Origin: Spirochaetales bacterium
GTDB taxonomy: Bacteria > Spirochaetota > Spirochaetia > Treponematales > UBA12059
NCBI GenBank assembly: GCA_016928955.1
Contig: JAFGJV010000058.1
Location: forward strand, 1 to 63,489
Reading direction: 5' to 3'
DNA length: 63,489 bases
The notes under the pieces are model-generated. The model was not told the DNA's origin and made no database searches. It was given only the letters and a program-made list of their open reading frames with translations. A program made the position numbers and the translations under genes. How positions within the stretch are numbered: position 1 is the stretch's first letter; the number at the start of each line of letters is the position of its first letter. Positions 1-63,489 of the stretch are shown in pieces.

Positions 1-183
1 GTAGCGGAGATGCCCCTGCTACGCCAAGCGGACGCGCCGCGCTTGCTTCTGCGCGATTTTCAACAAGGTTCGCGGCACTATGGAAGCTTTGTGGTGGCTG
101 GAGCCCCTGATGTACGGCCCCAATCGCGGCACAGCGCGATTTTGAGTGGTCAAAGACAAGCGCCGGGCGTCCATCGCGCGTAG
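1..183 (+). CDS. Possible C-terminal tail of an unknown gene (5' end outside window)
   Basis: Frame 1 is open from the first base to a TAG at 181-183, giving 60 codons. The translation does not resemble a family I recognise. Long open frames arise easily in GC-rich DNA, so this may be noise. If real, the gene ends eight bases before the preferred recQ start and overlaps the alternative GTG start. Confidence 0.3.
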   Translation, partial: VAEMPLLRQADAPRLLLRDFQQGSRHYGSFVVAGAPDVRPQSRHSAILSGQRQAPGVHRA

Positions 184-190
184 TAGTCAT

Positions 191-1684
191 ATGGATACAA
201 ACGATCCCCTGTCCAAACTCGCCGCGGACGTCTTTAGCGTGTCGTATCTCTTTCCCTACCAGAGGCTGGCCATGGAACATGTGCTTGACGCCTGTTCCGA
301 AAGCCACGATCAAGAACGGGAGCTCCTCGCGGGACAGATTGTCATCCTGCCTACCGGTTACGGGAAAAGCCTCTGCTTCCAGCTGCCCGCCCTGCTTCTG
401 GACGGCATAACGGTGGTCGTGTATCCGTTGGTCGGCCTCATGCAGGACCAAAAGCGCGGCCTTCAGGCCAGGGGCATAGCATCTGCACTCATCCAGGGCG
501 GGCAGGACGCAGCCGAGCGGGCCGATCAATTCAGGCTCCTGGAAAGCGGCGGTGCCAAAATAGCCATAACCAATCCGGAGGCTTTGTCCCTGGCCGGCGT
601 GCTGTCCAGGTTCAGGCGCTTAGGCGTTGCCCATCTGGTGGTGGACGAGGCCCACTGCGTGGCCGAATGGGGCGACACCTTCCGGCCGGCGTACCTTGGG
701 CTCGGAGCCAGCGCCGCCGCGCTGAATCCGGCCTACCTGAGCGCGTTCACGGCCACCGCCTCGCCCGCTATACTCGGCCGCGTGGCCGACGTCCTGTTCG
801 GAGAAAAGGCATACACGGTGGCCATGGGCCTGCCCGACCGCCCAAATATCAGGTACGCCGTCAGGCTGACCCTGTCGCCCCTGCATGAGATCAGGGCGGC
901 CGTGCAGACCCTGCCTCGGCCGTTGATCGTGTTCTCCGCCTCTAGGCCGGGCGTGGAGACCCTGGCCGAGGACCTGTCCATGTCCGAAGCCCCGGGCACG
1001 GTGCGCTTCTACCACGCCGGCCTGTCCAAACCCGAGCGACTGTCCGTGGAAGCATGGTTTTACTCGGCCAGGAACGCCGTGATGTGCGCGACCTGCGCAT
1101 ACGGGCTTGGCATGGATAAGCCGGACATACGAAGCGTGGTACACGCGGGGACCCCGGCGTCGGTTGAAGCATACCTGCAGGAATCAGGGCGGGCGGGACG
1201 GGACGGGCTGCCAGCATGGGCCCTTCTTGTCGACACGCCCATAAAAACGAGCCGCGCAACGGCCCCGCCCGGCTCAAGCTCACACGCCGAGGCCAGGAGC
1301 CTGGCCATGCGCCGTTACGCCCTGGCGCCCGGCTGCAGGCGCCGCTACCTCCTGTCCGCCCTGGACTCCCCCGGCGCGGCCGACTGCGCTTGTTCCGGTT
1401 GCGATCGCTGTGACCGCCTGGATTCGGATACGCCTTCGGGCTGGCCGGAACTGAACGGGGCCATTGCTCGGCATCCGCGCCGCCTGGACAAGGCTGCTGC
1501 GGTCGCCTTCCTTAAAGATACCGGCCAGCGCTCAGCCGGCGCCGGCACCCTGGCTGCTTGGGCTGACGACGAGGTCACCGAGGCACTGAGCGTCGCCTGT
1601 TCATGCGGCTGGATACGGGAACGGGTTGCCGGCCCCTGGAAGGGGCGGCTGTCGGCTGGCCGGGGGGTGCATGCACTGGCCTGA
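191..1684 (+). CDS. recQ: RecQ-family ATP-dependent DNA helicase, short form
   Basis: A superfamily 2 3'-5' DNA helicase of the RecQ family, expected to act in recombination and fork repair. Numbering from the ATG at 191: Walker A PTGYGKS at about 54-60, DEAHC at about 152-156, FTATAS motif III, and the motif VI QESGRAGRDG in the second RecA lobe. A zinc-binding cysteine cluster (GCRRRY...CACSGCDRC) follows. At about 497 residues it is shorter than the roughly 600-residue E. coli enzyme: the RQC winged helix looks reduced and no HRDC domain is visible. A GTG at 146 would add 15 residues, but these overlap the upstream open frame, so 191 is preferred. Neither start has a strong ribosome site. 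Confidence 0.85.
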   Translation: MDTNDPLSKLAADVFSVSYLFPYQRLAMEHVLDACSESHDQERELLAGQIVILPTGYGKSLCFQLPALLLDGITVVVYPLVGLMQDQKRGLQARGIASALIQGGQDAAERADQFRLLESGGAKIAITNPEALSLAGVLSRFRRLGVAHLVVDEAHCVAEWGDTFRPAYLGLGASAAALNPAYLSAFTATASPAILGRVADVLFGEKAYTVAMGLPDRPNIRYAVRLTLSPLHEIRAAVQTLPRPLIVFSASRPGVETLAEDLSMSEAPGTVRFYHAGLSKPERLSVEAWFYSARNAVMCATCAYGLGMDKPDIRSVVHAGTPASVEAYLQESGRAGRDGLPAWALLVDTPIKTSRATAPPGSSSHAEARSLAMRRYALAPGCRRRYLLSALDSPGAADCACSGCDRCDRLDSDTPSGWPELNGAIARHPRRLDKAAAVAFLKDTGQRSAGAGTLAAWADDEVTEALSVACSCGWIRERVAGPWKGRLSAGRGVHALA

Positions 1685-1724
1685 GCGCAGGCGCCGGGAA
1701 AGTCTCGAACGTGGGCCGGGAATT

Positions 1725-1982
1725 TTACAGCGGGAAGTTGTCCTCTTCGTCGTCGGCTTCGTCCTGGTCGGCAGGAGCCTGCTCGGGCGGCGCGTGGGCG
1801 ACTCTCTTGCTCCGGAAAGACAGCGACCGGCGCTTCCTACCTTCCCTGGCCCAGGGATCGGCCAGGTTCCGGAACAGTATCCAAACGGCCACGAATATGG
1901 CCAGGGTAAGCAGTACTTCCCAGCGGCCCATGACCTCCCAGGCCAGACGCAACCTGTCCGCTATTCCCGATTCAGCCTGCAT
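1725..1982 (-). CDS. Small single-span membrane protein next to the PilZ gene
   Basis: An 85-residue protein I do not recognise. One hydrophobic segment (about residues 20-38) is followed by a basic stretch (REGRKRRS) and a very acidic tail ending DEEDNFPL, so an inner-membrane anchor with a cytoplasmic charged tail is likely. It starts 29 bases after the stop of the PilZ gene on the same strand and probably shares its transcript. Pairing of a PilZ receptor with a small membrane partner is plausible but is inference only. Confidence 0.6.
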   Translation of the reverse strand: MQAESGIADRLRLAWEVMGRWEVLLTLAIFVAVWILFRNLADPWAREGRKRRSLSFRSKRVAHAPPEQAPADQDEADDEEDNFPL

Positions 1983-2011
1983 GACATACCCCCGCGCGAA
2001 CCGCGCCGCCG

Positions 2012-3244
2012 TTAACCCGAGTAGACGGTCTCGTCGCTTGGCATGCTCGACGAGCGGTCCGCGTACAGAAGCTCCCTGAGCGCGGCCATGCCGCCCTCAT
2101 CCAGGCCGAGGAAGGAAACGCCGTAGTACTCGTTTTCCCTGTCCTCAAAACGCCGCACCACCCTGCCCTTGCACAGCAAATCCAGGCTCGGCGCCCGTAT
2201 GCCAAGGTCAAGCACGGCAGCCTGTTTGAGCTTGACCGGATAGCTGGACTTGGGCAGGACGAACAGGCAGCCAGACGCCGAGAAGTCCAGCACGTGGGGG
2301 CGGTGCGGCTCGGGTTTCCCCTTGCCGTCGCCCTTGAAGTATCCTTGTTCCTTGAGCTTCCAGGCCAGGGCCCTGGCGAATTCCCAGGCAAAATCAACGG
2401 CCCGGAAATCCAGGCACACTTTCTTGCTCTCGTCGTTCATGATGTACACATACCCTATGACGTACTGGTAATAGAGCATGGGACAATACACTTCCGACAC
2501 CACGCCGGCCTGGGCCTTCTCAGCCCGGTTCTTCTCCAGGGTTGACCCTTCCAGGAAGATGGACGGGCCTTCGTACGCGTCGGCCATGGCCTGGGTGACG
2601 ATCCTGCCCTCCGGGTAGGGATCGGTGGGCGGCAGGTTGCTTTTGGTGCTGGCCACCAGGAGGACTCTCCCGAGCCGCGTGATGATTTTCTCCTCCAGCG
2701 TCGAGGGCGCTCGTTTGGGCCCGAACATGATGACGCCCGCCTGGCTGTATTTTGCCGTGGCCTTGGCCTGGAAGCTGGCCAGGAGACCGTTCAGGCTGGA
2801 CAGGTCAAAGCCTTCCTTGGGTTCGGGCAGCTCGAGCTCGAGGTACTCGGTCGACTCGGGCACGGTCATGTGGACATGGTCGTTCTGCAGGTAAAATTCC
2901 AGGGCAAGACCCTTGGGCGGGGCGACCCTAACGGCCTTGCGCTGGGGCGCTTTCAGCAGGCGCTCGGGCAGGGCAAGGTGCAGACGGCGGCCGTCCACCC
3001 GGATCACCTTGGACGAAAAGGCCAGGCGCTGCCCCTGGTAGCCAAGCGATGCCGTGACCTCCTCCCAGGAGGCAAAAGGGTTTGGGCCTACGTCGGTCGT
3101 TTCCAGGACCACCACATCCTTGTCAAAGGACGTGATGACGCACCTGGCTGACTTGCCGGGCCCGAAAAGCGACACCGCTCCCTTGGACCTCATCAGCTGG
3201 TTCAGGAGGAATTCTTTCTCTATGAACGTTATGGAATTGGTCAT
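2012..3244 (-). CDS. PilZ protein with a GAF-like insertion (paralogue A)
   Basis: A 410-residue predicted cyclic-di-GMP receptor. The N-terminal 95 or so residues look like the beta-barrel that precedes PilZ in YcgR-type proteins. The PilZ signature is present but split: R102-x3-R106 (in QRKAVR) and D320-x-S322-x2-G325 (in LDFSASG) are about 218 residues apart instead of the usual few tens. Between them, about residues 165-300 read like a GAF domain (EVYCPMLYYQYVIGYVYIMN, then a helix with FARALAWKL). The family may correspond to the spirochaetal DUF1577 group, from memory. The ATG at 3244 is chosen because an extended -10 promoter lies just upstream and paralogue B starts at the equivalent residue. 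Upstream in-frame codons overlap the promoter. Confidence 0.8.
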   Translation of the reverse strand: MTNSITFIEKEFLLNQLMRSKGAVSLFGPGKSARCVITSFDKDVVVLETTDVGPNPFASWEEVTASLGYQGQRLAFSSKVIRVDGRRLHLALPERLLKAPQRKAVRVAPPKGLALEFYLQNDHVHMTVPESTEYLELELPEPKEGFDLSSLNGLLASFQAKATAKYSQAGVIMFGPKRAPSTLEEKIITRLGRVLLVASTKSNLPPTDPYPEGRIVTQAMADAYEGPSIFLEGSTLEKNRAEKAQAGVVSEVYCPMLYYQYVIGYVYIMNDESKKVCLDFRAVDFAWEFARALAWKLKEQGYFKGDGKGKPEPHRPHVLDFSASGCLFVLPKSSYPVKLKQAAVLDLGIRAPSLDLLCKGRVVRRFEDRENEYYGVSFLGLDEGGMAALRELLYADRSSSMPSDETVYSG

Positions 3245-3263
3245 GTCCCTGTCCCGCCCGGTA

Positions 3264-3272
3264 ATTATAGCA
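3264..3272 (-). promoter_or_regulatory. Extended -10 promoter of PilZ paralogue A
   Basis: Read on the minus strand the element is TGCTATAAT: a perfect TATAAT with the TGn extension. No good -35 hexamer is visible 16-18 bases upstream, which fits an extended -10 promoter. It lies 20 bases before the ATG at 3244. Confidence 0.6.
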
Positions 3273-3420
3273 TGCCCACGCGCCGCGCGGCACCAAAACC
3301 GCCCGCTTGGGCCAAACGGAGCCACAAAAAACACCAGTTTTAAGGAACCTCTAAAAACCCCATGGTTATTAGATGTTCCCAAAACAACCAGTCGCGGGGG
3401 GAATCGAGGGCGTTCCGGCC

Positions 3421-3450
3421 TTGCCAAGCAGGCCGCCCATCCCCTAGTAT
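3421..3450 (+). promoter_or_regulatory. Candidate sigma-70 promoter of the pgi operon
   Basis: TTGCCA at 3421-3426 and TAGTAT at 3445-3450 with an 18-base spacer, 65 bases before the pgi start. It matches 5/6 and 4/6 consensus positions. The same TAGTAT -10 occurs before mraZ. Confidence 0.45.
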
Positions 3451-3515
3451 TCCCGTATCGAAACGACACAGTATGGGCGCTGGCTGACGAGCGGAGCCCT
3501 CAAGGCAGGTACGCT

Positions 3516-5096
3516 ATGAACGCATATAGCCGCATAGACAGATGCCGGGCATGGCCGGCACTAAAGGCAAAGCAGGCGGAAAACCTCAGATTGGCCCTTG
3601 GGCCCGAGCGCGTGTCCAGGCGCCTGGTGCCGGCCGGCGCCGGCCTGCGTTATTCCTGGGGGGCCATGGACGTGGACGACGAAACCGTGACCCTCCTGGC
3701 CGACGCGGCCAACGAGCTTGGCCTAGTCGCGCAGTACAGGGAACTGGCGTCCGGGGCCGTAATGAACTCAGGAGAGCGTCGCATGGTCCTCCACCACGCG
3801 CTCAGGGGCCAGCCGGCAGGCGCCGCGGTCAAGGACGGCAGGGATTTCCGCGCCTTCTATGAAGCCCAGCGTGCCCGGTTCTCCGCCTTTGCCGACGCCG
3901 TCCGCTCGGGCGCCATCCGGGGCTCCACGGGCAAACGCTTCACCAGGGTCGTCCAGATAGGCATAGGCGGCTCGGATCTTGGCCCCCGAGCCCTGTATCT
4001 GGCGCTTGAGCAGTGGGCCAGGCAGCGGGGCGAGCTGGCCGTCCGCGCGTCGTTCATCAGCAATGTGGACCCTGACGACGCCAACGCCGTGCTGGCCGAC
4101 ACGGATCCGGAGACTACCCTCTTTATCCTGGTGTCCAAAAGCGGGACCACGCAGGAAACCTTAGCCAACGAGGCCCTGGTAAAATCCCGCCTTGGATCCG
4201 TTCCCGGCATGGACGCGTCCAAGCACCTGGTGGCCGTGACCAGCGAGACCAGCCCCCTGGCGGGCAATCCCGGGTACCTGGACTCGTTCTTCATAGACGA
4301 CTACATAGGCGGCCGGTACAGCGCCACCAGCGCGGTGGGCGGCGTGATTCTGTCCGTGGCCCTTGGTCCAAAAACCTTCTCTGCCATACTTGAAGGAGCG
4401 GCCGACGCCGACGCACTGGCCATGGAGCCGGACATCCTGAAAAACGCCGCCATGCTGGACGCCCTTCTGGGCGTGTTCCAGCGTGACGTCCTTGGCCGGC
4501 CAGCAACGGCCGTTTTGCCCTATTCCCAGGCCCTGAGCCGGTTCCCCGCCCATCTCCAGCAACTGGACATGGAATCCAACGGCAAGTCCGTGGACCGCTC
4601 GGCCGGGCGCGTTGATATTCCCACGGGGCCCATTGTGTTCGGCGAGCCGGGCACCAACGGACAGCATTCCTTCTACCAGCTCCTGCACCAGGGTACCGAC
4701 GTGGTTCCCCTCCAGTTTATAGGCTTTGAGGAAAATCAGACCGCCCCCGATCCCCAGTTCGAGGGCTCCACGGCCAGGCGCAAGCTGAACGCCAACCTGG
4801 TCGCCCAGATCGTCGCCTTTGCCAAAGGCCAGGACGACCAGGATCCCAACAGAAACTTCCCAGGCGGCCGCCCCTCGACCCTCCTTGTGGGCAAGATGCT
4901 CGATCCGGCGGCTCTTGGGGCGCTCCTGGCCCATTACGAGAACAAGGTCATGTTCCAGGGCTTCTGCTGGAACCTCAATTCTTTTGACCAGGAGGGCGTC
5001 CAGCTGGGCAAGGTCCTGACCAAAAAGGTGCTCGCTGACGGCGGCCCCGCCGACCCGACCCTTGCCGCCTATGCCCGGCTTCTGGGCCTGTCATGA
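3516..5096 (+). CDS. pgi: Glucose-6-phosphate isomerase
   Basis: Interconverts glucose-6-phosphate and fructose-6-phosphate in the cytosol, feeding glycolysis and amino-sugar synthesis for the wall. Family signatures are present: GGSDLGPRALYLAL, SKSGTTQETLAN and GTNGQHSFYQLLHQG. The product is 526 residues, within the family range (E. coli has 549). The open frame continues far upstream to 3054, but that part is antisense to the PilZ gene; the ATG at 3516 has an AAGGCAGG ribosome site and follows a candidate promoter. It overlaps murG by ATGA and opens the six-gene pgi operon. Confidence 0.92.
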   Translation: MNAYSRIDRCRAWPALKAKQAENLRLALGPERVSRRLVPAGAGLRYSWGAMDVDDETVTLLADAANELGLVAQYRELASGAVMNSGERRMVLHHALRGQPAGAAVKDGRDFRAFYEAQRARFSAFADAVRSGAIRGSTGKRFTRVVQIGIGGSDLGPRALYLALEQWARQRGELAVRASFISNVDPDDANAVLADTDPETTLFILVSKSGTTQETLANEALVKSRLGSVPGMDASKHLVAVTSETSPLAGNPGYLDSFFIDDYIGGRYSATSAVGGVILSVALGPKTFSAILEGAADADALAMEPDILKNAAMLDALLGVFQRDVLGRPATAVLPYSQALSRFPAHLQQLDMESNGKSVDRSAGRVDIPTGPIVFGEPGTNGQHSFYQLLHQGTDVVPLQFIGFEENQTAPDPQFEGSTARRKLNANLVAQIVAFAKGQDDQDPNRNFPGGRPSTLLVGKMLDPAALGALLAHYENKVMFQGFCWNLNSFDQEGVQLGKVLTKKVLADGGPADPTLAAYARLLGLS

Positions 5097-6217
5097 GCAT
5101 GGACAAACCCTGCATAGCCTTTACCGGGGGCGGCACCGGCGGGCACGTATACCCGGGCCTGGCCATCATAGAGCGCTTGCGTGAGCGTTGGGACGGCCGG
5201 ATCGTGTGGATAGGCTCAGGCAAGGCCGTTGAGCGCGACGCTGTCAGGGCGGCCGGCATAGAGTTCTACTCGGTACCCTCGGGCAAGCTCAGGCGCTCAC
5301 TGTCCCCCCGCAACCTGGTTGACGTGTTCAAGGTGGCCGCCGGCTACGTGGCAGCCCGGAGCACGCTCAGGGCGCTCGGGCCGCTCATCCTGTTCTCCAA
5401 GGGCGGCTACGTGAGCGTACCTCCCTGCCTGGCTGCCCACCGCTTGGGCATACCCGTGTTCACCCACGAATCCGACGTATCCCCCGGGCTGGCCACCCGC
5501 CTGAACTCCCGTTGGGCGGAACGTATCGTGCTCAGCTGGGAGGCAAGCCTTGCGTTTTTGGACGACGCCAGAAAAAAGCGAGCCGTGGTCATGGGCAATC
5601 CCGTGCGCTCGGCCGTTGGCTCGGGCAACGCCGGACGCGGAAAGGCCTGGCTGGGCGTCAAGCCCGACCTGCCCCTGGTACTGGTCATGGGCGGCAGCCA
5701 GGGCGCGCGCGAGGTGAACGACCTGGTGGCGGGTGCCCTGCCCTTGCTCGGCGGCTCGGTCGCCTTTGCCCACCAGCTTGGGGCGGGCAACCCGCCGGCG
5801 GCGCCAAACGGCCCCACCTACCGCTCCTTCGAGTTCGTCCACGGAGAATTGCCGGACCTGTACGCGGCCGCGGATATAGTCGTTGGTAGGGCCGGGGCCG
5901 GCATCGTGTGGGAGAGCTCGGCGGCCGGAAAGCCCATGATACTGGTTCCTCTCGTTAAGGGCAGCCGCGGCGACCAGGTAGAAAACGCGCGGCTTTTGTC
6001 CGATGCCGGCGGGGCCATCACCCTGACGGGCGCCGACGCCACGGCGGAGCGCCTGGCCGGGGAAATCAGGCAACTGGCGACCGACCCCGACAAGCGGGCT
6101 CACATGGCGCGGGCGGCTGCCGCGGTGGCCCCTCCCGACGCCGCTTCGGCCATAGCCAACCTGATCCTGGAACGGGCCGCGGCTCGGCTGGCCCAGACGG
6201 GGGAGGACGCCCGATGA
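5093..6217 (+). CDS. murG: UDP-GlcNAc:lipid I N-acetylglucosaminyltransferase MurG
   Basis: Makes lipid II on the inner face of the cytoplasmic membrane by adding GlcNAc to lipid I, the product of MraY. The N-terminal glycine-rich loop GGTGGHVYPGLAI and the C-terminal donor-binding stretch VVGRAGAGIVWESSAAGKPMILVPL are clear. The length (374) is normal. The start overlaps the pgi stop by four bases. In many bacteria murG sits inside the division cluster; here that cluster (49-57 kb) lacks it and murG is coupled to pgi instead. Confidence 0.93.
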   Translation: MSMDKPCIAFTGGGTGGHVYPGLAIIERLRERWDGRIVWIGSGKAVERDAVRAAGIEFYSVPSGKLRRSLSPRNLVDVFKVAAGYVAARSTLRALGPLILFSKGGYVSVPPCLAAHRLGIPVFTHESDVSPGLATRLNSRWAERIVLSWEASLAFLDDARKKRAVVMGNPVRSAVGSGNAGRGKAWLGVKPDLPLVLVMGGSQGAREVNDLVAGALPLLGGSVAFAHQLGAGNPPAAPNGPTYRSFEFVHGELPDLYAAADIVVGRAGAGIVWESSAAGKPMILVPLVKGSRGDQVENARLLSDAGGAITLTGADATAERLAGEIRQLATDPDKRAHMARAAAAVAPPDAASAIANLILERAAARLAQTGEDAR

Positions 6218-6687
6218 ATACCCTGGACTTTGTGTTCGCGGCCATCGTGCTGGTGGCGGCGCTCCGCTGTTTTTTCCGCGGCATCATAGAGGAAGTCATG
6301 TCGGCGGCCGCCCTGGTTGGAGGCCTCCTGGCCGGCGTGCTCCTGTACCGCCCCGTCAGCGCGTGGGTGGGCGGGCTTTTGGGCCTGGACGGCTTTTGGG
6401 CGGCCTTGCTGGGTTTTGCCATCAGCTTCATAGCCGTATTCGTGGCCGTCAAGCTGCTGGAAAGCTCCCTGAGGACCATCCTGGACAAGCTGGAGCTTGA
6501 GTCTCTGGACAGGGGCCTGGGGCTGCTCTTTGGCGCGCTGGAGGGCGTGGTTGTCGTGGCCATCATCCTGATAGCCCTCCGCTACCAGCCCCTCTTTGAC
6601 GTAAAGGAGCTCCTTGACGGCAGTGCCGTGGCAGGTATCCTCATGCCCATTATCGTGGAGCGGCTGCCCGGCCCGGGAGCCGGCTGA
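6214..6687 (+). CDS. CvpA-family membrane protein
   Basis: A 157-residue polytopic membrane protein with about four hydrophobic segments (roughly residues 2-22, 28-48, 62-85 and 105-127) and the family-like N-terminal pattern of a helix followed by RCFFRGIIEEV. CvpA-type proteins are needed for colicin V production in E. coli and have been linked to envelope homeostasis; the molecular role is not settled. It overlaps murG by ATGA and precedes holB by two bases. Confidence 0.75.
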   Translation: MNTLDFVFAAIVLVAALRCFFRGIIEEVMSAAALVGGLLAGVLLYRPVSAWVGGLLGLDGFWAALLGFAISFIAVFVAVKLLESSLRTILDKLELESLDRGLGLLFGALEGVVVVAIILIALRYQPLFDVKELLDGSAVAGILMPIIVERLPGPGAG

Positions 6688-6689
6688 CC

Positions 6690-7952
6690 ATGTTCGAAAA
6701 CGTCATAGGCCAGGACGACGCCGTAGGCATGCTCAAAGCCGATCTTGGCGCTTCCGGCCTGCCGCCGTCCATGCTCTTTGAGGGACCGCGCCTCTCCGCC
6801 AAGGCAAGCGCCGCCCTGGAACTGGGCCGGGTCCTGTCCTGCGCCAATGGCGCCGCCTGGAACTGTTCGTGCCCCGACTGCGCTCGCCACCGCTCTCTGT
6901 CCCACCCGGACATGTTGCTGTTCGGTCCCAAAAACCTCTGGCAGGAAGCCGCGACCGGGGCCGAACTCTTGTCCAGGTCGCCCGGAACGGCGTCCAGGTA
7001 CTTTTTTGTACGCGCGGTCCGCAAGCTGACCCGGCGTTTCGACGCTGCCCTGTACGCGGACGAGGAAGGCCGCCTGTCCAAGGCCCTGCCGCTGGTCCGC
7101 TCCCTGCTGGAAGGCTCGGATGCCTGTCTTCCGGGCTCCTCAACCGACGACGAGGCGGCCAAAGAGGCGCACAAGCTCCTTTCCACCTACGGGAAACTCC
7201 ACGAGCTCCTTCCTGACTCAACCCCCGTGTTTCAGATCCGTGCCATGGAGGCGTGGGCCCGCCAGACGCCCATGGGCAGGGCCAAGATCGTCATCCTGGA
7301 GCACGCCGACCGCATGCTGGACGCGTCGCGGAACGCCCTCCTGAAAATCCTTGAGGAAGCGCCGCCGCGCACCACTTTTGTGCTGACCTCGTCCCGACGC
7401 CAGGCGCTCATACCGACCATCCTGTCCAGGGTGCGGCCATACCGTTTCCGGGCCCGCTCGCAGGGTGCGGCCACGGCCGTGCTCGAGCGCGTGTTCAGGT
7501 GGTCGGACCCGGGTGCGCGTTCCGTGGAGAATTTCCTGGACCGCTACCGGCCGGAATCTGCCGGCCACCTATCCGCGGCCGCCGTGGAGTTCGCGTCTGC
7601 CCTGCTTGGCGAATGGTCTTCCAGGTTCGGCGGCGACCCGGCCATGGACCGGGCGGCATCCGACGCGGAGGGGGGCGTGCGGACGGCGCTGGCCAAGGCG
7701 GCTGCCGCCTCGTCCAACTTCGGCGCCGGCGACGACGCCCAGGCATGGTCGTTCCCGGCTTTCCTGGACGAGGCTGGCTCGGTTTTTGCCCGCCTCCTGC
7801 GGGAGGCCGACTCGGCCGAACCGAGCATGAGGGCCGCCGAGCGCTGGGCGGAATTGTCTCGCGACGCGATACAGCGGCACACGTTTTTCAACCTCAACCC
7901 GGTGGCCGTGGCCGAGCGCCTGGCGGCCGCCATGATAGCGGATCGTCCATGA
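6690..7952 (+). CDS. holB: DNA polymerase III delta' subunit-like protein
   Basis: A clamp-loader AAA+ subunit of the delta'/HolB type. It begins FENVIGQDDAV, has a zinc-binding cysteine set (C-x7-C-x-C-x2-C within CANGAAWNCSCPDC), the sensor-region ILEHADRMLDASRNALLKILEEAPPRTTFVLTS, and an SRV sequence at the sensor 2 side. The P-loop position reads GPRLSAKAS rather than GxxGxGKT, so ATP binding is not expected; this is normal for delta'. At 420 residues it is longer than the 334-residue E. coli protein, with an insertion at about 85-150. Its stop overlaps the sensor kinase start by four bases. Confidence 0.85.
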   Translation: MFENVIGQDDAVGMLKADLGASGLPPSMLFEGPRLSAKASAALELGRVLSCANGAAWNCSCPDCARHRSLSHPDMLLFGPKNLWQEAATGAELLSRSPGTASRYFFVRAVRKLTRRFDAALYADEEGRLSKALPLVRSLLEGSDACLPGSSTDDEAAKEAHKLLSTYGKLHELLPDSTPVFQIRAMEAWARQTPMGRAKIVILEHADRMLDASRNALLKILEEAPPRTTFVLTSSRRQALIPTILSRVRPYRFRARSQGAATAVLERVFRWSDPGARSVENFLDRYRPESAGHLSAAAVEFASALLGEWSSRFGGDPAMDRAASDAEGGVRTALAKAAAASSNFGAGDDAQAWSFPAFLDEAGSVFARLLREADSAEPSMRAAERWAELSRDAIQRHTFFNLNPVAVAERLAAAMIADRP

Positions 7953-9133
7953 GGAAATTCCTGGAGCGGGCCATGGACCGCGTGTCCCGGATGAACGAGG
8001 AAGCCATCCGGGGCCTTCTGCGCGTGCTTGTGGACGAGAACGACCGGCTGGAATCCGTCCTGGACTCCATGCTAGACGGCATCGTGGTGTGCGGTGACGA
8101 CCACGTGCCCATCCTGGTCAACAAGGCGGCCGAGCGTTTCCTTCCGCTGGCGCAAGCCGAGCTGTTCGACGAGCCGCTGTGGATGGGCGTGCGCGACGAC
8201 GAGCTGTCGGCCTTTTTCCAGACCGTGCTCCTCGGCGAGGAGAGCGTGCTGGACAGGGAATTCGTCCTTGATTCGCCAGGAGGCGCCCGCATCCTGTCTA
8301 TATGCGTGACGCCGCTCGTGAAGGACAAGCGCATACGCGGGACCCTGGTGCACGTGGAGGAGACCACCGACAAGCGCAAGCGCGAGGCGCGGCTCAGGCG
8401 CGCTGAAAGCCTGGCGTCGCTTACCACCCTGGCCGCTGGCGTTGCCCACGAGATAAAAAACCCCCTGGGGTCCATAAGCATCCACGTCCAGCTGATACGC
8501 AAGGCTTTGGGACAGGCGGCGGGGGAACCGGTCCTCAAATACCTGGGCATAGTCAACGAGGAAATAGACAGACTCAACCGCATCGTGGTGGACTTCCTGT
8601 TCGCCGTGCGACCCATGGACATAGCGCCCATCAACGACGACCCGAACGCCGTGGTGCGGGAGGTGGCCGAATTCATGAGGGCGGAGGCAGCCCAGCAGGG
8701 CGTAACCCTGTCCGAGAAATACGAGCGCTCGCCGCCCCTCCTGTCAATAGACAAACGCTACATCAAGCAGGCCCTCCTCAACCTGGTTAAGAACGCCCTT
8801 GCGGCCATGCCGGACGGGGGAAAGCTCGCACTGAACACAGAGCGCGAAGGCGACGAATTCCGCATCGTGGTGGCGGACACGGGCACGGGCATACCGGAGG
8901 ACAAGCTCGGCAAGATTTTCGAGCCCTATTACACCACCAAGGAAAACGGTACCGGTCTGGGCCTGACCCTGGCGTACAAGATAGTCAAGGAACACGCGGG
9001 CGACATGACCGTCCGCTCCAAGCAGGGCCAGGGCGCCGTGTTCACCATCGGCCTGCCCGTGCCCCAGCGCGAGCGCCGCATGATCACGGACGGAGAATGC
9101 CAGGGCGCGGCCTGCGTTGAGGAGGACTCATGA
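7949..9133 (+). CDS. NtrB/AtoS-like soluble sensor histidine kinase
   Basis: A 394-residue cytoplasmic kinase with no membrane segment. A PAS-like sensor domain covers about residues 33-140. The phosphoacceptor is His167 in AAGVAHEIKNPLGS. The ATPase domain has the N box NLVKNALAAMPDGG, G1 DTGTGIPEDKLG, F box IFEPYYTTKENG and G2 TGLGLTLAYKIV. The input signal is unknown. The open frame extends upstream, but the ATG at 7949 overlaps the holB stop as ATGA and matches the family start. The adjacent response regulator is the obvious partner. Confidence 0.9.
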   Translation: MRKFLERAMDRVSRMNEEAIRGLLRVLVDENDRLESVLDSMLDGIVVCGDDHVPILVNKAAERFLPLAQAELFDEPLWMGVRDDELSAFFQTVLLGEESVLDREFVLDSPGGARILSICVTPLVKDKRIRGTLVHVEETTDKRKREARLRRAESLASLTTLAAGVAHEIKNPLGSISIHVQLIRKALGQAAGEPVLKYLGIVNEEIDRLNRIVVDFLFAVRPMDIAPINDDPNAVVREVAEFMRAEAAQQGVTLSEKYERSPPLLSIDKRYIKQALLNLVKNALAAMPDGGKLALNTEREGDEFRIVVADTGTGIPEDKLGKIFEPYYTTKENGTGLGLTLAYKIVKEHAGDMTVRSKQGQGAVFTIGLPVPQRERRMITDGECQGAACVEEDS

Positions 9134-10500
9134 AGTTCAGCGTCCTGGTGGTGGACGACGAGAAAAACATACGCGAGGGCCTGGCGGAATACCTGCGGCT
9201 TGAAGGCTACGACGTGGCGGTGGCCGCGGACGGCAAGGAAGGCCTTGCATCCGTCGAGCGCGGCCTGGCGGACCTGGTCATTACCGACCTGCGCATGCCC
9301 GCGCTTTCCGGCTCGGAACTGCTCAAGGAAATCGTGTCGCGCTACCCGTCGGTACCGGTCATCGTGCTCACCGGGCACGGCACGGTTGAAGACGCGGTAG
9401 AGGCCATGCGCTCGGGCGCCTACGACTTCATCACCAAGCCGGTCAACCTTGACCACCTGTCCCTCCTGGTGCGCAGGGCTCTTGAACGCACGGAACTGGC
9501 CAGGCGCAACGAGGAGCTGTTGAGGGAGGTTGAGAGCCAGAAGCGCTTTTCAAGCATCATCGGCAAGACGCAGTCCATACAGCGCATCTTCGAGCTGGTG
9601 CGGCGCGTGGCCCCGACCAAGGCCAGCGTCCTCATAACCGGCGAGTCCGGCGTGGGCAAGGAACTGGTTGCCGACGCCCTCCATAACCTGTCGCCCCGGG
9701 CGGACAAGCCCTTCATAAAGGTGCACTGCGCCGCGCTGGCCGAATCCCTTCTGGAGAGCGAGCTCTTTGGCCACGAGAAGGGCTCGTTTACCGGCGCCGC
9801 GGGCCGCAAGAAAGGCCGCTTTGAGCTAGCCAATGAAGGCACGCTGTTCCTGGACGAGATAGGGGAAATCAACCAGAACGTCCAGATCAAGATCCTGCGC
9901 GTCCTTCAGGAAAAGCGTTTTGAGCGCGTGGGCGGCGAGGACACCGTTGAGGTGGACGTGCGCGTGGTTGCGGCCACCAACCGCGACCTCAAGGCGGAAA
10001 TCGCCAAGGGCACGTTCAGGGAAGACCTGTACTACCGCCTGAACGTGGTGAACATACACGTGCCGCCCCTGCGCGAGCGCAAGGACGACATACCCCTACT
10101 GGCGCAGGCCTTCCTCCGCGAGTTCGCCGACGAGAACGGCAAGGCGGTCAGCGGCTTTGACCCCAAGGCCAGGGCTGCCATCTACGACTATCCCTGGCCG
10201 GGCAACGTTCGCGAGCTGCGGAACTGCGTGGAGAGCGCCGTGGTCATGGCATCAGGCGACGTGATAGGCCTGGACGACCTGTCGCCGGGCATACGCGGCC
10301 AGGAGGACGAGGGCGTGGTGCGCCTGCCCCTGGGCTCGAGCCTGGCGGAGGCAGAACGCGTCCTCATCAGGGACACGCTGGCCGCCCAGGGCGGCAACAA
10401 GAGCCGCACCGCCGAGATACTCGGGATAGGGAGAAAAACCCTCTACCAGAAAATCCAGGAATACGGGCTGGATAACGCTCCGGAGGAAACGGCCACCTGA
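9130..10500 (+). CDS. NtrC-family sigma-54-dependent response regulator
   Basis: A 456-residue three-domain regulator. The receiver has the phosphoacceptor Asp53 in ITDLRMP. The AAA+ domain has Walker A GESGVGKE, the sigma-54 contact loop as GSFTGA (a Ser variant of GAFTGA), Walker B GTLFLDEIGE and the R-finger region FREDLYYRLNV. The C-terminus is a Fis-type helix-turn-helix (SRTAEILGIGRKTLYQKI). It activates sigma-54 promoters when phosphorylated by the kinase encoded just upstream (ATGA overlap). I could not find a convincing GG-N10-GC promoter in the intergenic regions here, so its targets probably lie elsewhere. Confidence 0.92.
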   Translation: MKFSVLVVDDEKNIREGLAEYLRLEGYDVAVAADGKEGLASVERGLADLVITDLRMPALSGSELLKEIVSRYPSVPVIVLTGHGTVEDAVEAMRSGAYDFITKPVNLDHLSLLVRRALERTELARRNEELLREVESQKRFSSIIGKTQSIQRIFELVRRVAPTKASVLITGESGVGKELVADALHNLSPRADKPFIKVHCAALAESLLESELFGHEKGSFTGAAGRKKGRFELANEGTLFLDEIGEINQNVQIKILRVLQEKRFERVGGEDTVEVDVRVVAATNRDLKAEIAKGTFREDLYYRLNVVNIHVPPLRERKDDIPLLAQAFLREFADENGKAVSGFDPKARAAIYDYPWPGNVRELRNCVESAVVMASGDVIGLDDLSPGIRGQEDEGVVRLPLGSSLAEAERVLIRDTLAAQGGNKSRTAEILGIGRKTLYQKIQEYGLDNAPEETAT

Positions 10501-10506
10501 CGGGGC

Positions 10507-11142
10507 CTACAGATCGGCCCGCTGGTCATCCGCCCGCCGTGACGCGTCGAGCTTGATGCGCATGGCCAAGAGCCTTCGGTCGAGGTTTTCGTCCGAGCAG
10601 GCAGCTTCCACGGCCAGGGCCAGGATGCCGTCGCCCGTTGCCCGGGCCGTTTCCAGAATGGCGTCCCGCACCTCTGCTCCTGAGCGGGCGTAGACGCTGG
10701 CCAGCTCACCCGCTCCCTGGGACAGGCCAAGCGCGGCTGCCGAGCGCACGCAGGCGGCCACAACACGGGGATCGGGGTCCGACAAGCCCTTGCGCAGGAA
10801 CAGCCACGCGCTCCTTTTTCCGGACAAGCCCAGATGCCGGGCCGCTTCGGCGCGTTCTGAGGGATCGCCAGAGCCCGCAAGGCGCGTGCCCAGCTCAAAA
10901 AGGTCCATGGATCTGGCCAGCGGAGCGAGGGCGGCTGCCAGGCGCGGGCGGATGTCCTTGCTCGAGGCCGCGTTCAGGCTTTTGTACGCGCGGCTCACGC
11001 GCTGGAAGCGCCTTGCCGTGGCCGGATTGCGCGATGCGTCAGGATGGAAGCGAAGCGTCAGGTTCCTGTACGCGCGCTTTATCTCGGCGGACGGGACACC
11101 CGGTTCCAACCCAAGCGCGGCGAAAAGGACTTCATCCCTCAT
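10507..11142 (-). CDS. J-domain protein with HEAT-like repeats
   Basis: A 211-residue co-chaperone candidate. Residues about 4-62 form a J domain with the obligatory HPD (in LRFHPDAS) and the helix II/III pattern EIKRAYRNLTLRF. There is no Gly/Phe region and no zinc centre. The rest (about 75-205) has alternating alanine/leucine-rich helices resembling HEAT repeats (SERAEAARHLGL, DPRVVAACVRSAAALG). It directly follows an Hsp70 gene on the same strand, so it is the likely J partner of that Hsp70. It is the last gene of the 49-gene minus-strand run and converges with ntrC, whose stop is six bases away. Confidence 0.8.
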   Translation of the reverse strand: MRDEVLFAALGLEPGVPSAEIKRAYRNLTLRFHPDASRNPATARRFQRVSRAYKSLNAASSKDIRPRLAAALAPLARSMDLFELGTRLAGSGDPSERAEAARHLGLSGKRSAWLFLRKGLSDPDPRVVAACVRSAAALGLSQGAGELASVYARSGAEVRDAILETARATGDGILALAVEAACSDENLDRRLLAMRIKLDASRRADDQRADL

Positions 11143-11179
11143 ACACGTTCCTCAATGGTTCATCTGCTGCGGCGGTCAG

Positions 11180-12865
11180 TCACCGCTCGGCAAGGGCCCG
11201 GCTGTCCAGTTCCGCGCACAGCGCCTCCAGTAGCTCCGCGCACTGCCCCGCCTTATCTGTATCGGCACGGGCGGCGGCGTCCCGAGCGCTTTCCACAAGC
11301 TCATTGAGCTCGGCCGTCATGGCGGGGTCCAGGGACATGCCGTCCGAAAGCCTCCGGGCGCGGTCTGAGAGCGCAAGGGCGCGCTCCACGGGCGACAGCT
11401 CGGGATCTCTGCCACCAAGAAAATTTACCGTCTGGTCAGCGCCGCTGTCCAGGTCCCTTGCCCTGACCGTGAGCATGTCGCTTTCATCAAGCTCGAATTC
11501 TATCTGTATGCGCGGTACGCCGCGCTTGGCCGGCCGTATGCCCGACAGGAGAAAACGGCCCACGGACAGCCTGCCGACGCCAGCGCCGGCCTGGTCGGGA
11601 TCGTCGGCCTGGAGCACGTGTATCTCCACCGAGCTTTGGTAGTCTTCCACCGTGGTGAACATGCGCTGGCCGATTGCCGGCAGGGCCTGGTTCTTGTGGA
11701 TCAGCTCGAGCATGCCGCCGCCGTCTATTTCCAAGCCCAGGATCCGGGACGACACGTCCGTAAATTCAAAGCCGGGGGCCGTAAGCGCCAGGTCTCCGGA
11801 CAGGCGCGCAGCTTCTATGGCCGCGCCCAGCGCCACTATTTCCTCCGGGTTGACCCTAGGGTCCGCGGCGCGGCCGCACAGATCCCCAAGGAGGCGGGAA
11901 ACCAGGGGCATTCTAGACGAGCCGCCTGATAGCACCAGGGCATCCACCGCGCCTGGTTCGACCCCGGCCGCCTTCAGTACGGACCTGGTGATGGCCATGG
12001 TGCGGCCAACGACCGGCGCCGCAAGGTCCTCCAAAACATCCCTCGCGATGCCGACGGCGGGATGCGTCACGCCCTCGGGGCCGCGGAGGAAAGGAACGGC
12101 CACGGTCGCGCTGTGCAGTTCCGACAGCTCTATTTTGGCCGCCTCGCAGCGGTCCAGGAGCACGCGCCTGAGGTAGGGATCGGCGTCCGGATCTATACCG
12201 TAGTCGCGTTTGAAACATTCGGCAACGTGGGCGTACAGGGCCTGGTCCAGGTCCATGCCGCCCAACTGGTCGTCGCCCTCAGAGGCCAGGACCCTGCTCA
12301 CCGGCCCCCTGCTCTTGAGTACGGTGGCGTCAAAGGTCCCGCCGCCAAAATCGTACACCAGGACCAGGCGATCCTTTGAGTCCTTGGGCAGGGTCCACGC
12401 GCGGGCCAGGGCCGCGGCCGTCGGCTCGTTCATGACGCGCAGCACCTTGAAGCCCGCCATGGCGGCGGCGTCGCGGACGCTGCGGCGCTGAGGCTCGGAA
12501 AAGCGCGCCGGCACGGTGACCACCGCGTCCCTCGGCTCAAAGCCCAGGTAGGCTGCCGCGTCCTTCCTGACCTTGGACAGCAGCGCGGCGGCAAGCTCCT
12601 CGGGCCGGTGGCTTTTCCCCTTGAGCGACAGGCTATCCGCCCTGCCCAGCTTGCGCTTCAGGCCCAGCACCACGGACTCTGGGTCGGCCAAGGCCTGGTT
12701 GCGGGCCGACGACCCGTACACCAGCTCCCCGGAATCCAGGACAGCCAGGGCCGACGGGGTCAGGCGCTCGCCCCTGGCGTTGGGTATGAGCACGGGCTCA
12801 GCGCCGTCCAGCCATGCGCACAAAGTGTTGGTGGTGCCAAAATCCAGGCCTACGGCGCCCGGCAT
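11180..12865 (-). CDS. Hsp70 (DnaK-like) chaperone of the motility locus
   Basis: A 561-residue Hsp70. The nucleotide domain has phosphate 1 GLDFGTTNT, phosphate 2 VYDFGGGTFDAT, and the adenosine loop VLSGGSSRMPLV. A beta-type substrate domain follows (about 370-490), then only about 60 residues of helix, so the lid is much shorter than in housekeeping DnaK (about 640 residues). The ATG at 12865 is chosen: it leaves one base after the upstream stop, whereas the longer frame overlaps it. Its neighbours are a SwrB-like gene and a J-domain gene at the end of the flagellar run. From memory, Borrelia also has an extra dnaK near its flhF region. Specific clients, perhaps flagellar proteins, are inference. 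Confidence 0.88.
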   Translation of the reverse strand: MPGAVGLDFGTTNTLCAWLDGAEPVLIPNARGERLTPSALAVLDSGELVYGSSARNQALADPESVVLGLKRKLGRADSLSLKGKSHRPEELAAALLSKVRKDAAAYLGFEPRDAVVTVPARFSEPQRRSVRDAAAMAGFKVLRVMNEPTAAALARAWTLPKDSKDRLVLVYDFGGGTFDATVLKSRGPVSRVLASEGDDQLGGMDLDQALYAHVAECFKRDYGIDPDADPYLRRVLLDRCEAAKIELSELHSATVAVPFLRGPEGVTHPAVGIARDVLEDLAAPVVGRTMAITRSVLKAAGVEPGAVDALVLSGGSSRMPLVSRLLGDLCGRAADPRVNPEEIVALGAAIEAARLSGDLALTAPGFEFTDVSSRILGLEIDGGGMLELIHKNQALPAIGQRMFTTVEDYQSSVEIHVLQADDPDQAGAGVGRLSVGRFLLSGIRPAKRGVPRIQIEFELDESDMLTVRARDLDSGADQTVNFLGGRDPELSPVERALALSDRARRLSDGMSLDPAMTAELNELVESARDAAARADTDKAGQCAELLEALCAELDSRALAER

Positions 12866-12866
12866 G

Positions 12867-13502
12867 TCAATTCTCCGGCAGACGCCTGGCGTCTTCCATG
12901 GCAATGGCGATTTCCACCTCGGCCAACGGCGCGCCGAGTTCCGAGGCTATCAGCTCCGCGGAAAAGCCCTTGCGCCTGAGCGATGCTACCTTCTCCGGAA
13001 AGGGCACGTCCACGGGCAAGGCCTTTGACGCGAACCTTATAAAAGGCACGTCCGGCGCTACCCCGGCCTGTGGACCTTCCCTGCTGGCCTTGCGGTATGC
13101 CTCTACCTGACGGCTTTCCGGCACCTGGGCCGCATCGTCAGCTTTGCGTTCCGGGGCACGCTGCTCCGGCCTGGAGGTCTGGACGATCCGCGGCGCCGTT
13201 CCCTGGCTTCTGGACGGCTCGCGTGCGGGGGAACTGGGTGCTTCCCTGGCCAGGAGGGAGATGCGTTTGTCGGCTTCCTTCAAAGCATCCTTCAGCTGTC
13301 CAAGCCGGTCCTCTACCAGCGTCACGTTCCTGTCCGTTGTACCGTCAAGCTCTGTGATCAGCGCCGAGATTTCTTTGCGAGCGGACGCCAGCGCCTCGTC
13401 CGCGTTGAGGTAGCGGCGTACGGTTGCCCTGGTCCAGGCCACCATGACCAGGCACAGAGCCACGAATACGGCCAATTCGATCAGCGTGGAACCCATGCTC
13501 AC
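12867..13502 (-). CDS. SwrB-like protein: membrane anchor, coiled coil, C-terminal helix-turn-helix-like tail
   Basis: 211 residues. An N-terminal membrane helix (about 5-24) is followed by a predicted coiled coil (about 35-85), a Pro/Ala/Arg-rich linker (about 88-165), and a C-terminal module (KVASLRRKGFSAELIASELG then EVEIAI) resembling the DUF6115/SwrB tail. SwrB in Bacillus is encoded directly after sigD and promotes assembly of the flagellar basal body. Here the gene lies three genes after fliA in the same orientation. The similarity is by architecture and position, not by alignment. The start overlaps the upstream gene by ATGA. Confidence 0.6.
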   Translation of the reverse strand: MSMGSTLIELAVFVALCLVMVAWTRATVRRYLNADEALASARKEISALITELDGTTDRNVTLVEDRLGQLKDALKEADKRISLLAREAPSSPAREPSRSQGTAPRIVQTSRPEQRAPERKADDAAQVPESRQVEAYRKASREGPQAGVAPDVPFIRFASKALPVDVPFPEKVASLRRKGFSAELIASELGAPLAEVEIAIAMEDARRLPEN

Positions 13503-13825
13503 CCCGATATGTCTATGTGGCCGCCAAGCGCGGGATCCTGCACGGTTTCCTGTTCCGCCTGGTCCCGCTCCTGTTCTTTTTTCTGCTTGTTTTCGGACTG
13601 CGCGCCGGCGGCGGTTTCGTCCTGCTTGTCCTTGACGGCTCCTGGGCCGCTTTTGTCCTCTTCCAGCTTTTTGACGCTGGACGCCTCTTCCACCGCCTTT
13701 TTCTGCATGGTGGCGCCAAGGAGGGCTTTCTGGGCCACGGCCGCGTCGCGCTCCGCCGCGTTCTGCCGCGCTACCTTGTCCATCTGCGTGAACAAGGTCT
13801 GGAGGTCAATCGGCTTTATGGGCAT
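13499..13825 (-). CDS. Small charged coiled-coil protein of the fliA-fapA cluster
   Basis: A 108-residue hydrophilic protein I do not recognise. The N-terminal PIKPIDLQTLFTQMDKVA looks like a conserved amphipathic segment. The middle is a long Lys/Glu/Gln-rich helix (about 40-95), and the C-terminus ends in a short glycine-flanked GGHIDISG motif. The start lies inside the 3' end of fapA (20-base overlap) and its stop overlaps the SwrB-like gene by ATGA, so translation is probably coupled across the three. Such conserved ends around a variable charged middle suggest a linker or scaffold. Confidence 0.7.
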   Translation of the reverse strand: MPIKPIDLQTLFTQMDKVARQNAAERDAAVAQKALLGATMQKKAVEEASSVKKLEEDKSGPGAVKDKQDETAAGAQSENKQKKEQERDQAEQETVQDPALGGHIDISG

Positions 13826-15794
13826 CTGGCGGCCCCCGTTTCAGAAGCTCGTCGTCCAGCTCCTCGTATTTGGTCGTTTTTATCATCATGTTCTCTAGGA
13901 AGAAGGTCAGGCCCTTGTACTCGTTCTTGATGTCCTCGCGGATGTCCCGGATGATGATCTTTGCGCCCGGGTATATGCGGCTGGACACGCTGACCTTGCC
14001 CCGCACCTTCAGGTTGTTGAGATAGAGGTGGATGGATTCGTACTCTGACTTGAGGGCGCGGGCCTCGGAACCCGCTTCCTCTCGCCGCTGGGTCAGGTCC
14101 TCCAGGATGGCTTCCTTGTCCTCCGGCAGGGTCTTGCGCTGGCGCTTCATCTCGGCGAGCGTGGATATGTTCTTGTCCAGCTCGTCTATCTGCTTCTCAA
14201 GCAGCTTGAGCTTGACGTCCAGCTCGTCCAGGCGCGCCTTGCTCTTGGGATCGCTTCCGACCTCCAGGATGGTTTCGGCGCCGCCGGACGCGCTGCCTAT
14301 GATCTTGGCGTTGATCTCCTCGCATGCGCGGTAGCGTCCGCCTATGATGGTTCCGTGCTTGCCGCCCGAGCATACGATGCGCTTGTCGGCCGTCACGTCC
14401 GAATTGATGATGCTCTGGCTGACCACCACGTTGTCGCCCGCCACCACGATGGCGTTCTCTATGAATTTTGCCCACACGTTCTTGCCCGCGGTGATGGCGC
14501 CCGCGCCCTTGCCGGCAACGCCCTGGTGGATGATGATATCGCCCTCGGCCGACAGCTCCGATTTCCCAACGTTGCCGCGCACCTCGATGTTGCCTGTGGC
14601 CTTGACCGAGAAACCGTCCTCAACGTTGCCGTTGACGATGATAGTGCCCAGGAAGAACTGGTTGCCCGTCTTGAGGTCTATGTTGCCGTTGATGGTGTAC
14701 ACGGTCTCGACGTTGATCTTGCCGCCTATGTAGGTGGCCTCCCCGTTGACGTCCGCTATGATGCTGAGTCCGTCGTCGCCCGCGTGCACGTTCTTGCCCA
14801 GGGGCAAAGGCTGGTCTCGGCCGTTCCTGGCCGGGAGAAGCTTGCCGGTAACCGTCCGGCCAGGCACGCCCTGCTTGGCAGGTATCTTCTTGGCCAGCAC
14901 CTGGCCTTCCACCACGTTCTGTACCAGGTGGAGTTCCTTGTAGTCCACGCGCCCGTTTTTTTCCTCTATGTGCACCTTGGAGCGGTCCGTCTCGAACAGG
15001 TACTGTATCTTGGCGTCCTCGCCGTTCTGCGGCTTCTGCCCCTGCGCCACCATGACGGGCACCTTGTAGCTTGGCTGGTCCTCAAGTCCCTGGAGAGCGT
15101 CGTCCAGCACGCCGTGCACGATCTTGTTGTTGCGGAGGTAGGCCAGGATGATTTCGCGCGACAGGTCGCAGCCGCCCGGCTGGGGCGGCGTCAGGATGAC
15201 GTACGCTTCCATATCCTGCGCGGCTATATCCACGGTCAAGAGCGCGTCGGCCGCCGGATTGGCCACAAAACTGCCCACCGGCACCCACTCTCCGCGGGCT
15301 TCCTTGACAACGCGACTGACCAGTTCCTGGCTGAAATCGTGGACGGCCCGCGAGTGGAGCTTGTCCACCGCCTGTTTGTCCGTGGCGCGCTTGCCCCGGC
15401 CCGTGGGCTTGGTCACCTTGAGCAGGGCGCCATCCGGTGCTAGGCGGACGTAGGCCTGACCGTCTAGGTCCTTCTGGGCTTCCACCACGGGCATGGCCGT
15501 TTCAAGGCCTGGCTCAAACACCGGGGCCGCCTGGGTTTCCACCTTCTTCTTGGCCGCCGACTGATAAACGCTCAGCTTCCAGGGCTTGCGGCCCATCCCG
15601 AGCATACCCGGCGCGCCTTTTTCCAGCACCTCGTATTCAAGGCGGGCCACGGCGCAGTCCAACTGGACCGCCGCGCTCTGCAGCGCGTCCTCAAGCGTGA
15701 CGCCTTCCACAACGATGCTGCGCTTGTCGCCATCCTCGTCCAGGTAGCGGCGCATGAGCTCGCGGATGGCGTCCATGCCGATGCGCTCGGCCAT
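13806..15794 (-). CDS. KhpB/Jag-N plus FapA (DUF342) fusion protein
   Basis: A 662-residue protein. About residues 20-80 match the Jag/KhpB N-terminal module (SIVVEGVTLEDALQSAA ... VLEKGAPGMLGMGRKPWKL). The centre, about 210-480, is FapA/DUF342 with repetitive beta-helix-like strands (KTGNQFFLGTIIVNGNV, SVKATGNIEVRGNV), and a coiled coil follows (about 515-600). FapA family members are often encoded near sigma-28 genes and their function is unresolved. The ATG at 15794 is preferred because it leaves one base after the fliA stop; the longer frame would overlap fliA by 38 bases. Confidence 0.85.
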   Translation of the reverse strand: MAERIGMDAIRELMRRYLDEDGDKRSIVVEGVTLEDALQSAAVQLDCAVARLEYEVLEKGAPGMLGMGRKPWKLSVYQSAAKKKVETQAAPVFEPGLETAMPVVEAQKDLDGQAYVRLAPDGALLKVTKPTGRGKRATDKQAVDKLHSRAVHDFSQELVSRVVKEARGEWVPVGSFVANPAADALLTVDIAAQDMEAYVILTPPQPGGCDLSREIILAYLRNNKIVHGVLDDALQGLEDQPSYKVPVMVAQGQKPQNGEDAKIQYLFETDRSKVHIEEKNGRVDYKELHLVQNVVEGQVLAKKIPAKQGVPGRTVTGKLLPARNGRDQPLPLGKNVHAGDDGLSIIADVNGEATYIGGKINVETVYTINGNIDLKTGNQFFLGTIIVNGNVEDGFSVKATGNIEVRGNVGKSELSAEGDIIIHQGVAGKGAGAITAGKNVWAKFIENAIVVAGDNVVVSQSIINSDVTADKRIVCSGGKHGTIIGGRYRACEEINAKIIGSASGGAETILEVGSDPKSKARLDELDVKLKLLEKQIDELDKNISTLAEMKRQRKTLPEDKEAILEDLTQRREEAGSEARALKSEYESIHLYLNNLKVRGKVSVSSRIYPGAKIIIRDIREDIKNEYKGLTFFLENMMIKTTKYEELDDELLKRGPPDAHKAD

Positions 15795-15795
15795 C

Positions 15796-16584
15796 TTACA
15801 CGATACCCTTCCGCAGGTTGGTGAGGCGGGCACGCAGGCGCAGTATGGCCTTGGTATGCAGCTGGCTGACGCGAGATTCCGTCACCTCAAGCACCTTGCC
15901 GATTTCTTTCAGGGTGAGTTCCTCGTAATAGTAGAGCACCAGCACCTTCTTTTCCTTGTCGGGCAGGTCCTGTATGGCTGACACTATGACGCGGCGGATT
16001 TCCTCCCGTTCCATGATGGAGTCGGGATTCATGCTTGAGGGGCTCTCTATGCTGTCGCCCAGGGTGATCTTCTCGTTCTCGTCGGCCGCGTACCATATGT
16101 CGCTCAGGGACATGATGGCCGTGCCCGATATCTTGAGCATGGTCCGGGAAAACTCGTCGTTGCTCATGCCAATGGATTTGGCGATTTCCGAATCACTGGC
16201 CGGGCGGCCGAGCTTGGATTCCACCTCCATGATGGCTTCTTCTATCTCGCGCGATTTCTGCCGGACCGAACGCGGCACCCAGTCCATGCTGCGCAGTTCG
16301 TCGAAAATGGCCCCGCGGATCCGGGTAACGGCGTAGGTCTTGAATTTGACGTTCTTCTCCGGGTCGTACTTGTCTATGGCGTCTATCAGGCCGAACACGC
16401 CAAAGCCAACCAGGTCGTCAAAATCCACCGACTGGGGCATGTTGGCCGCCACCTTCCCGGCCACATATTTGACCAGGGGGGCATACTGCTTGATGAAGGC
16501 CTCGCGTATCACCGGATCGCGGCCTTTTTTGTAAGCAGCCCAGAGCTCTTCCTCAGTGTGATGCTCAAGCAGGGGGTTGTTCAT
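15796..16584 (-). CDS. fliA: RNA polymerase sigma-28 factor FliA/SigD
   Basis: The motility sigma factor (262 residues). Region 2 contains FDDLVGFGVFGLIDAIDKYDP and the -10 recognition segment FKTYAVTRIRGAIFDELRS. Region 3 contains PRSVRQKSREIEEA. Region 4 has the helix-turn-helix LTLKEIGKVLEVTESRVSQLHTKA. FliA directs late flagellar and chemotaxis genes from TAAA-N15-GCCGATAA promoters. Placement after flhF-flhG and before a SwrB-like gene matches the Bacillus sigD neighbourhood. I see no flgM in the window. Confidence 0.95.
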   Translation of the reverse strand: MNNPLLEHHTEEELWAAYKKGRDPVIREAFIKQYAPLVKYVAGKVAANMPQSVDFDDLVGFGVFGLIDAIDKYDPEKNVKFKTYAVTRIRGAIFDELRSMDWVPRSVRQKSREIEEAIMEVESKLGRPASDSEIAKSIGMSNDEFSRTMLKISGTAIMSLSDIWYAADENEKITLGDSIESPSSMNPDSIMEREEIRRVIVSAIQDLPDKEKKVLVLYYYEELTLKEIGKVLEVTESRVSQLHTKAILRLRARLTNLRKGIV

Positions 16585-16590
16585 CGGAGC

Positions 16591-17331
16591 TTACCCTTTC
16601 TGGTCCCTGCGCAGTAAGGTCTGCACCGCTTTGGCCAGGGCCGCTGGATCACCGGCGGCCGAATCAGAACCGCCCGATACGGGGGCGTATATTGGCGACT
16701 CTTCCTCGCCCTGGTCGCCATCCGACACCACCTCTGAGAAGGAATCGGACAGGGTATCCAGGTCCGGAAGGACATCCAGCTCGTCCAGGGCCACCGACGG
16801 CCGCGGGGGCCTGGACACCGGCTCGGGCTGGTCGTTTTTGGGGATGAGACTTTCGGCCTGTATGGCTTCCACGTCGCTTTCTATGTCGGCCAGGTCGTCG
16901 TCCGCCCGGCGCTCCGGCCTCTCGGCTGCCATGACCCTGTCCAGGACGGGTATGTGCTCCGGAGCCTCTCCGGACGAACCCGCCAGCTCACCTTCCGCCA
17001 TGGCCACGCTTTCGGCGCTATCCGCGCTTTCCGCGCCAGGCCCGGACACTGCCGGCGCCTCGTCGCCAGGAAGGACTATGTTGACGCGCTGTCCGGGCGC
17101 TTCCCGCTCCAACGCGTCCGCGGGCGCCTGGCCGTCCTCAAAAAGCTCCGGCATGAAGCGCCTGAGCACGGCTATGGCCCCGTACGCCATGAGGGCAAAG
17201 AGGGCCCCCAAGAGCACGGCCCTGAGGACAAGTGCCCCCAGGGGAACGCGTGAGAATGCGGCAACGGTGGCTGAAAGGACGGCAGCGCCGAGCCCCGCCC
17301 CGGTGGACAGGCGCAGGTCAGCACCCGTCAC
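16591..17331 (-). CDS. Membrane-anchored acidic protein upstream of fliA
   Basis: About 246 residues, function unknown. A hydrophobic N-terminal part (two segments, about 12-30 and 34-55) is followed by a long acidic, Ser/Glu/Asp/Pro-rich cytoplasmic region, ending with a short basic helix (ALAKAVQTLLRRDQKG). The GTG at 17331 is chosen because GGAGGG (17338-17343) lies six bases before it. The ATG at 17346 would have almost no leader given the promoter at 17355-17383. It is the first gene of a likely fliA sub-operon. Confidence 0.7.
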   Translation of the reverse strand: MTGADLRLSTGAGLGAAVLSATVAAFSRVPLGALVLRAVLLGALFALMAYGAIAVLRRFMPELFEDGQAPADALEREAPGQRVNIVLPGDEAPAVSGPGAESADSAESVAMAEGELAGSSGEAPEHIPVLDRVMAAERPERRADDDLADIESDVEAIQAESLIPKNDQPEPVSRPPRPSVALDELDVLPDLDTLSDSFSEVVSDGDQGEEESPIYAPVSGGSDSAAGDPAALAKAVQTLLRRDQKG

Positions 17332-17354
17332 GTTGATCCCTCCCATATCCTGGT

Positions 17355-17383
17355 AGAGTAAGGCAAAGCGACTGCCTCGTCAA
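17355..17383 (-). promoter_or_regulatory. Internal promoter before the fliA sub-operon
   Basis: Minus-strand TTGACG (17383-17378), a 17-base spacer and TACTCT (17360-17355). It lies in the 158-base gap between flhG and the acidic membrane protein, the longest gap inside the minus-strand run. It would give fliA and its downstream genes transcription independent of the flagellar genes upstream. Confidence 0.5.
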
Positions 17384-17489
17384 GCTTGGGCGCTGAGCCA
17401 AGATCGACGAAAACGCCACGCGAGTCGGCAAAAAATCAGATGATGGGCCAATGAGGGCGGCCGCGCCGGGCCGGGTGGCGGATTCCCGC

Positions 17490-18359
17490 TCAGGCGTCCT
17501 TGCCGAACAGCTTGCGTATCATGCGGCTGAGTCCGTGGTCGCTGGAAAACTCCGTCTTCTCTATCCGGCTCACCAGATGCTGCACGGATATGGCCGCCTT
17601 GGATTTCGGCTCCTGGACCAGGAAGGGACGCTGCCTGAGCACTGACATGGGGACCACCGGGTCGTCGTATATGCAGCCGAGATATTCCACCTTGAGGTTG
17701 AGGAACTGCCCGGATATGTTGATGATGCGCTCGGCCACCTTGCGGCCCTCGGTCACGTTCTTGACGCGATTGACCACCAGCTTGAGTCCTATGTTCAGGT
17801 TCTCCACCTCGGTGGCTATTATTTTGATGATACCGTACGCGTCGGTGATGGCCGTGGGCTCAGGCGTGGTGATGATCACCGCGTCGTCCGCCGCCGCCAC
17901 AAAGGACAGCACGTTGCTGGACACGCCGGCGCTTGTGTCTATGATGATGATATCGGCGTTGGACAGGGTGTACAGCTCGGTAATGAAATTCTGGCGCTCT
18001 TCCTCCGACAGGTTGGCTATCTTGGAAAAGCCGGACGCCCCCGCCAGGATCTGTATGCCGTACTCCGTGTCCAGGAGGATTTCCCGCATTGATTTCTGCT
18101 TGCGGATCACATGGTACAGGTTGTACTTGGGAATCATGTTGACCATGATGTTGACGTTAGCCAGCCCAAGGTCAGCGTCCATGACCACCACGCGCTTGCC
18201 GAGCCTGGCATAGGCTATGGCCATGTTCACGGCCAGGTTGGTCTTGCCCACCCCGCCCTTGCCGCTGGCCACGGTGATGACGCGCGTCTTCTTGGCGCTA
18301 TCGCGGGCCTGGGGTTTGGCTTTCATAAGCTCACGCAGTTTCTGTGCCTGGTCTTCCAT
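17490..18359 (-). CDS. flhG: FlhG/YlxH MinD-like ATPase
   Basis: A 289-residue ParA/MinD-family ATPase that works with FlhF to set number and placement of flagella. The deviant Walker A is VASGKGGVGKTNLAVNMA, with switch I DADLGLANVN and switch II IIDTSAGVSS. A basic C-terminus (SRMIRKLFG) could act as the amphipathic membrane-binding helix. It follows flhF by 50 bases. Spirochaete flagella are inserted near the cell poles, so this pair probably sets their position and number. Confidence 0.93.
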   Translation of the reverse strand: MEDQAQKLRELMKAKPQARDSAKKTRVITVASGKGGVGKTNLAVNMAIAYARLGKRVVVMDADLGLANVNIMVNMIPKYNLYHVIRKQKSMREILLDTEYGIQILAGASGFSKIANLSEEERQNFITELYTLSNADIIIIDTSAGVSSNVLSFVAAADDAVIITTPEPTAITDAYGIIKIIATEVENLNIGLKLVVNRVKNVTEGRKVAERIINISGQFLNLKVEYLGCIYDDPVVPMSVLRQRPFLVQEPKSKAAISVQHLVSRIEKTEFSSDHGLSRMIRKLFGKDA

Positions 18360-18409
18360 CTGGTCATCTCCACGGCGCGGTCGGTCCCGCGCTCACGGCG
18401 TCCACGGTT

Positions 18410-19597
18410 TCAGGAACGCGAGCGTTCCGGCAGGACTCCGTACCTTTCTTCTAGTTTCGGCCGATCCGGGGCAAAACCTTCGAGATTTAAGAGAAATCGG
18501 AGGGGATGGGCCCGTTCTATGTCCATGGGCACCTTCTGCCCGTCAGTGATCCACGCGGCCGGTTTGTTGGCCACCGCCAAGGCTGAAAGCACGTTGCCCA
18601 CCCTGCCCGTCTCGTCCATCTTGGTCACCACCACGCCGCGATACCTAAAGGGCTCGAACTGGCGGAAAATGTCCAACATATCCTGCGTCTTGGTGGTGGC
18701 GGACACGGCCAGGTACACCTCGGCTCCCGGCCCACACGCGTCCAGAAGCTCCTGCATCTCAGCCAGGCGCACGGCGTCCCTCGGGCTCTTGCCTATGGTA
18801 TCCACCAGTATGAGATCCGTGTCTCGATACATGGCCAGGGTGTCCTTCATGTCCTTAACGGTTTCCACCACGGACACGGGCATGCTCATGATGGACGCGT
18901 ATTTCTCGATCTGCTGGAGGGCTCCTATGCGGAACGAGTCTATGGTCAGAAGCCGTATCTCCTTGGCCGGCTGGGCGGACAAGCCCAGCTTGTGTATGGC
19001 CGCCAGCTTGGCTATGGTCGTGGTTTTGCCCACGCCCGTAGGACCCACCAGCACGATCACGCGTGGCCGGGCTGGCTTGGGATCGGCTGTCACGGACACC
19101 GTATCGCCTATCCATTCCAGCACGGCCCTGCGGACGCGCAGATCGTCGTCCAGGTCCTCAAGGGAAAATTCGGCGCGCGCCTTGGCCACCAGCTCGGAGC
19201 GGTACAGGGGGGAAAAATCGTTGGTCTCCAGGAGCTCTTCCAGGGCCATCAGCGTGGGATGCTCGCCCTCGGCCTGAGCCGCCGCCCCGCCCTCGGCCAT
19301 GATCTCCTTGAGCTCGCGCACTTCGGACAGGACTTCCTGCAGGGTGCGCTCGTGGTTCATTTTTTCCAGGAGCTTCCGCTTCTCGTCTTCCATGTCGACG
19401 CGCTTGCGCTCGGTCTCCCGTATCGAGTCGTCGCGAAGGTAGAACGTTATCTCGACGCCTTCCCGGGCGAACAGGCCCATAAAGCCGCCTTGCCTCACGG
19501 TCCGGTGGCTCAGCACCTGGGCCGCGTCCCCGTAGCGGGCCCGTATCCTCTCCAGCGCTTCTCTGTGGGTGGATCCTTGCTCGACCAGATACTGCAT
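18410..19597 (-). CDS. flhF: Flagellar placement GTPase FlhF
   Basis: A 395-residue SRP-type GTPase. A basic N-terminal region (about 1-110) precedes the NG domain with G1 [15 protein letters not shown], the RLLTIDSFRIGA insertion-box region, G3 read here as DTIGKSPRD (instead of the common DTAGR) and G4 TKMDETG. It recruits early basal-body parts to the chosen site with FlhG. Three bases separate it from flhA. The G3 change removes the usual Arg, which may alter GTP turnover. Confidence 0.93.
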   Translation of the reverse strand: MQYLVEQGSTHREALERIRARYGDAAQVLSHRTVRQGGFMGLFAREGVEITFYLRDDSIRETERKRVDMEDEKRKLLEKMNHERTLQEVLSEVRELKEIMAEGGAAAQAEGEHPTLMALEELLETNDFSPLYRSELVAKARAEFSLEDLDDDLRVRRAVLEWIGDTVSVTADPKPARPRVIVLVGPTGVGKTTTIAKLAAIHKLGLSAQPAKEIRLLTIDSFRIGALQQIEKYASIMSMPVSVVETVKDMKDTLAMYRDTDLILVDTIGKSPRDAVRLAEMQELLDACGPGAEVYLAVSATTKTQDMLDIFRQFEPFRYRGVVVTKMDETGRVGNVLSALAVANKPAAWITDGQKVPMDIERAHPLRFLLNLEGFAPDRPKLEERYGVLPERSRS

Positions 19598-19600
19598 GCT

Positions 19601-21691
19601 TTACCCTTCCACCTTGATCTCGCCGACGGCCTCCACCTGGACATCGGGAGCTATTTCCGGCACGGACAGGACCACCAGGTCCGGGATCTCGCGTTCTGTG
19701 CTGGATTTGACCAGGGCCCTGGCCGCCTCTGAGCACAGCACCAGCGGGAAGAGCCCCTGCTTCTGCACAGCGGTCACAGCCAGGGTCAGGGCCTTGATCC
19801 ACTGGCGCTGCGCCGCCGGTTCGAGCGCGGCCAGGGGACCCGTGGGCGTGTCCACCCTGCTGTCTATGATCTTTTGCTCGAGCGACGGCTCGACGGTAAG
19901 GACGCGCAGGGTCTTGTCAGCGTCCGCGTACTGCAGGCATATCTGCCGCCCCAGGGCCTGCCTGGCCTTCTCTACCAGGAAACCTATGTCCTTGGTCACG
20001 CCGGCGTAGTCGGCCAGGGTTTCCAGGATGGCCACCAGGTTGCGTATGGACACTTGCTCGCGCAAGAGCCCCTGCAGGACCTTCTGGGCGTCGCCCAGGG
20101 ACAGGTGCTTCTGCGCCTCGTCCACCACGGCAGGATAGTCCTTGCGGAGGGCGTCCAGCATGGACTGGACCTCCTGCCTGCCCAGGATGTCGGCGGCGTA
20201 GCGCTTGATGATCTCGGTCAGGTGGGTGGCCACGATGCTCGGGGCGTCCACCACCGTGTAGCCGGCGCGCTCGGCCTTGTCCCTGGACGGTTCGCCTATC
20301 CACACGGCCGGCAGGCCGAAGGCCGGATCCTTGGTTTTCTCGCCTGATATTTCCTCGGACACGCCGCCCGGGTTGATGGCCAGGTAGTGCCCCAGGCGGA
20401 TGACGCCGCGGCCCACCTCAACGCCCCTGATCTTGAAACAGTATTCAGACGGTTCCAGATGCATGTTGTCGATGATGCGTATGCGGGGCACCACCAGGCC
20501 CATGTCCAGGGCGCTTTCCTTGCGTATCCTGGTTACCCGCTCCAGGAGCTCCGCGCCCTTGTCCTTGTCCACCAGGGGGATGAGGCCGTAGCCCAGTTCC
20601 AGGCTGATGGGATCCAGCGGCACCACCGGGGACAGCTCCTGGGGCTCTGACTTGCGCTGGCCGCTCTCCGCAGCCTTGAGTTTGGCCTTGTCCGCTTCAA
20701 GGGTCTGCTTTTTGGTCAGCCTGTAGGCCAAAAAGGCCATGGCGCCGGCCAGCGGCAGGAGCACGTACCACGGAAAGCCGGGGAGCAGTGCCATGGCCGC
20801 CAGCACTCCCGAGCCCACCCAGTAGATGCGCGCGTTCTGGGAGAACTGCTTGGTCACGTCCATGCCGAAGGTGCCCTGGCTGTTGGCGCGCGTGACGATG
20901 ATGCCCGTGGCGGTGGACATGAGAAGGGCCGGAAGCTGGGACACCAAGCCATCGCCTATGGTCAGGCCTATGTAGGTATTCAAGGCGCCCTGGAAATTTT
21001 CGCCGTGGATCACCATGCCCACCACAAAGCCGCCAATCAGGTTGATCAGGCTCACAAAAATGCCCACGGTCACGTTGCCGGACACGAATTTGCTGGCGCC
21101 GTCCATCTGTCCAAAGAAGTCCACCTCGCGCTGGACTTCCTCCTTGCGCTGACGAGCCTCTTCCTCAGTAATGGCGCCCGAGTTGTACTCGGTCTCTATG
21201 GACATCTGCTTGACCTGGAGGCCGTCCAGTGTAAAGCGTGCCGCCACCTCCGCTATGCGCGTGGCGCCCTTGGTGATGACGATGACCTGCACGGCCACGA
21301 TGACGATGAATATGATGAAGCCGACGACCAGGCCTTCCGTGCCGGTCGCGCCGACCACGAAGCTGGAAAAGGCCCGCACGATCCTGCCGTCAAAGCGCTC
21401 GCCCAGGGTCAGGATGAGGCGCGTCGAGCTGATGTTGAGCGCCAGGCCGAAAATCGTCGTCACCAGGATCATGGTGGGAAAGATGGAAAATTCTATGGCC
21501 TTGCGCGTATAGAGCGTTATGAGGAGGATCAGCAGGGCCAGGGCCAGGTTGAGCGACATCAGGGCGTCCAGGAGGACCGTGGGCACCGGTATGATGATCA
21601 TGAGGACCACGGCCACCGCGCCTATGGCCACCCCGTATTCCGATATGTTGCCCAGAAGGGCCGCGCGGGTTCCCCGCGTTTGGTCAGACAT
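19601..21691 (-). CDS. flhA: Flagellar export gate protein FlhA
   Basis: The 696-residue FlhA, core of the type III export gate. Eight or so membrane helices lie in the first 330 residues; the conserved FHIPEP-family loop reads QMSIETEYNSGAITEEEARQRKEEVQREVDFF in sequence order, the part coupling export to proton flow. The C-terminal half is the cytoplasmic nonameric ring that receives FliJ and chaperone-substrate complexes. Normal length; 21 bases after flhB. Confidence 0.95.
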   Translation of the reverse strand: MSDQTRGTRAALLGNISEYGVAIGAVAVVLMIIIPVPTVLLDALMSLNLALALLILLITLYTRKAIEFSIFPTMILVTTIFGLALNISSTRLILTLGERFDGRIVRAFSSFVVGATGTEGLVVGFIIFIVIVAVQVIVITKGATRIAEVAARFTLDGLQVKQMSIETEYNSGAITEEEARQRKEEVQREVDFFGQMDGASKFVSGNVTVGIFVSLINLIGGFVVGMVIHGENFQGALNTYIGLTIGDGLVSQLPALLMSTATGIIVTRANSQGTFGMDVTKQFSQNARIYWVGSGVLAAMALLPGFPWYVLLPLAGAMAFLAYRLTKKQTLEADKAKLKAAESGQRKSEPQELSPVVPLDPISLELGYGLIPLVDKDKGAELLERVTRIRKESALDMGLVVPRIRIIDNMHLEPSEYCFKIRGVEVGRGVIRLGHYLAINPGGVSEEISGEKTKDPAFGLPAVWIGEPSRDKAERAGYTVVDAPSIVATHLTEIIKRYAADILGRQEVQSMLDALRKDYPAVVDEAQKHLSLGDAQKVLQGLLREQVSIRNLVAILETLADYAGVTKDIGFLVEKARQALGRQICLQYADADKTLRVLTVEPSLEQKIIDSRVDTPTGPLAALEPAAQRQWIKALTLAVTAVQKQGLFPLVLCSEAARALVKSSTEREIPDLVVLSVPEIAPDVQVEAVGEIKVEG

Positions 21692-21712
21692 TCACTCTCC
21701 TTGGGCTCCGCA

Positions 21713-22918
21713 TTATGCGCTCAAGGCGGCCAGCTTGTCCGCCAGTTTCTTGTCGATCTTGGCCACGTGGGCCAGCACTCCCGCTATGGCCTGGTAATAC
21801 TCTTCGGGCACGGGGTCTCCCACCTCTGCCGACGCGTACAGAGCGCGCGCCAGGGGCTTGTTTTCCACCACCGGCACCCCGTGCTCGCGCGCTATGGCCC
21901 GTATGCGCAGGGCCACCTCGTCCTGGCCTTTGGCGCTGACCACGGGTACGGCGGCCACCTGGGGATTATACTCTATGGCCACCGCGTAATGCGTCGGGTT
22001 GGTGACCACCACGTCGGCTTTGGGCACGTTGGCCGCCATGTTCCTGGACAAAAGCTCGCGCATGCGTTCTCGGAGGCGTCCTTTTATTTTTGGATCACCC
22101 TCGAACATCTTGTACTCTTCCTTCACTTCCTGCTTGGTCATCTTGAGGTTTTTCTTGAAGAGCCGCTTCTGGTACAGATAATCGGGCACGGCCAGGGCCA
22201 GGAGGAGGAGCGCCGCCTCCAGGATGATGCGCAGGGCCACAGAGGACACGTGGATGGTGGACGTCCATACCGTGGCGCTGAACAGGCGCGTCATGGCCGG
22301 GATCTCAGCCACTATGTTGAGCACGGCAATGACCAGGATGGCCGCTATCTTGATCAGGTTCTTGGCCAGGCCATACAAGCCCTCCCCTGAGAACACGGTG
22401 CGCTTCAAGTACTGCCCGAAGTGCGGAACCACGCGCTTGAAATCCGGCTTGAGGGGTTTGGTGGTAAACAAAAAGCCCACCTGGAGGAGGTTCCCGAACA
22501 AGGCTGCCAGCACGGCCACCACGGCCACGGGCAGGACCAGCCGCGCGAAATGGGACAGAAAGGCCGCGCCGAGTATGGCCCCTTCGGTCACGGGATCCAG
22601 CTCAACGGCCACCTCAAGGAACCAGCGGAGCATGTTCTGGATGTTCATGAAGATCCAGGGAGCGAAGACGGCCAAGGCGACCACGGGCAGCATGAGGCCC
22701 ACCGCGCCGACCAGGTCCTGGCTTTTGGCCACGCGGCCTTCCTCGCGTGCCTTGCGCAGGCGGTACTCGGTGGGGTCTTCGGTTTTTCCCTCGTCCTCGG
22801 GCGCGAACCACTGCAGGTGCACCCAGGCCAAGCCGGCGGGCAATGCGGCCGCGGCTCCGAGCCCGTCCGCCGGGTCCGCCTCTCGGACGGCGTCTCCAGA
22901 CATACGCAGAGCCCTCAT
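21713..22918 (-). CDS. flhB: Flagellar export switch protein FlhB
   Basis: A 401-residue export gate component with four membrane helices and a cytoplasmic domain containing the autocleavage motif NPTH (VVTNPTHYAVAIEYNP), which switches substrate class from rod/hook to filament. The conserved N-terminal EDPTEYRLRKAREEGRVAKSQ follows a short Ala-rich extension and the LQWFAPEDEG segment. The ATG at 22918 overlaps the fliR stop as ATGA; an alternative ATG lies at 22903. The longer open frame is antisense noise into fliR. Confidence 0.94.
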   Translation of the reverse strand: MRALRMSGDAVREADPADGLGAAAALPAGLAWVHLQWFAPEDEGKTEDPTEYRLRKAREEGRVAKSQDLVGAVGLMLPVVALAVFAPWIFMNIQNMLRWFLEVAVELDPVTEGAILGAAFLSHFARLVLPVAVVAVLAALFGNLLQVGFLFTTKPLKPDFKRVVPHFGQYLKRTVFSGEGLYGLAKNLIKIAAILVIAVLNIVAEIPAMTRLFSATVWTSTIHVSSVALRIILEAALLLLALAVPDYLYQKRLFKKNLKMTKQEVKEEYKMFEGDPKIKGRLRERMRELLSRNMAANVPKADVVVTNPTHYAVAIEYNPQVAAVPVVSAKGQDEVALRIRAIAREHGVPVVENKPLARALYASAEVGDPVPEEYYQAIAGVLAHVAKIDKKLADKLAALSA

Positions 22919-23697
22919 GAGGCGCCGCCCTTCAGGATGAGCGACATGCTCTGGAACCCGGCGTCCACCAGCTGGGCAAAGGCCTCGATCATGTACGGCA
23001 GGGCCGCCGCCATGATGAAAAAGGCCGTCAGAATGGCCAGGGGAAAACTTTCCGTGAGGAGGTTCATCTGCGGCGCGGCCTTGGCCAGAAGGCCCATGGT
23101 GATGGACACCAGGAGCAGGGATCCGAAAATCGGGAAGGCCAGCACCAGGGCGTCCGCGAACATGGATCCCAGGGAGCCGATCACGAACGCGAACCAATCC
23201 TCCCGGTTCAGGAGCAGGTCCTGGGCCCTGAGCGACACAAAGCTGCGCTGGACGCCTATCAGGAATAGCTTCTGGAAACCGGAAGCGGTGAGAAACACGA
23301 ACATGGCGATCAGGTTCATGAACTGGCCCACGATAGGTATCTCGGTCTGGGCCAGAGGGTCGTAGGTTTCAGACGCGCCAAAGCCCATCTGCAGGGAAAA
23401 AAATTGCCCGGCAGTGGTGAAGGCCGCGTATACCACGTTGAGGAAAAATCCTAATATGATGCCGATCAGGGCCTCGCCCACCACGGCCGCCACGTAGGTG
23501 CCCGCGGAATCAGGCGGTATAAAACCGGCGTCCTTCATCCACGGCAGCACGGCGGCCGCCGCAAATCCGGCCAGCGCGATCTTGGCCGCCTGCGGTATGC
23601 CCTGGTCGGACAGAAGCGGCGCCGTCTCCACCATGGCCAGAATGCGCACGGCCAGCAGGAAAAAGAGGTCGGCGTCAACGACTATCTGGTTCAGCAC
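22915..23697 (-). CDS. fliR: Flagellar export gate protein FliR
   Basis: A 260-residue integral membrane protein with about six hydrophobic segments; part of the FliPQR gate. Typical family stretches include GFAAAAVLPWM, the QMGFGASETYDP region and MNLIAMFVFL. Overlaps flhB by ATGA and lies 22 bases after fliQ. Confidence 0.93.
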   Translation of the reverse strand: MLNQIVVDADLFFLLAVRILAMVETAPLLSDQGIPQAAKIALAGFAAAAVLPWMKDAGFIPPDSAGTYVAAVVGEALIGIILGFFLNVVYAAFTTAGQFFSLQMGFGASETYDPLAQTEIPIVGQFMNLIAMFVFLTASGFQKLFLIGVQRSFVSLRAQDLLLNREDWFAFVIGSLGSMFADALVLAFPIFGSLLLVSITMGLLAKAAPQMNLLTESFPLAILTAFFIMAAALPYMIEAFAQLVDAGFQSMSLILKGGAS

Positions 23698-23719
23698 GGC
23701 CGACTCCCGGCGCCGCCCG

Positions 23720-23989
23720 TCATCCGGTTATCCCCGATATGCGGCTGAACAGGTTGACCGTGTACTCGCCGAGGGTGGAAAACATCCAGCCGGCCAGCAG
23801 GGCGAGCACCAGCATGATGGCCGCTATCTTGGGCACAAAGCTGAGTGTCTGTTCCTGTATGCTCGTGGTTGCCTGTATCACGGCTATAACCAGGCCAACC
23901 ACCAGGGCCGTCAGCAGGATGGGCGCGGAAAGGATGAGTATCTGCCACACGGCGCCGCCCACCAGGGCCGTCACGTCGCCTATGTTCAT
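23720..23989 (-). CDS. fliQ: Flagellar export gate protein FliQ
   Basis: An 89-residue protein with two membrane helices (about 16-38 and 52-72), joined by the loop ATTSIQEQTLSFVPKI, a family hallmark. The start overlaps the fliP stop by four bases (ATGA). Confidence 0.93.
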   Translation of the reverse strand: MNIGDVTALVGGAVWQILILSAPILLTALVVGLVIAVIQATTSIQEQTLSFVPKIAAIMLVLALLAGWMFSTLGEYTVNLFSRISGITG

Positions 23990-24876
23990 TGCAGGTACCT
24001 CAGGAAGGACTCAACCAGCTGCCGCGTCATCAGGCCCCAGCCGTCAACCAGCACGAACAGGATCAGCTTGAAGGGCGTGGATATCATCACGGGCGGCAAC
24101 ATGATCATGCCCATGGACATCAGGGTCGACGCAACGACCATGTCTATGATGATGAAGGGTATGTACAGGAGGATGCCTATTTTGAAAGCCACGGTCAGCT
24201 CGTTCAGGATGAAGGCCGGCACCAGCACGTAGGTGGGCACGTCGGCCAGGGTAGCCGGTTTCCCCAGTCCCCTCATGTCCATGAACAGGCGTATGTTTGC
24301 CGGGTCGTTTTTCATCTGGGCGTACATGAACAGGCGGAAGGGTTTCTCGGCTTCCTGGTACGCCTCGGTAACGGACAGCTGGCCGTCCATCATGGGCTTG
24401 ATGCCCTTGTCGTACGCCTCTTCAAAGGTTGGCCACATGATGAAAAGGGTCAGGAAAAAGGCTATGCCCATGAGGACCTGGCCCGGCGGCACCTGCTGGA
24501 GAGACAGGGCGCGCTTCACAAAATCCAGGACGATGGATATGCGGAGGAAGCTCGTTACCAGAATAATGATGCTCGGCGCCAGCGACAGCACCGTCAGGAG
24601 TAAGAGAAGCTGGAGGCTGAAGGCCACTTCCTTGCCGTCCTGCGGCGAACGCACGGACAGGTCCACAAGGGGTATGGCGGAAGGCAGCTCTGGCAGGGAT
24701 GTGGTGGCGCCGGCCGCGCCTTCAGGGAAATCCCCCTGGGTGGCGGTCGCTGACGGTATGGGCACATCCCTGGCGGTATCCGCCGGCGTGGACGGGAAGG
24801 TCCGGGCGGGTTCCTCCTGCGCCGCGGCCATGCCAGCCGCAAGGACCATGATGCTCAAAATCAGGACATTCCGCAC
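23986..24876 (-). CDS. fliP: Flagellar export gate protein FliP
   Basis: A 296-residue FliP with a cleavable signal sequence (about 1-20, ending AAAQE), a Pro/Thr/Ala-rich periplasmic stretch (about 21-90) and the conserved core: PSIIILVTSFLRISIVLDFV, QQVPPGQVLMGIAFFLTLFIM, and the C-terminal LMSMGMIMLPPVMISTPFK. Longer than the E. coli protein (245) because of the periplasmic stretch. Confidence 0.94.
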   Translation of the reverse strand: MRNVLILSIMVLAAGMAAAQEEPARTFPSTPADTARDVPIPSATATQGDFPEGAAGATTSLPELPSAIPLVDLSVRSPQDGKEVAFSLQLLLLLTVLSLAPSIIILVTSFLRISIVLDFVKRALSLQQVPPGQVLMGIAFFLTLFIMWPTFEEAYDKGIKPMMDGQLSVTEAYQEAEKPFRLFMYAQMKNDPANIRLFMDMRGLGKPATLADVPTYVLVPAFILNELTVAFKIGILLYIPFIIIDMVVASTLMSMGMIMLPPVMISTPFKLILFVLVDGWGLMTRQLVESFLRYLQ

Positions 24877-24904
24877 ATACCCTCCCGAAAGGCCCCGCGT
24901 TTTC

Positions 24905-25477
24905 CTAAAATTTCTTAAGACGATCCCGCTGCTTGGAGAAGAAATCCTTGGACACAGCGGTGGTTTTCTGCCCGGCTGTCGGCTTCAAAAGCCTGGCAAG
25001 CATGCCCTGAAAGTCTGTCCGCGCCGTCCCGCCGAGCGCCGCGTTTTTCTCAGCGGCAAGGGTGAGTTCGTCTATCAGTTCTTTGTCGTTAAGTTCGGCC
25101 ACTAAATTGACCGCCGAGTCCGTCACGCCGACCAGCCATGCTTTTTCGCCGAGCGCCAACACGTGGACGCCCTTGCCCGGGCCAAGCTGGAGCGACGCGA
25201 GGTTTTTGAGCGGAGCGTCCGGTTGTATCTTGACCACCTGGGAACGTTTAAGCAGGGCGTACAGTCCGTAAATGGCGCCGACCACCAGGCCGAGCACCAG
25301 GACCATGCGGAGCATGTAGGGGAACACGGACGTGGACGCGCCATTCTCCGCGGCCGTTTCGTCAACGATCGTGAGGCTGGTCTCATCTACGGGCTGCTGC
25401 GTTTCCTGCGCTCCCGCCGCGGCCGCTAGGCACAGGCAGAAGGCCGCCACGCTGAGAATGCGGATGGCCTGGTTCAC
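24905..25477 (-). CDS. fliO: FliO/FliZ-type flagellar export assembly protein
   Basis: About 190 residues; assists assembly of the FliP ring. A signal sequence (about 4-24, ending AGAQE), a short periplasmic segment, one membrane helix (about 51-72) and a cytoplasmic tail with the FliO pattern PLKNLASLQLGPGKGVHVLALGEKAWLVGVTD. The GTG at 25477 is preferred because GGAGGGG (25481-25487) is spaced for it; an ATG at 25495 would place that ribosome site inside the gene. A long hairpin separates it from fliY. Confidence 0.85.
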   Translation of the reverse strand: MNQAIRILSVAAFCLCLAAAAGAQETQQPVDETSLTIVDETAAENGASTSVFPYMLRMVLVLGLVVGAIYGLYALLKRSQVVKIQPDAPLKNLASLQLGPGKGVHVLALGEKAWLVGVTDSAVNLVAELNDKELIDELTLAAEKNAALGGTARTDFQGMLARLLKPTAGQKTTAVSKDFFSKQRDRLKKF

Positions 25478-25549
25478 GTTCCCCTCCGGGAGCATTGTAA
25501 ACCGGAATCCGGCGTATTGCAATAAGTATTGAGGAGCAAAGGAATTGGG

Positions 25550-25589
25550 AACGACGAAAAGGCCCTGATTTCCGGGCCTTTTCGTCGTT
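25550..25589 (-). terminator. Long perfect hairpin between fliY and fliO
   Basis: A perfect 16-base-pair inverted repeat: 25550-25565 pairs with 25574-25589 around an eight-base loop. Its upper part is an AAAAGGCCC/GGGCCTTTT stem. On the minus-strand RNA the hairpin begins at the third base of the fliY stop codon, and the stem's 3' arm carries a four-base U tract before CGUCGUU. It could attenuate or process the transcript within the operon. The symmetric sequence also allows termination in the opposite direction. Confidence 0.6.
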
Positions 25590-26716
25590 TAGCTCATGTC
25601 GGCCATGCGCTCCATGGGCGACACAATCTCCGTGACGCGGACGCCAAAGTTTTCGTCTATGACCACGACCTCGCCCTTGGCTATCAGCTTGTGGTTGACC
25701 AGGATGTCCACCGGCTCGCCAGCCAGCTTGTCCAGCTCGAGTATGGTGCCCTCGCCAAGGCCCAGGATGTCCTTGATCAGTTTCTTGGTCCGGCCGAGCT
25801 CAACAGTGAGCTCCATGTACACGTCCATGATGAGCCCGATATTGCCGCTTTCCTGGCCGGGGCGCCCCATGGACAGGCTGGCGAACTGCACGGGCTGGAC
25901 ATTCGGCGCAGCCATGCCCATCATCGGCGACTGGTATTGCTGTTGTGGAGCCATGCCCATCATTCCTTGCTGGAAGGCCGGTTGCTGCTGGTATGCCTGC
26001 TGGTACGCCTGCTGGGGCTGGCCGCCCATGGGAGCCATGGGTGCCTGCCCGGCGGCTTCGGCGGGTCTCACACCGGACGCCGCCGCTATGTCCTTGACGA
26101 AGGACAGGGCGTACACTTCCCAGAACTTGAACGCTTCCCCGCCTATGGTAATGTCGTACTGAACCTTGCAGAAATCGCCGGAAGGGAGCCGGGCTATGGC
26201 CTTGGGGCCAAAGGATCCCTCCGCCGCCTCCGACTGTATCTGCCGGTTGCCGGTTTTTTCCGTGAACAGGGTAATCTGGGTGCCGGTCATGGACGACACG
26301 CACTCGGACACAGCCGATATGGCCATGTCATCCATATCGGTAAGGCTTTCGTCCTTGTTGGCCAGGCTGGCCACGCGCACGGCCACGTCCTTGGGCAGGA
26401 GGTAGCAGTGGTCCCCGGGAATTCCGCCGACCATGTCCACGCTCACGGCCAGCACCTCGTCGGGCAGGGACGGCAGAAGGCCATCCCTCGTCGTCGCGTC
26501 CACCGAGCAGTCGCCAAAGCTGACGTCCTGGCCGGTGATCATGGACAGGTTCTGGGCCTGGGTCGAGCCTATGGAATCCAGCATGGCCTTGAAGGCGTTC
26601 AGCTCGGCCGTGGGCTTGGCAGGGGCCCCGCCGGCTTTTTTTCCGCCGCCCGCCCCTGGATCCAGTCCGGCAAGGAGGGAGTCTATCTCGTCCTGCGAGA
26701 GCGCGCCGTCACTCAT
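25589..26716 (-). CDS. fliY: Flagellar switch protein FliY (FliN-type C-ring)
   Basis: 375 residues. The extreme N-terminus has a FliM-like CheY-P docking motif (LSQDEIDSLLAGL). A CheC-like middle domain (about 35-215) is followed by a Gln/Met/Pro-rich linker (about 218-275) and a C-terminal FliN/SpoA domain (about 285-370, VELGRTKKLIKDILGLGEGTILELDKLAGEPVD in part). The CheC phosphatase pattern (E-x2-N) appears degenerate: the clearest candidate reads SECVSS. The ATG at 26716 is inside the last codons of fliM (8-base overlap); a GTG at 26728 would add four residues. Confidence 0.92.
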   Translation of the reverse strand: MSDGALSQDEIDSLLAGLDPGAGGGKKAGGAPAKPTAELNAFKAMLDSIGSTQAQNLSMITGQDVSFGDCSVDATTRDGLLPSLPDEVLAVSVDMVGGIPGDHCYLLPKDVAVRVASLANKDESLTDMDDMAISAVSECVSSMTGTQITLFTEKTGNRQIQSEAAEGSFGPKAIARLPSGDFCKVQYDITIGGEAFKFWEVYALSFVKDIAAASGVRPAEAAGQAPMAPMGGQPQQAYQQAYQQQPAFQQGMMGMAPQQQYQSPMMGMAAPNVQPVQFASLSMGRPGQESGNIGLIMDVYMELTVELGRTKKLIKDILGLGEGTILELDKLAGEPVDILVNHKLIAKGEVVVIDENFGVRVTEIVSPMERMADMS

Positions 26717-27743
26717 ACGTGTCCTCACCTTCCGCGGCCAGCTCTTCGTACTCTTCCTGACCGAATTCTTCCAGTTTCTTGGTTATCTGCACGGCCATCT
26801 TCTTGCCTATCACGCCCGGCCGGCAGAGGAATTTCTTCTTATTGCCCACGTTCAAGGGCATGGGATCGTCCACTTTGACGTTATACAGCCGTATGATGTC
26901 GCCAAGGTTGAGATTGAGCACATCCCTCACAGTCACCTGTATCTTGCCCAGCTCGGCTATGATGGGGATGTCTATGGTGGACAGCTTTTCCTTGAGTATG
27001 TTCAGGTTTTCCGTGGTGGCTCCGCGGCGCACCGTGGAATACCAGTACTGCGTAGACAGCTTGGATATGATGGGCTCGATGGTGAGGTAAGGTATGCAGA
27101 GGTTCATCATGCCCTCAACCTCGCCGATCTTGGTCTCCAGGGTCACCAGAACCACCATCTCGTTCGGCGGGACGATCTGCGCGAACTGCGGGTTGTTCTC
27201 TATGGTGGACAGCCTCGGCCGAAGGTCGATCACCTGGGTCCACGCCTCGCGGAGGTTGCCCAGGATCTTGACGATGATGCCCTCCATCACGGAGTACTCG
27301 ATGTCGCTGAGTTCGCGGGTGATCTTGGAGCCCTCGCCGGCCCCCCCGAACAGCCGGTCGATGATGGTGAAGGTGACCGACGGGTCCACCTCAAGGATGA
27401 TCTGCCCTTTCAGGGGATCCATGCTGACCACGGCCAGGGTGGTGGTGGTGGGAATGGACCTGATGAATTCCTCGTAGGTGAGCTGGTCAACGCTGGCCAC
27501 GTGCACGTTCACGAGGATGCGTATGGCCGCCGACAGGGCCGTGGTGGTGAGCCTCGCGAAGGTTTCATGCATGTTCTGCACGGTGCGCATCTGCTCTTTG
27601 GAGAATTTGTCAGGGCGCCGGAAGTCGTAGATCTTGATCTTGCGGGAGTCCGTGGTGGACTGCACCGTCTCCAGGGACGTGTCCCCCGCGTTGATGGCGG
27701 TGAGGAGCTGGTCTATCTCGTCCTGCGATAGGACTTCGGTCAT
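26709..27743 (-). CDS. fliM: Flagellar switch protein FliM
   Basis: A 344-residue C-ring component. The N-terminal LSQDEIDQLLTAI motif binds phosphorylated CheY. The CheC-like middle domain contains the GGAGEGSKITRELSDIE-type FliG-binding region, and the C-terminal SpoA domain (about 260-335) contacts FliN/FliY. Its stop overlaps the fliY start. Normal length. Confidence 0.95.
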   Translation of the reverse strand: MTEVLSQDEIDQLLTAINAGDTSLETVQSTTDSRKIKIYDFRRPDKFSKEQMRTVQNMHETFARLTTTALSAAIRILVNVHVASVDQLTYEEFIRSIPTTTTLAVVSMDPLKGQIILEVDPSVTFTIIDRLFGGAGEGSKITRELSDIEYSVMEGIIVKILGNLREAWTQVIDLRPRLSTIENNPQFAQIVPPNEMVVLVTLETKIGEVEGMMNLCIPYLTIEPIISKLSTQYWYSTVRRGATTENLNILKEKLSTIDIPIIAELGKIQVTVRDVLNLNLGDIIRLYNVKVDDPMPLNVGNKKKFLCRPGVIGKKMAVQITKKLEEFGQEEYEELAAEGEDTYE

Positions 27744-27815
27744 TCGTTCTCTCCGCCTACCATAATGGCACAGAACCCGTCTTTCCGCAACGCCGAAGGC
27801 CCGGCGCCGCGGTTC

Positions 27816-28367
27816 CTACATCTGGGTGCGCTTGAAGTCCTGGAAGTACACGGCCTTGATGGCCGGTTTGGTAAGGATGCGATTCAGGCGCGCCCGTATC
27901 TCTTCCTTCAGGAGATCCTCGTTGTTGGGAGCCAGCTGGGAGATCGTACGCACGCTGAAGAAATTCCGCAGGTCGTCCTGGATCTGGTAGCGGCGCTGGT
28001 TGAGCTCGTCGGCCACCTGCTTGTCGTCTTCCTCGTAGCCAAGGTTGATCTTGACCACGATGGCCCAAGGCTCCTTGTCCGTGGTCTGGGTGCTGATCTG
28101 GTCCAGCGTGGTAAAGGTCGCGTATATGGGCAGGACCGCCTGGTACGACTCGCTAGCGGGCACCGAGCTCAGGGGCTTGGCCTGCTGGTTGATCACGCCG
28201 TTGGTGATGACGACGATCACGACGATGAATATCACCGCGCCGAGTCCTATGCCCACCCATTTGAGCATGCCCAGGATGGCCGTGGACCCGCCCTTCCGCT
28301 TGGGTTTCTCTACTATGTCCTGGCCGTCGGTGAAGTCCGGGCCGCCCTTGTCAAAATCGTCGCTCAT
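27816..28367 (-). CDS. fliL: FliL, flagellar motor-associated membrane protein
   Basis: 183 residues: a cytoplasmic N-terminus, one membrane helix (about 33-56, IGLGAVIFIVVIVVI) and a periplasmic stomatin-like domain with the FliL pattern (WAIVVKINLGYEEDDKQVADELNQRR and FFSVRTISQLA). FliL stabilises the stator; in spirochaetes it affects motor torque and periplasmic filament orientation. It lies between motB and fliM. Confidence 0.92.
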   Translation of the reverse strand: MSDDFDKGGPDFTDGQDIVEKPKRKGGSTAILGMLKWVGIGLGAVIFIVVIVVITNGVINQQAKPLSSVPASESYQAVLPIYATFTTLDQISTQTTDKEPWAIVVKINLGYEEDDKQVADELNQRRYQIQDDLRNFFSVRTISQLAPNNEDLLKEEIRARLNRILTKPAIKAVYFQDFKRTQM

Positions 28368-28389
28368 GGAAACGCCCTCCCGGGAGCCT

Positions 28390-29121
28390 TTATAGATGGC
28401 CCTCGTCCAGTATTATGATGTCCACGCGCCGGTTGTAGGCGCGGCCTTCCTCTGTATCGTCGCTCTCTATGGGCACCGTGTCCGAGAACCCGGCCACCTG
28501 GAAGCGCCGCTCTGGCGCCCCAAAGTCGCTCAGGTAATGGAGCACGGTCAGGGAGCGTGCCGTGGACAGCTCCCAGTTGGACGCCCACGGGCCGTTGGGG
28601 TCGGTGGGCGTGCCGTCGGTGTGTCCTTCTATCCTGAAGCGCCGATCCGCCAAGTCGTCGGACTTCAGGAGCTCGGCCAGGCGTATCAGCATGGACCGGG
28701 TATCGTCGATATTTATGTCCGCGCTCGCCTTGCGGAAAAACGCGTCCGCGGCCAGGGATATGACCACGCCCCGCTCGTCCGAGCTTATGCGCACCCGGTT
28801 CGATTTGATTTCAGGCTGGAACAGCGACACGGCCTTTTTGAGCGCGGTGCCGAGCACCCGCCCCTTCTCCATGGACGGCAAAGTGCCCACCGTGTTCCCG
28901 AGCTCTGCCAATTTGCCTGCGGACAGGGTCTGCCCCCCGGACGACGCGCCCATGCCTATGTTGTTCAGGCTGGATATCATCTCGTTGACCTGTACCACGT
29001 CTGCGTCGGTAGTATCGAACAGGGCCACAAAGAAGCAGAGGAGCAGGGTCACCATGTCGCCGTAGGTCACGATCCACTCGCCGAGGCCTCCGAGCTGCTG
29101 TTCCTTCTTCTTCCTGGCCAT
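28390..29121 (-). CDS. motB: Stator protein MotB
   Basis: 243 residues. A short basic N-terminus and one membrane helix carrying the proton-binding Asp in VTYGDMVTLLLCFFVAL, then a linker/plug and an OmpA-like peptidoglycan-binding domain (about 120-240; FRIEGHTDGTPTD, LSTARSLTVLHYL, NRRVDIIIL). It forms the proton-driven stator with MotA, encoded just upstream (nine-base gap). Confidence 0.95.
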   Translation of the reverse strand: MARKKKEQQLGGLGEWIVTYGDMVTLLLCFFVALFDTTDADVVQVNEMISSLNNIGMGASSGGQTLSAGKLAELGNTVGTLPSMEKGRVLGTALKKAVSLFQPEIKSNRVRISSDERGVVISLAADAFFRKASADINIDDTRSMLIRLAELLKSDDLADRRFRIEGHTDGTPTDPNGPWASNWELSTARSLTVLHYLSDFGAPERRFQVAGFSDTVPIESDDTEEGRAYNRRVDIIILDEGHL

Positions 29122-29130
29122 GGCCGCTCC

Positions 29131-29913
29131 TTAGGTGGACGGGTGCAGCTCTTCGAGCTTGCGCTGATTGTCCGGCGACAGGTAGGCGGACAGCTTCATC
29201 TGGAGGACATGGGGATTGTCGCCCTGCTGGATGGACAGGACGCCCTCCAGGATCATCTCCCGCACCTTGGTTTCCGCCGCGTCCTGGCCTCCCAGCTTGC
29301 CCATCATCGGGATGAGGATGAAGTTGGCCAGCATGGCTCCGTAGTACGTTGTGATGAGCGCCAATGCCATATTCGGTCCAATGCGGCTCTTATCCTCCAG
29401 GTTCTTCATCATGGCTATGAGGCCCTGGACCGTGCCGAGCATGCCGAAACCGGGCGCCAGCTTGGCCCACTGGTCCAGCATCTTGAGCCACTTGCCGTGG
29501 CGCTCGTTCATTTCCGTCAGCTCGGTTTCCAGGATGGAGCGGATCATCTCCGGGTCCACCGAGTCCACCACCATGCGGAGGCCGCGCTTCATGAAATCGC
29601 TGTCCACGGACTCGATTTCCTCCTCCAGGGACAAAATGCCCTCGCGCCGGGCCTTTTCCGAGAAGGACAGGAGCGACTCGGCCATCTTGATCTCGCCAAA
29701 GTCCGGCACCCTGAAGGATTTCCCCATGATGCCCCAGACCTTGGTCATGTCCTTGATGTTGTAGTTGAGCATCAGGGCAAAGAAGGAGCCACCTATGGTC
29801 ATCAAGGCTGATGCCGGATCGAGATAGGTACTGACAACACCGCCCGACGCGTACATGGACATGACAATGCAGACCAAGCCGCCTACCAGGCCGAGTATGG
29901 ACGCTAAATCCAT
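29131..29913 (-). CDS. motA: Stator protein MotA
   Basis: 260 residues with four membrane helices (about 3-22, 33-52, 148-168 and 180-200) and the cytoplasmic loop that touches FliG. The third/fourth helix region contains GMLGTVQGLIAMMKNLED and the family pattern ALITTYYGAMLANFILIPM. It follows flbD by three bases and precedes motB. Confidence 0.95.
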   Translation of the reverse strand: MDLASILGLVGGLVCIVMSMYASGGVVSTYLDPASALMTIGGSFFALMLNYNIKDMTKVWGIMGKSFRVPDFGEIKMAESLLSFSEKARREGILSLEEEIESVDSDFMKRGLRMVVDSVDPEMIRSILETELTEMNERHGKWLKMLDQWAKLAPGFGMLGTVQGLIAMMKNLEDKSRIGPNMALALITTYYGAMLANFILIPMMGKLGGQDAAETKVREMILEGVLSIQQGDNPHVLQMKLSAYLSPDNQRKLEELHPST

Positions 29914-29916
29914 CCC

Positions 29917-30114
29917 CTACTCCTCGTTCTTGAACGCGCCGATGAGACGCCGATACGCCACGATGCGTTCGATGATGACGGGAACCTTCTCCCGCACCAC
30001 GATATGCTTGCCCGACAGCATCATCAGCATGCTGTCGGGCGTCGACTCAATATACTCTATCTGGTGGGGATTGAGCCAGAACGTGTCGCCGTTCAGCTTG
30101 GTCACCTCTATCAC
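29917..30114 (-). CDS. flbD: FlbD, small conserved flagellar-operon protein
   Basis: A 65-residue protein typical of the flgE-motA interval in spirochaetes and Firmicutes. The family pattern is clear: IEVTKLNGDTFWLNPHQIE, IESTPDS, and GKHIVVREKVPVIIERI. The biochemical role is unknown; it is not the Caulobacter FlbD regulator. Confidence 0.9.
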   Translation of the reverse strand: MIEVTKLNGDTFWLNPHQIEYIESTPDSMLMMLSGKHIVVREKVPVIIERIVAYRRLIGAFKNEE

Positions 30115-30160
30115 GATCAGGCCCCCTCTATTCTACCCCGCCATGCCGCGGGCGCTTGCG

Positions 30161-31552
30161 TTAGCGTTTCAGCGTCAGAAGCTCCTGGAGCATCTGGTCG
30201 CTGGTCTGTATGGTCTTGGAATTGGCCTGGAAGCCGCGCTGGGTAACGATCATGTCGGTGAACTGCTCGGCCAGGTCCACGTTGGACATTTCCAGGGTGC
30301 CCGCTATGATCTTGCCTTTGCCCGCTATGCCCGAGGGACCGATGTTGGCCATGCCGGAGTTGTTTGACTCCAGGAAGTTGGTCTCGCCGGCCTTCTCAAG
30401 GCCGTTGGGGTTGGTGAACGACGCGAGCGCCACCTGGCCTATGGTGCGGGTCGACCCGTTGGAATACACGGCGGTGATCACGCCCGACTGGTCGATCTTG
30501 AAGTTCTCCAGGTAACCCATGCCGTAGCCATCCTGCTCGAACACCTTGGTGCTGGACGCCTCCGCGAACTGGGTGACGGTGTTGCGCACGGAGCCGACCA
30601 CGCCCATGTTCAGGGTGAAGTTCTGGCGCACGAGCTGGCCTTCAGCCTCCGGCGTGGTCCCGGCCACGTCAAAGCCCACGCTGATGCCCAGGATGCCTTC
30701 CTCTGCGGAGGGATTCCCCTGCCCATCCACGACCCGGCGCAGGGTGCCCAGGTTGTCGAACTCGACAATGAACGTGTTGCCCTGCTGGCCTTCCGCGTTG
30801 AGGCCCACGGCCGCGTTGGTCGCCACAGCGGCTTCCGGGTCCATGGTGACCACGGCCTGCCACTGGTTGTTCTGGCCTGGCACCCGGGTAAAGTCCACGC
30901 GCATGATGTGGGTCTGGCCAAAGGAGTCGTATACCTTCTCCTCCACGCGCCAGGTATTCTGGCGTATGGTTGCTTCGCTGGCGCCCTCGGGTATCTCCTC
31001 GAGGCGCTTGTCTAGGTTGCAGGCCAGGTACACCTGCTCGGTGGCGCGGGCCGGGTCCTTGGAGCCCACGGGTATGATCAGGTCATCAAGGGCGCCAGAT
31101 GTGTTAAGCACCTCCACGCCGTTGATCAGCTGGGCGTTCCAGCCTTGGACGCGGTAGCCGTTGCCCGGGTTCACCAGGCGCCCGTCGGCGTCCAGGCCAA
31201 AGGCGCCGGCGCGGGTGAACATGGTCATGTCGCCCTTGTTCAGCACGAAGAAGCCGTTGCCCTGGATGGCCAGGTCGGTCATCACGCCCGTGGTTTGGAG
31301 CGAGCCCTGGGTGTGGATGGTGTCCACGCTGGCTATGCTCATGCCAAGGCCGATTTCCTTGGGGTTGATGCCGCCCACTTCCTCGGTGGGGCGGGCAGCG
31401 CCTGACAGCTGCTGGTACAGAAGGTCCTGGAAATTGGCCCGGCCCTTCTTGAAGCCGGTGGTGTTGACGTTGGCTATGTTGTTGCCGAGCACGTCCATGC
31501 GAACCTGGTGGTTCTGAAGGCCGGCGACGCCGGAATACAGCGAGCGCATCAT
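30161..31552 (-). CDS. flgE: Flagellar hook protein FlgE
   Basis: 463 residues. The N-terminal rod-type motif is [20 protein letters not shown] followed by [12 protein letters not shown], and the C-terminal D0 helix ends [28 protein letters not shown] in family style. Lys165 (PVGSK) and Cys178 (YLAC), with Asn179 next to it, sit at the residue numbers reported for the self-catalysed lysinoalanine crosslink of Treponema denticola FlgE, so the hook here is probably covalently crosslinked. Follows flgD by 12 bases. Confidence 0.96.
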
Positions 31553-31564
31553 GATGGCGCCTCC

Positions 31565-31999
31565 TTACTCGGCCACGACGGAGACTTGCTCCAGGTCGTA
31601 GAATTTTCCGTTTACCAGCACGAGGGGGAATTCCCCGCGTACCACCTGCTCCACCCTGCCGAAGAGGGCGTTGCCCTGATCTACAACCTCAACGTTCTTG
31701 CCGAGCAGGGACTGGGCCTCGCTGGACGCCAGCACGGACGACAGCTTGCCGAAGCCGGATGCCATGTTGGTCATCTGCTCGAGCGACGAGAACTGGGCCA
31801 TCTGCGATATGAACTCGCGGTCCTCCATGGGGCTGGTGGGATCCTGGTGCTGGAGCTGGGTGATGAGGATCTTGAGGAAATCGTCCTTGTCCAGCTCCTT
31901 GTTCACCGAGCGCCCCTGCGACAGGGTCTTGTTGAACGCGTCCACCTGCATCTGGGTGGAAAGGAGATCCTGGGCGCTCAAGTTCGTGTTTACGGTCAT
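31565..31999 (-). CDS. flgD: Hook cap/scaffold protein FlgD
   Basis: A short FlgD (144 residues; E. coli has 231). The conserved N-terminal region DKDDFLKILITQLQHQDPTSPMEDREFISQMAQFSSLEQM is present in order, followed by a reduced C-terminal domain (VEVVDQGNALFGRVEQV). It caps the growing hook and is needed for FlgE polymerisation. Gene order fliK-flgD-flgE is standard. Confidence 0.93.
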   Translation of the reverse strand: MTVNTNLSAQDLLSTQMQVDAFNKTLSQGRSVNKELDKDDFLKILITQLQHQDPTSPMEDREFISQMAQFSSLEQMTNMASGFGKLSSVLASSEAQSLLGKNVEVVDQGNALFGRVEQVVRGEFPLVLVNGKFYDLEQVSVVAE

Positions 32000-32014
32000 G
32001 TGTACGTTCCTCTC

Positions 32015-33109
32015 TCACACCACGAGATCGACCGCCGAGTCGGGCGCGTACGCGTCCGCCGGCGGCACGGCCGCTTCCAGCTCCCGGAAACGGGAACTCC
32101 AGTACGGCCCGCCCTGTTCCAGCCGGCCGTCTGTCTGTTCCCCGCCGCCCTGGTTGCCGCCACGGACTTCCACTTCCAGGGAGGTCGTCTCAAAACCGCT
32201 GGCGGCAAAAGCGTCCTTGAGCGAATCGAGCGACGAGCGGAAAGCCTCGCCGGCAAGGTCCGACTCGACCACGATACGCCCGCTGATTTGTTTTTCGGCC
32301 ATTTTGAGCTCTATCTTGACGCCGCCCAGGGATTCCGGCTCCAGGCGTAGGCGTATCACACCTAGGTCCCCGTCCCTGAGCACGACCTGGGCGGCGCGCA
32401 CGATGTCCGCCGAACCGCCGGACTTGAGCCTGGCCGCCAGCAGTTCTGAGAAGGACGGCCCGCTTCCGGCCTTGGACGGCTCGCTCTGCCCGGGCTCCCA
32501 GGCGGCCTTGGCCCGGTCAGGCTCTGCCCGGACGGCTTCGGCGCCCTGGTCGTCAGATCCCGCCGTCTTGCCCGCCTGGGGCTTTGCCTGCTCCTTGGTC
32601 GCCTGGTCCGCCTTCATCCTGAGATCGATAACGGACAGTTTTTTGTCGTCCTTTTTTCTGGCCTGGGTCTTGGCCGCGTCTTTTGGACCTTCGGCCTCTG
32701 CGCCATCACGCGCTTCCTGGCGTTCGGGCTGTTTCTGAGTGCGCGCTTGGGCCAGAGCTGCAGAAACGGCGGCTGTGTCCGGGACGGCTTCGTCCTGCCT
32801 GACAAGCACGTGTTTTTTTGCCTGGGGAGCCTGTTCGGTCGCGGCCGCCTTGAGAGACGCCTTGCCATTGGCGTCCAGGGCCCGTGGGACCTGAGCGCCA
32901 GCGGCTAGCGGCTTGGGCGTCAATTCGGGCTTGGACGTTGCTTCGGCCTTCTTGCTGACCCCGCCCCGGAGGGCGTTCAGGATGGAAAGAAAGGGCGAAC
33001 GCTGGGCGCCCCGGGCGCGCGACCACACGCCAGGGCCATGTGAACCGGAAACCGGGACGCCCTGCTTTGACTTTGTCGACGCTGTTTTTTGTACGGATAT
33101 CGCCACCAT
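32015..33109 (-). CDS. fliK: Hook-length control protein FliK
   Basis: 364 residues. A long low-complexity region rich in Lys, Ala, Gln and Glu (about 10-225) acts as the ruler. The C-terminal domain (about 240-330) has the Flg_hook pattern LRDGDLGVIRLRLEPESLGGVKIELKMAEKQISG that interacts with FlhB to switch export. It is assigned from this C-terminal module and from its place between flbB and flgD. Confidence 0.88.
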   Translation of the reverse strand: MVAISVQKTASTKSKQGVPVSGSHGPGVWSRARGAQRSPFLSILNALRGGVSKKAEATSKPELTPKPLAAGAQVPRALDANGKASLKAAATEQAPQAKKHVLVRQDEAVPDTAAVSAALAQARTQKQPERQEARDGAEAEGPKDAAKTQARKKDDKKLSVIDLRMKADQATKEQAKPQAGKTAGSDDQGAEAVRAEPDRAKAAWEPGQSEPSKAGSGPSFSELLAARLKSGGSADIVRAAQVVLRDGDLGVIRLRLEPESLGGVKIELKMAEKQISGRIVVESDLAGEAFRSSLDSLKDAFAASGFETTSLEVEVRGGNQGGGEQTDGRLEQGGPYWSSRFRELEAAVPPADAYAPDSAVDLVV

Positions 33110-33157
33110 GGACGACGGGCTCCTTTCATGCCGAGCCGCCGTCCGGGCCGGAACCGG

Positions 33158-33790
33158 TCAGTCCAGGGTAGCCGGCTTGGCGTTCATCTTGCGCTGCAGG
33201 TCAGCCGCGCGTTCCGCGGGCATGAGCGACAGCCAGTACGCCACCACCGAACTCTCCCCAGACTTGGCCGCAAGCTCCTCAACCGCCCGCAGGACATCTA
33301 TGGCCGTTTGGTCGTCCAAGGATGCCAGTATCTCGACGGCGTCGGCCGGCGGCATGCCGGTCAGGTACCGAGCGTTTTGCTCGACGTTCGCCTTTCTATT
33401 GTCGTACTGTTGGGCCGCGCTATTGAATGCTTTTTCCCGTTCGTCCAAAGCCTTCTGCCTCTCGTCTATTTCCAGGGCCATGGCCTCTATGGACGCCTCG
33501 CGCTCGTCCGCGGCCATGAAGCGGGCGTCAAGCTCCTGCCTGAGGGCTTCCACGGCCGCCAGCTGCTTGGCGTAGCGTTCGTCGTCCAGCAGGGTCGGAA
33601 GGTCGGCTGGCAGGGCCGCCCCGGTCCGGGTGGGCAAACCCACCAGCCTGAGCGCGGGCGCGAACAGGGTCTTGGCGTCTATCAGCCCAAGAAAATCGAA
33701 CCAGAACACGCCGCCTATGGCCAGGGCCAGTATGAGAATCAGCATGACCACTACCCTGCCCAGTATCCTCTGCTTGCCGAATCCCGCCAT
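33158..33790 (-). CDS. flbB: FlbB, periplasmic-flagellar collar protein
   Basis: 210 residues: one N-terminal membrane helix (about 10-30), a coiled coil (about 70-125) and a C-terminal MgtE-N-like helical domain (TGMPPADAVEILASLDDQTAIDVLRAV). In spirochaetes FlbB is part of the collar that links stators to the basal body; its Firmicute counterpart in the same operon position is MotE/YlxF. It follows fliJ by three bases. Confidence 0.88.
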   Translation of the reverse strand: MAGFGKQRILGRVVVMLILILALAIGGVFWFDFLGLIDAKTLFAPALRLVGLPTRTGAALPADLPTLLDDERYAKQLAAVEALRQELDARFMAADEREASIEAMALEIDERQKALDEREKAFNSAAQQYDNRKANVEQNARYLTGMPPADAVEILASLDDQTAIDVLRAVEELAAKSGESSVVAYWLSLMPAERAADLQRKMNAKPATLD

Positions 33791-33793
33791 GAC

Positions 33794-34246
33794 TTACCGT
33801 TCCCCCCCGGCCGTGGCCAGCCGCTGCCTGGCCATGGCGGCCAGATCGTCCAGGACCTTGGTTTCCTCGCGGCCGGCGGCCTTATAGTAGTCCGCCTCTG
33901 CCCGTTCCCTCAGTTTGGTTATCAGTTCCCGCGCCCTGCTTGCCTCCACGTACGCCTCGCGCGCGCGGTCCCGCTGCGCCTCCGCCATGGCCAGCCCCTT
34001 CATGAGGCCGTCACGCCGCTGGGCAAGGCGCACGGCGTAGCGCTCGCCGGCCAGGAAATCCTGGGCATTCCCGCCCTTGCGGAAGCGGGATCGCGCCGCG
34101 TCAAATGAGGCTTTGGCGTTCTCCTCAAGCTCAAGCTCGAGCAGGGCCACGGCGCCAGACTTCTTGGCGAGCTCGGCCTCGGCGGCCTTTTCCGCGAATT
34201 CCCGCACCTCGAGCACGCGGTCCAGGCGGAAGTGAAAGCGCCTCAT
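33794..34246 (-). CDS. fliJ: Flagellar export chaperone/stalk protein FliJ
   Basis: 150 residues, almost entirely alpha-helical coiled coil, starting RRFHFRLDRVLEVREFAEKAAE, the usual FliJ opening. FliJ is the central stalk of the FliI ATPase ring and docks chaperones to FlhA. Its start overlaps the fliI stop by ATGA. Confidence 0.9.
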   Translation of the reverse strand: MRRFHFRLDRVLEVREFAEKAAEAELAKKSGAVALLELELEENAKASFDAARSRFRKGGNAQDFLAGERYAVRLAQRRDGLMKGLAMAEAQRDRAREAYVEASRARELITKLRERAEADYYKAAGREETKVLDDLAAMARQRLATAGGER

Positions 34247-35691
34247 GCGTCCGCCCCGGCGCTTGCGCCTCCGCCCGACGTCGGCGCAGGGGCAGCCATT
34301 TCCGTGCCCGCCGGCGCCATACCGGCCGCGGAGCCAGCCTGGCGCGCCTCGGCAAACGCCATAATTTCCGTGGCCGGTATGGCCAGTCCCGCTATGTCGC
34401 CAAGCCGTTTGATGGTGTCCGTTATGGGCGCTTTCTCGTCCACTGACTGGATGAGGAAGTCCTCAATGGCCTGGCGCTTGGCCATGGCCTCGTCTATGGC
34501 AGGATTTGAGCCTTTGACGTAGGCGCCTATGTTGATCATGTCCTCCGCCTCGTCGTACACGGCCATCAGTTTGCGTATGGCTCCTATGGCCTTCTGCGTG
34601 GTCGGTCCGCTGACGGCCTGGGCCAGGCGGGATATGGACTTGAGCACGTCCACGGCCGGGTAGTGGTAGCGCTCGGCCAGCCTGCGGGACAGCACCACGT
34701 GGCCGTCCAGGATACCGCGCACCGTGTCGGCTATGGGCTCGTCCATGTCGTCGGCGTCCACCAGGATGGTGTATATGCCCGTGATGGACCCCTTGTCGGA
34801 GGTGCCCGAGCGCTCCAGCAGCTTGGGCATGGAGTCGAACACGCTGGGCGTGTAGCCCCGGGTGGCCGGCGGCTCGCCTATGGCCAGGCCTATCTCGCGC
34901 TGGGCCCTGGCGAAGCGCGTCACCGAGTCGAAAAGGAGCATGACGTCCAGGCCCTGGTCGCGGAAATACTCGGCCACGGCCGTGGCCACATAGGCGCCGC
35001 GCAGGCGGGCCAAGGGCGGGGTGTCCGACGTGGACACCACCAGCACCGAACGGGCCAGGCCTTCCTCGCCAAGGTCGTTCTCTATGAATTCGCGCACCTC
35101 GCGGCCGCGTTCTCCTATCAGTGCTATCACGTTGACGTCGGCGTTGGTGTTGCGGGCGACCATGCCGAGCAGGGTGGACTTGCCCACGCCCGAGCCCGCG
35201 AATATGCCCAAGCGCTGGCCCCGGCCCACGGGCAAAAGGCCGTCTATGGACCGGATGCCCGTTACCATGCGCGTCTTGATGCGCCTGCGCGTGAGCGCGT
35301 CCGGCGCCTGACCGGCGGCCGGGTAATACGTGCTTGAATAGATGTCGCCCTTGCCGTCCGCGGGCCGGCCCATGGAGTCGAGCGTGCGGCCAAGGAGCTT
35401 GTCCGACACGGGCACGCGCAAGAGCTCGCCGGACGCTATGACGGCGCAGCCCACCTCTATGCCCTCAAGGCTTGAGTAGGACATCAGCTGGACGGTGTCC
35501 CCGTGCACGCCGGCCACCTCCGCCCAGGCCACCGTGCCCAGGCGCGGTATGAGTATCTGGCAGAGTTCGCCCACCACGGCCTGCGGCCCCCGGCTTTCCA
35601 CCAGGAGCCCCTGAACGCGGATCACGCGCCCTGTGTACTTGATGGGATCGGTTTCCTCCACGGCGTCCAGGTACTTGGCTATGAGGTCCAT
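34243..35691 (-). CDS. fliI: Flagellar export ATPase FliI
   Basis: A 482-residue F1-type ATPase that unfolds and delivers flagellar export substrates. Walker A is in GIFAGSGVGKSTLLG, Walker B in GLDVMLLFDSVTRFA, and the export-ATPase signature PPATRGYTPSVFDSMPKLLERSG follows. A C-terminal Ala/Gly/Pro-rich extension of about 35 residues is unusual for the family. Four bases separate it from fliH. Confidence 0.95.
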   Translation of the reverse strand: MDLIAKYLDAVEETDPIKYTGRVIRVQGLLVESRGPQAVVGELCQILIPRLGTVAWAEVAGVHGDTVQLMSYSSLEGIEVGCAVIASGELLRVPVSDKLLGRTLDSMGRPADGKGDIYSSTYYPAAGQAPDALTRRRIKTRMVTGIRSIDGLLPVGRGQRLGIFAGSGVGKSTLLGMVARNTNADVNVIALIGERGREVREFIENDLGEEGLARSVLVVSTSDTPPLARLRGAYVATAVAEYFRDQGLDVMLLFDSVTRFARAQREIGLAIGEPPATRGYTPSVFDSMPKLLERSGTSDKGSITGIYTILVDADDMDEPIADTVRGILDGHVVLSRRLAERYHYPAVDVLKSISRLAQAVSGPTTQKAIGAIRKLMAVYDEAEDMINIGAYVKGSNPAIDEAMAKRQAIEDFLIQSVDEKAPITDTIKRLGDIAGLAIPATEIMAFAEARQAGSAAGMAPAGTEMAAPAPTSGGGASAGADA

Positions 35692-35694
35692 GGC

Positions 35695-36612
35695 TTACTG
35701 GACCTTTCCCCGCGCCTTGATGGGCGATATGTCCAGGATCTTCTCCTCCAGCTCGTGGAGCTGGCTCTGGATGCGGGCGTCTATCTCGCCAAAGTCCGTC
35801 TCTATCACGCAGCCGCCCCGGTCGATGGACGAATCCTCCACCACGGTCAGGCGCTTGGCGTTCTCCGCCATCTCCACAAAGTCCTTGGAATGGTCGCTGG
35901 CAAGTTGGAGATCGGCCAGGTTCACCTTGATGATCACGTCCGAACGCGTCTTCAGCTTGCGCAGGGCCTGGGCTATGTTCGATATGACCACGTTTTTCTG
36001 GTTCTCGGATATGGTCTTGACCACCTTGCGCGCTATGAGGAGGACCAGTTCGACGATCTGCCCCTCGGTTTGCTCAAGGATCTCCGCCCGTTTGTCCATG
36101 GCGCGCTCCAGGATCACGTGCAGGCGGCCTATGAGGCGCTCGACCTCGTTGCGGCCTTCCTTGTAGCCGTCTTCCCGGCCCTGGTCCCAGCCCTTCTTGT
36201 ACGCTTCCTTGGTGACCTCGTCCACGCGGGAGCGCGCCTCGGCCTCTAGGGCCTGAATCTTGCCTTCCGCGTCCTTCACGGCCTTCTCGGCCGCGTCCTC
36301 TGCCTCCTGGCGGATTTTCAGGGCCTGGTCGTTCTTGCGCTTGACTTCCTCAAAGGCCGTGGCCTCCGCCTGGGTGATGATACCCTGGGCCTCAGCGCGG
36401 GCGGAGGCTATCATGGCTTCCTTTTCCTGTTCCCAGTGCTCCTTGAAAAGCTCCGCTTCCCGCCGGAGGTCGTCGGCCGTGGGCCCCTGATACTCGGGAA
36501 CGGCTACGGCTTCCTCCACCTCCTGGGCGGCCTGGGACGAGCCCGGGGTGCTGAGCACGAACGCGCTCGATAGCGGGACGATTTCCTGGGGCCGGAACAC
36601 GGTCTTTGCCAT
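35695..36612 (-). CDS. fliH: Flagellar export regulator FliH
   Basis: 305 residues; the peripheral stalk that binds FliI and the C ring. A long coiled coil covers about 50-150 and the conserved FliH/V-ATPase E-like C-terminal domain about 160-290 (VELVLLIARKVVKTISENQKNVVISNIAQALRKL). The N-terminus begins with a short conserved FRPQEIVPL segment. Encoded between fliG and fliI. Confidence 0.9.
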   Translation of the reverse strand: MAKTVFRPQEIVPLSSAFVLSTPGSSQAAQEVEEAVAVPEYQGPTADDLRREAELFKEHWEQEKEAMIASARAEAQGIITQAEATAFEEVKRKNDQALKIRQEAEDAAEKAVKDAEGKIQALEAEARSRVDEVTKEAYKKGWDQGREDGYKEGRNEVERLIGRLHVILERAMDKRAEILEQTEGQIVELVLLIARKVVKTISENQKNVVISNIAQALRKLKTRSDVIIKVNLADLQLASDHSKDFVEMAENAKRLTVVEDSSIDRGGCVIETDFGEIDARIQSQLHELEEKILDISPIKARGKVQ

Positions 36613-36624
36613 GGCTTGGCTTCC

Positions 36625-37704
36625 TTACTGGATGAGCTGGTCGTCCTCGCCACGGGCGATGATGATCTCTCCCGTGTCCTCGAGGTGGCGGATGACCGCG
36701 ACGATTTTCTGCTGGGCTTCCTCCACATCCTTGATGCGGACGGGACCCATGTACTCCATGTCCTCCTTGAGCGCCTGGGCGGCGCGCTTGGACACGTTCT
36801 GGAATATCTTTTCCTGCACTTCCTGGTCCACGCCCTTGAGGGCCCGCGTGAGGTCCTGGGTGTCCACCTCGCGGATGACCTTCTGGATGGAGCGGTTGTC
36901 CAGCATGACGATGTCCTCGAAGACGAACATCTTTTTCTTGATTTCCTCGGCCAGCTCCGGGTTTTCCTCTTCCAGGGCCTCAAGGATGCCTTTTTCCGTG
37001 GTACGGTCCGCAAGGTTGAGGATCTCGACGATGGCGTCCACGCCGCCCGCCGCCGTGTAGTCCTCGCTGGACAGGGTGGACAGCTTCTTCTCCAGTACCC
37101 GTTCCACCTCGCGGAGCACTTCCGGCGACGTGCGGTCCATGGTCGCTATGCGTTTGGCCACGTCCGACTGGCTTTCCTTGGGCAGCTTGGTCAGGATGTA
37201 GCTTGCCTTGTTCGGCTCCAGGTAGGCCAGGATCAGGGCTATGGTCTGCGGGTGCTCGGTCTGTATGAAGTTGAGGAGGTTGGCCGGGTCGGTGCGCCGT
37301 ATGAAGTCGAAGGGCCGGACCTGCAGGCTGGACGTCAGCCTGTTGATGATGTCTATGGCCTTCTGCGAGCCAAGGGCCTTTTCCAGAAGCTCGCGGGCAT
37401 AGTCGATGCCGCCAGAGCTGATGAACTCGCTGGCCATCATCAGCTCCTGGAATTCCATGAGCACGGCGTCTTTGAGCTCCGGCTCCACGTTCTCCAGACG
37501 GGCTATCTCGAAGGTCAGGGTCTCTATCTCGTCCTCGCGCAGGTGCTTGAATATCTCCGCCGATATCTCCGAGCCCAGGGTGATGAGGAAGATGGCGGCT
37601 TTCTGCCTTCCGTTGAGGTCTTTGGCGTTTTTAGCCTTCTTGCCCGTTGCGGCCGGCGACGCGGCCGCGGCGGGCTTCCCTTTGGCGGGCGCGGCTTGGG
37701 GCAT
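36625..37704 (-). CDS. fliG: Flagellar switch/torque protein FliG
   Basis: 359 residues. An Ala/Lys/Pro-rich N-terminal extension (about 1-30) precedes the N domain (NGRQKAAIFLITLG) that binds FliF. The middle domain has the EHPQTIALILAYL motif and the C-terminal domain carries the charged torque helix region (MFVFEDIVMLDNRSIQKVIREVD). Spirochaetes often have two fliG genes; this operon-encoded copy is the one between fliF and fliH. Confidence 0.95.
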   Translation of the reverse strand: MPQAAPAKGKPAAAASPAATGKKAKNAKDLNGRQKAAIFLITLGSEISAEIFKHLREDEIETLTFEIARLENVEPELKDAVLMEFQELMMASEFISSGGIDYARELLEKALGSQKAIDIINRLTSSLQVRPFDFIRRTDPANLLNFIQTEHPQTIALILAYLEPNKASYILTKLPKESQSDVAKRIATMDRTSPEVLREVERVLEKKLSTLSSEDYTAAGGVDAIVEILNLADRTTEKGILEALEEENPELAEEIKKKMFVFEDIVMLDNRSIQKVIREVDTQDLTRALKGVDQEVQEKIFQNVSKRAAQALKEDMEYMGPVRIKDVEEAQQKIVAVIRHLEDTGEIIIARGEDDQLIQ

Positions 37705-37707
37705 GTC

Positions 37708-39414
37708 CTACTCCTCCCTGAGCCAGGTGCGTATCAGCTGGGCGACGTCCTCGGGGTGCTCCTTGGCCATGTTGATGGCGTGCTCCTGGAGATCCAAGCG
37801 CTTGCGCTCCTCCACGGACATGGATACCTCGATGTTCTGTTCCTCCGCCTGCCGTATGGCGTTCTCCCGGAGCATCTGCTGCTCCAGGGCGCGCTTCTCC
37901 TCGGCTATCCTGCGGCGGCGCTCCAGTTCCCTGGACACCAGCCTGAACACTATGAACGACACCAGGAGGAAGGCCAGGCCGATCAGGGAGTACAGGACCA
38001 CGCGCCTGATCTGGAGGCCGCGCAGGTACTCCTCGTCCTCTTCCCTGAACTGGGCCGTGCGGTCGAACTGGATGTTGCGCACGGTGACCGAGTCGCCGCG
38101 CATCCTGTCGTACCCCACCGCGTCGCGTACCAGGGCGGCGGCCGAGTCCAGCTCCTCCTGGGTTATGGGCACGTAGTCGCGCGCTATGGCTCCGTCCGGG
38201 CCGAGCTCCGGCTCCCCTTTGTCAGTATACTTCCATTTCCACACCCCGTCGATATTGACCGACACGGTCACGCGTTCTATGGCCGGGGACGTGTCTTCCT
38301 GGATGTTCCGCTCGTTGATGGCCTCGTTTTCAAGGACGTAGGTTTCCGTGGCCGAGCCGACCATGTTCTGCAGGTCCTTGTATGCGGGCGCCGTCTGGCC
38401 TTCCACCCCTGCCGGGCCCTCAGGATTGAATGCCGTGCCCTCGTATTCGTAGGTCTTGCGCTCGGTGGACTCGCGGACGCTCGGCCTGATGTCCGAGTCA
38501 TCGTAGGGGGTCACCGGGTTGTCCGGCTTGAGCGTGAAGGGGAAGTACTCCTTGGTGGACACAACCTTCTTGCTCATGTCCATGTCTATCTTGATGTTGA
38601 GGTCGCGCACCCGGTCGGACGTGTATATCTGCTGGAGGGCCTTGAGCACGGCCGCCCTGTAGTACGCCTCCTGGCGCTGTATCAGCTGCTGCTCTCGCTT
38701 GGTCAGCTCCAGGCGGTCCAGGTCCTCTAGGCCGGCAAAGTCGTTGAGCACGATGCCGTTCTGGTCGGTGATGACGATATTCTCGTCCAGGAGGCCTGAC
38801 ACCGCGAACTTGATGATCTTCTGGACGCCTTCAAGCTTTGATCGGTTGGTGGTGATGTCGGAACCCGGCCGGGGATACAGGATGACGCTCGCAGTCACCG
38901 GCTTCTGGTCCTCGCTGAAAAGCTCGTCCTCCGGAAGCTCGATCACCACGTTGGCCTTGTCCACGTCCGCCACGCTCTCTATGTGGCGGGTCACTTCCTG
39001 GATGATGGCGCGGCGCAGGTTGACGTTGCGCTCAAAGTCGGTGACCGTGAAGCGGTCCACGGAGAACACGTCCCACAGGCTCGTGCCCTTGGGTATGAGG
39101 TCCTCGCGGAGGAGCAGGGACACCGCCTGCGAGCGCGTGGCCTGGTCGTCAACGTAGACTATGTTGTCCTCGCTGACGGAGAAGCCTATGCCCTCCTCGT
39201 CCAGGCGGTTGGTGATAAGCCTGAGTTCGTCGTCGCTCCGTATGGGCGTGTTGATGAGGCGCACCTGCGTGGGCGAGCCTGACACGGTGAAGAGGAGCAC
39301 GATGCCCACCACGGCCGCCAGCACAACGCCGCCAAGGATGAGCTTCTGAGGCAGGCCCCAGTTTCCCCACAGGGTCTTGAGGCGTTCCATGGTCTTCTTG
39401 AACCACTCGTTCAT
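37708..39414 (-). CDS. fliF: Flagellar MS-ring protein FliF
   Basis: 568 residues. Membrane helices at about 21-43 and about 450-472 flank the periplasmic ring-building domains (LREDLIPKGTSLWDVF, RAIIQEVTRHIESVADVDKANVVIELPE). The cytoplasmic C-terminus ends in the FliG-binding segment (AINMAKEHPEDVAQLIRTWLRE). Three bases before fliG. First ring assembled in the membrane. Confidence 0.95.
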   Translation of the reverse strand: MNEWFKKTMERLKTLWGNWGLPQKLILGGVVLAAVVGIVLLFTVSGSPTQVRLINTPIRSDDELRLITNRLDEEGIGFSVSEDNIVYVDDQATRSQAVSLLLREDLIPKGTSLWDVFSVDRFTVTDFERNVNLRRAIIQEVTRHIESVADVDKANVVIELPEDELFSEDQKPVTASVILYPRPGSDITTNRSKLEGVQKIIKFAVSGLLDENIVITDQNGIVLNDFAGLEDLDRLELTKREQQLIQRQEAYYRAAVLKALQQIYTSDRVRDLNIKIDMDMSKKVVSTKEYFPFTLKPDNPVTPYDDSDIRPSVRESTERKTYEYEGTAFNPEGPAGVEGQTAPAYKDLQNMVGSATETYVLENEAINERNIQEDTSPAIERVTVSVNIDGVWKWKYTDKGEPELGPDGAIARDYVPITQEELDSAAALVRDAVGYDRMRGDSVTVRNIQFDRTAQFREEDEEYLRGLQIRRVVLYSLIGLAFLLVSFIVFRLVSRELERRRRIAEEKRALEQQMLRENAIRQAEEQNIEVSMSVEERKRLDLQEHAINMAKEHPEDVAQLIRTWLREE

Positions 39415-39506
39415 GTTCCCCCTCCCAGAAGAACGAACGACAGGGGCGCCGCGGGGCGCCTTCCATCATTCCGCGTTTGGGTACGCAGGGCCGTCAGGGC
39501 GCCCCG

Positions 39507-39881
39507 TCACCTCGTGTTTATGAGATCGCGCCACGCGCTGACGACCCGGCTGAGCACCGTCCGCGCTATGTTGAGCGACATGTTGGCCTTGGCCATGGCT
39601 ATGGTCACGTCATGGGCCTCTATGGAATCAGGGTCGACGATAAAGCTCTCTATGGCCTGGCTGGCGTCCAGCTGGTCCTGGTTGACGCCGTTCAGGGCCT
39701 GGAGCATGGCGTCCTCAAAGCCCGATACATGGAGCGCGTCGGACTGGGCGGAGCCGTCCTCAGCGTCGAGGATGCCGGACACGCCGGACAGCTGGGCAAG
39801 GCTCCTCGCCGTGGTCGGCTTGGTCACCATCTGTATGTCGCGGACGCTGCTCGCGCCGGAAAGCCCGAATATGGTCGCCAT
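39507..39881 (-). CDS. fliE: Rod adaptor protein FliE
   Basis: 124 residues, predicted helical; connects the MS ring to the rod. The C-terminal half has the family pattern LDASQAIESFIVDPDSIEAHDVTIAMAKANMSLNIARTV. The length is close to other FliE proteins (about 105-115). Encoded after flgC and before fliF, the conserved order. Confidence 0.9.
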   Translation of the reverse strand: MATIFGLSGASSVRDIQMVTKPTTARSLAQLSGVSGILDAEDGSAQSDALHVSGFEDAMLQALNGVNQDQLDASQAIESFIVDPDSIEAHDVTIAMAKANMSLNIARTVLSRVVSAWRDLINTR

Positions 39882-39883
39882 GT

Positions 39884-40342
39884 CTACCTGCCTATCTCGA
39901 GGGCCTTGAGAAACATGGACTTGGCCCCGTTCACAATCTGAGCATTGGCCTCATACGCACGCGACGCGGCTATGAGGTCGACCATCTCCGTCACTATGTT
40001 GACGTTGGGATACTCCACGTAGCCCTCGTAGGGCCCGGACAGGATGGCGTCCGGATGAGTGGGGTCGTACACGTAGCGCGACGCCGTGGCCGTGTCCTTC
40101 TGTATCTCCGACACGCGCACGCCGTTGCCCGCCCCACCGTCCCACTCGTCCGGCAGGAACGGCAGGCGGAAATACGGCGTGTCCGTGATCGGCTCGAGTA
40201 CCACCCGCGAACGCTTATACGCCCCGCCCTCGGGAGTGCGCGTGGTGTCCACGTTGGCTATGTTGTCCGCGATCACGTCCTGCCTGAGTCGCTCGGCCGT
40301 CATGCCGGTGGCCGCTATGTTGATGGCGGTAAACATTCCCAT
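39884..40342 (-). CDS. flgC: Proximal rod protein FlgC
   Basis: 152 residues. N-terminal rod motif AINIAATGMTAERLRQDVIADNIANVDTTRTPEG and the C-terminal D0 helix (VNIVTEMVDLIAASRAYEANAQIVN) are both present. Two bases before fliE. Normal length. Confidence 0.94.
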   Translation of the reverse strand: MGMFTAINIAATGMTAERLRQDVIADNIANVDTTRTPEGGAYKRSRVVLEPITDTPYFRLPFLPDEWDGGAGNGVRVSEIQKDTATASRYVYDPTHPDAILSGPYEGYVEYPNVNIVTEMVDLIAASRAYEANAQIVNGAKSMFLKALEIGR

Positions 40343-40367
40343 GTCCGTGCTCCTTGCTCAAGCCGCG

Positions 40368-40790
40368 CTACTGGCGCAGCACCTGGCTGACCTGGTTGAA
40401 TTCGTAGGCCGCGGCCTGGGTCATCAGCGTGTAGCGCAGTTGGTTCTGCAGTGACGCCATGAATTCCTCTTCCGCGTTGACGTTGTTTCCGTTGTTCTTC
40501 TCCGTGGACAGGTAGTCAAGGACGCGGCGCGGCTCCACGGTTTTCCAGTCCACCGGCTGGTAGTTGGACAAGTGGCGCTCTCTCGAGCGCTTGAGCTCCA
40601 GCACCGGCCTCGAATCCTCGCTGTCTATGGCCCGCTTGAGGAACGACTCAAAGTTGATGTCCGAGCGCTTGAAGTTGGGCACGTCCGCGTTGGCGATGTT
40701 GTTGGCTATCACGCTATGGCGCAGGCTGCTTACGTCCATGCTCCGCTGGAGCAACTCGATGGACCTTCCGAATCCGCTGTTCTCGAACAT
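40368..40790 (-). CDS. flgB: Proximal rod protein FlgB
   Basis: 140 residues from the ATG at 40790, which has a GGAGG ribosome site. The motif LQRSMDVSSLRHSVIANNIANADVPNFKR and the C-terminal helix (LQNQLRYTLMTQAAAYEFNQVSQVLRQ) identify it. The longer open frame would begin inside hslU. First gene of the flagellar block; an 80-base gap with a candidate sigma-28 promoter and a hairpin separates it from hslU. Confidence 0.93.
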   Translation of the reverse strand: MFENSGFGRSIELLQRSMDVSSLRHSVIANNIANADVPNFKRSDINFESFLKRAIDSEDSRPVLELKRSRERHLSNYQPVDWKTVEPRRVLDYLSTEKNNGNNVNAEEEFMASLQNQLRYTLMTQAAAYEFNQVSQVLRQ

Positions 40791-40830
40791 CCCTACCTCC
40801 GCGGCTTCCGCCGCCCAGTTCCACGTTCTA

Positions 40831-40858
40831 GTATCGGCCGCCACGGCCTCCGGGCTTA
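40831..40858 (-). promoter_or_regulatory. Candidate sigma-28 promoter before flgB
   Basis: On the minus strand, TAAG (40858-40855), a 16-base spacer and GCCGATAC (40838-40831). The -10 matches 7 of 8 bases of the FliA consensus GCCGATAA and the -35 three of four, with the spacer one base longer than the usual 15. It lies 41 bases before the flgB ATG. Confidence 0.4.
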
Positions 40859-40865
40859 GCCCGGA
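40849..40865 (-). other. Hairpin between hslU and flgB
   Basis: A perfect seven-base stem, TCCGGGC paired with GCCCGGA, around a TTA loop, six bases after the hslU stop. No U tract follows, so it is not a standard terminator. It overlaps the -35 side of the candidate sigma-28 promoter. Confidence 0.5.
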
Positions 40866-40870
40866 AGCCC

Positions 40871-42244
40871 TCACAGGATGAAGCGTCCCAGATCCTCGCG
40901 CTCGAATACCCCGGCAAAACGTTCGTCCACAAAGGCCTGGTCTATCTCGATGCGCTGTCCGGAGCGCTCTGGCGCGTCGAAAGACAGCTCCTCAAGGAGG
41001 TGCTCCATCACCGTGTGGAGCCTGCGCGCGCCTATGTTCTCCGTCCTGGAATTGGCCGTCTCGGCTATGCCGGCCAGCCTGTCCAGTGCTTCCTCAGTAA
41101 AGGCCAGGTCCACGCCCTCCGTGGACAGAAGCTGCGCGTACTGCTTGACCAGGGCGTTCTCTGGCTCGGTCAGGATACGCCGGAAATCGGCGGCCAACAG
41201 CGCGTCCAGTTCCACCCGTATGGGAAAGCGCCCCTGCAGTTCGGGTATGAGGTCCGTTGGCTTGGACACGTTGAAGGCGCCGGACGCTATGAACAGGATG
41301 TGGGTGGTGTCCACCACGCCGTACTTGGTGCTCACCTTGCTGCCTTCCACGATGGGCAGGATATCGCGCTGGACGCCTTCCCGCGACACGTCCATGCCGC
41401 CAGACTTGCCTTCCCGGTTGGCTATCTTGTCTATTTCGTCTATGAAGATGATGCCGGCCTGCTCCACCCGCTCCCGGGCATCGGCGCTTGCGCGGTCTCG
41501 GTCCACCAGGCGCTCTGCTTCCTCCTCCTGGAGTATGCGGCGGGCATCCGCCACGGTAACGGACTTTTTCTTCTTCTTGCCGCCAAAGAGCCCGCTCAGG
41601 CCTGACAAGGCAGACTCGAGCTCCTCCATCTGCTGTCCGGAAAAAATCTCTATAGACGGCGTGTTCTGCGACGCCACCTGCACTTCCACCATGCGCTGGT
41701 CCAGGGAACCGGAGCGCAGCATGGCCCTGAACTTCTCCCGCGTGTCCGACTGGGCGCCGGGCAACGGCTGGGGGACGACAAGTCCGGCCCCGGCGGCTTC
41801 CTGCGGCTTCTGGCCGACGCCCGGCAGGAGAAGGTCCAGAAGCCGTTCCTCCGCCCTGCTGTCCGCGTCGGCCTTGACGGCTGCCTGCATCTCTTCCATG
41901 ACCATGCGGAAACCAGCGGCCATCAGGTCGCGGACCATGGACTCAACGTCCCGTCCCACGTAGCCGACCTCGGTGTACTTGGTCGCCTCTACCTTGACAA
42001 AGGGAGCCCCGCACAGCCTGGCCAGGCGCCTGGCTATCTCCGTCTTGCCCACGCCGGTGGGGCCCATCATCAGGATGTTCTTGGGCGCTATCTCCTCGCG
42101 CTGGGCCTCCGGAAGGAGCTTGCGCCTGAGCCGGTTGCGCAGGGCTATGGCCACCGCGCGCTTGGCCCTGTTCTGGCCTATGATGTGGCGGTCCAGCTCC
42201 TCGACGATGCGGCGCGGCGTGAAGACGGTAAAATCCTCGGTCAC
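40871..42244 (-). CDS. hslU: ATP-dependent protease ATPase subunit HslU (ClpY)
   Basis: A 457-residue AAA+ unfoldase. It starts with [17 protein letters not shown], has Walker [16 protein letters not shown], the pore loop GYVGRDVE, Walker [12 protein letters not shown] and the C-terminal EDLGRFIL that docks into HslV. A charged insertion (about 150-235, including GGKKKKKSV) is the I domain. The start overlaps the hslV stop by ATGA. Confidence 0.96.
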
Positions 42245-42783
42245 GACAGCTCCTCCACGATTACCTGGTCATTGGTGTATATGCATATGTTCCCGGCTAT
42301 ACCGAGGCTCCGCTTGGCCACCTCTGCGGCGCTCAGGGCTCCGGCCTGGTCGGCATCCATATAGGCCAGGGCGGCCGAGTACGCGTAGTTGCCGCCCGAG
42401 CCTATGGCTATTGCGTTTTCCGCTGGCTCTATCACGTCCCCGGTCCCGGACAGAAGCAGGGTCTTGTCCCGGTCGGCGACCAAAAGGAGGGCTTCCAGGC
42501 GCCTGAGCATGCGGTCGGTGCGCCAGTCCTTGGCCAGCTCCACGGCCGCGCGCGTGAGGTCGCCAGAATGCTCCTTGAGCTTGCCCTCGAAGTGCTCGAG
42601 CAGGGTAAAAGCGTCGGCCGTGGCCCCGGCAAAGCCGGCCAGAACCGTGCCGTTGTGGATGCGCCTGACCTTGCGAGCGTTGCCTTTGACCACGGCCTCT
42701 CCCATGGTCACCTGGCCGTCTCCGGCCATGGCCACCGCGCCGCCGCGCCGCACAGCTATCACCGTGGTAGATCTGATCGTCAT
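42241..42783 (-). CDS. hslV: ATP-dependent protease peptidase subunit HslV (ClpQ)
   Basis: A 180-residue threonine peptidase. The proteolytic Thr aligns with Thr6 in [13 protein letters not shown], so a five-residue propeptide must be removed. The conserved [13 protein letters not shown] and [13 protein letters not shown] stretches are present. The ATG at 42783 overlaps the 3' end of xerC by four bases. The longer open frame extends into xerC and is rejected. Confidence 0.95.
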
Positions 42784-43739
42784 GCTTGTTCCTTCCTGGG
42801 CCGCCCGCCCCGCGTCGGCGCTCCCTTGCGCGGCGGAACCGCGGCGGCAGGGGACTCGGCATGCGGATGGGCGCGCTGGTACACGGAGCGCAGGCGCTCT
42901 ATGTCCACGTGGGTGTACACCTGCGTGGTCGATATGCTCTCGTGGCCGAGCATGGCCTGGACGGTGCGGATGTCCGCTCCCCTGCCCACCATGTGCGTGG
43001 CGAACGAGTGGCGGAACCCGTGGGGCGACACCCTGGAGCGCAGGCCCACGGCGAGCGACCGGCGCTCCACGATCCACGCTATGCCGCGCTCGGTCAGCTT
43101 GCCGCCCCTGGCGTTGAGAAAAAGCCAGGGCTGGAGACGCTCCGCCTTCATCCTGGCCTGCCGGTACGGGAGCCAGGCGCGGATGGCGGCCACCGCGGGG
43201 GCGGACAGGAACACCACGCGCTCCTTGGCTCCCTTGCCCCGCACGCGGGCCCTTCCGGAATCCAGATCCACGGCCGCCATCGTCAGGTTGGACAGCTCCG
43301 ACACGCGGCAGCCCGTGCTGTACATGGTCTCGAACAGGGCGGAGTCCCGGGCCGGGGCAAAGCCGTCGCCCGCGGTAGAGTCCAGTAGCTCGTTCATCTC
43401 GCCCTCGAAGAGGAAACCCGGCAGGCGCCTGGCCAGTGGCAGGGCTTCCACGTCCCGAGCGGGGTTGGTCAGCGCCTTGCCGTAGCGGGTGAGGTAGCGG
43501 TACAGGCCTTTGACCGCGGACAGGGCCCGGTTCACGGACGCTGTGGCATAGCCGTCGCGAACCATGCCGGCCACAAAGGCCCGCACGTCCGCAGGGCCCG
43601 CGTCGTCGGGCGTCACGCCCGAGCGAGCGCAGGCCGCCTCATAGAGGGCTAGGTCCTCACGGTACGACGCAACCGTACGCGGCGACAGCGAACGCACCGC
43701 GGCCAGGTAGGCCAGATACTCGTCAGTCTTCGCCGACAT
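42780..43739 (-). CDS. xerC: Tyrosine recombinase XerC (CodV-like)
   Basis: 319 residues. An N-terminal SAM-like core-binding domain (about 4-90) precedes the catalytic domain with Arg in [12 protein letters not shown], the HxxR box [21 protein letters not shown] and the Tyr in VYTHVD. It resolves chromosome dimers together with a second Xer protein. The ATG at 43739 overlaps the topA 3' end by 17 bases. Position between topA and hslV is that of Bacillus codV. A Pro/Arg-rich tail follows the catalytic domain. Confidence 0.92.
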
Positions 43740-45876
43740 GCTCGTCGTCCTGACTGTGGAGATAGTCGCACGCGGGGTTGATGCACGCCTTGTACGACCC
43801 GCGCTTTTTGTCAAAGCGTTCCACCAGGAACCAGCCGCACTTGGGACAGTGGCTGTTGGTAGGCTTGTAGTAGGTGATGAAGTCGCACTCGGGGTAGCGA
43901 GAGCAACCGTAGAACTCACGGCCGCGGCTCTTGGCCTTTCGGCGCGCCACGATATCGCCTCCGCAGCCGGGGCGCGGGCATTTGGCCAGGGGGATGCTCT
44001 TGGTGTTCCTGCATTCGGGGAACCCGGTGCATGCCAGGAAGAAACCAAAGCGGCCGAGCTTCTTGACCATGGGCTTGCCGCACTTGTCGCATACCTGGTC
44101 GCTCGGCTCGTCCAAGGTGCCGCGGTAGCTCTGGAGGGTTTCCATCACCTCGTCCACGCGGGCCTTGAAGGGCCCGTAGAAGTCGCCCATGGACGCCACC
44201 CAGTCGCGCTTGGACTCCTCCACCTGGTCCAGCATGGATTCCATGCCTGCCGTGAACCCAGCGTCCACCACGTCCGGGAAGGACTCAACCAGAATGTCGT
44301 TGATCATGCGGCCCAGGGTGGTGGGTACGAGCTGGCGGTTCTCGCGCGTCACGTAGTAGCGCTCCAAAAGGACCGATATGATGGGCGCGTAGGTGGACGG
44401 CCGCCCTATGCCCTTCTCTTCCAGCATCTTGATGATGGACGCGTCGGTGAAGCGGGACGGACCCTGGGTAAAATGCTGTTCCGGCCTGTAGCCTTCGAGC
44501 TTGAGCTGTTCGCCCACTTTCATGTCCGGCAGGGCGGATTCCTTGTCGTCCTTGGTGGCCAAAAGCTTGATGACCTTGTAGAAGCCCTTCTCCGCCAGCC
44601 TTGACGCGTTGACGCGGAACAGGGCGTCGCCTGCGGCCACGTCCAGGGTAGCGGTGCGCATCCTGGCCGGAATCATCTGGCTGGCCACAAAGCGCTCCCA
44701 GATGATGGTATACAGCCTGAGCTGGTCGCGGTTCAGGTACTCCTTTATGGAATCCGGGGTATACGACACCATGGTTGGCCGGATGGCCTCATGCGCGTCC
44801 TGGGCTTTCTTGTCCGTGGCGTAGGCCACCGGCTCGGGCGGGAGCTCGGCCGGATAGTGCTGGCCAAGATAGTCGCGCAGCTCGGTCAGGGCCACGTCGG
44901 ACACGCGCACCGAGTCCGTGCGCATGTAGGTGATGATACCTATGCGCGTGGAGCCTATGTTGACGCCCTCATAGAGCTGCTGGGCCACCTGCATGGTCTT
45001 CTTGCTGGTAAAGCCCAGGCGGTTGGCAGCTGTCTGCTGGAGCTTGCTGGTGGTGAACGGCGGCTTGGGCTTGATGGAGCGCTCGGTCTCCCGGATGTCG
45101 GCGGCCACGCAGGGAGCGCCGGACACGGCGTCCATGACGGCTCGAACGTCGGCCTCGCTCCTGAGGTTGACCTTGTCGCCCTTGAAGGATACCAGCTCGC
45201 CCGAGAACGAAAAGCGGCCTTTCTTGAAATCGGCCTCCAAGCTCCAGTATTCCTCCGGGATGAAGGACTCCACGTCGCGCTCGCGCTCGCAAATCAGGCG
45301 CAGGGCCACCGACTGGACGCGGCCGGCCGACAGGCCGTTCTTTACCTTTTTCCACAAGAGGGGGGATATGCTGTAGCCGACGATGCGGTCCAGCACGCGC
45401 CGCGCCTTCTGCGCGTTCACCTTGTCCTCATCCAGCTCGTGCGGATGCTTGACGGCGTCGCGTATAGCCTGGGGCGTGATCTCGTTGAACACGATGCGCT
45501 TGATGTCCAGGCCTTCCAGCTTGGCCAAAAGGGCGTTGCGTATGTGGTAGGATATGGCCTCGCCCTCGCGGTCGTTATCGGAAGCCAGGAGCACGGCCGA
45601 GGATTTCTTGGCCTGCTTCTGGAGTTCCTTCAGTAGCTTTGCCTTGCCGCGTATGGTCAGGTACTCGGGCGTAAAGCCGTGCTCCACGTCAACGCCCATG
45701 CGCGACTTGGGCAAGTCTATGAGATGCCCCATGGACGCCAGCACCACGTACTTGTCGCCCAGGTATTTCTCTATGGTCTTGGCCTTGGCCGGCGACTCGA
45801 CGATGACCAGGGTGGGTTTCTTCTGAGCCGCTGGTTTGCGGGTCTTCTTCTTGGTTTCAGGTGCTTCACTGGCCAT
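43723..45876 (-). CDS. topA: DNA topoisomerase I
   Basis: A 717-residue type IA topoisomerase that relaxes negative supercoils. The N-terminal Toprim domain (VIVESPAKAKTIEKYLG; DNDREGEAI) is followed by the catalytic Tyr in ITYMRTDSVRVSD. Three C-terminal zinc ribbons occupy about residues 590-705, each with four cysteines (for example CDKCGKPM...CTGFPEC). An N-terminal Lys-rich extension of about 20 residues is present. It follows dprA by 40 bases. Confidence 0.96.
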   Translation of the reverse strand: MASEAPETKKKTRKPAAQKKPTLVIVESPAKAKTIEKYLGDKYVVLASMGHLIDLPKSRMGVDVEHGFTPEYLTIRGKAKLLKELQKQAKKSSAVLLASDNDREGEAISYHIRNALLAKLEGLDIKRIVFNEITPQAIRDAVKHPHELDEDKVNAQKARRVLDRIVGYSISPLLWKKVKNGLSAGRVQSVALRLICERERDVESFIPEEYWSLEADFKKGRFSFSGELVSFKGDKVNLRSEADVRAVMDAVSGAPCVAADIRETERSIKPKPPFTTSKLQQTAANRLGFTSKKTMQVAQQLYEGVNIGSTRIGIITYMRTDSVRVSDVALTELRDYLGQHYPAELPPEPVAYATDKKAQDAHEAIRPTMVSYTPDSIKEYLNRDQLRLYTIIWERFVASQMIPARMRTATLDVAAGDALFRVNASRLAEKGFYKVIKLLATKDDKESALPDMKVGEQLKLEGYRPEQHFTQGPSRFTDASIIKMLEEKGIGRPSTYAPIISVLLERYYVTRENRQLVPTTLGRMINDILVESFPDVVDAGFTAGMESMLDQVEESKRDWVASMGDFYGPFKARVDEVMETLQSYRGTLDEPSDQVCDKCGKPMVKKLGRFGFFLACTGFPECRNTKSIPLAKCPRPGCGGDIVARRKAKSRGREFYGCSRYPECDFITYYKPTNSHCPKCGWFLVERFDKKRGSYKACINPACDYLHSQDDEHVGED

Positions 45877-45916
45877 CGTTCAAACTCCTCATTCTGGTAT
45901 GGGCGACTATGGCGCC

Positions 45917-46825
45917 TTAGCGATCCGCGGCGAGCGCGGCCCTTCCTGCACCGGCCCAGTCGGCCGCCACGTCCTTGAAACAGCTCACGGGCAGGGCTCC
46001 GTCGGCCTCCAGGGCGTCCGAGCCCTCCGAGCGCTGACCGCCTGCCGCGTCGGCGGCTATGTATACGTCCCGCCCTTCCTCCAGCGCGTAGTCGGCCGTA
46101 ATCAGGGCGCCCGAGCCTTTTGGCGCCTCGACCACCAGGGTGGACCGGCACAGGCCCGCGATAATGCGGTTCCTCTCCGGAAAAGTCCAGCGGGCGGGGG
46201 CCGTGCCCGGAGGATACTCGGACAATAGCCCGCCGCCTGACGCCAGCATCTTGGCGGCCAGATCCTTGTTGGACAGGGGATATACCCTGTCCAGGCCCCG
46301 CCCGAGCACCGCAAAGGTGGGCGCGCCGCCCTCCATGCAGCCCCGGTGCGCCGCCGCGTCTATGCCGCGAGCCAGCCCGGATACCACGGTCACGCCCGCC
46401 TCGGCGGCCTCCCGGGCCAGACGGCGCGCCGCCTCCAGGCCCCTGCCCGTGGGATAGCGCGTGCCCACCATGGCCACGGCTGGCCGGTTCGGATCCGGCA
46501 GGCGCCCCCTCACGAACAGCAGGAAGGGCGGGCGGGCCGTCTCGCGCAGGGCTGGCGGATAGTCCGAATCGCCATACGCGCTGGCCCTGACACCAGCCGC
46601 CTTCATCCAATCCAGGTCCCGCCTGGCTTCATACACCATCAGCTCTGGCCGCCACGCGTCCGTTCTCAGAGTCCGTCCGCACAGTCGCTCCAGGTCGGAA
46701 CGGCCCAGGCCTTGTAGCCCGCGGGCGTCCCCTGCCACGTCCGCCACCAGGGAACGTTCGCGCGCGTTCATGCACGGCGAACGCGCCAGGGCAAGCAGGC
46801 ACAGAAGGCTCTCATCACTGGTCAT
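45917..46825 (-). CDS. dprA: DNA-processing protein DprA (Smf)
   Basis: 302 residues. A Rossmann-like core with VAMVGTRYPTGRGLEAARRLA, VVSGLARGIDAAAHRG, VLGRGLDRVYP and the ssDNA-pocket segment FPERNRIIAGL. DprA loads RecA on incoming single-stranded DNA in natural transformation. The ATG at 46825 overlaps the preceding gene by 11 bases. The long N-terminal extension in the same frame is antisense noise. Confidence 0.93.
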   Translation of the reverse strand: MTSDESLLCLLALARSPCMNARERSLVADVAGDARGLQGLGRSDLERLCGRTLRTDAWRPELMVYEARRDLDWMKAAGVRASAYGDSDYPPALRETARPPFLLFVRGRLPDPNRPAVAMVGTRYPTGRGLEAARRLAREAAEAGVTVVSGLARGIDAAAHRGCMEGGAPTFAVLGRGLDRVYPLSNKDLAAKMLASGGGLLSEYPPGTAPARWTFPERNRIIAGLCRSTLVVEAPKGSGALITADYALEEGRDVYIAADAAGGQRSEGSDALEADGALPVSCFKDVAADWAGAGRAALAADR

Positions 46826-47576
46826 ACAGCTCGTCCAGGATGAGCTTCTTGTTCTCAGCGGCCAGGGCCTTCTTGTCTTCCACCGTGGAAAATTCCAGAA
46901 CCTTGTCAAAGGCATCGACGGCGTCCTCAAGGCGGCCGGCCCCGTACAGGGCCCGACCGTACACCAGGAAGCCGTCGGCGTCCCGCGTGTTGATCTCAAG
47001 GTACCGTTCCATGAAAGAGGCTGCCTCCGCGTGCCTGTCCATCTCGTAGGTGTACAGCACGGCCAGCCCATACAGGCCCCTGCCGTATCTTGGATCAAGC
47101 TCCAGGGCCTCAAGATAAGCCTGCTCGGCAGTCATGAGCCAGGACAGGCGGTCTGCCTGGGCTCCCTGGACCTGGACTGACGCCGCTTTGGCCAGGTTCC
47201 CAGCGGACACGCCAACCACGTAATACAGGCCAGTGTTTGTCGGATACGAGCGCAAGGCCGTGATAGCGGCGTCATACGCCTCGCCGTACAGGCCCCTGTC
47301 CATCAGCTTGAAGGCCAGCAGCCGCCAATAGCCCGCGTGGTCGGCCATGGCCTGGGCGGTCTTTTCGGCCTCGTCGCCGTACTCGCGTATCGCCTCCCTG
47401 AGCTCCTCGACGCTGGACGGCGGGGCATTCTTCATAGCCCGCTCCTCCAGGTCGAACATGCGCTCAAGGAAATTCGCGTCTTTGTCCCCTGAACAGGACG
47501 ACAAGGCCAGAAGCGCGGGGGCCAGAAGCGCCATCGTGAGAGCGGCCGTCATGCGGCCGGGAATCGTACGTATCAT
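46815..47576 (-). CDS. TPR-repeat lipoprotein
   Basis: 253 residues with a lipoprotein signal peptide (lipobox LSSC, Cys28). The mature part contains tetratricopeptide-like repeats (for example YGEAYDAAITALRSYPTN, TAEQAYLEALELDPRYGRGLYGLA and RLEDAVDAFDKVLEF), so it is a protein-binding scaffold at the periplasmic face or outer membrane. It overlaps xerD by four bases and dprA by 11. Partner unknown. Confidence 0.85.
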   Translation of the reverse strand: MIRTIPGRMTAALTMALLAPALLALSSCSGDKDANFLERMFDLEERAMKNAPPSSVEELREAIREYGDEAEKTAQAMADHAGYWRLLAFKLMDRGLYGEAYDAAITALRSYPTNTGLYYVVGVSAGNLAKAASVQVQGAQADRLSWLMTAEQAYLEALELDPRYGRGLYGLAVLYTYEMDRHAEAASFMERYLEINTRDADGFLVYGRALYGAGRLEDAVDAFDKVLEFSTVEDKKALAAENKKLILDELYDQ

Positions 47577-48541
47577 GCTCGCTTCCCTCCTTCCGCCCCT
47601 ACGCCGGCCGGAACGCGGGCGCTTGCGTTTGGGCGTGTTGTATCCGCCTGGCCCCTGTCCCGCCTCGGGAAGAAGCCGTCGTGCGCCCGGGCCAGGTCGT
47701 CTGCGTCCACGTGGGTGTATATCTGCGTGGTGGCTATGTCCGCGTGCCCCAGGAGCTCCTGCACGGTGCGCAAGTCCGCTCCGCCGGCCAGAAGGTGCGT
47801 GGCAAAGGAGTGCCTGAGCGTGTGCGGCTTGCCGCTGACCCCGCTGGCCGCCCGCAGTTCGTCAAAACGCTTCCATACGCCCTTGCGCGATATTCCCGCT
47901 CCCGAGCGGTTGAGAAACACCAGGTCCGAGCGCTTGTTTTTTGCCAGAAGGGGCCTGGCCTCGTCCAGGTAGCGCGACAGCCACGCGGCGGCCTCGTCGC
48001 CAAAGGGCACGATGCGCTCCTTGCGCCGCTTGCCCGTTACCCGGATGATCCTTTCTTTAAGATACACCATGTCAAAGCTGAGGGTGGCCGCTTCGGATAT
48101 GCGGAGGCCGCAGGAGTAGATCAGCTCGAACAGGGCCCGGTCACGGAGACCCCCGGGCGAGGCCACGTCTATGGCTCCCAGAAACCGGTCAACCTCGTCG
48201 CGGCGGTACACGCCGGGCAGGCTCCGCTCCTGCCTGGGCAGTTCCAGGAGCTCCGTGGGGTCGTCGGCCCGCACGTTCTCGAGCCGGAGGAATTTGTACA
48301 GTCCCCGCAGGCCTGACACGATACGCGCCAGCGTCCTGGCCGACAAGCCCCCTGAGCGCCTGGACACCAGATATTCCAGGATGTTCTCCGTGGCCGCCGA
48401 CTCTACGGACAGGCCCCGCCCGCCCAGCCAGGCTTCCAGGCTTCGAGCTTCGCGGATATAGGCGTCCAGGGTCAGGGGCGAACGGCGGCGGGCCGCAAGC
48501 AGCCAGGCGCCGTAGCGCTCTATCGCGTCGCGGGCGGGCAC
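47573..48541 (-). CDS. xerD: Tyrosine recombinase XerD
   Basis: 322 residues, second Xer recombinase of the run. Catalytic residues: Arg in SCGLRISEAATL, the HxxR box HTLRHSFATHLLAGG, LGHADIATTQ and the Tyr in IYTHVD. The N-terminal core-binding domain begins RYGAWLLAARRRSPLTLDAY. The name XerD rather than XerC is from neighbourhood and overall resemblance and could be the other way round. Six bases after ftsZ. Confidence 0.88.
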   Translation of the reverse strand: MPARDAIERYGAWLLAARRRSPLTLDAYIREARSLEAWLGGRGLSVESAATENILEYLVSRRSGGLSARTLARIVSGLRGLYKFLRLENVRADDPTELLELPRQERSLPGVYRRDEVDRFLGAIDVASPGGLRDRALFELIYSCGLRISEAATLSFDMVYLKERIIRVTGKRRKERIVPFGDEAAAWLSRYLDEARPLLAKNKRSDLVFLNRSGAGISRKGVWKRFDELRAASGVSGKPHTLRHSFATHLLAGGADLRTVQELLGHADIATTQIYTHVDADDLARAHDGFFPRRDRGQADTTRPNASARVPAGVGAEGGKRA

Positions 48542-48547
48542 GGGTGT

Positions 48548-49765
48548 TTACGCCTCCCCTTTTACGGCCACGCCGCGCCGCTCGCGGAGGACCGTGGGTA
48601 TGTCCAGGTCGTCGCCGTCGTTGCGGCCCATAAGGTAGCTGCGGGAGCTGGGCGTAATCATCGAGCGCCACTCGTCGGCGTCCAGGAAATCGGACTCCGG
48701 TTCCTTGACGGCCTCTTTATGGACGGACAGGGCGGGCTCTTCGCGGCGCCTGCGGGAGAATCCCGTGGCTATCACGGTCACCTGGACGTCCTCGCCTATG
48801 TCGTCGCGCTCCACCAGGCCCGATATGATCATGGCGTCCTTGTCCGCCTTGGCCGACACGATGGACACGATCTCCTCGAACTCGGTCAGGGTAAAGTCGG
48901 CTCCCCCGGTCACGTTGACCAGGATGTGCTTTGCCCCGTCCATGCTTGCGTCTTCCAGCAGGGGATTGGACACCGCACGCTCGGCCGCTTCCACGGCACG
49001 GTTGTCGCCGGACGCCCGGCCCACGCCCATCAGAGCGTCGCCCCTGCCGCGCATGACCGTGCTCACGTCGGCAAAGTCTATGTTGATCTCCCCGGGCACC
49101 GTGATCAGGTCCGATATGCCCTGCACGCCCTGCCTGAGCACGTCGTCTGCCAGGATGAAGGCCTGGCGTATGGGCGTGCGCTTTTCCACGATGCGCATCA
49201 GGTGCTGGTTCGGTATGACAATGAGGGTGTCCACCTGCTGCCTGAGCTTCTCGATGCCGTCCTCGGCCAGGCGCATCTTGACCTTGCCCTCGAACTCGAA
49301 GGGCTTGGTCACCACGGCCACCGTCAGGGCGCCCAGTTCCCGGGCCACCTGCGCGATGACGGGAGCCGAACCGGTGCCCGTGCCGCCGCCCATGCCAGCG
49401 GTGATGAACACCATGTCGGCGCCGCGCAGGTGCTCGGCTATCAGCTCGCGGTCCTCGTTGGCGGCCTTTTCCCCGATCTCGGGATTGCCGCCGGCGCCCA
49501 GGCCGTGCGTGACCTTGGCGCCTAGCCCGAGCCGCACGGGCGCCCTGGACTTGTTCAGGGCCTGCAGGTCGGTGTTGGCGACGACGAAGTCGACGTTGCG
49601 GACGCCTTCGTCGATCATCCTGTTGACCGCGTTCGAACCGCCGCCGCCGGCCCCTATCACCTTGATGACCGTGGCGTTAGCGTCGTCCGGCAACGGACTG
49701 CCCTCGTCTCGGACCCATGTCTGTTTCCCGAATTCCTCGCTGTCGTCCACCAACCTCAGCGTCAT
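48548..49765 (-). CDS. ftsZ: Cell division GTPase FtsZ
   Basis: 405 residues from the ATG at 49765, which has GGGAGGGG upstream. The tubulin signature is [18 protein letters not shown], and [22 protein letters not shown] and the T7 loop (NIDFADV) are present. The C-terminal peptide [12 protein letters not shown] is the FtsA-binding tail. It forms the Z ring at midcell. It follows ftsA by 104 bases. Confidence 0.97.
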
Positions 49766-49869
49766 AATCCCCTCCCCCGTTGTTATCATTACCTTGCCAG
49801 GCGGAGTGCGGGTCCCCCGCGCCGCCTGTGTATCCCCGGATGCGCCGTGTCAGCGGCGACCTCGGGCCG

Positions 49870-51117
49870 TCAGAAAAATTCTTTGAACCACTCCTTGATG
49901 CGCTCGCCCAGGCCCTGCCCCTGTGAACGCGACTTGTCGGAGCCCCGGGCCTTCTGCTCGGCCGCCATGGGACCCAGGCGTTCCGCCCCAAGGAGCACAA
50001 GGCCCACCGCGGTCGAATACGCCGGGCTTCGGTATTCCTCAACCATGCCGCCCAGAGAGGACGGGGCGCCCGTGCGCACCGGGACGCCGAATACCTCTGA
50101 CGCCAGCTCCGCCGCCCCTGGCATGAGGGCCCCGCCGCCGGTCAGCACGGCGCCGCCCTTGATCAGGCGCCAGTGCCCCACCTGCTCGATGCGCTCGCGT
50201 ACCAGGCGGAAAATTTCCTCCATGCGCGGCTGCATGACGCTGGCCACTCGGGCCAAGGGGATTTCCTGCGGGGCGCGTCCGCCCACCCCGGGCACAACCA
50301 CGTACTCGCCCTCGTCCACGTCCGGCACCCAGCACGAGCCCGATTCCCTTTTGATGCGCTCTGCTGCGTCCATGGGTACGTTCAGGATGATGGACAGGTC
50401 GTTGGTCACCTGGGAACCGCCCACGCCCACACTGGCGCTGTAGTACGGCGCGCCGTCGGAGTACAGGAGCACGTCCGTGGTGCCACCGCCCAGGTCCACC
50501 AGGAGGCAGCCCAGGTCCTTCTCGTCGGAGGTGAGCACGGCCCTGGACGCCGCCAGGCTCTGGAGGATCAGCCCCGACGCCTTGAAGCCGGCGCGGTTCA
50601 CGCAGCGGACCAGGTTCTGGGCGCTGGTCACCGAGCCGGTGATGATATGCACCTCGGCCTCGAGCCGTACGCCTATCATGTCCAGCGGATTCCGGATGCC
50701 GCGCTGGTCGTCCACAATGAAGGTCTGCGGAATGACGTGGAGCACTTCCCGGTCCATGGGAATGACCACGGCGCGCGCCGCCTCTATGACGCGGTCCACG
50801 TCGTCCTGGCAGATTTCGCGCCCGCGGCCGGCCACGGCAACCACGCCGCGGGAGTTGATGCCCTCCACGTTGGCGCCGGCCACCCCGACAAAACATTCGC
50901 GCACCTCGCGGCCGGACATGAGCTCGGCGGCCTCCACCGCCTTGGCCACCGACTGGAGCGTGGCCTCTATGTTGACCACCACGCCCTTGCGAAGGCCCGT
51001 GCTCGGCGCCTGCCCCACGCCCGTGATTTCCAGGACGCCCGCGTCGTTGTACTCGCCTATCACGGCGCTGGTTTTGTGGGTCCCGATATCGAGACCGACG
51101 ATCAGATTGTCAGCCAG
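49870..51117 (-). CDS. ftsA: Cell division protein FtsA, probable CTG start
   Basis: An actin-like protein that tethers FtsZ to the membrane. About 415 residues if started at the CTG at 51117. The phosphate 1 loop GLDIGTHKTSAVIG lies near the N-terminus, as expected with this start; phosphate 2 is LLVDLGGGTTDVLLY; the adenosine loop is VLTGGGALMPGA. The C-terminal amphipathic helix GLGERIKEWFKEFF is the membrane anchor. The only canonical start upstream (51207) adds 30 residues with no family resemblance, while AAAGGAGG lies six bases before the CTG. It overlaps the ftsQ stop by eight bases. Confidence 0.93.
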   Translation of the reverse strand: MADNLIVGLDIGTHKTSAVIGEYNDAGVLEITGVGQAPSTGLRKGVVVNIEATLQSVAKAVEAAELMSGREVRECFVGVAGANVEGINSRGVVAVAGRGREICQDDVDRVIEAARAVVIPMDREVLHVIPQTFIVDDQRGIRNPLDMIGVRLEAEVHIITGSVTSAQNLVRCVNRAGFKASGLILQSLAASRAVLTSDEKDLGCLLVDLGGGTTDVLLYSDGAPYYSASVGVGGSQVTNDLSIILNVPMDAAERIKRESGSCWVPDVDEGEYVVVPGVGGRAPQEIPLARVASVMQPRMEEIFRLVRERIEQVGHWRLIKGGAVLTGGGALMPGAAELASEVFGVPVRTGAPSSLGGMVEEYRSPAYSTAVGLVLLGAERLGPMAAEQKARGSDKSRSQGQGLGERIKEWFKEFF

Positions 51118-51949
51118 ATACGGCCTCCTTTGTCCTGAACACGTAGGTATCGGACCTGAGATCCAGCTCGCGGATGGACGGACCAAACCCGCCCGTTTCC
51201 ACGACATCCAGTATCAGCAGCATAGACTTGACCAGCTCGGCGTCCAGATCGGCCCGCGCGCGCACCGGCAGTCTGTAATTGGCTGGATAGATGATGACCT
51301 CGGGCGGCGCGTCCGGCCGGGCGACCAGGCGGAGCTCCGACAGGGCGCCGGCCAGGGCCGGCTCGCTGTCCGCAAGGTCGCCGAGCGACTCGAGCAGGGG
51401 AGTAAGCTCGTCGCCCAGGCTCATGCCGTAGCTCAAGCCCGTCACCTCTATGCCGGACAGCACGGGCAGGGCCGCGTTTACGGCAAGATGGTCGGCCTGG
51501 GCAAACACAACACCGTGCCTGTCCACGCAGTGGGCCCGTTGGCGCCCGTCCGACGAGCGCGCGTACAGGACGGCCACCGCTGTCCGCTCGCGCACGGAGA
51601 ACGACAGCGTGTCCGGGAAACGCGCCCGGACTTCAACGGACTCCAGCAGGGGATGGGCCGCGGCCAGGGCCGCCATGCGGCCAGGGTCTATGTCAAAGAT
51701 GTGGGTGCCCGGGGCGACGCCGGCCATGAGCGCAAGCTCGCCGGCGCTCACGCGGGTGCTTCCCGTGAGTTCGAAGCGCCTGAGCTCGGTGAGCGGATAG
51801 AGCACCAGGCCCAGGGCCGAAAGGAGAATGCCCACCAGGCCAGCAGCCAGTGCCGCCTTGGTTCCGCTCGACCCCTCGGCACGTCGCGCCGACTTGGTGC
51901 TTCGGCGGGGAGGGGCGTACTCCCGGCCGGACAGGGCGTACTCAGCCAC
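51110..51949 (-). CDS. ftsQ: Cell division protein FtsQ/DivIB
   Basis: 279 residues: a basic cytoplasmic N-terminus, one membrane helix (about 33-55), a POTRA domain (about 56-125, RFELTGSTRVSAGELALMAGV) and a beta domain. It links early to late division proteins. The start overlaps the ftsW stop by eight bases. Assignment rests on the POTRA pattern and on the gene order ftsW-ftsQ-ftsA-ftsZ. Confidence 0.9.
   Translation of the reverse strand: MAEYALSGREYAPPRRSTKSARRAEGSSGTKAALAAGLVGILLSALGLVLYPLTELRRFELTGSTRVSAGELALMAGVAPGTHIFDIDPGRMAALAAAHPLLESVEVRARFPDTLSFSVRERTAVAVLYARSSDGRQRAHCVDRHGVVFAQADHLAVNAALPVLSGIEVTGLSYGMSLGDELTPLLESLGDLADSEPALAGALSELRLVARPDAPPEVIIYPANYRLPVRARADLDAELVKSMLLILDVVETGGFGPSIRELDLRSDTYVFRTKEAVSG
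51115..51131 (-). promoter_or_regulatory. Strong ribosome site that points to a CTG start for ftsA
   Basis: AAAGGAGG (51131-51124), six-base spacer CCGTAT, then CTG (51117-51115). No ATG, GTG or TTG is available at this spacing in the ftsA frame. Confidence 0.65.
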
Positions 51950-53081
51950 GGAACGGCCTCCCCTCGCCCGCGCCGGGATCGCGGGAAACGTTGTACATGA
52001 AACCGGCCGCCGCGGACACGGACAGCAGGGCCGAGCCGCCGGACGAGAAAAACGGCAGCGGCATGCCCGTTGCCGGAAGGACGCCGGCCACCACGCTGAC
52101 GTTGATCAGGGTCTGGAGGCCCAGGTACAGGGCCATGCCAAAAGCCAGCCAGGAACGGTAGGGATCGGCCGCGCCAAACGACGCCCGCATGGCCCGCGCC
52201 ATGATGAACACCCAGAGCCCCACAAAGGCCACAACGCCGGCCAGTCCGGTTTCCTCAGCCCAGGACGCGAACACAAAATCGGACTGGATCTCGGGGACGC
52301 TCCTGAGCTTGAGCGTTCCCTGGCCAAAGCCCTTGCCCCACAGGCCCCCTGCCTTGATGGCCCGGGCCGACGCGCTCACCTGGTAGGAAAGGTCGGCCGG
52401 ATCAAAATCGGGGGCCAGAAAGCCTATTACGCGCCTCAGGCGGTAATCGCTGGTCAGCACGTTGAGGGCCAGGAGGGGTACGCCCACGGACGCGGCGGCC
52501 CCGAAAAACACCAGGGGAACTCCGGACACCCAGAACAGGCCCAGGGCCAGGGCAGCTATCAGGAGGGCGGTTGAAAAATCGTTCTGAAGGAGCACCAGAG
52601 CCACGCCCGCCACGACAACCAAGGCCGGGGGCAGGACGCCGTACACCACGTCCTTGAGGCGCTCGCGCTTCTTGGCCAGGATGTGGGCCAGGTACAGCAC
52701 CAGGACCGGTTTGTACAGCTCGGACGGCTGGAAAGTAAGCTGTCCGTAACCGAACCAGCGGGCGGCACCGTTTTTGACGATGCCCAGTCCGGGCACGAAA
52801 GGCAGCACGAGAAGGGCCAGCGACACCATGATGAGGGTGCCGGCCTTGTCGCGCCAGAAGTCCAGGGGTATGTAGGCGGAAGCCAGGAACACCACCAGGG
52901 CAGGGATGTACCACAGGGCCTGGCGGACGGCAAAGTACGAGGGCGGGCGGCCTAGCACCATGGCGTAGCCATAGGACGAGGAATACAGGTTTGCCAGCCC
53001 CACTCCGGCCAGGAGGGCAAGCCCCGCCAGCATGGCGGGGTCTCCCCGGCGGGCCCGGGGCGGGCGCTCCATCTCGAACAT
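51942..53081 (-). CDS. ftsW: Septal peptidoglycan glycosyltransferase FtsW
   Basis: About 379 residues of the SEDS family with about ten membrane helices. Family stretches: NLYSSSYGYAMVLGRPPSYF, GLGIVKNGAARWFGYGQLTFQPSELYKPVLV, and PLPFFSSGGSALLS. It polymerises lipid II at the septum with a class B PBP, which is not encoded in this window. A GTG at 53090 would add three residues; ATG 53081 is shown but the choice is not certain. FtsW is preferred over RodA from gene context. Confidence 0.92.
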   Translation of the reverse strand: MFEMERPPRARRGDPAMLAGLALLAGVGLANLYSSSYGYAMVLGRPPSYFAVRQALWYIPALVVFLASAYIPLDFWRDKAGTLIMVSLALLVLPFVPGLGIVKNGAARWFGYGQLTFQPSELYKPVLVLYLAHILAKKRERLKDVVYGVLPPALVVVAGVALVLLQNDFSTALLIAALALGLFWVSGVPLVFFGAAASVGVPLLALNVLTSDYRLRRVIGFLAPDFDPADLSYQVSASARAIKAGGLWGKGFGQGTLKLRSVPEIQSDFVFASWAEETGLAGVVAFVGLWVFIMARAMRASFGAADPYRSWLAFGMALYLGLQTLINVSVVAGVLPATGMPLPFFSSGGSALLSVSAAAGFMYNVSRDPGAGEGRPFRG

Positions 53082-53099
53082 GGCTCCCACAGCGGCCGC

Positions 53100-54182
53100 C
53101 TACTGTATCTTCAGCGTGGACAGGGCTATGAGGGCAAAGAGTCCGCCCAAAATCCAAAATCTAGTCACTACCTTGGTTTCCTTCCAGCCGGACAGCTCAA
53201 AATGATGGTGCAGGGGTGCCATGCGGAACACGCGCTTGCCCTTGGTCAGCTTGAAATACAGCACCTGGATGACCACGGACAGCTCTTCCATGATGAACAC
53301 GCCCCCGATAACGAAGAGGAGCACTTCCTTCTTTACCACCAGCGCCAGGATGGCCAGGACGCCGCCCAGGCTCAGGGAGCCTACGTCGCCCATGAACACT
53401 TCTGCCGGGTGCGCGTTGAACCACAAAAAGCCCACGCAGGCCCCGAGCAGGGCCAGCACGAACACGGTCAGCTCGCCCGCGCCCCGCACAAAGGATATAC
53501 CCAGGTACTCCGCCCAGTCTGCGCGGCCGGATATGTAGGTGATGATGCCCACGGCTATCACGGCCATGATCACCAGGCCCGTGGCCAGGCCATCCAGGCC
53601 GTCGGACAGGTTGACCGCGTTGGACCAGCCGACTATGTAGATGACGGCCAGGGGCACCCAGAACACGCCCAGGTCCAGGACGGCTGTCTTGAAAAACGGC
53701 AGGTAAAGCTTGGTGGTGTCCTCGGTGGGGTTCAGGTAGAGGGCCAGGGCCACGCCGAGGGCGACCACGGCCTGTCCCAGGAGCTTGCCGCGCGCCGGGA
53801 GGCCGTCCGAGTTCTTCCGCTTGATCTTGAGCCAGTCGTCCAGGAAACCGACAAACCCCAGGCCGAGCATGCCGGCCAGGCATATCCACACGTAGCGGTT
53901 GTGCAGGTCCACCCACAGGATGGTGGCCGTGGTGACTGCAGACAGCATGAGCACACCGCCCATGGTGGGGGTGCCCGTTTTCACCAGATGGGTCTGGGGA
54001 CCGTCCGTCCTGACCGCCTGGCCGAATTTCACCTTGCGCAGGAGTTCGATAATGGCCGGTCCCAGGAGAAAGGCTATCAGGAGGGCGGTCACCGCGGCAT
54101 AGGCGGATCGGAAGGTGAGATACTTGAAGACGTTGAGCGGCGTGAAGAATTTGACCAGGGGATACAGCCATTCAAGAAACAT
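53100..54182 (-). CDS. mraY: Phospho-MurNAc-pentapeptide transferase MraY
   Basis: 360 residues, ten membrane helices; makes lipid I from UDP-MurNAc-pentapeptide and undecaprenyl phosphate. Conserved motifs: THLVKTGTPTMGG, the Asp pair region LGFVGFLDDWLKI, NLSDGLDGLATG, FNAHPAEVFMGDVGSLSLG and the histidine loop APLHHHFELSGW. The ATG at 54182 overlaps murF by 11 bases; the upstream part of the frame is noise. Confidence 0.96.
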   Translation of the reverse strand: MFLEWLYPLVKFFTPLNVFKYLTFRSAYAAVTALLIAFLLGPAIIELLRKVKFGQAVRTDGPQTHLVKTGTPTMGGVLMLSAVTTATILWVDLHNRYVWICLAGMLGLGFVGFLDDWLKIKRKNSDGLPARGKLLGQAVVALGVALALYLNPTEDTTKLYLPFFKTAVLDLGVFWVPLAVIYIVGWSNAVNLSDGLDGLATGLVIMAVIAVGIITYISGRADWAEYLGISFVRGAGELTVFVLALLGACVGFLWFNAHPAEVFMGDVGSLSLGGVLAILALVVKKEVLLFVIGGVFIMEELSVVIQVLYFKLTKGKRVFRMAPLHHHFELSGWKETKVVTRFWILGGLFALIALSTLKIQ

Positions 54183-55572
54183 GCGTGCCTCCGATCGACC
54201 TGAGCGCGTCAACCAGGCGTTCGAGCGCCATGGAGCGGCTGGCCTTGAGCAGGACCAGGTCGCCCTCGCGCGCCACAGCCTTGACGGCCTGGGCCAGGTC
54301 ATCGTAGTTGTCGAAATGGTATGAAGCCTTGCCGACCCTGAGGGCTTCCTCGTGGGCCGGCCGGGTCTCGTCGCCATAGAAATACAGGAGCTCTGCCTTG
54401 GAAACGGCGGCGGCGGCTCCCACGCGGCGGTGGGCGGCGTCGCTCTCCGCGCCGAGTTCCTTCATGGAGCCGAGCACGTATATCCGGCGGCCGGCCTCGG
54501 CATCGTCGCAGAACGCGATGGCCGCCAGGGCGCTTTCCGCGTTGGCGTTGTAGCTGTCGTTGACAATGGTCACCGGCCCACGGATGATCTCCGAGCGCCC
54601 GGCCAGGGGAAGCGCTGACGCAAGGCCGTCTCTCACGTCATCCGCGCCCGCGCCGTACAGCTCGGCCACGCGGATGGCTGCCAGGGCGTTGAGGAGGTTG
54701 TGGCCACCGGGCAGGGCCAGCCGCGCGTTCACGCCGCGGTAACGCAGGAGCCAGCCCTCAAGCCCGAGCGAACGGGCTCCCTCAAAGCCGTCCACGGAGC
54801 GCGGCCCGAATGTCAGGCAGCGGCCGCGAACGCCCGCGCACAGGCGGTCGCGGAACGGGTCGTCCTCCCAGACGATCAGCGTCTGCGAGCCGGTAAAGCG
54901 CGAGGCGATTTTCCGTTTTTCGTCAGCTATGCCCTCGCGCGTGCCGCCCAAAAGCCCTATATGGGCGCTGCCTATGTTGTTGATGACGGCGCAGTCTGGC
55001 TCCCACACGCCCGCAAGGATATCCATCTCTCCGGAGTGGTTGATGCCCAGCTCGAATACGGCCGCCGTGTGCTCGGGCCGTAAGAGGAACACCGATGCCG
55101 GAAGGCCTATCTCGGAATTCATGTTGCCCGGATTGCGGGCCACCGGGCGGGAACGCGCCAGTATGGCCGCCGTCAGTTCCTTGACCGTGGTCTTGCCCGA
55201 TGATCCAGTGACGCCTATGCGTTTAAGGGAAGGGAAAAGCTTTCTATATTCGGTGGCCGCCCTCTGGAGGGCGGCAAGGGGATCGTCTGCGCATATGACG
55301 GCCGAACTATAGGCGGCCAGGGCGGAGGCGCCGCGCTCGCGGTACCATTGGCCAGACACCAGGACGGCGGCCGCTCCGGACGCGCAGGCGGACGCTGCGT
55401 AGTCGTGCCCGTCCACCCGTTCGCCGCGCAGGGCAACGAACAGGACGCCGGGGCCCGCCGCGCGCGAGTCGGTTTCCACCCTCTCTATGGGGGCGGAACC
55501 GGGCCGCTCAAGGCGCGCGCCGGACGCGCGAGAGAACCACTGGCTGTCACAGGCCCGAGGCGTCTCCCCCAT
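54172..55572 (-). CDS. murF: UDP-MurNAc-tripeptide--D-Ala-D-Ala ligase MurF
   Basis: 466 residues; adds D-Ala-D-Ala to complete the wall pentapeptide. The ATP loop is GVTGSSGKTTVKEL, followed by NPGNMNSEIGLP and ELGINHSGEMDIL, and the C-terminal Mur-ligase motif NDSYNANAESALAAI. It provides the substrate for MraY, the next gene. It overlaps ftsL by 26 bases at its start; a later start cannot be excluded. Confidence 0.94.
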   Translation of the reverse strand: MGETPRACDSQWFSRASGARLERPGSAPIERVETDSRAAGPGVLFVALRGERVDGHDYAASACASGAAAVLVSGQWYRERGASALAAYSSAVICADDPLAALQRAATEYRKLFPSLKRIGVTGSSGKTTVKELTAAILARSRPVARNPGNMNSEIGLPASVFLLRPEHTAAVFELGINHSGEMDILAGVWEPDCAVINNIGSAHIGLLGGTREGIADEKRKIASRFTGSQTLIVWEDDPFRDRLCAGVRGRCLTFGPRSVDGFEGARSLGLEGWLLRYRGVNARLALPGGHNLLNALAAIRVAELYGAGADDVRDGLASALPLAGRSEIIRGPVTIVNDSYNANAESALAAIAFCDDAEAGRRIYVLGSMKELGAESDAAHRRVGAAAAVSKAELLYFYGDETRPAHEEALRVGKASYHFDNYDDLAQAVKAVAREGDLVLLKASRSMALERLVDALRSIGGTHVS

Positions 55573-55855
55573 CGGCCCTCTCCCCTCCCGGCTGAACCAG
55601 GATTCTCAACGTCGTTTTGGGGCTGACCATGCGGTAGCCCTCGGCGTCGGCCATGGACTCGTCCACGCGGGAACGAGCTCCGGCCACCGCCACATTGGAG
55701 AGGAGTTTCCGGTTTTCCTCGACCCATTCCGACTGGACGTCTTCAAGCCTTTCCAGTTCCGCCTCCAGGGCGCGGTACCGGCCAGACTGGGCGGCCAGGG
55801 CGATCAGGGCAAGGCTCAGGGTCAGGAGCGCGATTGGGGTCAGGACTCGTCTCAT
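55547..55855 (-). CDS. ftsL: FtsL-like division protein
   Basis: 102 residues: one membrane helix (about 4-24) followed by a short coiled coil (RYRALEAELERLEDVQSEWVEENRKLL) and a variable tail. No strong sequence signature exists for FtsL; the call rests on topology, size and the position between rsmH and murF. ATG 55855 is preferred to the start 24 bases upstream because the membrane helix then begins near the N-terminus. Confidence 0.75.
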   Translation of the reverse strand: MRRVLTPIALLTLSLALIALAAQSGRYRALEAELERLEDVQSEWVEENRKLLSNVAVAGARSRVDESMADAEGYRMVSPKTTLRILVQPGGERADGGDASGL

Positions 55856-55902
55856 CGTTCGCCTTCCGGGGACGGGCACGCGGCGACATCAGCCTTACGG
55901 CG

Positions 55903-56853
55903 TCAATCGGCCGCCCTGGCCGCGCGGAGCTTGGCGCTGCGCGACGCGGGGTTTGCCTCGACCTCGTCGTTCCCAGGCTCCACCGGTTTGGGTGTCAGGA
56001 TGACAAGGCTCCGCCGTCCCTCTGTCCGAGGTATCGGCTCGGCCTCGTCCTTCCTGTACCTGTTGCGGGCCCGTTTTTCGGCCCGCTCGCGGAAGGCGAG
56101 CTTGACGATACGATCCTCCAGGGAATGGAAACTGATGGCCCCTATCACCCCGCCGGGGGCCAGGCTCTCGATGGCGGCGTCCAGGGCCCGGGCTATGCGC
56201 CCGAGCTCGTCGTTCACCGCTATCCGCAGGGCCTGAAACGTCCTTGTGGCCGGATGCGTCCTGCCGTAGCGCGCTTTTGGCGGCACGGCGGCCCGAACCA
56301 GCTCGGCAAGGCGCCGGGCAGAGTCGATGGGAACCACTCTCCGTTCGCGTTCTATCGCCTGGGCGATACGCCACGCGAAGGGTTCCTCCCCGTAGTCCTC
56401 CAGGATCCTGGCAAGTCCACGCGCGTCCATTTCGTTCACAAGATCCGAAGCGGGCCTCCCAGTTGACGGGTCCAGCCTCATGTCCAGGGCCTCCTCGCCC
56501 TGCATGCTGAACCCCCGCTTCGCCTCACGGAAATGGTACATGGATACGCCAAAATCAAAGAGCACGACCCCCGGGCGCTCGTCATCCGCCCGGAAATCCC
56601 CAAAAAACTCGTCAAAAAAACAGCGCCGGAAACTCACCCTGTCCCCGTAGGGCGCAAGGCGCTCCCTGGCCATGGCCTGCATCTCCGGATCCGCGTCCAC
56701 GCCGAGCACGCGCAGGCCGGGATAGCGGTCCAAAAAGGCCGTACTGTGCCCGGCCAGGCCCTGCGTGGCGTCCACCATCAGGCAGTCGGGGCCAGGCGGC
56801 ACCAGGTACTCGAGCGTCTCCCGGAGCAGCACCGGCACGTGGAAAGCTTCCAT
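55903..56853 (-). CDS. rsmH: 16S rRNA (cytosine-1402-N4)-methyltransferase RsmH (MraW)
   Basis: 316 residues. The SAM-binding motif is MVDATQGLAGHSTAFLDRYP with VLGVDADPEM; VLFDFGVSMYHF is the motif IV equivalent and the C-terminal GVIGAISFHSLEDRIVK is the family signature. Second gene of the division cluster, nine bases after mraZ. Confidence 0.96.
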   Translation of the reverse strand: MEAFHVPVLLRETLEYLVPPGPDCLMVDATQGLAGHSTAFLDRYPGLRVLGVDADPEMQAMARERLAPYGDRVSFRRCFFDEFFGDFRADDERPGVVLFDFGVSMYHFREAKRGFSMQGEEALDMRLDPSTGRPASDLVNEMDARGLARILEDYGEEPFAWRIAQAIERERRVVPIDSARRLAELVRAAVPPKARYGRTHPATRTFQALRIAVNDELGRIARALDAAIESLAPGGVIGAISFHSLEDRIVKLAFRERAEKRARNRYRKDEAEPIPRTEGRRSLVILTPKPVEPGNDEVEANPASRSAKLRAARAAD

Positions 56854-56862
56854 GGGCCTTCC

Positions 56863-57306
56863 TTACAGGTTCTGGATGTCGAGGGCCTCGGAAGCCTTCT
56901 CGAACTCGGCTTCGGTTTCCTCGAGCCACGCCTTGTACGCTTCCGCGTCCCAGATTTCCAGGCGGCGGCTGATTCCCAGCACCACGCATTCCTTGTCCAG
57001 CGACGCGTACTCCCGGAGCGACTGGGGCACGGCTATCCGTCCGGCCTTGTCGATCTCGACCTCCTGGGCGGGAGCGATGATGCGCCGCTGGATGATGCGC
57101 GCCTGTTGGTGGAAGAGACTGGTGGACGAAAAGATCTGCTCGGAAAGGCTGGACCAGCGCTCGGGCGTAAACAGCCACAGGCACTTGTCCATGCCCTGGG
57201 TGACGATCAGGACGTTCGTCGGCAAACCGGCCCTCAATTTGGCCGGTAGGGAAAGCCTCCCTTTGTCGTCGAGCGTGTTCCTGAACTCGCCTGTCACCAA
57301 TTCCAT
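56863..57306 (-). CDS. mraZ: Division-cluster regulator MraZ
   Basis: 147 residues with two AbrB-like repeats, each carrying the DxxGR signature (DDKGRLSLP and DKAGRIAVP). MraZ forms a ring and represses its own operon through TGGGN repeats; three such repeats lie just upstream of this gene. First gene of the minus-strand run. Confidence 0.96.
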   Translation of the reverse strand: MELVTGEFRNTLDDKGRLSLPAKLRAGLPTNVLIVTQGMDKCLWLFTPERWSSLSEQIFSSTSLFHQQARIIQRRIIAPAQEVEIDKAGRIAVPQSLREYASLDKECVVLGISRRLEIWDAEAYKAWLEETEAEFEKASEALDIQNL

Positions 57307-57315
57307 ACCACTCGT

Positions 57316-57340
57316 TCCCTTTTTCTCCCACTTTCTCCCA
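57316..57340 (-). promoter_or_regulatory. MraZ operator: three direct repeats
   Basis: On the minus strand TGGGA-GAAAG-TGGGA-GAAAA-AGGGA: three five-base boxes spaced exactly ten bases apart. This matches the known MraZ operator pattern of TGGGN boxes separated by five bases. The third box reads AGGGA and lies where the ribosome site of mraZ would be, so the bound repressor could block both promoter clearance and initiation. Confidence 0.8.
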
Positions 57341-57352
57341 CAAACTGACTAT

Positions 57353-57380
57353 ATACTACCCCATCGCCCCACCTTGTCAA
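57353..57380 (-). promoter_or_regulatory. Promoter of mraZ and the division cluster
   Basis: Minus-strand TTGACA (57380-57375), 16-base spacer, TAGTAT (57358-57353); TATATA two bases further on is an alternative -10 with a 19-base spacer. The -35 is a perfect consensus. The MraZ boxes begin 13 bases downstream, around the start point. Confidence 0.7.
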
Positions 57381-57546
57381 CGAAGCCAGTTGTGAAGAAA
57401 TAACTCGACAGAATCATTTTTCGGGTTTTCGGCTACACACTTGTATAGTAGTTCGTCAGTTTTACGCCGCTTGGCTCATACGGGCCGGCATTTGGGCAAA
57501 AACATGGCGGCTTGTGTATGGAAGACAGAGCGCGTACACTGGGCCC

Positions 57547-57786
57547 ATGACCGTGGAGACGAGATGGCTGGTGTATCCCGACGGGGAAAAACAGGAGACC
57601 GAACGGCTTCTGTCCATGAACGAGCTGGTGGATATGAACGGCTTTCCGTTGTCCCTACCGCCCGCAACGGACAGGATGATAGCCTACCGCGTGTACAAGG
57701 TACGACGCCTGGAGGAACGGGGTTCCCTGGACGTGTTGTTCTATTTAGAGCTGGTGCCCGCCTGGGAACTCAGGTCGATGATGTGA
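57547..57786 (+). CDS. Small conserved-looking hypothetical protein
   Basis: 79 residues, no membrane segment. Sequence features: WLVYPDGEKQETERLL at the start, a central AYRVYKVRRLEERG and a C-terminal VLFYLELVPAWELR, giving an alternating beta pattern typical of a small globular domain. I do not recognise the family. Divergent from mraZ (240-base gap) and convergent with the ComFB-type gene, whose stop is three bases away. An upstream in-frame start at 57514 would add 11 residues. Confidence 0.6.
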   Translation: MTVETRWLVYPDGEKQETERLLSMNELVDMNGFPLSLPPATDRMIAYRVYKVRRLEERGSLDVLFYLELVPAWELRSMM

Positions 57787-57789
57787 TAC

Positions 57790-58485
57790 TCAGGCGGGGA
57801 ACACGTACAGATCTGGCAACTTGTGCACTACCTGCATAGAAAAGGAAGCGTCCGCGCTTGCTTGGGCCGTAACGTCCAGCTCCAGGTAGTGGACCATGGG
57901 CTCGTATCCCTCCACGGCCGTCTCTATGGAAAACGCAAAGTTGCGGACCGCGCCCGTCGCATCCGCCGTGGCAGGCCGCGGCCAGAAAATGAAGGTGCCC
58001 GCCGTGTTCCTCACGATCGGATAGGGATTCTGCCAGTTGGCGTCCATCATGGTCACCAGGGCCCCGTCCTCCTTGAGGCTGACCGTGCCCTGGGCTATGG
58101 GCTCAAAATTGTTGCCGTTGAACAGGCGGCCCATGATGGGCGGTACGTTGAAGGCCGGCCCTGCCGGCAAGGCTTCCGGCTCCAAGCGGCGATCGTGGGG
58201 GTGGTTGGGACGCTTGGCCGAGTTGATCTGGGCCCAGCCCTCCCGTACCAAGGACACCACATCGGCGGTGCGCTGGAGCTTCTCCACGTAATCCATTTCC
58301 GAATACGCCACGCCGCGCCCGGACACCACGTACTCGGGTTTCAGGCGGTTAAGCACGTAACAGGCAACGTCCATCCTGCACTGGGAACAGGTGCACCAGG
58401 ATCCGGCCTGGCCGCGTTCCTCCGCGTCGAACAGCTCGTTGACGGTGGCCTTGACGAGCTCTTCCATCAGGTTGTGGATGTCCAT
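57790..58485 (-). CDS. ComFB-family protein, possible cyclic-dinucleotide receptor
   Basis: 231 residues. The N-terminal 85 or so residues match late-competence protein ComFB: DIHNLMEELVKATVNELFD, the cysteine cluster CTCSQCRMDVACYVLNRLKPEYVVS. The C-terminal region (about 110-231) is a beta-rich domain I do not recognise. Recent work on cyanobacterial ComFB proteins reports cyclic-di-nucleotide binding, so a signalling role is plausible. It overlaps the TtcA-like gene start region by 19 bases and shares its transcript. Confidence 0.75.
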   Translation of the reverse strand: MDIHNLMEELVKATVNELFDAEERGQAGSWCTCSQCRMDVACYVLNRLKPEYVVSGRGVAYSEMDYVEKLQRTADVVSLVREGWAQINSAKRPNHPHDRRLEPEALPAGPAFNVPPIMGRLFNGNNFEPIAQGTVSLKEDGALVTMMDANWQNPYPIVRNTAGTFIFWPRPATADATGAVRNFAFSIETAVEGYEPMVHYLELDVTAQASADASFSMQVVHKLPDLYVFPA

Positions 58486-59243
58486 GCGTCCTCCGGATGT
58501 CCGCCCCGCCCCGTCGGCGCCAGGGCTCGGAACAGGTTCTCCCGTACCAGTGTATCGATTTTAGCCAATTCCGCAAGCACGGGCTTGTACGCCTGCCTTC
58601 TGGACAGGCTGGATCGTGGGCAGGAGTCGGCCAGCACGGGCAGGCCAAGGCGCGACACGAGCGTGCGTATGCTGGACTCCCGCACCATGATCAGGGGACG
58701 CACCAGCGTGTACTGCCCAAAGAAGCCGGCCACCGGCCGCAGGGGCTCCGCCCTGCCCGCCCGCGCCAGGTTCATGATGGCCGTCAGGGCAAAGTCGTCC
58801 AGGTGGTGGCCAAGGGCAACAACGCCGCAGCCCAGGTCCCGCGCCGCCTCGAACAGCACGCGCCTTCTTTCGCGCGAGCACACATAGCAATCCAGGCCGC
58901 CGTCTTTCATGGCGCGAGGCAGGGGCCTCCGCTCCAGGCTGAAAGTCGCGCCCAGGGCCGCGGCCAGGTCATTCAGGGCATTGAGGTCGTCGGGACGGGC
59001 ATCCATGCCTTCCCACTCGACGCGTACCGCGTGTATTCCGTAGTCGTCCTTGACCCTGCGACGCCTGAGGGCCAGGGCCACGAGCAGGGCCAGGGAGTCC
59101 TTGCCGCCAGACAGTCCGACCAGGACCCTGTCGCCGTTGGCCACCATGCCGTAGCGGTGCACCGCCTTGCCCGCGAGCGACAGAAAACGCTGGACATAGC
59201 CCGGGTAGCGGCCGTCCAGGACGGCCCTCAGCTGGTCGTTCAC
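58467..59243 (-). CDS. ttcA: TtcA-like PP-loop tRNA thiolation enzyme
   Basis: 258 residues. The ATP-pyrophosphatase loop is LVGLSGGKDSLALL. A CxxC pair (DCYVCSRERRR) and a later Cys (ADSCPRSSLSRR) match the three iron-sulphur ligands of TtcA, which makes 2-thiocytidine at tRNA position 32. GHHLDDFALTAIMNLARAG is the second conserved block. A related PP-loop enzyme of another specificity cannot be excluded. Its start overlaps the HD gene stop by ATGA. Confidence 0.75.
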   Translation of the reverse strand: MNDQLRAVLDGRYPGYVQRFLSLAGKAVHRYGMVANGDRVLVGLSGGKDSLALLVALALRRRRVKDDYGIHAVRVEWEGMDARPDDLNALNDLAAALGATFSLERRPLPRAMKDGGLDCYVCSRERRRVLFEAARDLGCGVVALGHHLDDFALTAIMNLARAGRAEPLRPVAGFFGQYTLVRPLIMVRESSIRTLVSRLGLPVLADSCPRSSLSRRQAYKPVLAELAKIDTLVRENLFRALAPTGRGGHPEDAWTSTT

Positions 59244-60484
59244 GCCTCCGGGCCCAGGATACTGCGGGCAGCCAGGGCCACGCGGTCCGGCTGCCCGTCG
59301 GTGTACACCCTGAGCACGCGCAGGGATCTGGTGAAGGACGACACCACCTCGGGGCGGAACACGGTGGCGGACTCGGAGAACGAGCCGCCCGATCCGAGCA
59401 CGGGCAGGTCTGACTCAAAGGATATGGGCTCAGGCAGGTCGACGATGACCGAGCGCCCTCGTTCGTCCGCCGGGAGGGCGTCCGTTATGGCCGTTTCCAC
59501 ATCCGCGCGGCTGTCCAGGCTTGCCGCGGCCGCGTGGGCGGGCAAGGCCTCCTCGTAGGGCAGTTCCAGGCAACAGCGCATGAGGGCACCAGACTTGACG
59601 GCGGCTATCATGCCCAGCCTATCGCGGCCTTCCATGAGGGCGTAAAAACCTGCGTCGTCCAGCCCGTACAGGGCATCTGGCTCGAGGGTGCCGGAGGCCA
59701 GGGCGCTTACCACGGCCTTCTTGATCATGGCCGTGGCTGCGCGGACGCCCCGGTGCCAGTACACGGCCTTGTACATCTGGTATTTGCTGAACAGCACGGC
59801 CTCGACCGCCATGACGCCGCGCCCGTCCACGCCGGGCCGTCCGTCGTCGCCCATCCCGATATGCTGCAGCACAAAATCAACGTCCTGCAGGCCGTAGGGC
59901 ACGCCGCAAGCCCAGGCGTCGCGGTTGAGGTAATCCAGCTTGTCCGGGTCCAGGACACCGGACAACAGGCGCCTAAAGAGGCCGAGCCAGGGCGCGTCCG
60001 CGCTGGGAGCGGGCAGGTCCTGGTCGACGATAGCCGCCACCAGCTCCGGATCGGCACCGGCCCCGCGGATGAACGGCGACAGGGAGCCTGTCACGATCCT
60101 GGCGGTCAGCGCCTCGTGCTCGGCCAGGGGCAGTTCCTTAAGGGAATGGGCGTAGGGGAAATGCCCAAGGTCGTGGCAGAGCGCGGCCAGCAGGAAAGCC
60201 CGTGCAGATGCCTGATCCATGCCGTCCAGGCAGCCTGTCGAGGCCAGGGCAGACAGCTGGCGCCTGGCCATCTCGTACACGCCTATGGAGTGGGCGCGGC
60301 GCGTGTGGGTGGCGCCGGGATACACCAGATGGGCCGGCCCGAGCTGGAGTATGCGCGACAACTGCACGAATTCGGGCGCTTCTATGACCGGCAGGAAGGA
60401 CGGCGGTAGCAGTATGTTGCGCCAGATGGGATCGCGCACGGGCTCCGTAAAAGCGGTGCCAAACAGCCTGGAATCGTCGAACAT
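59240..60484 (-). CDS. HD-superfamily phosphohydrolase (dNTPase-like, COG1078 type)
   Basis: 414 residues. The metal-binding HD set is visible: His in YPGATHTRRAHSIGVYEMA, the HD pair in CHDLGHFPYAHSL and the Asp in DPDKLDYLNRDAW. This pattern is that of SAMHD1-like and YwfO-type hydrolases, which cleave dNTPs or related nucleotides; the substrate here is unknown. ATG 60484 has AGGGGG upstream and is preferred to the start 33 bases earlier, which would overlap the promoter. Confidence 0.82.
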   Translation of the reverse strand: MFDDSRLFGTAFTEPVRDPIWRNILLPPSFLPVIEAPEFVQLSRILQLGPAHLVYPGATHTRRAHSIGVYEMARRQLSALASTGCLDGMDQASARAFLLAALCHDLGHFPYAHSLKELPLAEHEALTARIVTGSLSPFIRGAGADPELVAAIVDQDLPAPSADAPWLGLFRRLLSGVLDPDKLDYLNRDAWACGVPYGLQDVDFVLQHIGMGDDGRPGVDGRGVMAVEAVLFSKYQMYKAVYWHRGVRAATAMIKKAVVSALASGTLEPDALYGLDDAGFYALMEGRDRLGMIAAVKSGALMRCCLELPYEEALPAHAAAASLDSRADVETAITDALPADERGRSVIVDLPEPISFESDLPVLGSGGSFSESATVFRPEVVSSFTRSLRVLRVYTDGQPDRVALAARSILGPEA

Positions 60485-60500
60485 GAGTCCCCCTTCCGCC

Positions 60501-60529
60501 TTGCCTGACCGTACCAAGCACGATACTAT
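60501..60529 (+). promoter_or_regulatory. Promoter of the lipoprotein gene, with almost no leader
   Basis: TTGCCT (60501-60506), 17-base spacer, TACTAT (60524-60529). The ATG follows nine bases later at 60539, so transcription would start at or very near the start codon. The -10 overlaps that of the divergent HD gene. Confidence 0.5.
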
Positions 60530-60533
60530 AGCA
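60525..60533 (-). promoter_or_regulatory. Extended -10 promoter of the HD-ttcA-comFB operon
   Basis: Minus-strand TGCTATAGT: TGn extension plus TATAGT. It shares five base pairs with the -10 of the opposite promoter. The start codon at 60484 is 40 bases downstream. Confidence 0.5.
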
Positions 60534-60538
60534 CGCGC

Positions 60539-61333
60539 ATGAAACAGCCGTCACCGAGCGGAGCGCTCGCCGCCACAGCCTTGTTGTGCCTCTTGCTGGC
60601 AGCCTGCCCCAGGACCGGGGATACCCAGGCCCCCGGGAACGGCTCCCTGCCCGAGACGGTGCGAATCGAACCCGGGAACGCAGGCTCGGACACGACGCCC
60701 GAACCGCCGGCGCCCCTCCCCGAGCCCCCGGCCGTTGAGACAGCCGATGAAAGCGGCGCACCCAGAGGCGCCGTGCCCCTGGAACCCGGCCTGCCGCGGC
60801 CGCCGCTCGGACAGAACTCGGCCCAGGCTGACCCAAAGCCCAAACAGCCGGGGCCGCCCGTAACCAGCGCCCTTGGCGGCCACGAGCGCTTCCTGACGCG
60901 CCGCCCCCTGGACCTGACACCCGCCCGCGATTTCCAGCTCGGGCTCCTGGCGTCGGGCACGGAACCGGGGTACGCGCCCGTATCCGCCCTGGCCGCAGGC
61001 CTTGCCAAACGCGTGCTGCCGGCGTCGGCCTTTACCGGGGACGCGTATGCGGTGGCCTTTGGCCTGTATGCCGACGCCCTCGGTTCGGCCGCTGAGCCCG
61101 CGGATGTGCGCGTGGCCGCCCCCCAGGCCGCCCCCGGCGGGGGCCAGTGGTACGAGCTGGCCATACTCGGCACGGGCTACCGCGTACTTGCCGGCGCCCT
61201 GGCCTATCCCCAGGAAAACAGCGCCTGGCTGATAGAGCATTTCGAGCTGGACACGGCCGCCTTTGGCCGCGAGCGCCCGAGCACGGAGTCCTGGGACCCC
61301 TACGCCACGCCCGCGCCCCGCCCCTGGAAATAG
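60539..61333 (+). CDS. Hypothetical lipoprotein
   Basis: 264 residues. Signal peptide with lipobox LAAC (Cys23). A long Pro/Glu/Ala-rich linker (about 25-115) precedes a globular part (about 118-250) I do not recognise. The ending is Pro-rich (YATPAPRPWK). No clear ribosome site precedes the ATG, in line with a leaderless mRNA. 33 bases before the second PilZ gene, so the two are probably co-transcribed. Confidence 0.75.
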   Translation: MKQPSPSGALAATALLCLLLAACPRTGDTQAPGNGSLPETVRIEPGNAGSDTTPEPPAPLPEPPAVETADESGAPRGAVPLEPGLPRPPLGQNSAQADPKPKQPGPPVTSALGGHERFLTRRPLDLTPARDFQLGLLASGTEPGYAPVSALAAGLAKRVLPASAFTGDAYAVAFGLYADALGSAAEPADVRVAAPQAAPGGGQWYELAILGTGYRVLAGALAYPQENSAWLIEHFELDTAAFGRERPSTESWDPYATPAPRPWK

Positions 61334-61366
61334 GCGGCAAAGAGCGCCATACTTCATTTCCTAATC

Positions 61367-62614
61367 ATGGCAACCCTGGTCAAGAACATAGAACGCGAAT
61401 TCCTCCTCCAGGCGGCCAAGCGCGAGCGCGCCGTCCTGTCCATGTCGGCTGGCGGGGGAGAGTGGAATACCCATATCATGGATGTGGGACCGGGCTCGAT
61501 AACGCTCGAGCATGGCGCCCCCCTGTCGGCGCTCCGCAAGGGCGCCATCCTGGAGTTCCGCTGCGCCCTGCGTGGCCAGACCCTTGCCTTCAAGACCACG
61601 GTCCTGGAGCCAGGGGCGCGCACGCTCAAAGTCGCCCTGCCGGACAAGCTGTACAAAAACCTCCTCAGGCGCTTTGCCCGGATGGCGCCTCCGGGTGACC
61701 TCTCCGCGTCGTTCTCGTTTCTGGGCGAGCGTTATGACCTGGATTTCCCCTCGGGCGGGGCGTACGGCCCCAGCGACAGCTTCCAGCCATCCGAGGATTT
61801 CAATCCCGCCGACATCAGGGAACTGGTGGCAGAGTTCGACCGCAAGGCAGGAGGGGCCGCGTCCGAACACGGCATCGTCATGTACAAAAACCGCATTCCC
61901 CAGGGGCCCGTGGAACGCCTGGCCGCGGATACCGGCCGCGCTTTTTACCTGCCGTCCATACTGTCCGGCCTGCCCCTGAGCGATCCCTTTGCAGAGCGCA
62001 CCATACTCACGCGGGACGACTTTCTGTCCTGGTTCATGGACGAAGAGGGCCTGGACCGCGAATTCGCCGAGGACGAGGTGGTACGGCTCGAGAGGGCCAA
62101 GCGCAACGACGGGGTGCTGTCCGAGCTGCTGGTGCCCGTGCTCTTCCAGGAATACGTGCTCGGACACGTGTCGGTTACCAACAAGCGCCAGGGCCATCCG
62201 CCCCTGGACCTCAAGGCCGTGGAAACCTTCGGCGCCTTCGCGCGGGCCCTGGCCTGGTCGCTCAAGCTCCATGGCTACTTCAAGGGCTCTCCCCGCCTGG
62301 ACGACAGCTACGCCACGGAGGTGCTGGACGTGTCAGCCGGGGGGCTGTTGTTCGCGTGCCGCGACGCGCGGCTCATACAGGCCCTGAAAGACGGCTCCGA
62401 GGTCAATGTGCGCGTCAGCGCCAAGCGCCGGAACGTGGACGCGGTCGGCGTCATCCGCAGGCATTACGCCGCCACCAGGGAAGGCCTCTTTGGCATCGAG
62501 TTCACCGGAATGGCGCCTGAGGACTTCCGATTCCTCTTCGAGTACCTGTACGGCCGGGCCTTCACGGACGGCGACGCCGATTCTGTGGAAGGCGTCCGGG
62601 TGCTCAGGCCCTGA
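61367..62614 (+). CDS. PilZ protein with a GAF-like insertion (paralogue B)
   Basis: 415 residues, paralogue of the protein at 2012-3244. Same architecture: N-terminal barrel (about 1-95), R101-x3-R105 (LRRFAR), a GAF-like segment (about 165-300; SELLVPVLFQEYVLGHVSVTN, then FARALAWSL), D321-x-S323-x2-G326 (LDVSAGG), and the rest of the PilZ barrel (RRHYAATREGLFGIEFTG). Similarity between the paralogues is strongest at the ends of the insertion and in the second PilZ half. Followed directly by a strong terminator. Confidence 0.8.
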   Translation: MATLVKNIEREFLLQAAKRERAVLSMSAGGGEWNTHIMDVGPGSITLEHGAPLSALRKGAILEFRCALRGQTLAFKTTVLEPGARTLKVALPDKLYKNLLRRFARMAPPGDLSASFSFLGERYDLDFPSGGAYGPSDSFQPSEDFNPADIRELVAEFDRKAGGAASEHGIVMYKNRIPQGPVERLAADTGRAFYLPSILSGLPLSDPFAERTILTRDDFLSWFMDEEGLDREFAEDEVVRLERAKRNDGVLSELLVPVLFQEYVLGHVSVTNKRQGHPPLDLKAVETFGAFARALAWSLKLHGYFKGSPRLDDSYATEVLDVSAGGLLFACRDARLIQALKDGSEVNVRVSAKRRNVDAVGVIRRHYAATREGLFGIEFTGMAPEDFRFLFEYLYGRAFTDGDADSVEGVRVLRP

Positions 62615-62627
62615 AGGCCATGGCCGC

Positions 62628-62665
62628 AAAAAAAACCGCGCCCTTGTGTGGCGCGGTTTTTTTTT
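62628..62665. terminator. Bidirectional intrinsic terminator
   Basis: CCGCGCC (62636-62642) pairs with GGCGCGG (62650-62656) around a seven-base loop. Eight A precede and nine T follow the stem, so it works on both strands. It lies between the convergent PilZ paralogue B and RsbW-like genes. Confidence 0.9.
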
Positions 62666-62677
62666 CGAGTGCCGGCG

Positions 62678-63235
62678 TCAGCCTATGGCGTGCTTCTTCT
62701 GCGGGAATTTCTTCAGCATGGCCACGGCGTTGCGCTTGTTGTTGAACACAAAGCCGCCGTTCCAGTATTCCAGCGCGGCGAACAGGGCGTTGCCGCCGTC
62801 GTTGTCGTCGCTCTTTTGCGTGCGGAAGGACACAAAGTCTGACAGCTTCTCAAAATCCTGCTCGGACAGGATTTCCAGGCGCTTGCGGTTGAACGCGTTC
62901 CATTTCTCCAGGTCCTTGAAACCGTCGCCCTCGTCCTGGACGATCAGGTGGGCGTGGGTGGAGTCGAATGAGTACCACACGCGCACCTTCTTGGCCGTGT
63001 CGCTGTGGTTGCCGTGCTTGACGGCGTTCTTGATCACCTCGGATATCTGCTGCTCCAGGAGGTTGATCTCCTTGATTTCCAGCGGGGCCGACTGGACGAT
63101 CAGCAGGGTGAAATAGCGTATCTGCCGGTAGTCCGACGGGAACTCCTTGAACAGCATGCCGGTCTTGTCGAACAGGGGGCTGTTCTCGTCAACGCGGATT
63201 TCGTGGATCTCGCTCAGATAGGTTTTGTCTGACAT
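62678..63235 (-). CDS. RsbW-like anti-sigma/ATP-binding regulatory protein
   Basis: 185 residues with an HATPase_c_2 domain: N box LLEQQISEVIKNAVKHGN and G1 IVQDEGDGFKD. It resembles RsbW/SpoIIAB anti-sigma factor kinases, but has a longer C-terminal part (about 125-185) with a further glycine loop (DDNDGGNALFAALEYW). Its target may be the STAS protein encoded eight bases upstream. The ATG at 63235 is used; the longer frame runs into the STAS gene. Confidence 0.85.
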   Translation of the reverse strand: MSDKTYLSEIHEIRVDENSPLFDKTGMLFKEFPSDYRQIRYFTLLIVQSAPLEIKEINLLEQQISEVIKNAVKHGNHSDTAKKVRVWYSFDSTHAHLIVQDEGDGFKDLEKWNAFNRKRLEILSEQDFEKLSDFVSFRTQKSDDNDGGNALFAALEYWNGGFVFNNKRNAVAMLKKFPQKKHAIG

Positions 63236-63243
63236 AGGTTCTC

Positions 63244-63489
63244 CTAGTCTTCCATCTGCTGGATGGCTTCCTCGATGCTGTTGGTGATCGGGAAGTAGCC
63301 CATGAGCTTGGTCAGCTCGATGACCTTTTTGACCGAACCGTGGATGTTCGTGATGATGAGCTTGAGGTTCATCTTCTTGATGGTCGAGCAAATGTAGATG
63401 AGGGCGCCTATTCCGCTCGAGTCGATATAGTCGACGTTTTCCAGGTTGATGATGAAGCGCTCGACCTTCTTCTCGAGCATCTTCATGAC
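63244..63489 (-). CDS. STAS-domain anti-sigma factor antagonist (5' end outside window)
   Basis: At least 80 residues. The phosphorylation motif is NVDYIDSSGIGALIYI, with the Ser of DSSG as acceptor. A complete STAS protein is about 105-115 residues and the first strands (before VERFIINLENV) are missing, so the gene continues past the window edge; the ATG at 63486 is probably internal. Paired with the RsbW-like kinase downstream. Confidence 0.85.
   Translation of the reverse strand, partial: VMKMLEKKVERFIINLENVDYIDSSGIGALIYICSTIKKMNLKLIITNIHGSVKKVIELTKLMGYFPITNSIEEAIQQMED

What the first reader, a model, noticed from the sequence alone, without database searches (positions are those of the whole stretch)
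2012..3244. PilZ domain apparently split by a GAF-like domain
In this protein RxxxR (R102, R106) and DxSxxG (D320, S322, G325) are about 218 residues apart. In ordinary PilZ domains the two half-motifs are separated by roughly 20-35 residues. The stretch between has GAF-like features (a strand-rich segment with a VIGYVYIMN-type strand and a final FARALAWKL helix). A sensor domain inserted inside a cyclic-di-GMP receptor would couple two inputs in one fold. The motif spacing is seen; the domain-in-domain model is inference.
Basis: partly seen in the sequence, partly recalled or inferred. Interest (0 to 1): 0.82.

Follow-up and report, generated by a model that had tools for sequence, protein, structure and literature searches.

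The report
Spirochete YcgR-GAZ c-di-GMP receptor
This is a bacterial receptor for the signal molecule cyclic-di-GMP whose binding domain is interrupted by a second sensor-like domain, a real and unusual design that was published for spirochetes in 2025, so here it is a further example and not a discovery.

Summary
RxxxR (R102/R106) and DxSxxG (D320/S322/G325) are 218 residues apart. Removing the stretch between them turns a truncated Pfam PilZ match (profile 22-101) into a full-length one (2-101) with a higher score. AlphaFold2 gives a confident three-part model. Foldseek matches it to MrkH, YcgR and MotI through alignments that must span the insert, and matches the insert alone to GAF domains, including Leptospira Lcd1. 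The architecture is already published: YcgR^GAZ (Visnardi et al. 2025, PMC11800159; Pfam DUF1577), reported across Spirochaetota, with c-di-GMP binding measured for LIC_11920 and lost in the RxxxR mutant. A second copy lies in the same window (61367-62614, +). The two copies fall in two well-supported clades, each with its own conserved gene neighbourhood. Within these clades the GAZ domain carries near-invariant residues (LPxxDPYPxxRIIT region). What GAZ senses or binds, and what the protein controls, is unknown.

The parts
2012..3244 (-). YcgR-GAZ protein, 410 aa (PilZN - PilZ first part - GAZ - PilZ second part)
   Evidence: ORF and translation; homologues colinear over the full length
2960..3244 (-). 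PilZN (YcgR N-terminal type) domain, residues about 1-95
   Evidence: PilZNR Pfam hits in 15 of 56 family members, best 6.8e-8; weak profile hit to E. coli YcgR 5y6f residues 19-122 (E 0.099); strand-rich in the model
2867..2959 (-). First part of the split PilZ domain, residues about 96-126: RxxxR and the first strand
   Evidence: Excision test restores a full PilZ match; strand 114-118 in the model
2927..2941 (-). RxxxR motif (R102-R106)
   Evidence: Invariant in 56 of 56 homologues
2309..2866 (-). GAZ (divergent GAF-like) insert, residues about 127-312
   Evidence: Domain model pLDDT 90.8, pTM 0.87; Foldseek matches to phytochrome GAF modules and Lcd1 GAF 5W10; 29 of 54 homologous inserts match DUF1577
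2594..2635 (-). Conserved LPPTDPYPEGRIVT stretch of the GAZ domain (residues 204-217)
   Evidence: P205, D208, P209, Y210, R214 nearly invariant and T217 invariant in 56 sequences
2057..2308 (-). Second part of the split PilZ domain, residues about 313-396
   Evidence: Pfam PilZ 6.8e-11, profile 22-101; strands 317-321, 325-331, 344-351, 354-367, 371-379 and a final helix
2270..2287 (-). DxSxxG motif (D320-G325)
   Evidence: D 55/56, S 55/56, G 56/56
1725..1982 (-). Small 85-aa protein with one hydrophobic stretch, directly downstream on the same strand; probably the same transcript
   Evidence: Homologues directly downstream of the orthologue in 16 of the 80 fetched loci; no Pfam family
61367..62614 (+). 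Second YcgR-GAZ paralogue, 415 aa (RRFAR and DVSAGG, 220 residues apart)
   Evidence: 28% identity to the first copy; same excision result

Best explanation
[quoted passage not shown] c-di-GMP is bound by R102/R106, just before the first strand, together with D320/S322/G325 beyond the insert, so the two half-motifs form one site (shown for the Leptospira relative, inferred here). Binding most likely changes the relative orientation of PilZN and PilZ, as in YcgR-type proteins, and so switches an interaction with a partner protein. The GAZ domain, joined to both halves of the barrel, most likely adds a second ligand- or partner-binding surface; this last step is inference.
For: Excising the insert gives a full-length PilZ match (profile 2-101, 47.3 bits against 41.0 for the C-terminal part alone); the paralogue behaves the same way (39.7 against 33.0 bits). 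The AlphaFold2 model has mean pLDDT 87.2 and pTM 0.74, with the strand order expected for a split barrel. Foldseek of the whole model: MrkH, YcgR, P4397 and MotI with E 1.8e-7 to 2.5e-6, in alignments of 393-422 columns against targets of 209-235 residues, so the matches bridge a gap of the insert's size. Foldseek of the insert alone: phytochrome GAF modules and Lcd1 GAF 5W10, probability about 1.0. Profile match to distant Spirochaetota proteins, two of which carry DUF1577 at 2.1e-36 and 2.2e-15: probability 99.6%, 369 aligned columns. Motifs conserved in essentially all of 56. Published ITC for LIC_11920: KD 60 nM at 10 C and 300 nM at 20 C, 2:1 stoichiometry, binding lost in R112A/R116A (PMC11800159). 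The genome has 20 GGDEF domains above the cut-off and FliG, so c-di-GMP signalling and a flagellar motor are available.
Against: P0001 itself has no significant Pfam DUF1577 or GAF match; the link runs through relatives and profiles. Foldseek TM-scores are modest (0.19-0.25 by query for the two-domain matches, 0.42-0.54 for the insert), with large rmsd that fits rearranged domains but proves nothing about their arrangement. I could not measure the R102-D320 distance in the model. c-di-GMP binding by this protein has not been tested. Flagellar genes are not among the neighbours identified, so the output is unknown.
Confidence: 0.92

Rival explanations
1. Two separate domains that happen to carry PilZ-like motifs: an N-terminal domain ending in an unrelated RxxxR, and a C-terminal truncated PilZ domain that does not use it.
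For: Pfam by itself sees only the C-terminal 82 residues; RxxxR-like strings are common by chance (one search lists many).
Against: RxxxR is invariant in 56 of 56 at a fixed position; joining the two parts gives a full-length PilZ match in both paralogues; Foldseek aligns two-domain PilZ proteins across the insert; the double Arg mutant of the Leptospira homologue loses binding.
Confidence: 0.03
2. The split PilZ is real, but the insert is not GAF-related; it is an unrelated alpha/beta module that only resembles GAF.
For: No significant sequence match of the insert to GAF models (one member at 0.0046, GAF_2 in three at best 0.063); no solved structure by sequence; Foldseek TM 0.42-0.54 by query.
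Against: The strongest structural matches are GAF modules, and they include Lcd1 GAF 5W10, the structure that the published study used for comparison with GAZ.
Confidence: 0.08
3. The protein is a flagellar brake like E. coli YcgR, and GAZ is only a spacer or docking surface without a ligand.
For: PilZN-PilZ architecture of the YcgR kind; the genome has FliG; LIC_11920 is monomeric and its GAZ pocket is open to solvent (PMC11800159).
Against: No flagellar gene was identified among the neighbours, which are pgi, murG and a RecQ-like helicase gene; the paper also reports flagellar genes as rare near YcgR^GAZ. The 23 near-invariant positions in GAZ against 10 in the second PilZ part suggest more than a spacer.
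Confidence: 0.3

Closest known systems
YcgR^GAZ family (Visnardi et al. 2025, PMC11800159), e.g. Leptospira interrogans LIC_11920; Pfam DUF1577 (PF07614) + PilZ (PF07238)
   Same: Same order PilZN - PilZ first strand with RxxxR - GAZ - rest of PilZ with DxSxxG; full-length profile homology; same phylum. The paper names Spirochaetales members such as Brucepastera, whose homologue falls in the same clade as this protein.
   Different: Sequence too divergent for the DUF1577 model to ring on this protein; its orthologues share a conserved LPxxDPYPxxRIIT region in GAZ that is not conserved in the distant DUF1577 set.
YcgR / MotI (DgrA) / MrkH / VCA0042 two-domain PilZ proteins
   Same: PilZN-like barrel followed by PilZ with RxxxR between them; best Foldseek matches of the whole model
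Lcd1 GAF domain (PDB 5W10, cAMP-bound) and phytochrome GAF modules
   Same: Fold of the insert
   Different: About 8-14% identity; different context; no evidence here of cAMP or bilin binding
Borrelia PlzA (PilZN3-PilZ)
   Same: Spirochete two-domain c-di-GMP receptor (from general knowledge and the literature search)
   Different: No GAF-like insert as far as I know; not compared here by sequence

Membership tests
YcgR^GAZ | C-terminal PilZ domain with RxxxR and [D/N]xSxxG | tested here: met
YcgR^GAZ | GAF-like domain inserted after the first PilZ strand and RxxxR | tested here: met
   Excision test, models, Foldseek
YcgR^GAZ | N-terminal PilZN domain | tested here: met
   PilZNR hits in 15 of 56 family members, Foldseek to YcgR, MrkH and MotI; no PilZN hit on P0001 alone
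YcgR^GAZ | Homology to Pfam DUF1577 | tested here: met
   Not on P0001 itself, but in 20 of 56 full-length homologues, in 29 of 54 inserts at a loose threshold with best 3.7e-11, and by profile-profile match to a set that includes DUF1577 carriers
YcgR^GAZ | Confined to Spirochaetota | tested here: inconclusive
   All 80 kept loci of the genome scan are titled as spirochetes, but only the best 80 of 121 were kept
YcgR^GAZ | Binds c-di-GMP through RxxxR | not testable with these tools
   Shown for LIC_11920 (PMC11800159)
YcgR^GAZ | Monomeric, GAZ lacks the GAF dimerisation helix | not tested
   Oligomeric state not predicted here; the GAZ model does contain a helix at residues 151-165 before its central strands
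Canonical YcgR/MotI | Uninterrupted PilZ domain | tested here: not met
   218-residue spacing against about 29-44 in the genome's four other PilZ proteins
GAF (PF01590 / PF13185) | Significant match to a GAF sequence model | tested here: not met
   No hit on this insert; best among relatives 0.0046. The GAF relation rests on structure only

The most novel reading that the evidence does not exclude
In Spirochaetales the GAZ domain keeps a lineage-specific ligand pocket, marked by the near-invariant LPxxDPYPxxRIIT stretch and neighbouring invariant P, E, G and Y residues, that binds a second small molecule and gates c-di-GMP binding by the surrounding barrel. Phytochrome GAF modules are among the best fold matches, and from memory their PxSDIPxxxR motif has a similar P-x-x-D ... 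R spacing; I could not align the two and treat this as a lead only.
Probability: 0.15. Interest if true: 0.6.

Novelty: new member of a known kind. Interest (0 to 1): 0.25.

Why it matters
A sensor domain placed inside a c-di-GMP receptor is a rare way to combine two signals in one fold. Since the architecture is published, the value here is narrower. The Spirochaetales members form two old, syntenic groups with a conserved GAZ signature, which gives a concrete place to look for the unknown GAZ ligand or partner.

Tried and rejected
A sequence search of solved structures with P0001 gave only katanin hits at E 0.19-0.47 over 169-312, rejected as chance. NCBIfam had no match. Profile searches of solved structures gave only a weak YcgR hit for the whole family (E 0.099) and nothing for the insert. 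The DUF1577 model did not ring in the window's genome, which I take to reflect divergence, because relatives do match it. The viral structure library gave no match at E 0.001. Weak Hfq, SpoVT_C and other Pfam hits in single members were taken as noise.

Full report
What is there. The finding's coordinates contain one convincing gene, on the minus strand: ATG at 3244, stop ending at 2012, 410 residues. The forward frame has internal stops. The homologues align from the same ATG, so 3244 is preferred to the upstream GTG at 3469.

Is it more than chance? In 56 homologues R102, R106 and G325 never vary, D320 and S322 vary once each (to N and T), and the spacing is 215-230 residues in every row. 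The genome has six PilZ proteins. In four of them an RxxxR lies about 29-44 residues before D/NxSxxG. Only this protein and its paralogue at 61367-62614 have it 218 and 220 residues away.

One split domain or two domains? Pfam sees only residues 313-394, matching PilZ from profile position 22 on. When the stretch between about residue 126 and 313 is taken out, the joined sequence matches PilZ over positions 2-101 with 47.3 bits, against 41.0 for the C-terminal part alone; the paralogue gives 39.7 against 33.0. The AlphaFold2 model, made from an alignment of 56 sequences, has mean pLDDT 87.2 and pTM 0.74, with a strand at 114-118 before the insert and five strands plus a helix after it. Foldseek against solved structures gives two-domain PilZ proteins first (MrkH 5EJL 1.8e-7, YcgR 5Y6F 2.3e-7, MotI 5VX6 2.5e-6). 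Their alignments have 393-422 columns although the targets have only 209-235 residues, so they bridge a gap of the insert's size. TM-scores for these are low (0.21-0.25 by query) with large rmsd. I read that as different domain orientation plus the insert, and it limits what the match proves about arrangement.

What is the insert? Folded alone (residues 127-312) it gives pLDDT 90.8 and pTM 0.87. Its best solved matches are GAF modules of bacteriophytochromes and the Leptospira Lcd1 GAF domain 5W10. By sequence it is barely recognisable as GAF (one relative at 0.0046), but 29 of 54 homologous inserts match Pfam DUF1577 at a loose threshold, best 3.7e-11.

Known family. The architecture was described in January 2025 as YcgR^GAZ (Visnardi et al., PMC11800159): DUF1577 is a PilZN domain fused to a GAF-like GAZ domain inserted in PilZ after the first strand and RxxxR. 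The authors report it across Spirochaetota, including Spirochaetales such as Brucepastera and Treponema primitia, with one or two copies per genome. They measured c-di-GMP binding of LIC_11920 (KD 60 nM at 10 C, 300 nM at 20 C, 2:1) and its loss in R112A/R116A. A 2026 paper repeats the classification (PMC12943098). The window protein belongs to this family: full-length profile-profile match at 99.6% over 369 columns to a set of distant Spirochaetota proteins, two of which were scanned and carry DUF1577 at 2.1e-36 and 2.2e-15. The DUF1577 model does not ring on the window protein itself.

Distribution and relatives. All 80 kept genome loci are from spirochetes. In a sample of 296 genomes of the phylum, 82 have a match at E 0.001, though the weakest of these cover only the PilZ part. 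The tree has two groups, 29 and 27 rows, on the two sides of a branch with support 100/98. This protein is in the first; most first-group loci with enough flank have pgi and murG on one side and a RecQ-like helicase gene on the other. The window's second copy is in the second group, whose loci mostly have an HD-domain gene upstream (41 loci); some also have a HATPase_c_2 gene downstream (7 loci). The tree tool flagged the second copy as a long branch, so its exact place within that group is unsure.

How it probably works. Shown for a relative: c-di-GMP binding through RxxxR in a monomer. Inferred here: the same site in this protein, built from both sides of the insert, and a PilZN-PilZ rearrangement on binding. 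Unknown: the role of GAZ and the output. The genome has 20 GGDEF domains above the cut-off and FliG (one copy at 36658-36981 in this window), so a YcgR-like action on the motor is possible. No flagellar gene was identified among the immediate neighbours of this group. The GAZ domain has 23 positions at 90% conservation or more (of 186), against 10 of 84 in the second PilZ part, and a conserved LPxxDPYPxxRIIT region that is not conserved in the distant DUF1577 set. That argues for a specific ligand or partner in this lineage.

Verdict. The small additions are the two syntenic groups, the conserved GAZ signature and the conserved small downstream gene.

Noticed in passing
window 61367-62614 (+): A second YcgR-GAZ paralogue in the same window, 28% identical, belonging to a separate ancient clade with its own conserved neighbourhood.
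   Followed up: yes
window 1725-1982 (-): An 85-aa protein with one hydrophobic stretch, 29 bases downstream of the GAZ gene on the same strand and conserved directly downstream of its orthologues in 16 loci; no Pfam family. A candidate partner.
   Followed up: partly
window 59240-60517 (-) and 62678-63391 (-): An HD-domain protein (HD and HD_assoc_2) and a HATPase_c_2 (anti-sigma-kinase-like) protein flank the second paralogue; the HD gene is upstream of its homologues in 41 fetched loci, the HATPase gene downstream in 7.
   Followed up: partly
window 146-1684 (+): RecQ-like helicase gene converging on the GAZ gene, conserved next to its orthologues in 22 loci.
   Followed up: partly
window 2594-2635 (-), residues 204-217: LPPTDPYPEGRIVT in the GAZ domain, near-invariant in both Spirochaetales groups but not in the distant DUF1577 set; function unknown.
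   Followed up: partly
window 36658-36981 (-): FliG C-terminal domain; the genome has four FliG_C matches in all.
   Followed up: no

Follow-up and report, generated by a model that had tools for sequence, protein, structure and literature searches.

The window analyzed here, a 63,489-nucleotide stretch of spirochaete DNA, carries two divergent proteins (paralogues A and B) in which the two c-di-GMP-binding motifs of a PilZ domain, RxxxR and DxSxxG, stand some 220 residues apart, which raises the question of whether two such distant half-motifs belong to one working domain and, if so, what that domain serves. Paralogue B is encoded at 61367..62614 on the forward strand (415 aa, stop included in the coordinates) and was assigned as a YcgR^GAZ-type protein from homology, its predicted model, and fold matches. 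Its half-motifs are R101-x3-R105 (RRFAR; 61667..61681, +) and D321-x-S323-x2-G326 (DVSAGG; 62327..62344, +). Paralogue A, also a YcgR^GAZ-type protein, lies at 2012..3244 on the reverse strand (410 aa if the ATG at 3244 is the start codon; the coordinates include the stop) and carries RKAVR (residues 102-106; 2927..2941, -) and DFSASG (residues 320-325; 2270..2287, -). An earlier note on this DNA had given the spacings as 220 residues in B (R101 to D321) and 218 in A, and rechecking returned both values as well as the coordinates, strand, length, and every residue number claimed for B. The two proteins are homologous almost from end to end (29% identity, blastp E 1e-44), and they were the sole two matches in the source genome at E 0.01. 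Since the half-motifs of the four other PilZ proteins of this genome are separated by 29-44 residues, as compared with 218 and 220, both A and B carry an insert of approximately 180 residues, and B does not possess the contiguous PilZ domain of canonical YcgR (220 versus 29-44).

The same note had argued that conservation of both half-motifs in divergent copies makes the split arrangement functional. To examine conservation we assembled 192 distinct full-length family members from loci found in Spirochaetota searches, with two short ORFs (L180, L204) and exact duplicates dropped; 75 of these came from a pattern scan whose patterns include DxSxxG and are therefore biased, and the other 117 came from profile or single-protein searches. 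Both arginines of RxxxR were kept in all 192 members (117 of 117 in the less-biased subset) and [DN]xSxxG in 187 (112 of 117), the exceptions being two A-type proteins with DxTxxG (L043, L053) and three proteins with DxGxxG. Among the 187, half-motif spacing ranged from 171 to 224 with a mode of 219 (n=89). In a divergent 26-row alignment (A1) with a mean column identity of 36%, the invariant columns were R101, R105, P257, L299, F305, S323, G326, and R365. Alignment thus tested whether the half-motifs of A and B are homologous and conserved in the family, and the attempt at refutation failed; their near-invariance across the 192 relatives rules out chance as their source. Among the 80 relatives kept out of 167 in a contig scan, 78 were labeled as spirochaetes and two carried just the label "bacterium" (L084, L088). 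The three DxGxxG proteins (L182, L185, L188) form a distant clade in which RxxxR is kept and the spacing is 197; altered ligand geometry or lost binding is possible there.

The Pfam PilZ profile matched B at residues 312-395 (4.5e-8; profile positions 20-101 of 102), and the match started at profile position 20 in B and 22 in A, i.e., without the RxxxR end. Cutting the insert out in silico did not lengthen the PilZ match in either protein (33.3 versus 33.8 bits in B, 41.9 versus 42.9 in A), so the sequence-level case for a single PilZ domain rests on alignments and models. A profile (A3) that already includes paralogue A, run against PDB sequences, aligned its positions 100-112 with QRQFARVKLPARI and its positions 312-390 with the remainder of Alg44, a weak hint toward a single domain (E 0.59). 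Pfam PilZNR was matched in just 2 of the 26 rows of alignment A1.

AF2 models of B (pLDDT 82.8, pTM 0.66, 38 rows) and A (pLDDT 81.8, pTM 0.68, 27 rows) both displayed a PilZN barrel, RxxxR followed by a strand hairpin, an alpha/beta insert, and the remaining PilZ strands. In B the predicted PilZN (YcgR-N-like) barrel comprises residues 1-97 (61367..61657, +), with a VIA match of model residues 1-100 to E. coli YcgR-N 5y6h (Z 13.3, rmsd 2.5 Å, 100 aligned; Z 12.8 for A); by inspection neither an NpzN domain nor a transmembrane helix precedes PilZN in B, the ORF opening with the PilZN helix and strands. The first strand hairpin of the split PilZ barrel, assigned by DSSP on the model, comprises residues 113-126 (61703..61744, +) and is followed by the inserted GAF-like (GAZ) domain at residues 129-312 (61751..62302, +). 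The GAF fold itself spans 142-302, where VIA matched GAF structure 2qyb (Z 11.6, rmsd 3.0 Å, 124 aligned; Z 11.9 for A), and a helix at 147-164 precedes the first GAF strand of the model. Pfam GAF (PF01590) scored 16.2-18.1 bits (E 0.016 for B), below its curated cut-off of 22.4, and the GAF assignment is accordingly a fold match. The remainder of the barrel occupies residues 316-396 (62312..62554, +). Contiguous Alg44 PilZ with bound c-di-GMP (4xrn) aligned across the insertion in both models, with 93 residues of B (model 105-396 versus chain 9-106; Z 9.7, rmsd 2.4 Å) and 94 of A (model 103-395 versus chain 5-106; Z 11.3, rmsd 2.7 Å). E. coli YcgR with c-di-GMP (5y6f) was matched over model residues 1-396 of B (Z 14.1) and by A (Z 13.5); the high overall rmsd of such two-domain matches (4.6-17 Å in B) reflects uncertainty in how the domains pack. 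In the model of B the RxxxR loop (99-105) has a pLDDT below 50, as would be expected of a loop ordered by its ligand, a fit that proves nothing by itself. For both A and B the models predict PilZN followed by a PilZ barrel into which a GAF-like domain is inserted behind the first strands.

This architecture was named YcgR^GAZ by Visnardi et al. 2025 (PMC11800159), who searched for it with Pfam DUF1577, the Pfam name for it under which the Leptospira members are filed, together with custom models. Like the published proteins, A and B combine PilZN and PilZ with a GAF-like domain that is inserted behind the first strand and separates RxxxR from [DN]xSxxG, are approximately 400 aa long, and occur as several paralogues per genome in spirochaetes; members are reported in Spirochaetales at 1-2 copies per genome (PMC11800159). 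Unlike the Leptospira proteins, B scored DUF1577 below its cut-off (10.6 bits, E 0.3, cut-off 25) and A had no match, and 9 of the 10 distant members of the same profile family that were scanned did match DUF1577 (best 1.6e-47). On the strength of the published architecture and the DUF1577 matches of these distant members, A and B are new members of the YcgR^GAZ family. The published GAZ domain is described as being without the GAF alpha-1 dimerization helix (PMC11800159). YcgR, MotI, PP4397, and VCA0042 share both barrels and both c-di-GMP motifs with B, whose model aligns over 1-396, but in their known structures the PilZ domain is continuous and lacks a GAF insert. In the tPilZ protein XCC6012 (3RQA) the insertion point, between strands 1 and 2, is the same, but the insert is made of helices in a stand-alone domain that does not bind c-di-GMP (PMC11800159), as opposed to the PilZN and GAF-fold insert of B.

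Whether the split domain still binds its ligand is addressed most directly by the Leptospira YcgR^GAZ protein LIC_11920, which is reported to bind c-di-GMP 2:1 as a monomer with a KD of 60-300 nM, binding being abolished in the R112A/R116A double mutant (PMC11800159); the motif result was repeated in a second paper (PMC12943098). Together with the contiguous PilZ structure that spans both halves in both models, this experiment supports the claim that the split arrangement is functional. It also bears on the idea that the half-motifs are relics of a PilZ domain that no longer binds c-di-GMP, the GAF-like insert alone being at work. Such a reading could draw on the 5 of 117 less-biased members that depart from [DN]xSxxG, two of them A-type, and on the A clade, where conservation is higher in the insert than in the second half of PilZ, but with RxxxR intact throughout the family, DxSxxG intact in both window copies, and binding lost upon mutation of the arginines in LIC_11920, we regard it as highly improbable. 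We conclude instead that B is very likely a c-di-GMP receptor, binding by B itself being inferred. In the mechanism we propose, the half-motifs, distant in sequence, would meet in the fold of the reassembled PilZ barrel; the c-di-GMP signal is made by the source genome itself, which has 20 GGDEF matches above cut-off and 4 EAL matches; the RxxxR loop would close over c-di-GMP against DxSxxG, a movement that should alter the packing of PilZN against PilZ in the manner of YcgR; and the ligand-bound protein would act upon a partner, most likely the periplasmic flagellar motor (FliG/MotA side), as YcgR does. The GAF insert may add a second input or a partner surface.

In order to distinguish the two paralogues, we built a tree of 88 representatives (quick IQ-TREE run with SH-aLRT as its sole support measure; branches outside the A and B clades are long). 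A-type and B-type proteins formed separate starred clades, the former with members from families f1 and f4 and a single f2 genus, the latter with members from f1, f4, and f3. All sampled f3 rows were B-type and two f2 rows were A-type, one of these genomes (G365) having a second match. Because A and B form separate clades across families, the duplication appears, from these sequences, to be older than the families which share both types. Within the A clade mean pairwise identity was highest in the insert (0.45), compared with 0.30 in PilZN, 0.43 in the RxxxR region, and 0.34 in the second PilZ half; for B of f1 and f4 the corresponding values were 0.54, 0.44, 0.64, and 0.52. The two genes lie approximately 60 kb apart on one contig in all six genomes in which both were found on a single contig (G000, G321, G341, G378, G422, G307).

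The surroundings of the two genes differ. Upstream of B are a ComFB-domain protein (57790..58485, -; 231 aa; Pfam ComFB 1.5e-21), a PP-loop ATPase (58467..59243, -; ATP_bind_3 2.5e-15) that we take to be TtcA/TilS-like, an HD-domain protein of the SAMHD1-like phosphohydrolase family (59240..60517, -), and, directly upstream on the same strand as B, an ORF of 264 aa (60539..61333, +) with no Pfam match, whose relatives were found by synteny only in part of family f1 and at a few close loci. The C-terminal part of the ComFB protein, approximately 140 residues, has no Pfam match. Convergent with B is an HATPase_c_2 (anti-sigma/RsbW-like) ORF (62678..63391, -; start uncertain, with an in-frame ATG further in), a homologue of which adjoins many B-type loci and one f64 locus (L230). 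We probed 40 loci, 26 of them B-type or class single-copy and 14 A-type, by phmmer with the window proteins. ComFB was found near all 26 of the former (families f1, f3, f4, f5, f11, f14, f55, f57, and f58) and HD near 23, and neither was found near any of the 14 A-type loci. Another set of 14 loci, which includes Breznakiella homolactica and may partly repeat genomes of the 40-locus set, had both ComFB and HD at every locus. No ComFB-HD arrangement turned up at another 20 loci, of which 18 lie outside the class and 2 belong to class family f64. A has a conserved place of its own in f1 and f4 loci, near a helicase (12 of 12) and PGI (11 of 12). B is thus the positional ortholog across class Spirochaetia and A is a later duplicate.

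The earlier note had also stated that both copies flank a motility locus, which is true in a loose sense: 10-20 kb with housekeeping genes separate each copy from the nearest flagellar gene. A lies 10.6 kb beyond FapA and 12.6 kb beyond the gene for the sigma factor, and B lies 20.5 kb beyond flgB. The gene order on the reverse strand at 40368-49789 is flgC-flgB-hslU-hslV-topA-dprA-TPR-xer-ftsZ, and a similar dprA-topA-xerC-hslVU-flgB order is known from Bacillus. Distance from the flagellar genes leaves room for the view that A and B are YcgR^GAZ c-di-GMP receptors whose output lies elsewhere than the flagellar motor (e.g., envelope, transcription, or division control), flagellar closeness being an accident of a large conserved cluster. 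When 18 out-of-class loci were searched with the window probes, one FapA and one match to an unassigned flagellar-cluster ORF were found, in keeping with that view. So is the presence in the source genome of two other YcgR-like proteins, L232 669-1754 (-) and L233 507-2141 (+), each with a hydrophobic N-terminal stretch and contiguous motifs; by inspection of their sequences they resemble the YcgR^NpzN type (PMC11800159), so the YcgR job may be theirs. The L233 reading frame likely starts later than 507.

To evaluate the link with the flagellum across genomes, we examined co-occurrence in 389 Spirochaetota genomes of at least 90% completeness. FliG_C was present in 332 and missing from 57. The GAZ profile matched in 134 genomes, 106 of them at E <1e-10 (some of the 28 weaker matches may be other PilZ proteins), and ComFB in 229; all 134 GAZ genomes and all 229 ComFB genomes had FliG, and neither GAZ nor ComFB was found in any of the 57 FliG-less genomes. 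The hypergeometric values of 2e-9 for the 106 strong GAZ genomes and 8e-26 for ComFB ignore kinship and are not the probability of a functional link. Indeed, the FliG-less genomes are not independent, as the 20 listed of the 57 fall in 2 families, and the number of independent losses may be few. The contrast also appears within family f4, where G244 and G307 have FliG, two GAZ genes each, and ComFB, whereas G361, G370, and G431 have neither FliG nor GAZ nor ComFB. The converse does not hold: 198 FliG-positive genomes of the sample had no GAZ match, so flagella do not need GAZ.

Eleven FliG-less genomes were examined for the neighboring genes. HD was kept in 9 of the 11 and a PP-loop match in all 11 (one weak), directly beside HD in 6, and PilZ proteins were found in none. 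In these genomes both c-di-nucleotide receptors are absent and the genes between them are kept. This survey speaks to the proposal that the B locus is a nucleotide-metabolism unit in which B regulates the adjoining HD phosphohydrolase or PP-loop enzyme. The frequency of HD near B-type or class single-copy loci (23 of 26) is what such a unit would predict, but the HD/PP-loop pair persists where GAZ, ComFB, and PilZ are gone and hence does not need B; B in turn does not need HD, as an HD search in the flagellate f4 genome G244 gave no match. We consider the proposal improbable, and the HD and PP-loop genes were dropped as functional partners of B after the survey.

The loss of every PilZ protein from the 11 FliG-less genomes means that co-occurrence does not separate a motor role from general c-di-GMP signaling, and it can be counted toward an output other than the motor. 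Against such an output stand the strict confinement of GAZ to FliG-positive genomes and the contrast within f4, and on balance we judge it rather unlikely. Genomic context and co-occurrence favor, without proving, a flagellum-linked role for B, and we infer that its output is somewhat more probably flagellar than otherwise. The best overall explanation, and one we hold to be reasonably probable, is that B is a spirochaetal YcgR^GAZ c-di-GMP receptor with a split PilZ domain and output to the flagellar motor.

The constancy of ComFB beside B suggests a more specific, and more tentative, picture. ComFB is a reported receptor family for c-di-AMP and c-di-GMP in cyanobacteria, where the protein CdgR has the same ComFB domain as the window gene (PMC12313861); it is a different family and gene from B, and the roles reported are cyanobacterial (competence, cell size) and not flagellar (PMC12313861). 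The window ComFB protein matched the CdgR structure 8hja weakly (E 0.28), and our search of the open-access literature found no paper joining ComFB with spirochaetes or flagellar control. It is conceivable, though we would not call it likely, that B-type YcgR^GAZ and the neighboring long ComFB protein constitute, in Spirochaetia, a module of two c-di-nucleotide receptors that serves the periplasmic flagella specifically, flanking an unrelated housekeeping HD/PP-loop pair, with both receptors lost along with the flagellum while the housekeeping genes stay; the motor would then have been regulated ancestrally by B and not by A, and in the duplicate, A, constraint would have moved to the GAF insert.

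According to the authors who described the family, it could not yet be told from genomic context and evolutionary history which of the YcgR^GAZ paralogues has kept control of the flagellum (PMC11800159). The available text of that paper mentions neither the ComFB/HD neighborhood of B, nor the duplication behind A and B, nor a co-occurrence with FliG and with ComFB. What is new here is evidence from evolution and gene context that points to B in particular and presents ComFB as a candidate partner. The situation in Spirochaetia is simpler than that in Leptospira, with one positional ortholog (B) and one later duplicate (A), of which some lineages kept only A or only B and relatives without a flagellum have neither. 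Importantly, this evidence names a testable gene, B, for the paralogue question left by the YcgR^GAZ paper (PMC11800159).
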